Of a stretch of 33,422 nucleotides of DNA, positions 1 to 33,422 are shown piece after piece (position 1 is the first letter of the stretch; the number at the start of each line of letters is the position of its first letter). The stretch is from a virus. The translations under genes and the position numbers were made by a program. The stretch lies in IMG/VR virus record IMGVR_UViG_3300034082_001582, positions 1 through 33,422 of that record; one strand, written 5' to 3'. Under the pieces are notes generated by a model. That model searched no databases. It was not told the origin of the DNA and saw nothing but the letters and a program-made list of their open reading frames with translations.

Positions 1-127
1 ATTGTTTTACCAAGTTCCCCAACTGTTTATATAGGAGCGGTTAATATAAATGGAACTGCAGGAGCATATACCAATAGAGAGTCTGCATTCGCGTCAATCG
101 GAGATGGGTTAACAGATGGAGAAGCAG
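1..127. repeat. Terminal direct repeat, left copy (circular overlap)
   Basis: The first 127 bases are identical to the last 127 bases of the window (33296-33422). An exact overlap of this odd length is what a de Bruijn assembler with k=127 leaves when it closes a circle, so I read it as an assembly overlap of a circular or circularly permuted genome, not a biological terminal repeat. The reading frame runs through the overlap without a break (32672 to 183), which supports this. Unique length is 33,295 bp. Confidence 0.93.
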
Positions 128-183
128 CAGCATTTTACACAGCAGTTCAAAATTATAACACAACTTTAAATAGACAAGTATAA
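1..183 (+). CDS. Tail/fibre-associated structural protein, C-terminal part (continues from 32672)
   Basis: These are the last 60 codons and the TAA stop of a gene whose start is at 32672, across the circular join. The frame is open from base 1, with no start of its own, and the first 127 bases repeat the last 127 of the window in the same frame. The residues (IVLPSSPTVYIGAVN, then NGTAGAYTNRESAFASIGDG) resemble the end of a beta-rich, LamG/concanavalin-like surface protein. The TAA overlaps the ATG of the next gene as TAATG, suggesting translational coupling. Function is inferred from its position at the end of the fibre block. Confidence 0.85.
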   Translation: MVLPSSPTVYIGAVNINGTAGAYTNRESAFASIGDGLTDGEAAAFYTAVQNYNTTLNRQV

Positions 184-401
184 TGAAAGTAAGACAATTA
201 AATTTAGAACAAAAAGACCTTTTAATTGGTCAAACTTGGGATGGTGTTCAATTTTTCAATCCAACTCAAGACGCTGACGGCAATTGGTTTATTTCAAATG
301 AAGAAGTAAATGGATGCACACACGAAAATAACGCGTTTGAATGGGTTCACGAATTAGTAGAAATTGATTATAATCCAATTATCAATGAAGCGCTTAATTA
401 A
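183..401 (+). CDS. Small conserved-looking phage protein, function unknown
   Basis: 72 residues starting at an ATG that overlaps the stop of the fibre gene (TAATG). The protein is acidic and aromatic-rich, with no membrane segment or signal peptide. The central part (QFFNPTQDADGNWFIS) followed by an acidic stretch and a Trp-His-Glu segment looks like a small globular domain; I recall similar proteins next to tail-fibre genes in Bacteroidota phages. It lies between the last fibre gene and the lysis genes, so it could be a fibre assembly factor or belong to the lysis cassette. The sequence alone does not decide. Confidence 0.75.
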   Translation: MKVRQLNLEQKDLLIGQTWDGVQFFNPTQDADGNWFISNEEVNGCTHENNAFEWVHELVEIDYNPIINEALN

Positions 402-576
402 TCGTTGGAATAGTCCAACGCCTAACTTTTGGCTAAAGGTTCAAAAGATAGGAATAGTTGCAGGAAGTTTGGGAGTGGTGTTAATCGCTCCCCCTTTTGG
501 CATGGCTGTATTTGGCGGTTACTTAATAGCTAGTGGCTCAATAATTAGCGTTTTATCACAACTTACAATAAAATGA
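385..576 (+). CDS. Holin-like small membrane protein
   Basis: 63 residues. I chose the ATG at 385, which overlaps the previous gene by 17 bp; an upstream TTG at 364 is possible but adds only seven residues. A basic N-terminus (MKRLINRW) is followed by a long hydrophobic region from about residue 20 to 58, rich in Gly, Ala and Val, long enough for two closely spaced membrane segments. Size, hydrophobicity and position just before a spanin-like protein and an endolysin-like enzyme suggest a holin that permeabilises the inner membrane. It could also be a small membrane protein of another kind; holins share little sequence. Confidence 0.6.
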   Translation: MKRLINRWNSPTPNFWLKVQKIGIVAGSLGVVLIAPPFGMAVFGGYLIASGSIISVLSQLTIK

Positions 577-842
577 AAATGGAAATGTACAACTATATTT
601 TAACGGGCTTGATTGCTATCATTTCATACTTTTTAAAGGTTGTCATTACTGAACATAAAGAAATGCAAAGAGAGGTTGTTGAGCTTAGAAATAAAGTAGA
701 CCTCACACACCAAGCTTCGGAAATAAAGATACATAACATTGAAAAAGACCTGCAAAATAGCCTAAAAGATTTAAACAAGAAAATAGACCATCTTACAACT
801 TGTATTGATAAATTGTTTGAAATAAGTAGACAAAAAAACTAA
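573..842 (+). CDS. Membrane-anchored coiled-coil protein, spanin- or holin-accessory-like
   Basis: 89 residues; its ATG overlaps the stop of the holin-like gene (ATGA). One N-terminal membrane segment (about residues 6-23) is followed by a charged helix with heptad spacing of Leu/Val/Ile from about residue 28 to 85, a predicted coiled coil. This topology resembles inner-membrane spanins of the Rz type, which link the inner membrane to an outer-membrane lipoprotein during lysis. No lipoprotein partner is encoded beside it; a small lipoprotein at 3881 could in principle serve. An XhlA-like lysis accessory is the main alternative. The lysis role rests on context. Confidence 0.55.
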   Translation: MKMEMYNYILTGLIAIISYFLKVVITEHKEMQREVVELRNKVDLTHQASEIKIHNIEKDLQNSLKDLNKKIDHLTTCIDKLFEISRQKN

Positions 843-848
843 AAAACC

Positions 849-1427
849 ATGGTACGTAATTACACCGACTTAGAGATAATAAACAGAATAAGAGGGCTTA
901 AATCTTTTAAAGGTTTTCCACTTCAAAGATATATTGTAGGCATTCGATCAAACGAAGATAAAACAAACACGCCAGACGATAAATTCTACATTTTTGAAGG
1001 GGAGCGTTTTATAACTATGACAACGGGGACAACCAACCCGGGTTCTCCGATTTTAGAGGGTGGTTTTTTAAAGTACAATAAAGTAGGTGCGGCGGTTGTG
1101 AAGTCAAACGAGTGCTACTATGACTTATGGAAGCATGGCTATCACATGGGTAAAATGGAGGCACTTGTACAAGTCAATCCTATTATTGTTTATCGTGACG
1201 GGGATAAAGACGGTAAGAGCGAAGAAATAGGCACGCCAATAACGGGGCTTTATGGTATCAACTTTCACACTATGGATTACAACAAATTTTCAAAAGAAAT
1301 TAAAACAAACATAGGCAATTGGTCAGCAGGATGTTCCGTTGTTAATGACTGCGAAAAATTTTATCAATTGATCCCTACTTTTAAGACTCAAAAATTCGTT
1401 ACATATTTTTTATTGCAAGAATTTTGA
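849..1427 (+). CDS. Endolysin-like peptidoglycan enzyme (L,D-transpeptidase/peptidase-like Cys motif)
   Basis: 192 residues. The C-terminal half holds GINFHTMDY (His140) and, 19 residues later, NWSAGCSVV (Ser159, Gly161, Cys162). A His followed by an S-x-G-C motif is the catalytic layout of YkuD-like L,D-transpeptidase folds and of related Cys enzymes acting on peptidoglycan. There is no signal peptide, as expected for an enzyme released by a holin. It follows the holin-like and coiled-coil genes by 6 bp, a standard lysis cassette order. The family call is by motif only; another Cys peptidase or amidase fold is possible. The last codons overlap the next gene at TTGA. Confidence 0.6.
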   Translation: MVRNYTDLEIINRIRGLKSFKGFPLQRYIVGIRSNEDKTNTPDDKFYIFEGERFITMTTGTTNPGSPILEGGFLKYNKVGAAVVKSNECYYDLWKHGYHMGKMEALVQVNPIIVYRDGDKDGKSEEIGTPITGLYGINFHTMDYNKFSKEIKTNIGNWSAGCSVVNDCEKFYQLIPTFKTQKFVTYFLLQEF

Positions 1428-1783
1428 TTGAGTTAAATTTTGATAAATACACTTTATTATTAAGTTTTAATCCTTGTGAGATTTTCACACATTTTGGAGT
1501 AACTGAAATGCATGGTTTAACTTTGTCGGATTGCTTAATTCACACAAACAATACTAAACAAGCATACATAGCAGGGTTCTGTAATTTAGATTTAAATGGC
1601 AAACATTTTGTATTTATTAACCTATCCAGGTGTACGGATGACATTCACACAACGGGCTTAGTCATGCACGAAATGATGCATTTATCGTTTGATCTACATA
1701 CGGAAGAGGAAGAGCTTATAACCTGGGCGGAAGAAGAAACATACAAAATTGTTAAAATAATTAAAAAAAGTATTGCGTATTAG
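1424..1783 (+). CDS. Small HExxH zinc metallopeptidase-like protein
   Basis: 119 residues from a TTG start overlapping the previous stop (TTGA); the next ATG would be at residue 29 and would cut into the fold. HEMMH (residues 82-86) is a canonical zinc-binding HExxH motif, and the acidic run after it (EEEELITWAEEET) offers a Glu third ligand as in gluzincins. It is minimal for a peptidase. Position straight after the endolysin-like gene suggests a role in cell lysis, or in processing a host or virion protein; substrate unknown. The motif is clear, the function is inferred. It is the last gene before a new promoter. Confidence 0.6.
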   Translation: MIELNFDKYTLLLSFNPCEIFTHFGVTEMHGLTLSDCLIHTNNTKQAYIAGFCNLDLNGKHFVFINLSRCTDDIHTTGLVMHEMMHLSFDLHTEEEELITWAEEETYKIVKIIKKSIAY

Positions 1784-1802
1784 TTTTAATTGTGTATATT
1801 TG
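1773..1802 (+). promoter_or_regulatory. Bacteroidota-type promoter P1
   Basis: TTG at 1773-1775, a 19-bp spacer, then TATATTTG at 1795-1802, a perfect match to the Bacteroidota sigma consensus (-33 TTG, -7 TAnnTTTG). The leader reads ATATATATAAC, then AATTAAAACTAGAAACC, and the ATG of the first operon gene is at 1833. The same promoter and leader pattern recurs at 9256 and 11845. Confidence 0.8.
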
Positions 1803-1832
1803 TAATATATATAACAATTAAAACTAGAAACC

Positions 1833-2015
1833 ATGAGAGACTTTAATTTTCAAATGCAAGGGTACGGAGCTTATAAAGTTCAATACACCTCCCCAAAGAC
1901 TGGCAAAACTTGGAGCAAAATAATTACCGACATGCAGGTAATTGATGCAACAAAAAACGCAGACGAGCCAAAAATCAAAGACATTAAGGAACTTATTAGA
2001 ATCGTAAAGTCATGA
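1833..2015 (+). CDS. Small protein of unknown function, first gene of early operon
   Basis: 60 residues. First gene behind promoter P1, with a 30-base leader ending in CTAGAAACC just before the ATG. The sequence is soluble and mixed-charge, beginning MRDFNFQMQGYGAYKVQY, followed by a Lys-rich middle and a basic C-terminus (IKELIRIVKS). It probably forms a small beta-hairpin plus helix. No catalytic or metal motif is seen. Its place at the head of a strongly promoted operon fits a host-takeover or regulatory protein, but that is only a guess from position. Confidence 0.75.
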   Translation: MRDFNFQMQGYGAYKVQYTSPKTGKTWSKIITDMQVIDATKNADEPKIKDIKELIRIVKS

Positions 2016-2161
2016 CTAATCCTGAAAAAATGATATGCTTTTTACTAATTGTAATAAGTGCATTAATAGGCTACATGATCGATGGATTTTATTTATCATT
2101 TATATCGGTTGTTGGCTTAATACTAATCTTTTCAATACTTTCCGAAAATGACGAAGACTAA
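2012..2161 (+). CDS. 49-residue membrane protein
   Basis: A short gene starting with ATG at 2012, overlapping the previous stop (ATGA), and ending with TAA at 2159-2161, 14 bp inside the next gene. Translation begins MTNPEKMICFLLIVISALIG and contains two hydrophobic stretches (about residues 7-21 and 26-43) separated by YMIDGFY, ending in an acidic tail ENDED. This is a two-span membrane hairpin. Overlaps on both sides and the lack of any other frame here make it a likely real gene. Function unknown; such proteins in early operons can act in superinfection exclusion or as inhibitors of host membrane proteins. Confidence 0.7.
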   Translation: MTNPEKMICFLLIVISALIGYMIDGFYLSFISVVGLILIFSILSENDED

Positions 2162-2486
2162 TAGAATTTACTCGAAGATTTTTGGCTATGAAACGCCTGT
2201 TTATTTTTCAGATAGTGAGTTAACTTTTAACTTTTTAAATGAATGCGAGCTAACAGTAAGCTCAAATGAAATGCAAGTACATTTAATTGTCGAAGACGGC
2301 GAGGTGTTTTCAAGTGAAGGCGATTTTGTTTGTTATGTTGGTGACCTAGAACTATTTCAAGACTTTGAAGAAAAAAACAAATGTGAAAAGTGCATGGACA
2401 CAGGGTACATTAGAGCTACAATAGACTTTAATTTACAAGAAAAACGGATAGAGTGTGAATGTGATAAACACTTTAAGTATGTTTAA
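2148..2486 (+). CDS. Small zinc-knuckle protein, function unknown
   Basis: 112 residues, start ATG inside the end of the preceding small gene. The N-terminal 75 residues are acidic and look like a beta-rich domain. The C-terminal 35 residues carry Cys79-x2-Cys82 and Cys103-x-Cys105, with Asp-Thr-Gly-Tyr after the first pair (KCEKCMDTGYI), resembling the zinc repeats of DnaJ-type proteins and zinc ribbons. A single bound zinc is likely. No enzyme motif is seen. It sits in the tightly packed early operon with overlaps on both ends. Its role is not known to me. Confidence 0.75.
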   Translation: MTKTNRIYSKIFGYETPVYFSDSELTFNFLNECELTVSSNEMQVHLIVEDGEVFSSEGDFVCYVGDLELFQDFEEKNKCEKCMDTGYIRATIDFNLQEKRIECECDKHFKYV

Positions 2487-2685
2487 ATGCGAAATTAGAG
2501 CCATAGAGGAGCTTAAAAGAGAGAAACAAAGGAATATAGAGCTTGCGTCTATTGGTTCAATCCTAGGGCATAAAAATGAGCCTTATTATGAGGGAGAAGA
2601 TATAGAGTTTAAACATCCACGTTTCTTAAGTGATCTAAGTCCAGATGAACAAAAGATTTATAACCATATAATTTTAAGAAAATGA
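2479..2685 (+). CDS. Small protein of unknown function
   Basis: 68 residues from the ATG at 2479, which overlaps the preceding stop by 8 bp; an in-frame start at 2455 would extend the overlap to 32 bp and is less likely. The protein is helical and charged (about residues 5-20 rich in Glu, Lys and Arg), then contains EPYYEGEDIEFKHPRF and a C-terminal helix. No known motif is visible. It is part of the 1833-3375 operon, with the next gene overlapping at ATGA. Function unknown. Confidence 0.68.
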   Translation: MFKCEIRAIEELKREKQRNIELASIGSILGHKNEPYYEGEDIEFKHPRFLSDLSPDEQKIYNHIILRK

Positions 2686-2921
2686 CAAATTTTAAAGACA
2701 AAAACGGTGTTGAAATACTGATTGATGACGTGGTATTTGAACGCGTGCATGATGCGTGCGAAGTTAACCAAGAGCTAATTATATTTTCTAAAATCAAAGA
2801 AATCAAAGGGCGGTTCTTTTTATTGACTGCTGGCTATGACTATTCAAACACACCGATTAGCGAGATAATTACATTAGAAGAAAATCATTTAAACATAGAA
2901 GTATTAACTGAACTACGATGA
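2682..2921 (+). CDS. Small protein of unknown function, beta-rich
   Basis: 79 residues, coupled by ATGA overlap to the genes on both sides. It opens with TNFKDKNGVEILIDDVVFE, a pattern like small SH3-like or DUF4926/YopX-type folds in which a Lys-Asp-Lys-Asn-Gly turn precedes a strand. The middle is a set of alternating hydrophobic strands (ELIIFSKIKEIKGRFFLL). No catalytic residues or metal sites are visible. The family resemblance is loose, so I leave the function unknown. Confidence 0.68.
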   Translation: MTNFKDKNGVEILIDDVVFERVHDACEVNQELIIFSKIKEIKGRFFLLTAGYDYSNTPISEIITLEENHLNIEVLTELR

Positions 2922-3142
2922 AACGTTGCTTTACTTGTCGATTTAAATATCCTTTGTTCATGTATTATTTGGATAACTCTAAATACAAAATCAAAGCAAA
3001 TATGGGGAGAACTATTGAATGTAGGTTATGTTCGTTAAAACGCAATCTAAACAACAAAGGATTTACGCATAGGATAGATGGCAAGTTTACATTTACACAC
3101 GCAACTAAAAAACAAATAATAATTAATTTTTTTAAACCATGA
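2918..3142 (+). CDS. Small four-cysteine (zinc finger-like) protein
   Basis: 74 residues, basic. Cys4-x2-Cys7 and Cys35-x2-Cys38 form a four-cysteine zinc site, and the C-terminal half is rich in Lys, Arg and His, as in small nucleic-acid-binding zinc ribbons or treble clefs. It overlaps both neighbours at ATGA. A role in binding DNA, RNA or a host protein during early infection is plausible but unproven; it lacks a complete HNH motif, so I do not call it a nuclease. Confidence 0.68.
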   Translation: MKRCFTCRFKYPLFMYYLDNSKYKIKANMGRTIECRLCSLKRNLNNKGFTHRIDGKFTFTHATKKQIIINFFKP

Positions 3143-3375
3143 AAAATACTAACCAAGTATTCTGGACAATGAAGGACGGAACACAAATAGATGTTGATAC
3201 AATGGATCTAAATCATTTAAGAAATACTTTAAAAATGATTATTAGAAATATAGAAGCAAAAAGAACAAAGCTTACCCATCTACATGGAGAAATAGCACAA
3301 CAAATGTATGATCAAATGATAGAGGAAGAATTTTCAAGTGATAGTGACTATGAAATTTTTATTGGTGAATTATAA
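3139..3375 (+). CDS. Small protein of unknown function, last gene of early operon
   Basis: 78 residues, coupled to the preceding gene by ATGA. It begins with a short strand-turn-strand (QVFWTMKDGTQIDVDTMD), then a helix (HLRNTLKMIIRNIEAKR), and ends in an acidic tail. I recall small phage proteins with a W-x2-KDG pattern followed by an HL-x-N-x-L helix, but no function is known to me. It is followed within 31 bp by a strong intrinsic terminator, so it closes the operon that begins at 1833. Confidence 0.7.
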   Translation: MKNTNQVFWTMKDGTQIDVDTMDLNHLRNTLKMIIRNIEAKRTKLTHLHGEIAQQMYDQMIEEEFSSDSDYEIFIGEL

Positions 3376-3405
3376 TTACTAACTTTACCGCTCATGGTTT
3401 AGGTT

Positions 3406-3440
3406 CTGCGTCGCTCGAAAGGGTGGCGCAGTTTTTTTTT
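3406..3440 (+). terminator. Rho-independent terminator of the early operon
   Basis: CTGCGTCGCTC (3406-3416) pairs with GGGTGGCGCAG (3421-3431) as an 11-bp stem including three G-U pairs, closed by a GAAA tetraloop, and is followed by nine T residues (3432-3440). This is a textbook intrinsic terminator and the most GC-rich hairpin in the region. Confidence 0.88.
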
Positions 3441-3679
3441 GTACAAAGTGTAAAATTTGTAAACCTATTTTGTACACTACTTTGTAGGATTCATAGGGGT
3501 TGTAATGCTTAGTGTACACTTTGGACACTATTAATAAAATAAAAAAAAATAAATTAAAAAAAAATAAAAATATGTTTTCGTGTACAAAAGTGTACAAAAA
3601 CGCTACAACCCTTGTAAACCCTAGAAAGTAGTGTCCAAAAAGTGTACAATTTGCTTTACACAGCTTTACACTTTGTACA
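3440..3679. repeat. 240-bp imperfect inverted repeat with TGTACA iterons; candidate origin or control site
   Basis: Gene-free DNA. The outer ends are exact inverted copies: TGTACAAAGTGTAAA at 3440-3454 and its complement at 3665-3679. Inside, the arms stay related for about 100 bp each (TTGTACAC, TACTTTnTAGG, GGGTTGTA, TGTACACTTTGGACAC recur in the same order with small indels). The palindrome TGTACA occurs at 3440, 3471, 3513, 3581, 3591, 3643 and 3674, with TGGACA/TGTCCA variants at 3522 and 3632. The centre (about 3531-3570) is almost pure A/T. Iterons flanking an AT-rich centre fit a replication origin or a multi-site operator; a terminase pac site is also possible. Which one is not shown. 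Confidence 0.75.
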
Positions 3680-3763
3680 TATCAATAATTATGCTTATTA
3701 TTTATACTCGTTTTAAATTACAATATATTTTAATAAAAGTATAACCAATTAAAATATTATACT

Positions 3764-3839
3764 TAAATTTGAAAACGGAACGGTCAAATCCATATAAAGA
3801 AATTATTTAAAATCCTTATTAAAACAGCTGTTTGACCGT
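3764..3839 (+). promoter_or_regulatory. Possible promoter box and inverted repeat upstream of the lipoprotein gene
   Basis: TAAATTTG at 3764-3771 matches the -7 consensus TAnnTTTG, but no TTG lies at the right distance upstream, so the promoter is weak or needs an activator. Just downstream, ACGGTCAAA (3780-3788) and TTTGACCGT (3831-3839) form a 9-bp perfect inverted repeat 42 bp apart. It could be a two-half-site operator or a long-loop stem in the 5' leader. The rest of 3680-3880 shows no gene. Confidence 0.4.
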
Positions 3840-3880
3840 GGCTTTTTGATGGGGATTTTTGTATTTAAAAAACGGTTAAA

Positions 3881-4042
3881 ATGAAAAAAGTATTAGTAGC
3901 TTTAAGCTTTGTAGCTTTAGCAAGTTGTTCAACAAAAGAACAAACAAGGTCGTTAAAAAATGTGGCTTACACAATTGAAACGACAGTATTAAAAGATGGC
4001 ACTAAACTAAGTGTAGCTCATAATCCTTTATTAAATCAGTAA
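3881..4042 (+). CDS. Small lipoprotein; possible superinfection-exclusion factor
   Basis: A 53-residue gene from ATG 3881 to TAA 4042. It starts MKKVLVALSFVALASC: a basic n-region, a hydrophobic h-region and a lipobox Leu-Ala-Ser-Cys with the lipidated Cys at residue 16. The mature part is only 38 residues, polar, with no Pro-rich stretch. Phage lipoproteins of this size either block superinfection at the cell envelope (Llp/Cor type) or act as outer spanins (Rz1 type). It is far from the lysis genes and leads the replication region, which favours an early envelope role, but a spanin role is not excluded. Confidence 0.72.
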   Translation: MKKVLVALSFVALASCSTKEQTRSLKNVAYTIETTVLKDGTKLSVAHNPLLNQ

Positions 4043-4088
4043 TCATGGGAGAGAATAATTTTAAATGTATAAATGAAATCAAATAATT

Positions 4089-4292
4089 ATGGAAAAATTT
4101 AAACAAAGGAAAAGCACGTTACAGAGACTTATGGTTGATATTGATAATTTAAAAGTTAATCCTGTCCCAGAAATTTTTGGAAACATTAAATTGAAAGATA
4201 AATTTGATTTAAATGATGAAATTAAACAAGTAATTAAAATTTCTAAAAATGATTATTTAGATTTAGAATATATATTTATAACAACAATATGA
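4089..4292 (+). CDS. Small protein of unknown function
   Basis: 67 residues starting at ATG 4089, 46 bp after the lipoprotein gene. The sequence is rich in Lys, Asp and Asn, with a basic N-terminus (MEKFKQRKSTLQRL) and a mostly helical rest; no membrane span or metal motif. Codon usage is AT-rich like the next gene, with which it overlaps at ATGA. It probably belongs to the replication operon that continues through the primase. Function unknown. Confidence 0.62.
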   Translation: MEKFKQRKSTLQRLMVDIDNLKVNPVPEIFGNIKLKDKFDLNDEIKQVIKISKNDYLDLEYIFITTI

Positions 4293-4597
4293 AAAGAGAA
4301 TACATAAAAAAATGGGTTGAAAATGCCCTTACAAGAACTAAAAATGTTAATCAAAAAGCACCAGGTTCTTATGGTTTAAAACATATTTGCGAGGATGCAA
4401 TTGGAGTTTATGTTTCTAATAAAGAAATTATTGATATAATGACTGAATTAGGATTTAAAAAAAAGATAGAAGGTGTTAACTATGATTTTAATATATCTAA
4501 AATAGTTAATAAAGTTGTGTTTAAAAGTAAATTATCAGAAACATATAAAGACAATAATAGAGTTTATCATCCTAGAAGTAAAACTATTGAATTATGA
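4289..4597 (+). CDS. Protein of unknown function, coupled to the primase gene
   Basis: 102 residues, overlapping the preceding gene and the primase gene at ATGA on both sides. It contains GSYGLKHICEDAIGVYVSN followed by a helix and GFKKK; I recall a Y-G-L-K-H pattern of this kind in small phage and mobile-element proteins, whose function I do not know. The order of helices could form a winged or simple HTH-like domain, but no clear recognition helix stands out. Coupling to the primase-helicase suggests a replication accessory role. Confidence 0.65.
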   Translation: MKREYIKKWVENALTRTKNVNQKAPGSYGLKHICEDAIGVYVSNKEIIDIMTELGFKKKIEGVNYDFNISKIVNKVVFKSKLSETYKDNNRVYHPRSKTIEL

Positions 4598-6816
4598 ATA
4601 AAGACTATTTAAAAAAACTTTCATCACTTGGGTATAGCATTATACCCTGTGATGAAGAAAAAATACCAATAGGGAAATGGAAACCTTACCAAACATCTAA
4701 ACGATCAACTGATGAAATAGAGTTATTAAACAGTCCTAAATACGGACTTGTAACGGGGTTTAATGATTTAGAGGTTATAGATATTGATTTAAAAGTTTTA
4801 AGCACCGTAACGGAAAAAAATGAGTGGTGGGCTGAATACCTAGCTTTTTTAAGTGATAACATTATTGACTTTTTAGATAAAGTAGTAATAGCTAAAACTC
4901 AAAGAGGTGGGTATCACATTCTTTACAAATCAAAAACTATTATTGGAAACACTAAGATAGCTAAATTAGAGGGCATGACCGAGGCTATTATTGAAACAAG
5001 GGGTATTGGTGGTTTTGTAGTTGTTTATGATAATTTTTTCACTAAAAAAGAATACCATCAAATTGACTTTATAACGGATGAAGAACGGGATATTATCTGG
5101 TCTATTTCTAAAACCTATAATTATAATAATCCGAATCAAATTGAACTACCTAAAAAGTCTGAATATATTATTAAGGATCAGGTTACACCTTGGGATGACT
5201 ATAATGAGAAACACTCAGTATTTGATATTATTGACGATGAATTTACAATAGTTAGAAACACGCAAAACTCGTACGTAATAAAAAGAAATGGAGCGACAAG
5301 CCCTCATTCAGGATATGTATTTAAAAATACGGGTTGTTTATTTCTTTTTTCAACAGGCACAATATACCCAAACGAAAAGTTATTAAGCCCTTACAACCTT
5401 TATACATTAAGGTATCACAACGGAGACTATAAAGAATCAGCGAGTGAACTATATAAAAAAGGGTACGGTAGTAGAATTGTTAAAGAGGTTGAATCCATTA
5501 GAAAAGAGGTTATTTTAAATAGCGAAGATTTAATTTTTCCATTAGAAATTTATCCAGATAATATAAAAAACTACTTGTTAGAATGTAATAGAACTTTAAA
5601 CAGCTCTATTGACTACATGGGATGTGCTTTCTTATGGGTGCTTTCTGTTATCATTGGAAACTCTATAAAAGTACAAGTTAAGACGGGGTGGATTGAATCG
5701 GTTAATATGTGGTTGGCTTTGGTTGGTAAGCCTGGTGTTGGTAAAACTCCAAACATTGAGAATGTTATTTTTCCATTACACAAAGCCAATAGTTTAGAGA
5801 TAAAAAACTATATTAAAAAACTTACGGCTTTTGAGAAATATAAAGACCTAGATAAAAAAGACAAGGAACGTGTTGAGGAACAAAAAGAGCCAAAAAAAAC
5901 GCAGTTCATTGCTAATGACATTACCTTAGAGGCATTGATTGAGTTGCACTCCGAAAATCAAAATTCAATTGGTGTATTTAAGGATGAATTGTCGGGGTGG
6001 TTAAAAGACATGAATAAATATAGGGCTGGCTCTGATTTAGAATTTTGGCTTTCTACATGGTCAAATAAGGGTGTTTCATTGAATAGGAGAACGTCAAAAA
6101 ATGCTTTTATTGAAAGTCCAATCATACCCGTTTTAGGTGGTATTCAGCCCGGGATTTTAAATGATTTTTTTACAGCTGAAAACAAAGATAATGGATTTAT
6201 TGATCGAATGCTTACTTGTTATCCTGATGTAAAGATTGAGGAATTTAGTGATGCTGAAATGAAAGAAGAAGTTCACGAGTGGTATAATAGCTATGTTTTA
6301 AATTTTTATGATAAAATAAAAAAAGAATACATTTTAAAAGACCCCGAAGGTGATATTATTTCACACGTAGCTCTATTAAGCCCCGAAGCTAAAAAAGAAT
6401 ACATAAGAATTGACAAAGAAATAACAGCTATTCAAAATTCAGACGTTGAAAATGAATACATGAAGTCTATGCTACCTAAACAGAAATCTTACATTCCAAG
6501 GTTTGCATTAATGTTAAATATATTGTACGCTCATGAAGGAACGTCACGAAGTATGTTTATTATTTCAAAAGAATCAATGTTAGCTGCTGAAAAATTAAGC
6601 AAGTATTTTATTAATATGTCTAAAAAGATTAAAATAGATAGTGTTGAGGTTGGGGAGTTAAAGCAAGTGATTAGCAATAATAAAACGAAATCAAAAAAGG
6701 ATCAAATTATTGAAACTTACAATTTAAATCCAGACTTCAATAAAAAAGAACTAGCTGAATTACTAGGAGTTAGTAGACAGAGTATTTATAACGCAATTAA
6801 CGAACTGAAAAAATGA
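4594..6816 (+). CDS. Prim-Pol / DUF3987 primase-helicase replication protein
   Basis: 740 residues. The N-terminal part looks like a bifunctional primase-polymerase (AEP): D-x-D (VIDID, Asp63/Asp65), the GG-x-H motif (QRGGYH, residues 103-108) and ETRGIGGFVVV (134-144). The central part is a DUF3987 P-loop ATPase: Walker A GKPGVGKT (378-385) and Walker B-like GVFKDEL (Asp464, Glu465). The end (about 713-740, KKELAELLGVSRQSIYNAI) is a helix-turn-helix. Such proteins initiate replication by making primers and unwinding DNA. With no phage DNA polymerase in the window, this is the likely replication initiator, and it may act on the inverted-repeat region at 3440-3679. The HTH could bind such a site. 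Confidence 0.88.
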   Translation: MNKDYLKKLSSLGYSIIPCDEEKIPIGKWKPYQTSKRSTDEIELLNSPKYGLVTGFNDLEVIDIDLKVLSTVTEKNEWWAEYLAFLSDNIIDFLDKVVIAKTQRGGYHILYKSKTIIGNTKIAKLEGMTEAIIETRGIGGFVVVYDNFFTKKEYHQIDFITDEERDIIWSISKTYNYNNPNQIELPKKSEYIIKDQVTPWDDYNEKHSVFDIIDDEFTIVRNTQNSYVIKRNGATSPHSGYVFKNTGCLFLFSTGTIYPNEKLLSPYNLYTLRYHNGDYKESASELYKKGYGSRIVKEVESIRKEVILNSEDLIFPLEIYPDNIKNYLLECNRTLNSSIDYMGCAFLWVLSVIIGNSIKVQVKTGWIESVNMWLALVGKPGVGKTPNIENVIFPLHKANSLEIKNYIKKLTAFEKYKDLDKKDKERVEEQKEPKKTQFIANDITLEALIELHSENQNSIGVFKDELSGWLKDMNKYRAGSDLEFWLSTWSNKGVSLNRRTSKNAFIESPIIPVLGGIQPGILNDFFTAENKDNGFIDRMLTCYPDVKIEEFSDAEMKEEVHEWYNSYVLNFYDKIKKEYILKDPEGDIISHVALLSPEAKKEYIRIDKEITAIQNSDVENEYMKSMLPKQKSYIPRFALMLNILYAHEGTSRSMFIISKESMLAAEKLSKYFINMSKKIKIDSVEVGELKQVISNNKTKSKKDQIIETYNLNPDFNKKELAELLGVSRQSIYNAINELKK

Positions 6817-7184
6817 ATATAGAGCAAGAAATGGAGTTAGTTTTTAACTTACAAAATGAAGGTAAAATTCCTAATCCTGATATAGAGGTGTTCCCTGGGG
6901 ATGGAGTAAAAATAATTACTTTTTCTACAAAAAAAATTTTAATTGCACATAGTGATTTAGTAGAAAATGATATTCATTGTTATTTAAGGTTGCTTTATGT
7001 TAAACCTGAACATAGAAATGAAAAACTTGGATCATTTATAATCTCTCAATTAATTCAAAAATGTTTAGAAAAAAACATAAGAGCAATTGAAGTTGAAAGC
7101 GAAAATAATTCTATGAAATTTTTTGAAAAATTAGGGTTTAAAATGATAGATGTAAGTTGTAATAGAATGAAGTTATCTTTTTAA
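6813..7184 (+). CDS. GNAT-family N-acetyltransferase
   Basis: 123 residues, overlapping the primase stop at ATGA. The GNAT core is visible: strand LRLLYVKPEHR (about 58-68), acetyl-CoA loop RNEKLGS, a long helix (FIISQLIQKCLEK), strand AIEVESE, then NNSMKFFEKLGFKM. The usual first Gly of the R-x-x-G-x-G loop is Lys here (R-N-E-K-L-G), a variation that may weaken CoA binding or reflect divergence. The enzyme would transfer acetyl from acetyl-CoA to an unknown amine. In a replication operon it may modify a host protein, a nucleoid protein or a tRNA-linked toxin substrate; none of this is shown. Confidence 0.8.
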   Translation: MNIEQEMELVFNLQNEGKIPNPDIEVFPGDGVKIITFSTKKILIAHSDLVENDIHCYLRLLYVKPEHRNEKLGSFIISQLIQKCLEKNIRAIEVESENNSMKFFEKLGFKMIDVSCNRMKLSF

Positions 7185-7186
7185 AC

Positions 7187-8395
7187 ATGGAGCTTAGAGA
7201 TTATCAAATTGACCTATCTAAAAAAGCGGTTAATATATTAAAAGAAAAGAAAATAGTTTATCTTCAGTTCAGTGTGCGTGTTGGAAAAACTGCAACAGCT
7301 TTAGAGACTTGTAAATTGTATGGAGCAAAGAAAGTGCTATTTCTAACAAAGAAAAAAGCGATTAGTTCAATTGAAAGTGATTATAAAGATTTTGGATTTA
7401 CATTTGATTTAACGGTAATAAATAATGAATCATTACAAAAGATAACAGACAATGATTTTGATTTAGTGATACAAGACGAAGCACATTCAATGGGTGCATT
7501 CCCAAAACCAAGCAAAAGAACAAAAGACTTTAAGTTACGTTTTTCTTTTTTGCCTATGATTTTTTTAAGTGGCACGCCAGCAGCCGAAAGTTATTCTCAA
7601 ATGTTCCATCAATTTTGGGTAAGTTCTTACACCCCTTTCACTCAATATGGTAACTTCTATAAATGGTCAAAGACCTTCGTAAATGTAAAGCCAAAACACT
7701 TAGGGCATGGTGTTGTAAATGACTATACCGATGCAAAAAAAGATTTAATTGATTTAGTGATTGAGCCATATATTTTGAAATACACGCAAAAAGAAAGCGG
7801 CTTTGAAAGTAAGGTAAATGAACACGTGATCTACATTCCAGAGCTATGTCAAAAGTTAATATCTAAGCTTAAAAAAGATAAAATTATTATTGGTAAAGAG
7901 GAGGCTATACTAGCTGATACGGGATCTAAGATGATGCAGAAGTTACACCAATTAGAAAGCGGAACTATTAAATTTGAAAGTGGTAATTCTCAAAGTTTAG
8001 ACTATTCAAAAGCGATTTTCATTCGTGATAAATTCAAAGGTAAAAAGATAGCTATTCTTTATTATTATGTAGAGGAGCTTGAATTATTGAAACAAGTTTT
8101 TACTAATCATACGAACGATTTAAACGAGTTCAATACAACCGATAAAGACTTTATTGGTCAGCAGTACAGCAGCGCATTAGGGGTTAATTTATCAAAGGCT
8201 GATTGTTTAATTATGTATAATTTCGGCTTTAGTGGAACAAACTACTTACAATCCATCGACAGATTATCAACTATTTCAAGAAAAGAAAATAACGTTTATT
8301 TTGTTTATGGAAAAGGAAGTTTAACAGAGCGGATTCATAGTGTAGTAAAGCAGAAAAAAAACTTTACAGAAGCACAATTTAAGAAATATATTTAG
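7187..8395 (+). CDS. SF2 DEAD/DEAH-type helicase
   Basis: 402 residues. Visible motifs: an N-terminal LRDYQ Q-motif, motif I SVRVGKT (residues 29-35), motif II DEAH (96-99), motif III SGTP (127-130), and a degenerate second RecA domain with a motif V/VI-like segment (YNFGFSGTNYLQSIDR). It is ATP-dependent and acts on DNA, probably at the fork or in recombination. It is shorter than SNF2-type proteins and typical of small phage helicases. It follows the GNAT gene by 2 bp. Its stop (TAG 8393-8395) is followed at once by a promoter box and then by the mobile HNH gene. Confidence 0.87.
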   Translation: MELRDYQIDLSKKAVNILKEKKIVYLQFSVRVGKTATALETCKLYGAKKVLFLTKKKAISSIESDYKDFGFTFDLTVINNESLQKITDNDFDLVIQDEAHSMGAFPKPSKRTKDFKLRFSFLPMIFLSGTPAAESYSQMFHQFWVSSYTPFTQYGNFYKWSKTFVNVKPKHLGHGVVNDYTDAKKDLIDLVIEPYILKYTQKESGFESKVNEHVIYIPELCQKLISKLKKDKIIIGKEEAILADTGSKMMQKLHQLESGTIKFESGNSQSLDYSKAIFIRDKFKGKKIAILYYYVEELELLKQVFTNHTNDLNEFNTTDKDFIGQQYSSALGVNLSKADCLIMYNFGFSGTNYLQSIDRLSTISRKENNVYFVYGKGSLTERIHSVVKQKKNFTEAQFKKYI

Positions 8396-8403
8396 TATAT
8401 TTG
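8396..8403 (+). promoter_or_regulatory. Promoter -7 box upstream of HNH gene
   Basis: TATATTTG directly after the helicase stop codon matches TAnnTTTG exactly. No TTG is found 19-21 bp upstream, so the -33 element is weak. It would transcribe the structured leader and the HNH endonuclease gene at 8494. Confidence 0.5.
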
Positions 8404-8410
8404 TACCTGT

Positions 8411-8490
8411 AGAGTGGACGCTACAAATAAGAAATTTATAAACTCCTTGAGTTGAAGTGACGTCCACCACTGATACTTGAGGTTTTTTAT
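8411..8490 (+). ncRNA. Candidate structured leader RNA before the HNH gene
   Basis: GTGGACG (8414-8420) and CGTCCAC (8461-8467) form a perfect 7-bp GC-rich stem. It encloses a hairpin AACTC-CTT-GAGTT (8441-8453) and a weaker ATAA/TTAT pairing, giving a possible three-way junction. An alternative register pairs AGTGG with CCACT (next to the 3' arm), so two folds compete. A T-run (GAGGTTTTTT) follows just before the ATG. The element stands out from the AT-rich background. It may regulate the endonuclease or be part of the mobile unit. It is too short for a group I intron. No known RNA family is recognised. Confidence 0.4.
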
Positions 8491-8493
8491 TTT

Positions 8494-9006
8494 ATGGAAG
8501 TATGGAAAGATGTTATTGGGTACGAGGAAATGTATCAAATAAGCAATTTAGGAAGAGTAAAAAGCCTAAATAGATTAGTAAGTCAAAAAAATGGGGTTAA
8601 AAAGAAAATAAAAGAGAGAGTTTTAAAACCATGTGATAATGGTAAGGGGTATTTATTTGTTATATTAAGAAAAGATGACTATTCTAAACAAAGAACACTT
8701 CATCAAATGGTTGCTGAATCTTTTTTAAATCACAAAACTAAAGATTATAAGTTAGTTGTAGACCATAAAAATGGGATAAGACAAGATAATAGGCTTGAAA
8801 ACTTGCAATTGATTACTCAAAGGAATAACACATCTAAGGATAAAAAAAATAAAACATCAAAATATATAGGTGTTTGTTGGAATAAAAACATCAATAAATG
8901 GATGTCAGCTATTAGAATAGACGGTAAGAAAAACCATTTAGGATATTTTAAATGCGAATTAGCAGCCGCAGTAGCATATCAAAATAAATTAAAAGATGTA
9001 TGCTAG
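8494..9006 (+). CDS. Free-standing NUMOD4-HNH homing endonuclease
   Basis: 170 residues in three modules: NUMOD4 at the N-terminus (EVWKDVIGYEEMYQISNLG, then RVKS), an HNH_3 domain in the middle (VVDHKNG, residues 88-94, then DNRLENLQLIT), and an AP2-like DNA-binding domain at the C-terminus (SKYIGVCWNKNINKWMSAI, about 122-167). These enzymes nick or cut specific DNA and spread their own gene. It sits between helicase and nuclease genes and its end overlaps the next start by 7 bp, so the insertion is neatly fitted. It has its own promoter box and a structured leader. It belongs to a different HNH group from the one nested in terL. Confidence 0.92.
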   Translation: MEVWKDVIGYEEMYQISNLGRVKSLNRLVSQKNGVKKKIKERVLKPCDNGKGYLFVILRKDDYSKQRTLHQMVAESFLNHKTKDYKLVVDHKNGIRQDNRLENLQLITQRNNTSKDKKNKTSKYIGVCWNKNINKWMSAIRIDGKKNHLGYFKCELAAAVAYQNKLKDVC

Positions 9007-9266
9007 AATCAAAGCTCCAAGCTTCATGTTTAAAGTATGCAAAATCTAAAGGGTGGTATGTTCTAAAAATAATTAAATGCAATATTAGTGGTTTCCCTGA
9101 TTCAGTTCTTTTTAAGGACGGCAAAACTATTTTTGTTGAGTTTAAAAGTGAAATCGGAAAGCAATCGGAGCTTCAGAAATACCAACAGAAACAACTAGAA
9201 TCACAAGGTTTCAAATATTATTTAGTTAATAATTTAAATTATTTTAAAGAAATAGTTGGCTATTGA
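9000..9266 (+). CDS. VRR-NUC domain nuclease
   Basis: 88 residues, about the length of a minimal VRR-NUC domain. The PD-(D/E)XK active site is present: GFPDSVLF (Asp34), then IFVEFKSE (Glu47, Lys49), followed by a Gln-rich helix (SELQKYQQKQLESQGF) typical of the family. Phage VRR-NUC proteins are thought to cut branched or structured DNA in replication or recombination. It starts at ATG 9000, inside the last codons of the HNH gene; before that gene was inserted it probably followed the helicase directly. The promoter for the next operon overlaps its last codons. Confidence 0.88.
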   Translation: MLESKLQASCLKYAKSKGWYVLKIIKCNISGFPDSVLFKDGKTIFVEFKSEIGKQSELQKYQQKQLESQGFKYYLVNNLNYFKEIVGY

Positions 9267-9285
9267 TAATAAATAGTTATATTTG
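9256..9285 (+). promoter_or_regulatory. Bacteroidota-type promoter P2
   Basis: TTG at 9256-9258, 19-bp spacer, TATATTTG at 9278-9285, then a leader with AATTAAAAACTAGAAAAC before the ATG at 9309. This nearly repeats the P1 promoter and leader at 1773-1832. The -33 element lies within the end of the VRR-NUC gene. Confidence 0.8.
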
Positions 9286-9308
9286 TATATAATTAAAAAC
9301 TAGAAAAC

Positions 9309-9635
9309 ATGAAAGAACAAATTGAAAGAGTGCAGGATTATTTTAAAAACAAGCTATTATCGAATGAGTTTGTAATTGTAAAAATTGATCAATATCAAAT
9401 AGAAATCTTAATTGACGATCATTTTGATTTTACATTTTGGATTGGTAATTTGGATTTACCACATTCGTTAAAAAACAATACTTTAAAGCAGAGCTTTATG
9501 GATCTAAAATTAACAGATAAAAATTCAGAAAAACTTCATGCTATTTTATACCCAACAATTATGACGTATAGAAAAGAAGTTTTGTTGGCTGAAAAAACCA
9601 ATGAGTTAGAAAACCTTAAAAAATCATTATCATGA
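9309..9635 (+). CDS. Protein of unknown function, first gene of recombination operon
   Basis: 108 residues, first gene behind promoter P2, start ATG 9309. The N-terminus is helical (KEQIERVQDYFKNKL), followed by a strand-rich middle (EFVIVKIDQYQIEILIDDHF, then DFTFWIG) and a C-terminal helix with heptad-like Leu spacing. No motif for catalysis or metal binding. It overlaps the next gene at ATGA. Position ahead of an annealing protein and exonuclease hints at a recombination or early accessory role, which is not shown by the sequence. Confidence 0.7.
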   Translation: MKEQIERVQDYFKNKLLSNEFVIVKIDQYQIEILIDDHFDFTFWIGNLDLPHSLKNNTLKQSFMDLKLTDKNSEKLHAILYPTIMTYRKEVLLAEKTNELENLKKSLS

Positions 9636-9850
9636 AAGAATTTCAAACAGAAATGAAAGCACTAATTAAAAAAAGTGGCTTTGTTCACGATGAAATAAAA
9701 GAGCTTGTACATTTACACGCTTTAAAGATTGAAGCTAAAAAAAACAAAGAGTATAATCTACTCCCATCAACAGAAGGGATATATTATTTCAAAGCTTCAG
9801 TACAATTATACGACTTAACTATTTACGAAATAAACCTAAAATCACTATGA
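9632..9850 (+). CDS. Small protein of unknown function
   Basis: 72 residues, coupled by ATGA overlap to both neighbours. The first 35 residues are helical and charged (MKEFQTEMKALIKKSGF then HDEIKELVHLHALKIE); the second half has a strand pattern (GIYYFKASVQLYDLTIYEI). No known motif is seen. It sits directly before the ERF-type annealing protein and is probably co-translated with it. Function unknown. Confidence 0.68.
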   Translation: MKEFQTEMKALIKKSGFVHDEIKELVHLHALKIEAKKNKEYNLLPSTEGIYYFKASVQLYDLTIYEINLKSL

Positions 9851-10365
9851 AAAATTTAATCTTAATACAAGCAGAATTAAAATGTCCTAAAGGATCGTTC
9901 AATTCTTTTGGAAAATACAAGTACAGAACAAGCGAACAACAGCTTGAAGCATTAAAGCCATTCTTAAACAAGTATAATTGCTTACTTAATTTATCGGATG
10001 AAATTGTTATGCTAGGTTCAAAGTTTTTTTTAAAAGCAACAGCACACTTTGACGATGGCGAATTTAATATCGAGTCTTATGGCTATGCTGAACTAAGCGA
10101 ACATAAAGGTATGAGTAGTGAACAATGTACGGGAACGGCATCCAGCTACGCTAGAAAGTATGCTATCAATGGTTTATTCTTAATTGACGAGTCTGAAGCG
10201 GATATTGATTCAATTGCAAAAGATGAACGTGAATCATTAACCAATGATCGTTTTGAAAAGGCAGTTGAAAAAATCCGAAACAAACAATACACGATTGAAG
10301 AATTGAAAGCTAAATTTAAGTTGAACACAGCTCAAGAGGGAGCTTTATTACTTATTGAACTATGA
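9847..10365 (+). CDS. erf: ERF-family single-strand annealing protein
   Basis: 172 residues. The ERF signature is present: GKYKYRTSEQQLEALKPFL (about 22-40), a central beta region (GSKFFLKATAHF), and MSSEQCTGTASSYARKYAI (about 89-107), the conserved helix found in ERF/Sak4-like annealing proteins. The C-terminus is a charged helical tail. ERF proteins form rings on single-stranded DNA and anneal complementary strands, which helps genome circularisation and recombination. Two genes downstream is a PD-(D/E)XK exonuclease, its usual partner in two-component phage recombination. Overlaps both neighbours at ATGA. Confidence 0.88.
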   Translation: MKNLILIQAELKCPKGSFNSFGKYKYRTSEQQLEALKPFLNKYNCLLNLSDEIVMLGSKFFLKATAHFDDGEFNIESYGYAELSEHKGMSSEQCTGTASSYARKYAINGLFLIDESEADIDSIAKDERESLTNDRFEKAVEKIRNKQYTIEELKAKFKLNTAQEGALLLIEL

Positions 10366-10553
10366 GTCTTTACTTAATTATTTTAACAGCTTATTGGATT
10401 ATTTTATTAATATTTTTAATATCAATTAATCCAAAGTTGCCTACAGGGTCAACACGAATAATCAGAAATTGGAACGAAGGCTTATTTATCTTCGGATGGT
10501 TAAGCTTTCTATTTTCCGCAGTACTTACATTTTTAATTCAATCATTATGTTAA
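10362..10553 (+). CDS. Small two-span membrane protein
   Basis: 63 residues, ATGA-coupled to the ERF gene. Two hydrophobic segments, about residues 3-22 and 43-60, flank a polar loop (SINPKLPTGSTRIIRNWN). There is no signal-peptide cleavage site and no lysis gene nearby. A membrane protein between two recombination genes is odd; it may be an early inhibitor or anti-superinfection protein that happens to share the operon. Function unknown. Confidence 0.65.
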   Translation: MSLYLIILTAYWIILLIFLISINPKLPTGSTRIIRNWNEGLFIFGWLSFLFSAVLTFLIQSLC

Positions 10554-11167
10554 TTAGATGTTCATCATTACCAAAAATTTGCACCGCTTCAAAAGTGAAG
10601 GGATCTTTAAGCGAAACTGCAAAGAGCTACATTAAAACAATAGCTAAACAAGACTTCTACGGCTACGAAAGCGAGCTAAACAATAAGTACGTAAAGAAAG
10701 GTATAGAGTGCGAAGACGCAGGCATATCACTTTATAACAAAGTGTTTTTCACTTCACACGAAAAGAATAAAGAAAGGAAGTCTACTGCAATCATTACAGG
10801 GGAGTGCGACATTTACACACCTGAGTTAATCATCGACATTAAATGTTCATGGTCTTTCGAAACGTTTCCTGCAACAAGCGAAGATATAACTCTAAAAGAC
10901 TATGAGTATCAACTAAGGGGCTATATGTACCTTTATGATGTCAATAGTGCGGAGCTTGCTTATTGCATGGTAGACACTCCGGATCATTTAATTGGCTACG
11001 ATAACGTGCAAATCCATAAAACAATTAATGCACCAATTGAAAGCTTAGTGACTACTTTTAGAATCGAACGTAACGAAAAGTTAGAAGAAGAAATGATTGA
11101 AAAGGTACACATGGCACATGAATATTACAATGAGTATATTAACAATTTAAATTTAAAAAACAAATGA
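10547..11167 (+). CDS. PD-(D/E)XK exonuclease (YqaJ/lambda-exonuclease-like)
   Basis: 206 residues from the ATG at 10547, overlapping the previous gene by 7 bp; a start at 10469 would overlap it by 85 bp and add residues with no fold. The nuclease core is visible: TGECDIYTPELIIDIKCSW gives Asp in GECD and the D-x-K pair (IDIKC), followed by YEYQLRGYMYLYDV, the Gln-helix typical of YqaJ-like and Cas4-like exonucleases. It probably digests one strand of duplex DNA so the ERF protein can anneal the other. It overlaps the next gene at ATGA. Confidence 0.83.
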   Translation: MLIRCSSLPKICTASKVKGSLSETAKSYIKTIAKQDFYGYESELNNKYVKKGIECEDAGISLYNKVFFTSHEKNKERKSTAIITGECDIYTPELIIDIKCSWSFETFPATSEDITLKDYEYQLRGYMYLYDVNSAELAYCMVDTPDHLIGYDNVQIHKTINAPIESLVTTFRIERNEKLEEEMIEKVHMAHEYYNEYINNLNLKNK

Positions 11168-11328
11168 ATAAAGAGACAAAAGAGAAAGCAGAAACTTTGT
11201 TGAGCCAGTTCCCAACAAGGGAAGCGGCTATTGAGACAGCAAAGGTAATGGAGAAGGGCTTCAGGAAGTATTTAACAATCTGGACTAATGTCCGCAAATA
11301 CATTGAGCAACATGAAAAACATAATTGA
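11164..11328 (+). CDS. 54-residue protein of unknown function
   Basis: A short gene from ATG 11164 (overlapping the exonuclease stop) to TGA 11328. The translation starts MNKETKEKAETLLSQFPTRE and continues as a charged, almost wholly helical protein with a Trp-containing second half (KYLTIWTNVRKYIEQ). It overlaps the next gene by 17 bp. Placement and tight overlap argue that it is real. Shape alone suggests a small helical DNA- or protein-binding factor; I do not recognise it. Confidence 0.65.
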   Translation: MNKETKEKAETLLSQFPTREAAIETAKVMEKGFRKYLTIWTNVRKYIEQHEKHN

Positions 11329-11464
11329 TTTTAAAGACATTAACTTTGAGGTTATTGCTTCACATTTGAAGTACAATAGGAAGAGTTATAAGAAACAAAA
11401 GCTTGTAGAGAAAGCCTTTGAGTTAGCAAATGAAGTATTAATTTTAAAACAAAAAGAACAATGA
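11312..11464 (+). CDS. 50-residue basic helical protein, function unknown
   Basis: A short gene from ATG 11312 to TGA 11464, overlapping the previous gene by 17 bp and the next by ATGA. It begins MKNIIDFKDINFEVIASHLK and then has a Lys-rich segment (NRKSYKKQK) before a helix ending in KQKEQ. No signal or metal site. The continuous chain of overlaps in this operon supports translation. Function unknown. Confidence 0.62.
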   Translation: MKNIIDFKDINFEVIASHLKYNRKSYKKQKLVEKAFELANEVLILKQKEQ

Positions 11465-11760
11465 AAAATGAAATGAAATTTACGGGGATTATAACAGATA
11501 TTCTTGACGTAACTAAAACAACCAAAGAAAAAACAATTGAGTTTATTGTTAAAGAACAAGTAGATCAGTATCCTCAAAGTGTTAAGTTTTCAATCTACGG
11601 GGACGAGAAAGTAGATAAGTTTTTAGAGTATAACAAGGTAAATGCAATTGTAGAGGTATCGTTTAATTTTTCCACAAATTACGTTGTTGCAACCGATACC
11701 CATTATACAAATATGAAAGCGCGTTATATTAAAAAAGCTGAAACAGCAGAACCTTTTTAA
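11461..11760 (+). CDS. DUF3127-like OB-fold protein, probable ssDNA-binding protein
   Basis: 99 residues, ATGA-coupled. It opens with KFTGIITDILDVTKTTKEK, then FIVKEQVDQYPQSVKFSIYG and a later NAIVEVSFNFSTNYV. The repeated strand pattern and the order G-x-V/I, Q-x-P-Q, F-x-I/V-Y-G resemble DUF3127 proteins of Bacteroidota phages, which are OB folds thought to act as single-stranded DNA-binding proteins. With ERF and exonuclease in the same operon this completes a recombination/replication set. The acidic tail usual for SSB is weak (AETAEPF). Last gene of the operon. Confidence 0.7.
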   Translation: MKNEMKFTGIITDILDVTKTTKEKTIEFIVKEQVDQYPQSVKFSIYGDEKVDKFLEYNKVNAIVEVSFNFSTNYVVATDTHYTNMKARYIKKAETAEPF

Positions 11761-11844
11761 ATTAAAACAAGTATAGGCGCACCAACTTCTTTTAGAACGC
11801 TGACAGCTCGGAATAGACGGCATAATTTATTTTTATTAAAATAG

Positions 11845-11874
11845 TTGTATATTAATAATAAATGTGTATATTTG
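11845..11874 (+). promoter_or_regulatory. Bacteroidota-type promoter P3
   Basis: TTG at 11845-11847, 19-bp spacer, TATATTTG at 11867-11874, then GTATATAACC and the ATG of the next gene at 11901. It is the third copy of the early promoter pattern in this genome. The preceding 85 bp (11761-11844) contains no gene and no clear terminator hairpin with a T-run. Confidence 0.8.
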
Positions 11875-11900
11875 TATATAACCTTTAACAAATAGAAATT

Positions 11901-12107
11901 ATGAAAGCTAGTGAAATGATCCAAACAGAATTAAAAAGAAGAAGTGATTTAGTAGAATGTTTACAATTTAGAAAACAAGCTGTAAAAGTTGCAAAAAAAC
12001 TAGGCATTACTTCAGAAGAATGGAACAAAAATAAAATGGCAATTCTTTTAATGTTAGCAAACGAATTTTGTAAAAAAGAAAACGAATTACAATATGGAAT
12101 TAAATAA
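11901..12107 (+). CDS. Small protein of unknown function
   Basis: 68 residues, first gene behind promoter P3. Mostly helical and basic: MKASEMIQTELKRRSDLVE, then RKQAVKVAKKLGITSEEWN, which has the spacing of a helix-turn-helix (KKLGITSEEW as turn and recognition helix). It may be a small DNA-binding regulator, but the match is loose. The last codons overlap the next gene by 14 bp. Its place just before the late-region promoter makes a regulator of the early-late switch an attractive but unproven idea. Confidence 0.68.
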   Translation: MKASEMIQTELKRRSDLVECLQFRKQAVKVAKKLGITSEEWNKNKMAILLMLANEFCKKENELQYGIK

Positions 12108-12249
12108 AACATACACATCAAGAACAGGGGCTAAAAGAACGCCCTTGTTTTATTCAGACTGCAATAGGTTTGTATTTGTTGAATGCTATTACTCGTGTGG
12201 TAAAACAATTAACAAATGGTTTTGGGCTAATCATTTATTATTTATATAA
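12094..12249 (+). CDS. 51-residue protein of unknown function
   Basis: A short gene from ATG 12094 to TAA 12249, overlapping the previous gene by 14 bp. The translation starts MELNKTYTSRTGAKRTPLFY and is rich in aromatic residues, with three Cys (residues 23, 31 and 35; CYYSC among them) and a Trp-rich C-terminus (KWFWANHLLFI). It is not a membrane protein by hydrophobicity. A small metal-binding or protein-binding fold is possible. I do not recognise it. Confidence 0.58.
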   Translation: MELNKTYTSRTGAKRTPLFYSDCNRFVFVECYYSCGKTINKWFWANHLLFI

Positions 12250-12251
12250 TC

Positions 12252-12413
12252 ATGCAAGAAAAAATTGATGAATTAAAGAAAAGGTTAACGGGTAACCTAT
12301 ACGATGACATGGATATTCATAACGAAATCTATGAGATCAAAAAACAAATGAATCCCGAAATAGTTAATAATCCGCAACAGGACCAGGACGAGTGCGAGGC
12401 TTGTGGCTCTTAA
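12252..12413 (+). CDS. 53-residue coiled-coil protein with C-terminal CxxC
   Basis: A short gene from ATG 12252, 2 bp after the previous stop, to TAA 12413. The N-terminal 32 residues form a charged helix (MQEKIDELKKRLTGNLYDD); the C-terminus is acidic and ends CEACGS. A terminal Cys-x2-Cys-Gly-Ser is seen in several small flavobacterial phage proteins as I recall, possibly as half of a shared zinc site in a dimer. The late-region -33 element lies in its last codons. Function unknown. Confidence 0.62.
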   Translation: MQEKIDELKKRLTGNLYDDMDIHNEIYEIKKQMNPEIVNNPQQDQDECEACGS

Positions 12414-12431
12414 AAATTTATAGTACATTTG
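12401..12431 (+). promoter_or_regulatory. Promoter of the tRNA and late (terminase) operon
   Basis: TTG at 12401-12403, 20-bp spacer, TACATTTG at 12424-12431. The tRNA starts at 12438, only 6 bases after the box, so transcription begins at or within a few bases of the tRNA 5' end. TAGTAC (12421-12426) and GTGCTA (12431-12436) form a near-palindrome over the -7 box, a possible operator. No other promoter is seen before terS, so this may drive the late genes. Confidence 0.72.
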
Positions 12432-12437
12432 TGCTAT

Positions 12438-12511
12438 GGGGGATTAGCTCAGCTGGCTAGAGCGACTGCCTTGCACGCAGTAGGTCAACGGTTCGACTCC
12501 GTTATTCTCCA
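12438..12511 (+). tRNA. tRNA-Ala (anticodon UGC)
   Basis: A full cloverleaf can be drawn by hand. Acceptor GGGGGAT (12438-12444) pairs with ATTCTCC (12504-12510); D arm GCTC/GAGC with an AGCTGGCTA loop; anticodon stem ACTGC/GCAGT with loop CTTGCAC, giving anticodon TGC; variable loop AGGTC; T arm AACGG-TTCGACT-CCGTT; discriminator A at 12511. CCA is not encoded (CTT follows). It is 74 nt, intact, and very like bacterial tRNA-Ala(UGC). It would read GCA/GCU-type Ala codons, which are frequent in the Ala-rich tail-fibre genes. Confidence 0.95.
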
Positions 12512-12514
12512 CTT

Positions 12515-12760
12515 ATGATAAATATAATTATTACGTCTTTGTTTGTCACTTACATGCTAAGGGATGAGCTAAACATTGGCTACTACTTAAGGAAGTGGCT
12601 AGGCATTCGTATATCAAAGCCTATTAAGGTACTTGATTGTTTACCTTGCTTTTCTTTTTGGATTAGTATTTTAGTAAGCATTTGTTTTTTACAATTATCT
12701 TTCGCACCTTTGTTTGTATTTGTATTCGGAAAAATTTATGAAACTATCGAAAAACGCTAA
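12515..12760 (+). CDS. Small membrane protein with CxxC motif, start of late operon
   Basis: 81 residues, ATG only 3 bases after the tRNA 3' end. An N-terminal hydrophobic segment (residues 3-14) and a long one from about 48 to 72, separated by a basic loop, give two membrane spans. DCLPCFSFW (Cys42, Cys45) before the second span resembles the Cys-x-Pro-Cys-x-x-Phe-Trp pattern of small membrane proteins seen in phages and bacteria. If the tRNA is processed from a common transcript, this mRNA would be almost leaderless. Function unknown. Confidence 0.7.
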   Translation: MINIIITSLFVTYMLRDELNIGYYLRKWLGIRISKPIKVLDCLPCFSFWISILVSICFLQLSFAPLFVFVFGKIYETIEKR

Positions 12761-12947
12761 AGAAAGCTGGAACGCAATAAAAGTAAAAGTACTTAAAGGG
12801 GATCTAGATTATTCGCCAAATGAAAAGTTACAGATACAAGAAGTTTATTCAGAGCTAACAGGTTACGTGGCTCAAGTAAATGGATGTCAAGGATGCTTAA
12901 GAGATGTAATTCAATGCCTAATTAATAACTACAATGCCAAAACATAA
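12738..12947 (+). CDS. Small CxxC protein before terS, function unknown
   Basis: 69 residues from ATG 12738, which overlaps the membrane-protein gene by 23 bp; an alternative start at 12714 would increase the overlap and adds unlikely residues. Charged helical N-terminus (MKLSKNAKESWNAIKVKVL), then GDLDYSPNEKLQIQEVYSEL and a C-terminal NGCQGCLRDVIQC with Cys50-x2-Cys53 and Cys60. Located just before terS and overlapping it by 14 bp; such genes next to terminase are often packaging or early-late accessory proteins, but no function is known. Confidence 0.7.
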   Translation: MKLSKNAKESWNAIKVKVLKGDLDYSPNEKLQIQEVYSELTGYVAQVNGCQGCLRDVIQCLINNYNAKT

Positions 12948-13362
12948 GTATATAGAAACACCTGAAAAACTTTGGAGTTTATTTGAAGATTATGTTATAT
13001 ATGAGAAAAATAATCCAATGTATAAAGTTGAGTATGTAGGTAAAGATGGAAGGATTGAAAAAACACCTTTAGAAACACCTATAACTTTTGAAGGCTTTGA
13101 ATGCTACTTAGAGGATAAAGATATTATTTCTCATTTATCAGATTATTCTGCAAACAAAGACAATAAGTATTCTGAATATTCGACTATCATTACACGTATA
13201 AAGAGAAATTGCTTTGTACATAACTTTAGAGGTGCTTCGGTTGGTTTGTTTAATGCTAACTTAATAGCCAAAAAACTTGGATTAATTGACAAGCAACAGC
13301 ATGAGATAAAATACGAACAACCATTGTTCCCAGATGTTCAAGAGAACGACAGCAATCAATAA
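12934..13362 (+). CDS. terS: Terminase small subunit (gp3-like DNA-packaging protein)
   Basis: 142 residues. It carries the pattern of the terminase small subunit family that I know from Bacteroidota phages and gp3-type DNA-packaging proteins: ETPEKLWSLFEDYV at the N-terminus, PITFEGFECYLEDK, then YSEYSTIITRIKRN and GASVGLFNANLIAKKLGL (about 113-130). It binds the packaging site on phage DNA and hands it to the large subunit. The gene overlaps terL by 29 bp, a long overlap that suggests tight translational coupling. It has no zinc or Walker motif. Confidence 0.85.
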   Translation: MPKHKYIETPEKLWSLFEDYVIYEKNNPMYKVEYVGKDGRIEKTPLETPITFEGFECYLEDKDIISHLSDYSANKDNKYSEYSTIITRIKRNCFVHNFRGASVGLFNANLIAKKLGLIDKQQHEIKYEQPLFPDVQENDSNQ

Positions 13363-15313
13363 GATACTTACTTTAAAAAAGTTTGTAAGGGGTGTACAAG
13401 GTGGAACTTCGGCTGGCAAAACATTTGGTATATTACCTATTCTTATTAATCAATGTACAATACATCCTTTATTAGAAGTTAGTGTTGTTGCTGAGTCTAT
13501 TCCTCATCTTAAGAGGGGAGCAATGAAAGACTTTAAGAAGATCATGACATTAACAAGTAGGTGGTTTGATGAAAGATGGAATGCTTCGGATTATAAATAT
13601 ACTTTTGGTAATGGATCACAAATTGAATTTTTTTCAGCTGATAACGATGCTAAATTAAGAGGTGCAAGGCGTGACATTCTTTACATGAATGAGTGTAATA
13701 ATATGACTTTTCATTCATACACTGAACTAGCTTCAAGAACTAAACAATGTATATATTTGGATTGGAATCCAACAAATGCATTTTGGTTTCACACCGATTT
13801 AAAAGATGATGAGGACGTTGATTTTTTAACGATAAACTATTTAGATAACGAGTCATGTCCTGAAAGTGCTAAGAGTTTTATTGAGAAAGCTAAAATAAAA
13901 TCTTTGACTTCTGAATATTGGCGAAACTGGTATAATGTTTATGGACTTGGAGAAATAGGGTCACTACAAGGGGTTGTGTTTAGTGATTGGCAACAAGTTG
14001 ATAATATACCTATTGATGCAAAGTTAATGGCTTATGGTTGCGATTTTGGATATTCAAACGATCCGACAACAATCACAGCAATTTATCAATATAATAATTT
14101 ATATTATTACGATGAGTTGATTTATCAAACAGGATTAACGAATAATGAGATAGCAAAACTATTTAATGCAAAAGGCGGTTTAAATGATGTCTACATTTAT
14201 GCTGATAGTGCCGAACCTAAAAGCATTCAAGAGTTAAAAAACTTTGGCTTAAATATTCGACCTGCTGAAAAAGGAAAAGATAGTATAATGTTTGGTATTC
14301 AAAGAATGCAAGAGAATAAATTTTTTGTAACTTCGCAAAGTGTTAATTTAATTAAAGAACTTAGAATGTACACCTGGGACACTGATAGAGCTGGCACAAA
14401 GTTAAATAAACCTATTGATGCCTTTAATCATTGTTTTGTAGGTGAGACAATGATAAGAACAAATAAAGGTGATATTAGAATAGACTCTATAAAAGTAGGT
14501 GATTACGTTTTAACAAGTAAAGGATATAAAAAAGTATTAAAAACTTTTGATAATGGTATTAAGAGTGTTAATAAATACTCGATGCAATTCGATACTTTTT
14601 TAGTATCTTTGTGTTCAACAAAAGAACATAAAATAAAAACTAAAAAGGAATGGAAACCAATATCAAAACTACAAAGTCAGGACTTACTATTCCTGTTCAA
14701 TGTTTTAACGGAAAAGATTATAAACTTTACAAAGACGAAAGATATTTTAGTAGAGGAACAAAAAGATTACATACAGAAGTTTGGAAGTATTATAAAGGCG
14801 AAATTCCAAAAGGATATGATATTCACCACATTGACAATAATACCTACAATAATGAAATATCAAATCTTAATTTGGTTTATAAAACTTTACATAAAAGGTT
14901 TACGGGTAAACAAAGATTTAAAAACAATCCTGAATGGTTTAAAGACTTTCATGCGAAAGGTATTGAAAAGGCAAAAGAATGGCATAAATCAGCAGAAGGA
15001 TTACAATGGCATTCAGAACATGGAAAAGCGTGTTGGAATAAAAGAGAATATTTTTTGCGAAATTGTACGGTATGTGAAAAGGAATATAAAACGCCATTCC
15101 CAGATAGAAGTAAATACTGCCATCAAAACTGCAAAGCTAAAGCACTTAGAATTAGGAGAAAGTTATCAAGCTCAAGTTTATGATATTATGGTAGAAGATT
15201 GTCACGAGTATTTTGCAAATGGCATATTAGTACATAATTGTATTGATGGGATTAGATATTACTTTACGAGCAAAGATAAATTTAGTGGCAAATATTATAT
15301 TGATAAGATATGA
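13334..15313 (+). CDS. terL: Terminase large subunit, interrupted by an intein
   Basis: 659 residues before splicing; 390 after removal of a 269-residue intein. ATPase: Walker A GGTSAGKT (23-30), Walker B DILYMNE (114-120). Nuclease: Asp237 (GCDFGYSNDP), Asp291 (YADSAEP) and motif III DAFNH (Asp362), which continues after the intein as CIDGIRYYF. The intein lies between His366 and Cys636, right in motif III, so the unspliced protein should lack a proper nuclease site. Spliced length is normal for a small phage terminase. TerL pumps DNA into the prohead and cuts it. The start ATG lies 29 bp inside terS; the stop overlaps the next gene at ATGA. Confidence 0.93.
   Translation: MFKRTTAINKILTLKKFVRGVQGGTSAGKTFGILPILINQCTIHPLLEVSVVAESIPHLKRGAMKDFKKIMTLTSRWFDERWNASDYKYTFGNGSQIEFFSADNDAKLRGARRDILYMNECNNMTFHSYTELASRTKQCIYLDWNPTNAFWFHTDLKDDEDVDFLTINYLDNESCPESAKSFIEKAKIKSLTSEYWRNWYNVYGLGEIGSLQGVVFSDWQQVDNIPIDAKLMAYGCDFGYSNDPTTITAIYQYNNLYYYDELIYQTGLTNNEIAKLFNAKGGLNDVYIYADSAEPKSIQELKNFGLNIRPAEKGKDSIMFGIQRMQENKFFVTSQSVNLIKELRMYTWDTDRAGTKLNKPIDAFNHCFVGETMIRTNKGDIRIDSIKVGDYVLTSKGYKKVLKTFDNGIKSVNKYSMQFDTFLVSLCSTKEHKIKTKKEWKPISKLQSQDLLFLFNVLTEKIINFTKTKDILVEEQKDYIQKFGSIIKAKFQKDMIFTTLTIIPTIMKYQILIWFIKLYIKGLRVNKDLKTILNGLKTFMRKVLKRQKNGINQQKDYNGIQNMEKRVGIKENIFCEIVRYVKRNIKRHSQIEVNTAIKTAKLKHLELGESYQAQVYDIMVEDCHEYFANGILVHNCIDGIRYYFTSKDKFSGKYYIDKI
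14591..14611 (+). promoter_or_regulatory. Possible internal promoter and hairpin before the nested endonuclease
   Basis: TATCTTTG at 14604-14611 matches the TAnnTTTG box and lies 38 bp before the nested ATG at 14650. The -33 position with a 19-bp spacer reads ATG, one mismatch from TTG. GATAC (14591-14595) and GTATC (14603-14607) form a 5-bp stem around a T-rich loop that overlaps the box. On the long terL transcript this hairpin might also affect initiation. The box could arise by chance in AT-rich DNA, so support is moderate. Confidence 0.4.
14650..15183 (+). CDS. HNH homing endonuclease nested out of frame inside the terL intein
   Basis: 177 residues, ATG 14650 to TGA 15183, in the -1 frame of terL. 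Domains: HNH nuclease (about 25-85) with HTEVWKYYKGEIPKGYDIHH, Asp62, Asn63, the N-x-x-N pattern EISNLNLVY and His81; a linker repeat EWHKSAEGLQWHSEHGKACW (110-129) typical of HNH homing enzymes; and a zinc finger Cys139-x2-Cys142, Cys157-x3-Cys161 followed by a basic tail. All residues expected of a working enzyme are there. A TAA lies in its frame at 14641, so translation must start afresh at the ATG, not read through from upstream. It overlaps intein block B at its start and block F at its end. It probably drives homing of the intein. Confidence 0.9.
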   Translation: METNIKTTKSGLTIPVQCFNGKDYKLYKDERYFSRGTKRLHTEVWKYYKGEIPKGYDIHHIDNNTYNNEISNLNLVYKTLHKRFTGKQRFKNNPEWFKDFHAKGIEKAKEWHKSAEGLQWHSEHGKACWNKREYFLRNCTVCEKEYKTPFPDRSKYCHQNCKAKALRIRRKLSSSSL

Positions 15314-15897
15314 AGATAAAAGTACCGAAGACAATCAATGACTTAAGAATAAGGCACATTGATATATTGAACGATGAAAAATATAGAGCTGAAGATTTGG
15401 ACCTAGATACTATTGTTAACTTTGTGGCTGGCATAACGGGAGAGCCATTGGAGAAACTTTACCAAGTAGACTTCAAAGATTTAACTAATATATTTTACTA
15501 TTGCATTGATTTATTTGACGGCTTTAAAATAACCGATCCAAAGAAAATCATAACAATAGAGGGCTTGGATTATAAGCTTGTAGACCCTATGAAAGTTGGG
15601 ATTGGATGGCATATTGATATTTCTAAAAGTGACTTTGAAAAGAACCCTGCATTACTAGCCGCTTCATGTTACTTGCCAGTACAATGTAAACATTATGGAG
15701 AAACAGACGAGTATTCCAATATCAAGTATCCAAGGTTTGAACGTGCTGAAATATTTAATAGTCACATGGACTTGCCTACTTACTTGAACGTGCTTACTTT
15801 TTTTTTTCTCGAATCAATGAAACAAATGAAAAGGCATACGGTCCTCCAAAAGAGGGAGCTAAGGAAAATACAAACCTTTGGCTTTGGGAGCAATTAA
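15310..15897 (+). CDS. Putative tail assembly chaperone, zero-frame form
   Basis: 195 residues, ATGA-coupled to terL. The first 166 residues are a soluble, acidic domain (MKIKVPKTINDLRIRHIDIL, later GIGWHIDISKSDF). After a run of ten T residues (15798-15807) the zero frame gives 29 basic residues ending FGFGSN, which look like the tail of a frame not under strong selection. The -1 frame stays open for 74 codons to 16031. A pair of products sharing an N-terminus is the hallmark of phage tail assembly chaperones (lambda G/GT). Identification rests on the frameshift, not on similarity; the gene is distant from the tape measure. Confidence 0.6.
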   Translation: MKIKVPKTINDLRIRHIDILNDEKYRAEDLDLDTIVNFVAGITGEPLEKLYQVDFKDLTNIFYYCIDLFDGFKITDPKKIITIEGLDYKLVDPMKVGIGWHIDISKSDFEKNPALLAASCYLPVQCKHYGETDEYSNIKYPRFERAEIFNSHMDLPTYLNVLTFFFLESMKQMKRHTVLQKRELRKIQTFGFGSN

Positions 15898-16031
15898 TCG
15901 ATATGATTTCAAAAGAATATAGGATGAGTTGGGACGATGTGACTAAATTAAATATATTTACATTTAATCATTACGTAAATTTTCTTAACTTTAAAGCCAA
16001 AGAACAAATAAGGAATATAAAACGTGGGTAG
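15798..16031 (+). CDS. -1 frameshift extension of the 15310 gene (GT-like)
   Basis: The T10 run gives a T-TTT-TTT slippery heptamer in the correct phase. From TCT at 15807, the -1 frame reads SRINETNEKAYGPPKEGAKE, then NTNLWLWEQLIDMISKEYRM and SWDDVTKLNIFTFNHYVNFL, ending at TAG 16031. Total product would be about 240 residues. The extension looks like real protein (Trp-rich, helical). An ATG in this frame at 15903 could start a separate 42-residue peptide, but the open frame upstream of it argues for fusion. A one-base sequencing error in the T run is the main alternative. Confidence 0.6.
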   Translation, partial: FFFSRINETNEKAYGPPKEGAKENTNLWLWEQLIDMISKEYRMSWDDVTKLNIFTFNHYVNFLNFKAKEQIRNIKRG

Positions 16032-16581
16032 CTTAGACTTAGATAATTTTAGAAATGCAGATGATGTCCTTAAAAACAAGGATGGTTCAGCTCTTGAATT
16101 ATTAGTTAGTGACTTAGTTGATAATCTAATTATTGACATGCGAAAAGAAATGGCAAGGCTTGGTATAAATGCAAGTTACCAATTAGCTCAATCATTGCAA
16201 ATAAAGGAAGAGCCAACAAATGCAAATGGCTTGCTAACTATTGAAGCCGAAGCAAATCACTATTGGAAGTATATCAACTATGGTGTAAATGGTATTTTAT
16301 TCGATAGGGGAGCGCCTACTCATGGCAAGGGATTGGATACAGGTGTAAGCTTTAAACAAGCTATTGATATGTGGATTACTGAAAAGGGCGTTGAAGTCCC
16401 TGAAGAGTTGGAACGTGACCAATATATATTTTTAATAATAAATAAGATTAGAAATTACGGACAAGCTCCAAGACCTTTCTATGACAATGTAGTAACTGAT
16501 AAAAGAATCAAACAAATGAGCAAAGAAATAAGTTTTGTTTTAGGCAAATCAATAAAAACAGCTATTAAAAAACCTAATTAA
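16024..16581 (+). CDS. Minor structural protein, HK97 gp10-like tail/neck protein
   Basis: 185 residues from a GTG at 16024, overlapping the frameshift extension by 8 bp. The N-terminus is helical and acidic; the middle contains HYWKYINYGVNGILF and APTHGKGLDTGVSF, and the end has YGQAPRPFYDNVV. The order W-x-Y/F-x-x-x-G, then G-x-x-x-R-P-F/Y near the C-terminus, is the pattern of HK97 gp10-like proteins, which join heads to tails. Position between terL and the large tail genes fits. The family call is by pattern only. Confidence 0.62.
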   Translation: MGSLDLDNFRNADDVLKNKDGSALELLVSDLVDNLIIDMRKEMARLGINASYQLAQSLQIKEEPTNANGLLTIEAEANHYWKYINYGVNGILFDRGAPTHGKGLDTGVSFKQAIDMWITEKGVEVPEELERDQYIFLIINKIRNYGQAPRPFYDNVVTDKRIKQMSKEISFVLGKSIKTAIKKPN

Positions 16582-16582
16582 A

Positions 16583-17785
16583 ATGGCTTTAACAATTACA
16601 CAAACACCGCAAGCTTACACGCCTTCCGACAACCAGGTGCTTTACGCTTGGATATGGAATAACGTATTAAATCAAAGTAAATTAAGTTTTCTAGTTGAAA
16701 TATTTGTCAACAATGCAAGTATAGCAAATGTAGAGGTCTTTAATGATTTCAATGCTTCAACCAATTCTTATGGTCACATTGATATTAGCGACTATGTAAA
16801 GTCATACGTGAATAAAAGCAAAATTAATCAAAGTAGTTTTGTTGCTTTAAGTGGTAACACTGCGAGCGTTTATATAACAGTAAAAGCAAAGTATTACGTT
16901 TCAACTACATTGACGTTTTCAGCAGTCACAACGGGAGCTACAAAGGTAATATTCAAATCATGTCTAAGCGCTTACGATTTTAATGCTTATGATAGTGTTA
17001 AGTATTCAGCTATTTCAGCAGCAAGCAAGGGTTTGTTTATGACTGATAATAACAATATTACTTTCAATGCTTCGAGTGAAGTGTATTTAAACTTTATCAA
17101 TCCTTCAGGAGCTACAAAGGTCATTGATATTCAGATGAAAAATTCAGCAGGTGCAATAATTGATACTAGGTCAAGTGGTTTTATTGCAGTTGGTATGCTT
17201 ACTGTAAAAATAAGCGCTACTAGTCTAATTGCTTTGGGCTTTTCTCCTACAAATGTAGCGGTCAATATGCGGAGCTTAAATGTGTATGTTCGTAACGATG
17301 CAACAGATGACACTTGCACCGAAGTGAAAACATTAACTTTACAATTAACTGATTGCGACAAAACACAAACATCCGTTCAATGGCTTAATAGGTTCGGTGC
17401 TTATGATAATTTTATATTTACACATAACAATATTTATTCAGCAACGATTCAGGATAAAACTTTTCAATCTTATTTAGGGGCTTGGAATGCTGATACAAAT
17501 ACTTACAACTATTCCACTCAAAATACGGGCGTTCAATCGTATCAAAAAAACATTATTAAAAAAATACAGATAGTAAGTGGATGGCTTAAAGCTTATGAAC
17601 AAAATTACTTGGTTCAGATTTATGAAAGTCCTTTAGTGTACATGATGGAAGGGCTTTATATTTACAAGAATATTATTATCAATAATTCAACATACCAACT
17701 AAAACAAGACTTGTACAATGATGAATTGTTTAACGAAATCTTAGATGTAACTTTACCTCATCAATCTAAAAGTGTTACCTTATGA
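16583..17785 (+). CDS. Tail/baseplate structural protein
   Basis: 400 residues, Ser/Thr/Asn-rich and beta-strand-rich with few charged helices, the composition of virion surface or baseplate proteins. The N-terminus (MALTITQTPQAYTPSDNQV) and YGHIDISDYVKSYV resemble baseplate-type proteins of Bacteroidota phages. There are no catalytic motifs. It follows the gp10-like gene after 1 bp and overlaps the next gene at ATGA, and is translated as one unit with it. Role in the tail is inferred from composition and place. Confidence 0.62.
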   Translation: MALTITQTPQAYTPSDNQVLYAWIWNNVLNQSKLSFLVEIFVNNASIANVEVFNDFNASTNSYGHIDISDYVKSYVNKSKINQSSFVALSGNTASVYITVKAKYYVSTTLTFSAVTTGATKVIFKSCLSAYDFNAYDSVKYSAISAASKGLFMTDNNNITFNASSEVYLNFINPSGATKVIDIQMKNSAGAIIDTRSSGFIAVGMLTVKISATSLIALGFSPTNVAVNMRSLNVYVRNDATDDTCTEVKTLTLQLTDCDKTQTSVQWLNRFGAYDNFIFTHNNIYSATIQDKTFQSYLGAWNADTNTYNYSTQNTGVQSYQKNIIKKIQIVSGWLKAYEQNYLVQIYESPLVYMMEGLYIYKNIIINNSTYQLKQDLYNDELFNEILDVTLPHQSKSVTL

Positions 17786-19938
17786 GTTCAAAGTTACTTG
17801 TAAATAATTATTTAATTGACTTGTCAAACGATGTGGCGGTTCCGATAACTTTCTCAGTTGCTGATGTGAAACAACCTCAAAGCAGAACTAGATCATTCAG
17901 TAAGTCAATTGACATTCCTGGCACTTCAAATAACTTAAGGTTTTTTACTTCAGCTTTTGGATTGGCTACTGATGGAACGGGAAACGAGTTTACAATTTTC
18001 AATCCTTCATTAAAAGCACCTTGCAATTATTTCAAAGATGACTTGTTAATATTTTCAGGCCAACTACAATTGACGAACGTAAAAAAAGTAAATGGGGATT
18101 ATTCATTCAGTTGCATTTTATATTCCAATATCGTAGATTATTTTGCTGAATTAAAAAACAAGAAATTAAGCGAGTTAGGGTGGAGCGAATATAACCATAA
18201 TTTGAATGCTGATAATATTACAAAGAGTTGGGATAGTACAATTAAAATAAATGGCACTTCAGTTAGAAATTTTGACTTCAATGGCGGTAAAAGTCCAAAG
18301 GCAAAAGGATACGTTTATCCACTCATTAACTATGGTTATCCAACACCTTTGAACACGAATGTTTACAAGGTTACTGATTTAATTCCTTATGTGTATGCGA
18401 GGGAATGTTTAACAAAGATTTTTAAATTCATAGGATTAACGATTAACAATTTAGATACTGATTTTATAAATACCTTAGATTTCAAAAGATTGATTTATGG
18501 TTCTTCAGGTGGGGAAAAATTAAGGATTAGCAATGCTGAAAAGTTAGCTAGGAAGTTGGAGTTAACAAATATTTATGAGGGTGTAAAGGTTTTGCCTTCT
18601 CAGTATTATTACTATTTTTTTGTAAATTACGTTTTACAAGGGAATTTATTAAAAGGTACGTTTATACCATCAACCAATAAAACAACAATACAAAATGGAG
18701 TTATAACTATTCCTGCAACAGGAAAGTATAATTTAAGTTATACAACAAAATACAAGGTAACTTCTGCAACTAATTTAAATGTAAATGATTTTTCAAAGAT
18801 TCTTATTTATAAAAATGGAATTATTATAAACACAGCCCCCTTTGGAATTACTAAAACAAACAACGAAATAACTATTTCTTTTAATACCGATATTGATTGC
18901 TCTATTTCGGATAAAATAGAATTAAAGTTTTTATTATCTTTAGAAGTTACACCTGATAATTTGACCGTTTACAATTTGAACTATGATTTTTACGATGGCA
19001 CTTTATTATTTACCGCTATTGACGGAGTGATAACAGATGATTCTATTATTGAAGTGGGTACGTTGCTTCCTGATATTACTTGCTCTGAATTTTTAAGCGG
19101 TATTATATCAATGTTCAATTTGTATATTACAGATGCTGTAGATAGCAAAGTAAGCATTTATACTATCAACGAATATTATGGCAAAGATTATAAAAACTAT
19201 TTAGATTGGACGAATAAAGTTGACCATAGCAAAGAGATAATTATTAATTCAGCTTCATTGATTGAAGGTAAAAATTACCAATTTAAATGGAGTGCTGAAA
19301 AGGATTATTATAATGACTTGTATTTAAAAGCTAGCAAAAAAACTTTTGGGAATTTTAACTACGAAGTTGAAGATACTTTTAAGACGGGGGATAAAGTTTG
19401 GCAATTGCCATTCGCTCAATACGTACCCGTTAAAATGAATGACTTAGTAATCCCTCAAATATACACTATTGATAACGGCGTTGCAAAGACTTACAAGGGT
19501 AAAGGGTTGCTTACATTTTACAATGGATTGTATATTGGTAAAGTTGTAATACGAAAAGATAATTTAACATTAGATACTACTTATCAAAATTATCCCGTTG
19601 TTCATCATTTTAATTTTGAAATAAATGATACAAATTTTTTAAATCCAAAGTGGGATTTACATTTTGAAACTAGGGAGGTGCGCTTTGATAAAATTGATAC
19701 AGTACCGACATTAAATTTATTCAATAGGTTTCACGAAAAAAACATAAAAGAAATAACAAGCAAAAGTTCTAAGCTAATCGAAATATATATTAAATTAACG
19801 AGCAAAGAAATTTTAAGCATTGATTTTAAGAAACTAATAATGATTGAAGGAGTTCTTTATAAGCTGAACTTAATTAGTGATTTTGATTCCGATGCTTACG
19901 AAAGCACGAAAGTTGAACTATTAAAATTCATACCATAA
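17782..19938 (+). CDS. Large tail/baseplate protein
   Basis: 718 residues, the second largest protein of the tail block. The N-terminus (MSSKLLVNNYLIDLSNDVAV) is followed by SRTRSFSKSIDIPGTSNNL, a segment I associate with baseplate proteins of Bacteroidota siphoviruses. The rest alternates strands and short helices, with aromatic-rich stretches. No hydrolase motif is visible. Between a smaller baseplate protein and a lectin-like protein, it is probably a hub or receptor-binding baseplate component; it could also be a distal tail protein. Overlaps neighbours at ATGA and TAATG. Confidence 0.62.
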   Translation: MSSKLLVNNYLIDLSNDVAVPITFSVADVKQPQSRTRSFSKSIDIPGTSNNLRFFTSAFGLATDGTGNEFTIFNPSLKAPCNYFKDDLLIFSGQLQLTNVKKVNGDYSFSCILYSNIVDYFAELKNKKLSELGWSEYNHNLNADNITKSWDSTIKINGTSVRNFDFNGGKSPKAKGYVYPLINYGYPTPLNTNVYKVTDLIPYVYARECLTKIFKFIGLTINNLDTDFINTLDFKRLIYGSSGGEKLRISNAEKLARKLELTNIYEGVKVLPSQYYYYFFVNYVLQGNLLKGTFIPSTNKTTIQNGVITIPATGKYNLSYTTKYKVTSATNLNVNDFSKILIYKNGIIINTAPFGITKTNNEITISFNTDIDCSISDKIELKFLLSLEVTPDNLTVYNLNYDFYDGTLLFTAIDGVITDDSIIEVGTLLPDITCSEFLSGIISMFNLYITDAVDSKVSIYTINEYYGKDYKNYLDWTNKVDHSKEIIINSASLIEGKNYQFKWSAEKDYYNDLYLKASKKTFGNFNYEVEDTFKTGDKVWQLPFAQYVPVKMNDLVIPQIYTIDNGVAKTYKGKGLLTFYNGLYIGKVVIRKDNLTLDTTYQNYPVVHHFNFEINDTNFLNPKWDLHFETREVRFDKIDTVPTLNLFNRFHEKNIKEITSKSSKLIEIYIKLTSKEILSIDFKKLIMIEGVLYKLNLISDFDSDAYESTKVELLKFIP

Positions 19939-20486
19939 TGGCAGTACCATTAATATACGATATAGAAGTAACTGATTTGTATATCTTACAAAGCTATCAA
20001 ATTGTTCCAAACATTCCTTGGTCTTTGACAAATGTACTTACCGAAGCCAACGATAAAGAGTGGGGATATTTTAACACTGAACAAATAAAAGACTTGCAAG
20101 GACCAGGAGCTTACGCCGCAAATGCTGTAAGTGTTGGCTTTTATTTACCTTCACTTTTAGAGCTTCAAAAGTTGTATGATTTCGATAGTTCTTATTTTGT
20201 AAACGGTGGGCTTTGGTCTTCTGAAGAAGAAAGCTTAACGAGTGCTTATTATTTGGATGCAAATGGCACTGTTCAAATAGCTTTAAAAAGTGATACAACG
20301 ATAGACGTTTCATCCATGCGGAGGCTTTCAATAGTTGTGACTTCAACAATTGCAGAATTACCATACCAGTCAAAGAATGCTGATATTATTTATGGCGGTT
20401 CTAATTCAATAGATGAGGACGTTTATAAAATGCTAGGCGGCAAAAATGGAACAAGTAAAAATTCAAATATATTAAGAGATGAGTGA
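19938..20486 (+). CDS. Tail-tip protein with DUF1566/C-type-lectin-like domain
   Basis: 182 residues, start coupled as TAATG. Residues about 68-130 follow the DUF1566/Lcl pattern: GFYLPSLLELQKLYD, GGLWSSEEES, SAYYLDANG, then RRLSIVV. This fold resembles C-type lectins, used by phages for binding. The C-terminus is a flexible tail rich in Asn, Lys and Gly. A role in binding the host surface is likely from fold and position among tail genes. There is no reverse transcriptase nearby, so it is not a diversity-generating target as far as can be seen. Confidence 0.62.
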   Translation: MAVPLIYDIEVTDLYILQSYQIVPNIPWSLTNVLTEANDKEWGYFNTEQIKDLQGPGAYAANAVSVGFYLPSLLELQKLYDFDSSYFVNGGLWSSEEESLTSAYYLDANGTVQIALKSDTTIDVSSMRRLSIVVTSTIAELPYQSKNADIIYGGSNSIDEDVYKMLGGKNGTSKNSNILRDE

Positions 20487-21129
20487 TGAAACTAGAAGAA
20501 TAATATTAAAACATGGGACGGGCGTTCCTACTATTCCAACATCAAACGATCATAGGGATGGCACGTGGATAGCTACTGATATTTATCCGTATGAAATTTA
20601 CGTTGATGGAGTGACAGGATTAATGTACATTAATTCAGGTGGATTGATAAACGAAATCATAACTGATTTGGGTACTAAAACTTTTGCTACTTATAACGAT
20701 ATACAGAACCAAACAGCAGCGGTCATAAACACTGGCTATGCGGTTAAGTTTAGGGCATTGAATTTATCTAGTGGAATAACTGTTGTTACTGATACTAAAA
20801 TAACTTTACAGAATGCTGGCTTTTATAATTTGTCAATCGTTTTGCAATTTCTAAATACCGATAATCAAGAGCATGATGCGAATGTATGGATTAAAAAAAA
20901 TGGTACAAATATTGTTTCTAGTAATGGATTGGCTAGTATTCCTTCAACGCATGGTGGGGTTCATGGTCATAGTTTATTTACAAAGAACTTTTTAATTCAA
21001 GGGGTTGCGACTGATTATTTCGAGGTGTTTTTTAGTGTTACAAATACACTTGTTTCGTTGGCTTATTATGCTGCTGCGAGTCCTTCACCATCTACACCTT
21101 CAGCTCAATTCACTATAAACCAACTTTAA
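20479..21129 (+). CDS. Tail protein with C1q/TNF-like trimeric head domain
   Basis: 216 residues, 8-bp overlap with the previous gene. The first 60 residues (RRIILKHGTGVPTIP) look like a short attachment domain used in phage tail proteins. Residues about 80-216 have a beta-sandwich pattern like C1q/TNF folds: AVKFRALNLSSGITVV, GFYNLSIVLQFLN, NVWIKKNGTNI and YFEVFFSVTNTLVSLAYY. Such domains trimerise and bind receptors or form fibre heads. It stands directly before the tape measure gene. Domain call is by pattern, moderate certainty. Confidence 0.62.
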   Translation: MSDETRRIILKHGTGVPTIPTSNDHRDGTWIATDIYPYEIYVDGVTGLMYINSGGLINEIITDLGTKTFATYNDIQNQTAAVINTGYAVKFRALNLSSGITVVTDTKITLQNAGFYNLSIVLQFLNTDNQEHDANVWIKKNGTNIVSSNGLASIPSTHGGVHGHSLFTKNFLIQGVATDYFEVFFSVTNTLVSLAYYAAASPSPSTPSAQFTINQL

Positions 21130-21132
21130 GAA

Positions 21133-23478
21133 ATGGAAACTATTATATTTGATGTAAAAGTAAATACCAACAACGCCGCTACTGATGTTAAGAAAGTAGG
21201 GGATAGTGTTAAGGGCTTAAAGTCTGAAGGTGAAAATGCTAGCAAGTCGTTTACTAATTTACGTACTGAATTAAAAAAGTTGAACATTCAGCTTCAGAAT
21301 TTAGATCCCGCAAGTGAAGCCTTTAAGGTTGCGGCTAATAGAGCTGGTGAGATAAAAATGGCTATGCGTGACGTAGGGGATGCTATATCCGATGCCGACC
21401 CTGAAAAGTCCTTCGGTAAATTTGTGAGGGGAGCGCAGGCCGCTGCAAATGGTTTCCAGATAGTGACCGCTGCTCAAGGGTTGTTTGGTACTGAAAGCAA
21501 AAAGACTCAAGAAGCTCTTTTGAAAGTTCAATCTGCATTGGCATTAACACAAGGTTTAAGCCAATTTAAAGAGATGAAAAACGATTTATTAGACGTTGCC
21601 TCATCAATTAGAAACGTAGTTGTTAAAGCCTTTGCTGGTCTATCTACTGCTACCGCTGCTCAAGCAGTTGCTAATGGAACAGCTACAGTTACACAAAGAG
21701 CTTTAAATGCAGCCATGAACGCTAATCCGATTTTAATATTAGTTGGTTTAATAACATTAGCCGCTGGTGCTTTATTTGCATTTTCTAATAAAACAAAAGA
21801 GGCTGATGAAAGTCAAAAGGCACTCAATGATACAGCGACAAAAGCTAGAGCAAGTGGTGAGATTGAAATAAAAACATTCAACTCACAGATTGAAGCATTA
21901 AAAAAACTAAAAACAGGTAGTGAAGAAAGAGCCATTGCTATTAAAAAAATTAATGACCAATACGGAACTACTCTTAAAAACCTAACTAATGAAAATCTAT
22001 TTTTAAAACAAGTAAACATTACGCAAAAGGATTATGTAGATGGCGCTAAAAATAGAATCTTAATGAAAATCAATGAAGCAAAGATTGAATCATTGCTTAC
22101 AGAATCACAAATGAAAAATGAAAAATCTAAATACGCTGCTTCAAAGGCTAATGAGATTTTAGATAAAAATGATACTTTAAGAAAACAGCTAAAAGGTAAA
22201 AGTGAGCTTGAAATCTTGAACTCCACATTTGTATCGGAAGAAGGTTTAGAATATCAAAGATTACTTCTATTGAGTAGAACCTCAAAAGAAGAGGCAGACA
22301 TTCTAAATAAAAGAGCAGACAATGCTTTAAATATAAACGCAAAACTTATTACAAAAGAAACTGCTCAACAAAAAGCAGCAAGAGAAAAAGAAGCGGCTGA
22401 TTTATTAAATGACAATGCAAAAAATTTGAAAGCTCAAAACGATGCAATTGCAAAACAAAATGAACAAGCGCAAAAAGAAAAGAAATTAAAAAATGAACAA
22501 GCAACAAAAGAGCAACAGGAACTAGACCGCAAAATAATTGATTTAACCTTAGCTAATATTCTTGATGCTGATTTAAGGGAGCAACTTATTTTAAAAGAAA
22601 AACACAAAAGGGAACTTGAAGATTTAAAAACTCAATACGGTGCAAAAAAAGGATTTATTGAACTTGAAAATCAATTAAAGATTCAACAGGGTATTGATGA
22701 GAAAGCCTTAATAGATAAACAAACATTAGAGAAAGAAGCAAAAGACAAAGAAACAAACGACAAAAAAACTGCTGCATTAAATGCAATGGCAAAAGCACAA
22801 ATTGAAAATGATATACGAATACTTGAACAAAACTTTCAGGATACGCAAACAAAAAAATTAGAGCTTGAAGCCTTGGATTTTGAACAAAAGAAAGCGGCTG
22901 CATTTGGTAATAATGCTGAACTAATTGCAATCGGTGCGCAACACGCTGCAAATGTAGAAGCAATTACCGAAGAGTCAAAGAATAGGCAAATACAAATAGA
23001 TCAAACTTTATTCGATGCTAAATTAGAAATTGCTAATAGTATCGGTAATATCTTTGGTGCTATATCTGGATTATTTGAAAAAAACATAGCAGCTCAAAAA
23101 ACTTTCGCAATTGCTGAACTTGCTGTGAATACTGCAACTGCTTACATTAAAGGGTTAACAATAGCTCAACAATCTGCAGCGGCAACAGGACCGGGAGCGG
23201 CTTTTGCATTTCCTTTATTCTATGCTTCACAAGTGGGAGCTATTTTAAATGCAGTAGGAAAAGCTAAAAGTATTTTGAAAGCTGGTCCAAGTGTTTCAGC
23301 ACCTACAATACCAAGTGCAACAAAAGGTGGTGGCGGTGTAAACAATGCAATTACCGATAATAATCAAGGGGATCAAACTTCGCAAAATGTTATTAAAGTA
23401 GTGGTTTTGGATTCCGATATAACCAAGCAACAGCAACAAACTACGAAAGTAAAAGCTGTGAGTACAATTATAGGATAA
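21133..23478 (+). CDS. Tape measure protein
   Basis: 781 residues. N-terminus METIIFDVKVNTNNAATDVK and a long helical domain (DPASEAFKVAANRAGEIKMA) typical of tape measure proteins, a hydrophobic segment at 199-217 (PILILVGLITLAAGALFAF), a very long charged helical rod rich in Lys/Glu/Gln (about 370-640), and a second hydrophobic region near 660-720. It sets tail length and probably inserts into the host membrane at DNA entry. At the usual ~0.15 nm per residue the tail would be about 115 nm long. It lies between the fibre-like genes and the head genes, away from the putative chaperone. Confidence 0.88.
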   Translation: METIIFDVKVNTNNAATDVKKVGDSVKGLKSEGENASKSFTNLRTELKKLNIQLQNLDPASEAFKVAANRAGEIKMAMRDVGDAISDADPEKSFGKFVRGAQAAANGFQIVTAAQGLFGTESKKTQEALLKVQSALALTQGLSQFKEMKNDLLDVASSIRNVVVKAFAGLSTATAAQAVANGTATVTQRALNAAMNANPILILVGLITLAAGALFAFSNKTKEADESQKALNDTATKARASGEIEIKTFNSQIEALKKLKTGSEERAIAIKKINDQYGTTLKNLTNENLFLKQVNITQKDYVDGAKNRILMKINEAKIESLLTESQMKNEKSKYAASKANEILDKNDTLRKQLKGKSELEILNSTFVSEEGLEYQRLLLLSRTSKEEADILNKRADNALNINAKLITKETAQQKAAREKEAADLLNDNAKNLKAQNDAIAKQNEQAQKEKKLKNEQATKEQQELDRKIIDLTLANILDADLREQLILKEKHKRELEDLKTQYGAKKGFIELENQLKIQQGIDEKALIDKQTLEKEAKDKETNDKKTAALNAMAKAQIENDIRILEQNFQDTQTKKLELEALDFEQKKAAAFGNNAELIAIGAQHAANVEAITEESKNRQIQIDQTLFDAKLEIANSIGNIFGAISGLFEKNIAAQKTFAIAELAVNTATAYIKGLTIAQQSAAATGPGAAFAFPLFYASQVGAILNAVGKAKSILKAGPSVSAPTIPSATKGGGGVNNAITDNNQGDQTSQNVIKVVVLDSDITKQQQQTTKVKAVSTIIG

Positions 23479-23490
23479 AAAAAATAAAAA

Positions 23491-23528
23491 TAAATTTGTT
23501 TATATTAAAAATTTTATTATTAACTTTG
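23491..23528 (+). promoter_or_regulatory. Possible promoter before the head gene block
   Basis: Two TAnnTTTG boxes lie in the 55-bp gap: TAAATTTG (23491-23498) and TAACTTTG (23521-23528). The second has a TTG 22 bp upstream (23496-23498, within the first box). The start codon of the next gene is only 5 bases after the second box, so a transcript from it would be leaderless. No hairpin terminator separates it from the tape measure gene. Confidence 0.45.
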
Positions 23529-23533
23529 GATTT

Positions 23534-24058
23534 ATGTTACCATTCTACGAATTGATAATTGATGATAGTAAGGAAAGCGGTGTTGATTACAATTCGCTAG
23601 TAGAACATCCTGCTCATAGAAAAACCTTTATAGCATTCAATAAGGATGAGAAAAGGTATTATTTCAATGAAGAGAAAAAAATAGTTTTTGGAGTTATGAT
23701 GGCGGCTAATTTACCAATATTCAGAAACAGTCCATTTGATCATTATGTTGTTTTTAAGCCTGAAACAATTTCACAAATAAGAACTAAATTCCATAAGTTA
23801 GGATTTAAAGATAATGTGAATGCTGAACACAACAAAAAAGTAAATGATGTAAGAATGATAAAATCTTTTATCCTTACTGATTTAAAATTATTACCTGAAG
23901 GTTTTGAGAAACAAAATATAAATATCGGTTCATGGTTTGGAGCGTACAAAATAGATAGCCCTGCCATTTGGTCGAAGATAAAAAAAGGAGAGTTCAACGG
24001 CTTCTCAGTTGAGGGGTGGTTTGAAAAAAAAGAATTGCAACTAAAAAAAAATAAATAA
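23534..24058 (+). CDS. XkdF-like prohead protease
   Basis: 174 residues. Conserved-looking segments are KKIVFGVMMAANLPIFR (about 48-64), DHYVVFKPETISQIRTKF, NAEHNKKV (His), INIGSWFGAYKID and GEFNGFSVEGWF near the C-terminus, the order found in the XkdF domain of putative serine proteases that process capsids. It is first in the head block, before the scaffold and major capsid genes, the usual place for a prohead protease. The catalytic residues cannot be assigned from the sequence alone, and it may be a non-protease structural XkdF homologue. Confidence 0.78.
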   Translation: MLPFYELIIDDSKESGVDYNSLVEHPAHRKTFIAFNKDEKRYYFNEEKKIVFGVMMAANLPIFRNSPFDHYVVFKPETISQIRTKFHKLGFKDNVNAEHNKKVNDVRMIKSFILTDLKLLPEGFEKQNINIGSWFGAYKIDSPAIWSKIKKGEFNGFSVEGWFEKKELQLKKNK

Positions 24059-24060
24059 AT

Positions 24061-24549
24061 ATGAAAAAAACAATTTGGGAATTAATGGGATTTTCGTCTG
24101 AAGATGAAAAAATCGAAATTGTATTTTCAGAAGTAAGCACAGTTGATGGTGTTGTTTTAAGCTACGAGGGTGATTTCGTAGTGGGCACACTTTTGACAGT
24201 AACTGCTGAAGATGGTACAATGATGCCTGCTCCTGCTGGTCCACACCAAGTGGATGTTGAGGGAGTTATTAAAATGATTGAACTTGATGAGTTAGGAGCA
24301 ATCCTTTCGATTGAAGATGTAATTGAAGAAGAGCCAATGGCTGAAGAAACAAACACAACAGAAGAGGTGATGAGCCAAGTTGCTGAAGTGTTGAAAGTAT
24401 CTTTAGAAGACATAAACGCTCGATTCACAGCATTGGAAAACGAACTAAAAACTTTGAAAGAAATTAAGGAAAGTAAATTTAAAAACGAAACAAAAAAAGT
24501 AACTGAAGAAAAGGCTTTGTCTATTTCTGAAATTTTAAAAAATAAATAA
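24061..24549 (+). CDS. Capsid scaffold-like protein
   Basis: 162 residues, strongly acidic and helical. Residues about 1-90 have a beta/loop region with TAEDGTMMPAPAGPHQVD; residues 92-155 are a Glu-rich coiled coil (VMSQVAEVLKVSLEDINARF, LENELKTLKEIKESK) with a basic C-terminal tail (SISEILKNK), the usual layout of phage scaffold proteins whose C-terminus binds the capsid subunit. It lies between the XkdF-like protease and the major capsid gene, which fits a scaffold that is degraded during maturation. Assignment is by composition and position. Confidence 0.72.
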   Translation: MKKTIWELMGFSSEDEKIEIVFSEVSTVDGVVLSYEGDFVVGTLLTVTAEDGTMMPAPAGPHQVDVEGVIKMIELDELGAILSIEDVIEEEPMAEETNTTEEVMSQVAEVLKVSLEDINARFTALENELKTLKEIKESKFKNETKKVTEEKALSISEILKNK

Positions 24550-24551
24550 AA

Positions 24552-25520
24552 ATGGGAAAATTTGAAAAAACATTAAAAGAAAAATTCGGTATCAACGTAG
24601 CTACCTTGTCTCCTTGGACTGATAACACGTTGCCAAATATCGAAAGTGATTTAATTGCTAACTCTGACTTTCTATCTATGCTTTCTTTAGAGACAGGATT
24701 AAAAGGAACTAGAGAAATAGCTTTACTTTCTATGAGTGTGCCTTTGAAAGCAAAAGCGGCTTGTACTCCTTCACCTGATGGTTCGGTTGTATTGACAAAG
24801 AAAAACTTGTCAACAGTGCCTTTATATCAAGGTGTTACTTTTTGTAATGAGTCTTTAAATTCTACAATGTACCAAGTGTTAAACACTTTGGGAATGAAGA
24901 TGCAAAATGGTCAATTGCCTGCTGATTTAGAAGTAATTGTAATGTCTTACTTACTTAAGATGTCACAAAAGAAAGCTCAAGATTTAGTTTGGTTGGGTAT
25001 CATTGGTTCTGGTAATCCTGATTTAGTTCACTTCAACGGATTAAACAAACAATTTTTAGATGATACTGCAATTTTGAAGACTACTACTACTTATGCGACT
25101 GTTGATTCAACAAATGCTTATAGTGCTGCGGTTGAGGTTTACAAAGCTATTCCTGCGGATTTATTAGATTCAGGAAAAGAAGTTGCAATATTTACAGGAC
25201 GTACTGAAGCTTTAAACATTTTAGCTCAATACAATGCTGCTAATCCTTACACTCAAATCACACCTGAAAACATCGGAGGGTCTTTAAAATTCTTATTGCC
25301 TTTGACAAACATATATGTTCAAACAGTACCTCAATTAAATGGTTTGAATTTAATTTATGCTTTTGCTCCTTCATATGTTTTCTTAGGTGTTGATTCACCT
25401 GAAGATCAATCGTTCGATGTTAAATACAACGATTATACTGAAGAGTTGAAAGCTGAAGCTTCATTCAGATTGGGTGTAACTTATGTTTTTCCACAATATA
25501 TCGTAAAACTTAAGAAATAA
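24552..25520 (+). CDS. Major capsid protein
   Basis: 322 residues, within the HK97-fold size range, starting MGKFEKTLKEKFGINVATLS. The sequence has a long N-terminal arm, a central alternating alpha/beta part (ADLEVIVMSYLLKMSQKKAQ, DLVWLGIIGSGNPDLVHFNG), and a C-terminal LGVTYVFPQYIVKLKK that looks like the end of a P-domain strand. Gene order protease, scaffold, this gene is the standard head block. Codon choice here is more regular than in neighbouring genes, as expected for a highly made protein. No clear chain-link crosslinking signature is seen. Confidence 0.85.
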   Translation: MGKFEKTLKEKFGINVATLSPWTDNTLPNIESDLIANSDFLSMLSLETGLKGTREIALLSMSVPLKAKAACTPSPDGSVVLTKKNLSTVPLYQGVTFCNESLNSTMYQVLNTLGMKMQNGQLPADLEVIVMSYLLKMSQKKAQDLVWLGIIGSGNPDLVHFNGLNKQFLDDTAILKTTTTYATVDSTNAYSAAVEVYKAIPADLLDSGKEVAIFTGRTEALNILAQYNAANPYTQITPENIGGSLKFLLPLTNIYVQTVPQLNGLNLIYAFAPSYVFLGVDSPEDQSFDVKYNDYTEELKAEASFRLGVTYVFPQYIVKLKK

Positions 25521-26029
25521 TGGCGTGTGAAGTAGTTTCAGGATTCAGTAATAGCGGTGTTTGTGATTCACAAGCGGGGGTTAAACAATGGTATGTTGCC
25601 TCAACTGCTAATATTGCTTCGAAAACAGTAGTGGCGGGAGCTGTTACTGCGATAAGTATGGTTGCAACAAAGAAATTTTATGCTATCACTTTGGATATGC
25701 AACAATCTTTCTTTAATGACCAAGCTATCGGATCGCGTGAAAATGCTTCTTATGCTCGTGAACATTCAGCAACTATGAAATTAGCAGGTAATACCGCTGC
25801 TGATATAGTTGCACTTGAGGACATGGGAAGAGGAAGAGTGACTTTAATCGCTGCTTTGCAAGACGGTACTTACGAGGTGCTAGGTCTTACAAATGGAATG
25901 AAGATGTTAGAAAATAGGACTTCAGGTCAAGCAATGGAAGATTTTAATGGTAACGAACTTGTATTTTCAGGTAAAGAACCATCAAAAGCTCCTAAAATTG
26001 CTATTGGTGTAATAACTCCACTATTATAA
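25520..26029 (+). CDS. Structural protein after the capsid gene (tail tube or capsid-associated)
   Basis: 169 residues, coupled to the capsid stop as TAATG. Ala/Gly/Thr-rich and beta-rich, with features such as FYAITLDMQQSFFNDQA, GRGRVTLIAALQDGTYEVLG and EDFNGNELVFSGKEP. The strand-rich C-terminal half with Gly-Lys-Glu-Pro resembles tail tube proteins and capsid-cement proteins of Bacteroidota phages. Position straight after the capsid gene favours a capsid-associated protein; no other tail-tube candidate is evident in the tail block, which favours the tube. I cannot decide. Confidence 0.62.
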   Translation: MACEVVSGFSNSGVCDSQAGVKQWYVASTANIASKTVVAGAVTAISMVATKKFYAITLDMQQSFFNDQAIGSRENASYAREHSATMKLAGNTAADIVALEDMGRGRVTLIAALQDGTYEVLGLTNGMKMLENRTSGQAMEDFNGNELVFSGKEPSKAPKIAIGVITPLL

Positions 26030-26045
26030 TTAGTATTAATTCATT

Positions 26046-26073
26046 AAGAGGGGTTTAAAAAGCCCCTTTTTTT
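26046..26073 (+). terminator. Rho-independent terminator after capsid operon
   Basis: AAGAGGGG (26046-26053) pairs with CCCCTTTT (26063-26070), an 8-bp stem with one G-U pair around the loop TTTAAAAAG, and the 3' T-run extends to 26073. It follows the capsid-associated gene by 16 bp and separates it from the connector and portal genes, suggesting differential expression of capsid and portal. Confidence 0.85.
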
Positions 26074-26084
26074 ATACTTAAAAT

Positions 26085-26279
26085 ATGGAATATAAAGACA
26101 ATTATAAAAATAATTTTGCTTACTTTTATAAGATTAAAGAATATGTACTTTGTAATGAAGAAAATAAAGAATTTTTGTTTAATTTAGCCCCTGAAATCTT
26201 CGTTGAAAATGATGACAATAATACAAAAAGTACAATCAAATCAAATTTGCCTGACATTACAGGAGAAGACAACGAGTAA
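26085..26279 (+). CDS. Small acidic protein of unknown function
   Basis: 64 residues. Starts MEYKDNYKNNFAYFYKIKEY just after the terminator. The C-terminal half is acidic and polar (NDDNNTKSTIKSNLPD, ending GEDNE) and probably disordered. It overlaps the next gene by 68 bp in another frame, which is longer than most overlaps here. It may be a small head accessory, but the sequence gives no clue to function. The gene could also be a weakly expressed leader for the connector-like gene that follows. Confidence 0.5.
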   Translation: MEYKDNYKNNFAYFYKIKEYVLCNEENKEFLFNLAPEIFVENDDNNTKSTIKSNLPDITGEDNE

Positions 26280-26577
26280 TTTACCAAAAAATTATTTATT
26301 TAGGTTTATTTCAGAGCAAAATAGAGTTGAATACAAATGTTATTTAAACGACATTTCTATTTCGCCTTCTAGATTTAACCTATTTAATTTTATTGAGTCA
26401 ACAGATTTGACTTTAAAACTTGGTGATTACATTTTAAAGGTGTATCAAATGCCAAACGGGGGCAGTGTTGATTATACTATTGGTAATCTTTGCGAAATAA
26501 CTAAATGCAAGGTAATAACAACGCCAACTTCAACGAGTGCTTACAACGCTATAATAACATCGCAGATTTATGATTGA
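26212..26577 (+). CDS. Probable head-tail or minor structural protein
   Basis: 121 residues from ATG 26212 (an ATG at 26209 and a TTG at 26203 are also in frame). MTIIQKVQSNQICLTLQEKT, then KNYLFRFISEQNRVEYKCYL, SPSRFNLFNFIES and LKLGDYILKVYQMPNGG follow a pattern I recall from a small beta-rich protein encoded next to portal genes in Bacteroidota phages. It overlaps the previous gene by 68 bp and the portal gene by 8 bp. Probably a virion connector or tail-linked protein; the biochemical role is unknown. Confidence 0.62.
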   Translation: MTIIQKVQSNQICLTLQEKTTSNLPKNYLFRFISEQNRVEYKCYLNDISISPSRFNLFNFIESTDLTLKLGDYILKVYQMPNGGSVDYTIGNLCEITKCKVITTPTSTSAYNAIITSQIYD

Positions 26578-28426
26578 AAGAATTGATTTTAGGGAAGCAC
26601 ACATTCCAGAACCTATCGAGATAACAGGGAAAAACGAATGGATTTCTTGGGGTTCGGATAATTTGTACGCACAATTTTTGATAGGTTTATATTACAACTC
26701 ATCTATTCATGGGGGGATAATAAATTCTAAAACAAAATACATTTTTTCGGATGGTATAGATTATAAGGGTACTGATTTACAAAAGTGGGAGCTAATCAAA
26801 AAGAATGGCAACGCTCCTTATTCCTTTAATGAGATAGCGGCATTTTGTGTGAAAGACTTTGAGTTATTGGATACCTTTTGTGTGTTATTTAGATTGAATC
26901 CAATTAGTAAATTTTACGACATGCACCATGTGAGTGCTGAACTTGTAAGAATTGGCGAGGATCAAGAATACTTTTTTTATTCAGAAAATTGGAAGGATCG
27001 TTTACAAACTTTTGAAAAGACAGGATTTAAAAAAATAAAAAACATTAACGATTTTCAAAGAGGGGATAAAGAGGTAATGCTTTATGTTTCATCAAAAGCC
27101 AAACAATTTCAAATGTCTTCAGGTAAGCTAACTAAAAACACTTACCCAATAGTAAGTTATTCGGGTGCGATTAGTTCAATAATGGCTAGTATTGAAATGA
27201 ATCAATTTAGTTACTTTGAAGCGGTGAACTCGTTTAAAAGTGGTACGCTTATATCGGTTAACAATGGAGTGCCAAACTCTGAAGATGAACGCAAACATAT
27301 TTTAAAAGAATTAAAAGAGGGTGCTACTGCTAAGAATAATCAAGGCGGTATTACTGTTATGTTTTCCGATGGTAAGGAACGTGAGCCTACTATTTCGCAA
27401 ATCAATAGTAACGATATGCCACAAAGATACTTGTTGGCAAAAGAATCAATCGTTGACGATATAATGGTTGGTCATTCAGTTATTTCACCGTCTTTATTTG
27501 GAATTAAAACGCCTGGTCAACTTGGTGGCGGTGCTGAATTAGAAACCGCTTACTCTTTGTTTATTACCAACTATGCAGGAGAAAGACAAAAAACAATCAT
27601 AGATGCTTTCATGTATGCTGAATATTTGCTAAATGATTTTTCAGGGGAGTTGTTTTTTATTGACAAACCTTTGCAGTTAACAAATTCAAAAGATAGTGTT
27701 TCTCAAAAAATAGCTGAACTTAATCCTTTAATTGCTCAAGCTGTTATATCAAAGCTTACAACAAACGAACTAAGACAAATGGCTGGCTTAGCTTCAGTTA
27801 TAAATGGAGATGTTATTGCAAGTTCATTTCAGGAAAACTTTTCAAGTGTTTTCAATTTGTTTGAAGCATATGGAAGGGACGCTTCTGATTATGAAGTAGT
27901 AAAAGAACGTGTACAAGATGAATATGATGAACAAAGTGAAATTGAATTTAAAGATTTTTTTGCTAGTGATTTGAGTCTTGACCAACAGAAGATTATTACA
28001 ATGGTTTCAAATGGAGAAAGCTATCAAGCCATTGTAACTGCAATCGATAAAGGTGCTTCATTTGTGACTAAACAATTAATCGACTTAGAAGCAAAAGGAA
28101 TGATTAAAGGGTGGGAAGTGACGAGCAAAGGGAATGAAAATAAAGCTTCAAAATTTGAGGTCGTTTATAAATATGCTTTGCGAGATGAACTAAGCGGACC
28201 AGTTTTAATTCCAACTTCAAGAGACTTTTGTGTACAAATGATTGAAGCAAATAAAATCTTTTCAAGGGAAGAAATTAACAAAGTTGGGGAGCAAGCAAAG
28301 AACAAAGGGCTTGTAGAGGACTCAAATATTTGGAGATATAGAGGTGGATGGCTTGGACGGACGGGATTACCTTCATTGCCTGCATGTCGTCACGTATGGA
28401 AGCAACAATTAATTAAAAAGAAATAA
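26570..28426 (+). CDS. Portal protein fused to a C-terminal minor-head-like domain
   Basis: 618 residues, longer than a usual 400-500-residue portal. The first 440 or so are portal-like: WISWGSDNLYAQFLIGLYYN, GISAT-type loops, YPIVSYSGAISSIMASIEMN, IMVGHSVISPSLFGIKTPGQ and LGGGAELETAYSLFITNYAG, the conserved stem region. After this comes an HTH-like stretch (SLDQQKIITMVSNGESYQAI) and, from about residue 550, SRDFCVQMIEANKIFSREEI, WRYRGGWLG and CRHVWKQQL, which resembles the C-terminal end of gp7-like minor head proteins. The portal forms the ring for DNA entry; fusion with a minor head domain is inferred. Confidence 0.83.
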   Translation: MIERIDFREAHIPEPIEITGKNEWISWGSDNLYAQFLIGLYYNSSIHGGIINSKTKYIFSDGIDYKGTDLQKWELIKKNGNAPYSFNEIAAFCVKDFELLDTFCVLFRLNPISKFYDMHHVSAELVRIGEDQEYFFYSENWKDRLQTFEKTGFKKIKNINDFQRGDKEVMLYVSSKAKQFQMSSGKLTKNTYPIVSYSGAISSIMASIEMNQFSYFEAVNSFKSGTLISVNNGVPNSEDERKHILKELKEGATAKNNQGGITVMFSDGKEREPTISQINSNDMPQRYLLAKESIVDDIMVGHSVISPSLFGIKTPGQLGGGAELETAYSLFITNYAGERQKTIIDAFMYAEYLLNDFSGELFFIDKPLQLTNSKDSVSQKIAELNPLIAQAVISKLTTNELRQMAGLASVINGDVIASSFQENFSSVFNLFEAYGRDASDYEVVKERVQDEYDEQSEIEFKDFFASDLSLDQQKIITMVSNGESYQAIVTAIDKGASFVTKQLIDLEAKGMIKGWEVTSKGNENKASKFEVVYKYALRDELSGPVLIPTSRDFCVQMIEANKIFSREEINKVGEQAKNKGLVEDSNIWRYRGGWLGRTGLPSLPACRHVWKQQLIKKK

Positions 28427-28427
28427 C

Positions 28428-28955
28428 ATGGAAGCATTTTTAATATCAGCTTACAACCTTAAAAACTTAGGTTTTATTTCGCAAAACGTAGATGACACTT
28501 TATTGTCTACAATTATCATTCGTGTTCAGGATACTATGATTGAACCAATTTTGGGAACGTCACTTTTCAAAAGGTTACTTGCTGGAATAACAGCAAACAA
28601 TTTGACTGCAAACGAAGTAATACTTTTAAATGAATATATTACTCCGACTATTGTAGCAGGGTGTGATGTAAGGGCGGTTAAACAAACTACGTACGAAATC
28701 AGAAATAAAACAACGGGGAAAAATAACGATGAAAATATAAACTCGGTAACAGAATCTGAATCGGTACGCCTTGAGGATACTTTAAGAAAAGATTTTGAAT
28801 TTTACAGAAAAAGATGTATAAATTATTTAAGTGAGAATGCCACTTTATATCCGCTTTATTATACCTTTGCACAACTTCAGGGTTGGATATGTGATGAGAA
28901 CAATACAATAACGCCTGACAAAGGATCAACGAGTACGAATATATATTTTATATGA
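28428..28955 (+). CDS. Head-tail connector protein
   Basis: 175 residues beginning MEAFLISAYNLKNLGFISQN, followed by VQDTMIEPILGTSLFKRLL and NEYITPTIVAGCDVRAVK. These match the head completion/adaptor (DUF6712-like, gp6-type) pattern seen next to portal genes: an N-terminal helical bundle with a D-x-x-I-x-P-I-L-G-x-x-L motif. The C-terminal third is charged and may be flexible. It starts one base after the portal gene and overlaps the next at ATGA. It probably seals the portal and joins the tail. Family call by motif, moderate certainty. Confidence 0.7.
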   Translation: MEAFLISAYNLKNLGFISQNVDDTLLSTIIIRVQDTMIEPILGTSLFKRLLAGITANNLTANEVILLNEYITPTIVAGCDVRAVKQTTYEIRNKTTGKNNDENINSVTESESVRLEDTLRKDFEFYRKRCINYLSENATLYPLYYTFAQLQGWICDENNTITPDKGSTSTNIYFI

Positions 28956-29638
28956 TTTTTAGTATCAATCAATTATCAAATGAATTAAAGGTTTTGAGCA
29001 ATGCTCATTACCAATTAAATTCTTTTTTCTTTGGTAGTTTTTTGGATGCCATTCAAGACCGTTCTTTAAAATATCCTTTGATGTCGGTTGATTATCAAAG
29101 TGGTCAATTAAAGGCTTCAGGAAATAGTTTAAATCTGTTCATCGTAATTGCTGATAAACAATATAAAGACAATAGCAACTTAATAGATGTGATTAGTGAC
29201 ACTATGCAAGTAGCTCGTGACCTTTACAACGTGTTTACAAAATCAAGCCATTGGCAACAAATCTTAAGAGTAGATTCTGCAAACATTAATAAATTTATCG
29301 AAAAGGGTGCGGATTTTTGCGCTGGTCACATTCTTAATTTGGGAGTGACTTTAAGGGATACAAATGGAATATGTGGATTACCGATTGAAAATTATGATTT
29401 GGCTGCTCCGATACAAGGTTCTACAATAGTCATAAATACAACTGATAAATATTTCGTTTTTGAGCAATTAACATTATCGACTACGTGGGTAGTTAATCAT
29501 AATTTAAATAAACATTGCGTTGTTTTGGTAACCGATGAAACAGGAGAACCTATCGAGGTGGACGTTGATTACACCAATAACAACCAAGTAGTAATAAATC
29601 TAAACATCGCTGGCAAAGGCTTTGTTTATTGTAACTAG
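28952..29638 (+). CDS. Tail terminator-like protein with C-terminal beta domain
   Basis: 228 residues. The N-terminal part (about 1-160) has the mixed alpha/beta pattern of tail terminator or completion proteins (LNLFIVIADKQYKDNSNLID, VARDLYNVF). The C-terminal 60 residues hold FEQLTLSTTWVVNHNLNKHC, EPIEVDVDYTNNN and IAGKGFVYCN, a pattern (T-W-x-V/I-x-H-N-L) I know from small beta domains at the ends of phage tail proteins. A terminator carrying an exposed end domain is plausible. ATGA-coupled to the connector gene. It ends a head-tail joining block. Confidence 0.62.
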   Translation: MIFSINQLSNELKVLSNAHYQLNSFFFGSFLDAIQDRSLKYPLMSVDYQSGQLKASGNSLNLFIVIADKQYKDNSNLIDVISDTMQVARDLYNVFTKSSHWQQILRVDSANINKFIEKGADFCAGHILNLGVTLRDTNGICGLPIENYDLAAPIQGSTIVINTTDKYFVFEQLTLSTTWVVNHNLNKHCVVLVTDETGEPIEVDVDYTNNNQVVINLNIAGKGFVYCN

Positions 29639-29660
29639 TAACTAAATAAATAAATATAAA

Positions 29661-31061
29661 ATGAGTAAAGAAAAAAAGTTTTTTGTAGACATTAATTTAC
29701 AAAGCCAAAAATTAGTAAATGCTGTAATCGGAACTAACTCCGACATGACTAAACAAGGTGCTATTCGTTACAACGGTTCAGACCTTGAGTATTATGATGG
29801 TACTGCGGTTCGAGCGTTGGCAACTGCTGCTGATTTAGCTGCATTAAATGCTGAAATCGGTATTGATTTAGCTGAATTATCGGAGCAGGTTTCTTCAATG
29901 CTTTCAAACATTGATCCTGTTGCCTTAGATTCGTTTACTGAATTATTAGCGGCGTTTCAAAGTGCTGATAGCTCTTTAGCTACAACAATTAGCAACCTTT
30001 CAACTTCTGCTACTTCTGCTATCAATGCTGAAACTGCGAGAGCAACAGCGGCTGAAGGTGTATTGACTACAAATTTAGCTACTGAAGTATCTAACAGAAC
30101 AAGTGCTGTATCTTCTGAAGCTACTGCAAGAGAAAATGCGGATACAACGTTACAATCAAACATCACTACTGAAGCTAATTCAAGAAGTGCTGCGGATACG
30201 ACACTTCAAACGAACATAACGAACGAAGCTACTGCTAGAGCGTCTGCGGATACAACGTTAACAACTAACTTGAATGCTGAAATTTCAAGAGCTACTGCAG
30301 CTGAAGCAACTTTGACAAGTGCTGTAAGTTCTGAAGCGGCAACTAGAGCGTCTGCGGATACTACTTTGACAAATGCAATATCAACTGTTGCTGGTAATTT
30401 AGCTTCTGAAATCACTGCTGCAAGAGCTGCTGAAGTTGCTTTAGGTATTCGTGTTGATAATGTATTATCTAACATTGATGCTGCTGCACTTGACTCATTA
30501 ACTGAATTACTTGCTGCTTTTCAATCTGCGGATAGTTCATTAACTGCTGCAATTAATTCACTTGCAAGCGCTCAAACTTCTGCATTAAATGCTGAGATTG
30601 CTCGTGCTACTGCCGCTGAAGCAACTTTGACTTCTGGAGCTTCTACAATTGCTGCTAACCTTGCAACTGAAATCACAAACAGAACAAATGCGGTTAGTGC
30701 TGCAAATGCTTCTATTTCTGCTGAAGCTTCAAGAGCTACAAGTGCTGAAGGTGTTTTAACAAGTGCTATTGCTGCTGAACAAGCTAGAGCTGAAGCTGCT
30801 GAAGCAACTGAAATCGCTGCAAGAAATACGGCTATTGCTGCTGAAAAAACAAACTACACTATTGCTACAAACGCATGGACAGCTGAAGGTTCACATTACA
30901 AACATACTTCATCTAATCCATTCAGTGCGGATGCAACAGGTCACTTTTTAGTGAGTGGTGAAAATGCTGATTTTTCTTATGAAGTTACAAACTCAAACTT
31001 TATTGTTTATTCTAACTTTATACCAAGTGCAAGTGTAAAATGTGCTTTCAAAAAGTTTTAA
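29661..31061 (+). CDS. Long coiled-coil tail fibre protein
   Basis: 466 residues. N-terminus KKFFVDINLQSQKLVNAVIG is a docking-type motif also found in the 31121 product. From about residue 95 to 390 the protein is built of Ala/Thr/Ser-rich heptad repeats (units such as ARATAAEATLTSAV and ASADTTLTTNLN), a trimeric coiled-coil shaft. A 60-residue segment around LSNIDPVALDSFTELLAAFQ (77-136) is repeated at 265-324. The C-terminus (from about 395) is a short globular head. It is Ala-rich, matching the phage tRNA-Ala. It precedes a terminator. Adhesion role inferred. Confidence 0.8.
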   Translation: MSKEKKFFVDINLQSQKLVNAVIGTNSDMTKQGAIRYNGSDLEYYDGTAVRALATAADLAALNAEIGIDLAELSEQVSSMLSNIDPVALDSFTELLAAFQSADSSLATTISNLSTSATSAINAETARATAAEGVLTTNLATEVSNRTSAVSSEATARENADTTLQSNITTEANSRSAADTTLQTNITNEATARASADTTLTTNLNAEISRATAAEATLTSAVSSEAATRASADTTLTNAISTVAGNLASEITAARAAEVALGIRVDNVLSNIDAAALDSLTELLAAFQSADSSLTAAINSLASAQTSALNAEIARATAAEATLTSGASTIAANLATEITNRTNAVSAANASISAEASRATSAEGVLTSAIAAEQARAEAAEATEIAARNTAIAAEKTNYTIATNAWTAEGSHYKHTSSNPFSADATGHFLVSGENADFSYEVTNSNFIVYSNFIPSASVKCAFKKF

Positions 31062-31082
31062 TTTAAATTTAATTATTAATTT

Positions 31083-31109
31083 AGGGGATTGAAATATATC
31101 CCCTTTTTA
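31083..31109 (+). terminator. Rho-independent terminator after the fibre gene
   Basis: AGGGGAT (31083-31089) pairs with ATCCCCT (31098-31104), a perfect 7-bp stem with an 8-base loop (TGAAATAT), followed by TTTT and A residues. It lies 21 bp after the fibre stop codon and separates the shaft gene from the smaller fibre genes. Confidence 0.83.
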
Positions 31110-31120
31110 AAAAAACAAAA

Positions 31121-31501
31121 ATGGCAGCAATAGAAAGAAAAATATATGTAGATTATAACCTGCAAAATAATAAATTATCAAATGTCCATGCTGATTTATT
31201 CAACGTTGGTATTTCAAGAAAATCAATTAATTACGCTCTTCAAGCTACTGATAATTACAAGGTAATTGAGATGAATGTAGCGACTGCGAACACGGTTACT
31301 ATTTCTGCAAGTGTTTTTTCTGCAGGAAATCAAGTTGTTATTGAACAATATGGAGCAGGTCAAACATCTTTCGTAGCAGGTTCTGGAATGACTTTGAGAA
31401 GTGATTCAGGAAAATTAAAAATTAGCGCACAATATGGAGCTTGTACAATCGTTTTCAAAAGTGCAAGTGAAGCAACTATTTATGGTAATTTAACAGCTTA
31501 A
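31121..31501 (+). CDS. Short fibre-associated protein with beta head domain
   Basis: 126 residues. N-terminus MAAIERKIYVDYNLQNNKLS repeats the docking motif of the 29661 fibre (K-x-F/Y-V-D-x-N-L-Q-x-x-K-L-x-N). Residues 34-124 form a beta domain (AGNQVVIEQYGAGQTSFVAG, SGMTLRSDSGKLKIS) that recurs as the C-terminal domain of the 31506 product. The protein is thus docking motif plus head, without the coiled-coil shaft. It may attach next to the long fibre or cap it. The head repeat could promote exchange between the two genes. Confidence 0.75.
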   Translation: MAAIERKIYVDYNLQNNKLSNVHADLFNVGISRKSINYALQATDNYKVIEMNVATANTVTISASVFSAGNQVVIEQYGAGQTSFVAGSGMTLRSDSGKLKISAQYGACTIVFKSASEATIYGNLTA

Positions 31502-31505
31502 GAAA

Positions 31506-32675
31506 ATGGCATATAAAGTATTTGCAAAAGGTAACTATCTGATATTACAAGATACGATTACAAATGAATTTTTTGAGGATGCGAAAGCAAATGTACTTGT
31601 AAGAAAATTACTTGCTGCAGATACTTCTTATTCATTTACTTTCAAAGGTGGAACGCCACAAATAAACAACGTGGCTTTAAGTGACCTTAAACAATTTGAC
31701 GGAACAGCTTGGGCTTCGGCTGCAGCTTTTGAAACTTTTATATTTTCAAATACGGGTTTTAATCCAGTTAGTCAGGAGCAACTAACGGATGTACAAACTG
31801 CTCTAAATAATCTACAAGTGCAAAGTGGTGTAAGTTCTTTTAACTTAGATCCCGTTCTTTCAACTCAAAACAATCCACAAACTCCAAACGTAGGGGATAG
31901 GTATTTAGTTGGTTTAATTCCGACGGGGGATTGGGTAGGTAAAGAAAACTATTTAGCTGAAGGTAATGGCACAGGGTGGATTTTTACCACTCCTATAAAT
32001 GACATGATAATTGTTGATACTTCGACTGATATAACTTTTCGATACAACGGAACAGAATGGAAACAGTGGGGAGCTTCAAGTATTTTGCAAAATGGTAATA
32101 GGTTATCGGCTGCAATGAATATTGGAACGAATGATAATTTTGCAGTTACTTTTAAGTCAAATAATTTAACACGAGTTTCAATTGGAACAACTACAATAAT
32201 AAACTATTTGGTTACTCGTTTTAATTCAGAAACAGCAAGTACTTTAGTATATTTAGATGCTTCAAAAAATTTAAAAAGTTTATCAACTGCAACTTACCCA
32301 GACATCACAGAACTTAGTTATGTTAAGGGTGCAACGTCAAGCGTTCAATCTCAATTAAATGCTAAATCCCCACTTAATGTAACTTTAGACCGTAAGACAG
32401 CGTCTTATACCTTAGTGGCAAGTGATAACACTAAGCTTATTGAAATGAACGTAGCAACTGCAAATACTTTAACAATTAATACGGGCTTGTTTAGTGCAGG
32501 GAATCAAGTTTTGATATCTCAGTATGGAGCAGGTCAAACATCATTTGTCGCTGGTGCAGGAATGACACTACGGAGCGACGGGGGGAAATTGAAAATCGGC
32601 ACTCAATATTCTTTAGCAACTTTAATATTTATTAGCGCAACCGAAGCGTATTTAACAGGCAATTTAATATTATGA
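31506..32675 (+). CDS. Tail fibre/adhesin with DUF2793-like and beta head domains
   Basis: 389 residues. N-terminus MAYKVFAKGNYLILQDTITN is a docking or anchor segment. The middle (about 115-185) has NPQTPNVGDRYLVGLIPTGD, NYLAEGNGTGWIFTTPINDM and FRYNGTEWKQWG, the order of the DUF2793 domain in tail and capsule-related phage proteins. The C-terminal 95 residues (295-389) repeat the head domain of the 31121 product with high identity. It probably binds the host surface. It overlaps the last gene at ATGA. Confidence 0.75.
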   Translation: MAYKVFAKGNYLILQDTITNEFFEDAKANVLVRKLLAADTSYSFTFKGGTPQINNVALSDLKQFDGTAWASAAAFETFIFSNTGFNPVSQEQLTDVQTALNNLQVQSGVSSFNLDPVLSTQNNPQTPNVGDRYLVGLIPTGDWVGKENYLAEGNGTGWIFTTPINDMIIVDTSTDITFRYNGTEWKQWGASSILQNGNRLSAAMNIGTNDNFAVTFKSNNLTRVSIGTTTIINYLVTRFNSETASTLVYLDASKNLKSLSTATYPDITELSYVKGATSSVQSQLNAKSPLNVTLDRKTASYTLVASDNTKLIEMNVATANTLTINTGLFSAGNQVLISQYGAGQTSFVAGAGMTLRSDGGKLKIGTQYSLATLIFISATEAYLTGNLIL

Positions 32676-33422
32676 TTTTATCTACTCATGGAATAATTGG
32701 GAGCAGTGTAACGGTTGCAAGTGGTGACGCTGATGCACTTGCTTTTTTTACCGCTGCAGGCATTACCGACACTACTCAAAAAAGCGCAGTCAACACTTTA
32801 GTAACTGATTTAAAAGCGGCAAATATTTGGACTAAAATGAAAGCTCTTTATCCATTTGTTGGAGGTACGGCAGCGCAACATAGGTTTAATTTGAAAGATC
32901 CTAGAGCATTAGATGCTGCATATTATGGAACATTTATCGGTGGGGGTACGCATAGCGCAAATGGTTATTTACCAAACGGAACGACTTCATACATGGATAC
33001 TAAAATGATTCCTTCATCTTTAAACAATTATAATAGTCATTTGTCTACATATAGTAGATCTCAAAGTTTAAACAGTGGCATCGATATTGGTTGTATACAA
33101 ACTAATTATTATTTACAAGTATATAGCGCTGGGCTTACTGGTTCACGAGCAAGTCTTCAAAGAAACGATTCAGATTACGCAATTTTTACAAATGCATTAA
33201 CAACTGGGCATTTTCTAGGTCAAATATTAAGCCAGTCAAATTGTAGAATATATAAAAATGGCGTATTAAGGCACACTAATACAGCAAGTAATTCAATTGT
33301 TTTACCAAGTTCCCCAACTGTTTATATAGGAGCGGTTAATATAAATGGAACTGCAGGAGCATATACCAATAGAGAGTCTGCATTCGCGTCAATCGGAGAT
33401 GGGTTAACAGATGGAGAAGCAG
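32672..33422 (+). CDS. Tail/fibre-associated structural protein, N-terminal part (continues at 1)
   Basis: Starts at ATG 32672 (overlapping the previous stop) and is open to the end of the window, then continues at base 1 to the TAA at 183, for 268 residues in all. MILSTHGIIGSSVTVASGDA and a short N-terminal domain (TDTTQKSAVNTLVTDLKAAN) are followed by WTKMKALYPFVGGTAAQHRF and GTFIGGGTHSANGYLPNGTT, which resemble LamG-like surface-exposed beta sandwiches in phage tail proteins. The last gene of the fibre block, before the lysis cassette. Receptor or glycan binding is inferred. Confidence 0.85.
   Translation, partial: MILSTHGIIGSSVTVASGDADALAFFTAAGITDTTQKSAVNTLVTDLKAANIWTKMKALYPFVGGTAAQHRFNLKDPRALDAAYYGTFIGGGTHSANGYLPNGTTSYMDTKMIPSSLNNYNSHLSTYSRSQSLNSGIDIGCIQTNYYLQVYSAGLTGSRASLQRNDSDYAIFTNALTTGHFLGQILSQSNCRIYKNGVLRHTNTASNSIVLPSSPTVYIGAVNINGTAGAYTNRESAFASIGDGLTDGEA
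33296..33422. repeat. Terminal direct repeat, right copy (circular overlap)
   Basis: Identical to bases 1-127. See the left copy: an assembly overlap across a circular or circularly permuted genome. Confidence 0.93.

Follow-up and report, generated by a model that had tools for sequence, protein, structure and literature searches.

The textbook intein has its endonuclease fused to it in frame. A second arrangement is that of the "fractured genes," reportedly described by Dassa in 2009, in which split inteins such as gp41-1 have a free-standing homing endonuclease between their halves. Among the HNH homing enzymes, the gene for I-HmuI resides in a group I intron. In the ShiLan element, published in 2025, an HNH gene lies out of frame in an insertion within a phage methylase gene, and the insertion has no splicing domains. 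On overlapping frames, the ShiLan paper cites Gorbalenya 1998 and a preprint from 2025 about non-canonical inteins of actinophages (Gosselin 2025). That preprint may describe a related arrangement, in actinophages by its title, and the out-of-frame arrangement may already have been reported for some inteins.

The locus considered here lies in IMG/VR record IMGVR_UViG_3300034082_001582, whose 33,422 bases are all included; "the window" refers to this whole stretch of DNA. All features given below with two dots between their coordinates are on the plus strand. The gene of interest is terL, which encodes the terminase large subunit; its nearest annotated records are those of Flavobacterium phages, at 55% identity. 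Elsewhere in the window, 29661-31061 codes for a long, repeat-rich, tail-fibre-like protein (ATARASADTTL-type repeats, seen by eye) whose sole match is a PHROG of unknown function. The terL precursor open reading frame (ORF) runs over 13334..15313 (Pfam Terminase_3C, E 1e-15; PHROG terminase, E 1e-34) and is interrupted at 14432..15238 by a contiguous intein of 269 codons, read in the terL frame (Pfam Intein_splicing, E 4e-9). End-to-end alignment with intein-less terL alleles places the N-extein at 13334..14431, ending in AFNH right before the TerL nuclease motif CIDGIRY, and comparison with the same kind of allele places the C-extein at 15239..15313, starting with Cys+1 (CIDGIRYY...).

The first-pass annotation had credited this insert with Cys1, TxxH, a final His-Asn, and Cys+1 but with no in-frame endonuclease, and the motifs and the Intein_splicing match bear this out, with the TxxH read as STKEH. 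The class 1 intein residues C1, T63, H66, H268, and N269 are invariant in 23 members, and the Cys+1 is present in the window. Judged by these motifs, the insert is a complete class 1-type intein. Its N-terminal Hint half, with blocks A and B and the conserved Trp, occupies 14432..14701 (pLDDT ~93 over residues 1-90; pN/pS 0.42 before the HNH gene), and its C-terminal half, with blocks F and G and the ending VHN, occupies 15116..15238 (pLDDT ~92; TIGR01443, E 1.6e-6). Between them, at 14705..15115, intein residues 92-228 form a linker opposite the nuclease, a stop-free spacer with a pLDDT mostly below 50 and a pN/pS of 1.15 over the overlap. In the AlphaFold2 (AF2) model, in which the Hint halves together reach a pLDDT of ~93, the intein has the Hint fold, and Foldseek matches it to the Mtu RecA intein (E 1.5e-7) and gp41-1 (E 6e-7); gp41-1 is also its best PDB match by sequence. 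IntN and IntC share one open frame, 13334-15313, as the halves of a split intein do not, and the endonuclease stands outside that frame, as it does not in a canonical intein.

The endonuclease is encoded by an ORF of 177 aa at 14650..15183, running from ATG to TGA in phase 1. Since terL is in phase 2, the nuclease is in the -1 frame, wholly within the intein DNA as had been claimed. When the two products were searched separately, the intein found Intein_splicing, and the nuclease found HNH_3 (E 8e-12) and phrog_15471 (E 2e-22). An in-frame TAA at 14641..14643, also noticed earlier, lies 6 nt upstream of the ATG. The ends of the gene overlap both Hint halves, as had been proposed for blocks B and F: the start ATG shares its bases with the intein codons GAA and TGG (14650..14653), which encode Glu and the conserved Hint Trp (TGG, 14651-14653), and the TGA falls at the start of block F (VYD). 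The HNH core (14764..14883; Pfam HNH_3, residues 39-78) and the CxxC...CxxxC zinc finger (15064..15132) are indeed intact, with the HNH residues H60, N72, and H81 and the cysteines C139, C142, C157, and C161 invariant in 33 diverse members. The AF2 model of the nuclease has a pLDDT of 86. Its nearest solved structure by sequence is I-HmuI (1u3e, profile match E 3e-4), which is also the top Foldseek match of the model in the PDB, a weak one at E 0.6. The window has a second, free-standing homing-type nuclease of 170 aa at 8494-9006, with NUMOD4, HNH_3, and weak AP2 matches in Pfam.

Comparison of terL genes with and without the intein, the check proposed with the original claim, yielded seven loci (L084-L090) that are ~95% identical in amino acids over the matched stretch and have no intein. 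In the five where the junction was read (L084, L085, L087, L089, and L090), NH is joined exactly to CIDG. The nearest terL relatives all lack the insert, except for two contigs identical to the window. Because alleles this similar lack it and are joined so exactly, the insert is, on the alignments, a discrete and sporadic element.

The arrangement proved to be no one-off: it marks a widespread family that has split inteins as a sister form. Viral contigs, genome contigs, and annotated phages were scanned and HNH rows of at least 120 aa were kept, which gave 249 rows. Nested out of frame are 190 of them (154 in one phase, 36 in the opposite one); a further 22 are split, 33 are free-standing, and 4 have a long HNH frame. 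A cut at less than 80% identity leaves 174 rows, of which 123 are nested (110:13 by phase), 18 are split, 29 are free-standing, and 4 have a long frame. In split members, the IntN frame ends close to where the HNH gene starts, the HNH gene comes next, and many have a candidate IntC start near the HNH stop; in two of them (L194 and L216), stop and start overlap as GTGA. Of the relatives in which both Hint halves are present, about a tenth are split and have the HNH gene between the halves. In a quick, unrooted HNH tree with weak support, the free, nested, and split forms interleave with 30 changes, and phase changes at least three times. No in-frame HNH fusion was found among close relatives in these scans; the one in-frame HNH intein met, in a ribonucleotide reductase (L295), is distant and carries NUMOD3. 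The exteins are nearly all TerL, and the site lies within a conserved motif, between (N/D)H and C-x-D-A-x-R-Y. Two nested-type HNH genes (L327 and L328) are among the few non-TerL cases; by eye, their host looks like a minor head protein (C-extein SNCRCRW), and it has weak Hint matches and no Pfam match.

Several described phages belong to this family. The nested form is found in the records of Tetrasphaera phage TJE1, Acinetobacter phage Highwayman, Rhodobacteraceae phage LS06-2018-MD07, and a gut phage scaffold, and in the first three, which are annotated, the nuclease is without annotation. Lactobacillus phage CL2 carries the split form. In Vibrio phage 1.238.A (L346, NC_055735), an unannotated HNH gene separates the TerL ORF from a hint-domain protein whose end is the TerL C-terminus, which amounts to a split terL intein. 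In Brochothrix phage BL3 (L347, NC_015254), gp3 consists of IntC and the TerL C-terminus, and the HNH gene is reduced to a short zinc-finger remnant overlapping gp2 and gp3; read from its sequence, BL3 has a split terL intein with an eroded nuclease.

The position of the nuclease invites the question of what it does there. One could consider it a helper of terminase packaging, kept near terL for that function and not for homing. Free-standing relatives mostly adjoin terL, here an intein-less one, and some phage HNH proteins act in packaging, according to PMC12613952, which cites Kala 2014. Set against this are the terL alleles at 95% amino acid identity that do without the HNH gene, its carriage within an intein at a fixed site, and the homing enzyme I-HmuI as its closest solved structure by sequence. 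The nuclease also moves independently of TerL. HNH similarity is far above TerL similarity in many pairs (e.g., 70% vs 36% identity). A packaging role is improbable on this evidence, and a homing enzyme is the preferred reading.

How the nuclease is expressed can be approached through its start codon. In the window's group, the ATG is made of the last base of one intein codon and the codon for the conserved Hint Trp (xxA TGG) in 22/22 relatives. The codon before the Trp encodes Glu, Gly, Ser, or Lys, yet it ends in A in all 22, for which the joint chance is ~1e-10 from each phage's codon usage if the cases are independent. In-frame stops lie a median of 12 nt upstream of the start. No strong ribosome-binding site was found upstream of it, with a Shine-Dalgarno (SD)-like 4-mer in 35/118. 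The alternative would be programmed -1 frameshifting from the terL frame, which would make a TerL-IntN-HNH fusion, and it draws on the A-rich region and on the -1 frame of the HNH gene in most nested members. The upstream stops and an ATG fixed against codon bias speak against it, as do the 13 of 123 nested rows in the other phase and the split and free relatives, which are plainly separate genes. Slippery heptamers occur in 17/110, vs 52/486 for control windows, with no clear enrichment, and programmed frameshifting was rejected as very unlikely. The start conserved at the Hint Trp, the upstream stops, and the unremarkable slippery heptamers together favour independent initiation of the HNH gene at its own ATG.

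The frame opposite the nuclease is open well beyond expectation. In IMG/VR, the 80 relatives closest by HNH similarity, the sole basis for choosing them, range from 100% to 36% identity, and all (80/80) have the HNH gene out of frame within a larger open ORF. The expected number of stops was obtained by synonymous recoding of the HNH protein with its own codon usage. For 40 non-redundant relatives (<90% identity), this yields an expectation of ~249 intein-frame stops, and 0 are seen; this is the unbiased figure. The rows counted are not independent of one another. The earlier claim that the open terL frame would be unlikely by chance is correct, modestly so for the window alone (P = 0.007 that the frame stays open under recoding) and overwhelmingly so with the 40 relatives. 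The third frame is full of stops. In the broad set, the same frame has 136 stops vs 135 expected in free-standing relatives, 112 vs 104 in split ones, and 0 in nested ones, where the label itself is defined by openness and the zero is partly by construction. Given the protein, the minority phase is expected to run into about three times as many stops (422 vs 135 in free relatives), and this can account for the 110:13 phase bias among nested rows.

These counts bear on the idea that the element works as a split intein, with IntC translated separately and the open linker incidental. The tenth of two-halved relatives that really are split lends it something. The stops argue the other way, since the intein frame has none where ~249 are expected, while true split forms show them at chance level, and this idea has very little left to recommend it.

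Selection on the two frames tells them apart. Codon position 3 of the HNH gene is the most variable in both phase classes, and the summed pN/pS of its frame is 0.31 (as in the feature itself) and 0.27. Over the same bases, the intein frame gives 1.15 and 1.62, and the non-overlapping HintN gives 0.42 and 0.39. HNH dS is comparable to HintN dS in close pairs. Because the intein frame exceeds 1 and HNH synonymous rates resemble those of HintN, the linker shows no amino acid constraint beyond stop avoidance, and a constraint on its residues was accordingly discarded; the low linker pLDDT agrees with this. From these rates, the HNH frame is under purifying selection, and the overlapped intein frame behaves as a neutral stop-free spacer. 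The test in both frames, suggested at the outset as one that could sink the claim, found purifying selection in the HNH frame only. In one set of loci (L023 vs L032 and L033), the Hint N-halves are near identical (dS 0.02) and the HNH genes differ (dS 0.36), which looks like nuclease exchange inside the same intein.

An assembly error had been named from the start as a possible flaw. Across all 1,980 bases of terL and intein, the window has two identical counterparts among other IMG/VR contigs, which rules out an assembly error confined to a single contig, and more than 100 distinct relatives with both frames intact make it a recurrent mobile element type and no sequencing accident. The view that an RNA intron, a sequencing or frameshift error, or a decaying remnant stands here in place of two working genes has no supporting point, is already refuted at the family level, and is very unlikely for the window: an Rfam search of 13000-16000 gave no match at E 1, as a group I intron would, the identical contigs and the many phages sharing the arrangement dispose of error, and strong purifying selection with invariant residues disposes of a degraded endonuclease.

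The locus is best described, with high confidence, as a contiguous TerL intein whose linker has been overprinted in another frame with a stand-alone HNH homing gene; the arrangement is related to the "fractured gene" split inteins. What the sequences show directly is its anatomy, conservation, selection pattern, and sporadic and horizontal distribution. In the proposed mechanism, ribosomes in the terL frame would translate through the nuclease region and make TerL-IntN-spacer-IntC-TerL, from which the intein would splice out and restore the TerL nuclease motif. Other ribosomes, starting at the internal ATG at 14650, would make the free 177-aa HNH enzyme. The first-pass proposal of a separate nuclease and an arbitrary linker gains support from every computational test applied: the conserved start, the HNH-only purifying selection, the stop pattern, and the low-confidence linker of the model. 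The insertion site and the distribution suggest that the target is the empty terL site, and the free enzyme would cut intein-less terL between (N/D)H and C-I-D-A-x-R-Y. Repair or recombination would then copy intein and nuclease together. The phage has an Erf-like single-stranded (ssDNA) annealing protein adjoining an exonuclease (9847-10365 and 10469-11167; PHROG), a possible recombination partner in homing. Selection keeps the HNH protein, the Hint halves, and a stop-free intein frame and leaves the linker residues otherwise free.

On a larger scale, contiguous inteins with an out-of-frame, overprinted homing endonuclease might form a major undescribed class of phage inteins. Members would turn into natural split inteins, and back, simply through the loss or gain of stops and starts in the intein frame. 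This would fill in the step still lacking in how split inteins and fractured genes originated; we hold this view tentatively, with the balance tipping slightly toward doubt. With one nuclease family found nested, between split-intein halves, and free beside terL, that origin becomes directly testable by sequence and experiment. Two proteins of different fate, a spliced-out scaffold and a free nuclease, would share the same bases, and the intein's sole price would be avoiding stops. Also, annotated phage terminases, such as those of TJE1 and Highwayman, hide an unannotated gene.

Compared with known systems, the window resembles canonical inteins in that an endonuclease occupies the linker position of a Hint domain, and it differs from them in that the endonuclease is out of frame. 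Its nuclease shares the HNH_3 core of I-HmuI-type homing endonucleases and the 1u3e profile match, and it has a different C-terminal region. As in fractured genes, the endonuclease has an ORF to itself that sits between IntN and IntC, and split members occur in its HNH family; here, however, the intein is unbroken and its open frame continues across the endonuclease gene, and the fractured-gene endonuclease is said to belong to a different family. The first-pass annotation knew of no established class of this kind. The closest published relative found in full-text searches of the PMC library, ShiLan (2025), is not an intein, and it is a precedent for an out-of-frame HNH gene. ShiLan likewise has an HNH gene with zinc fingers out of frame in an insertion, an open host frame, and a mobile, disjunct distribution. 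No mycobacteriophage relatives of the window's HNH were found among the matches listed at E 1e-5. The ShiLan insertion is without splicing domains and is thought to be retained in the protein, whereas that of the window is a complete intein in terL. Unlike ShiLan, the window's HNH gene has its ATG tied to the Hint Trp and has sister forms in split inteins.
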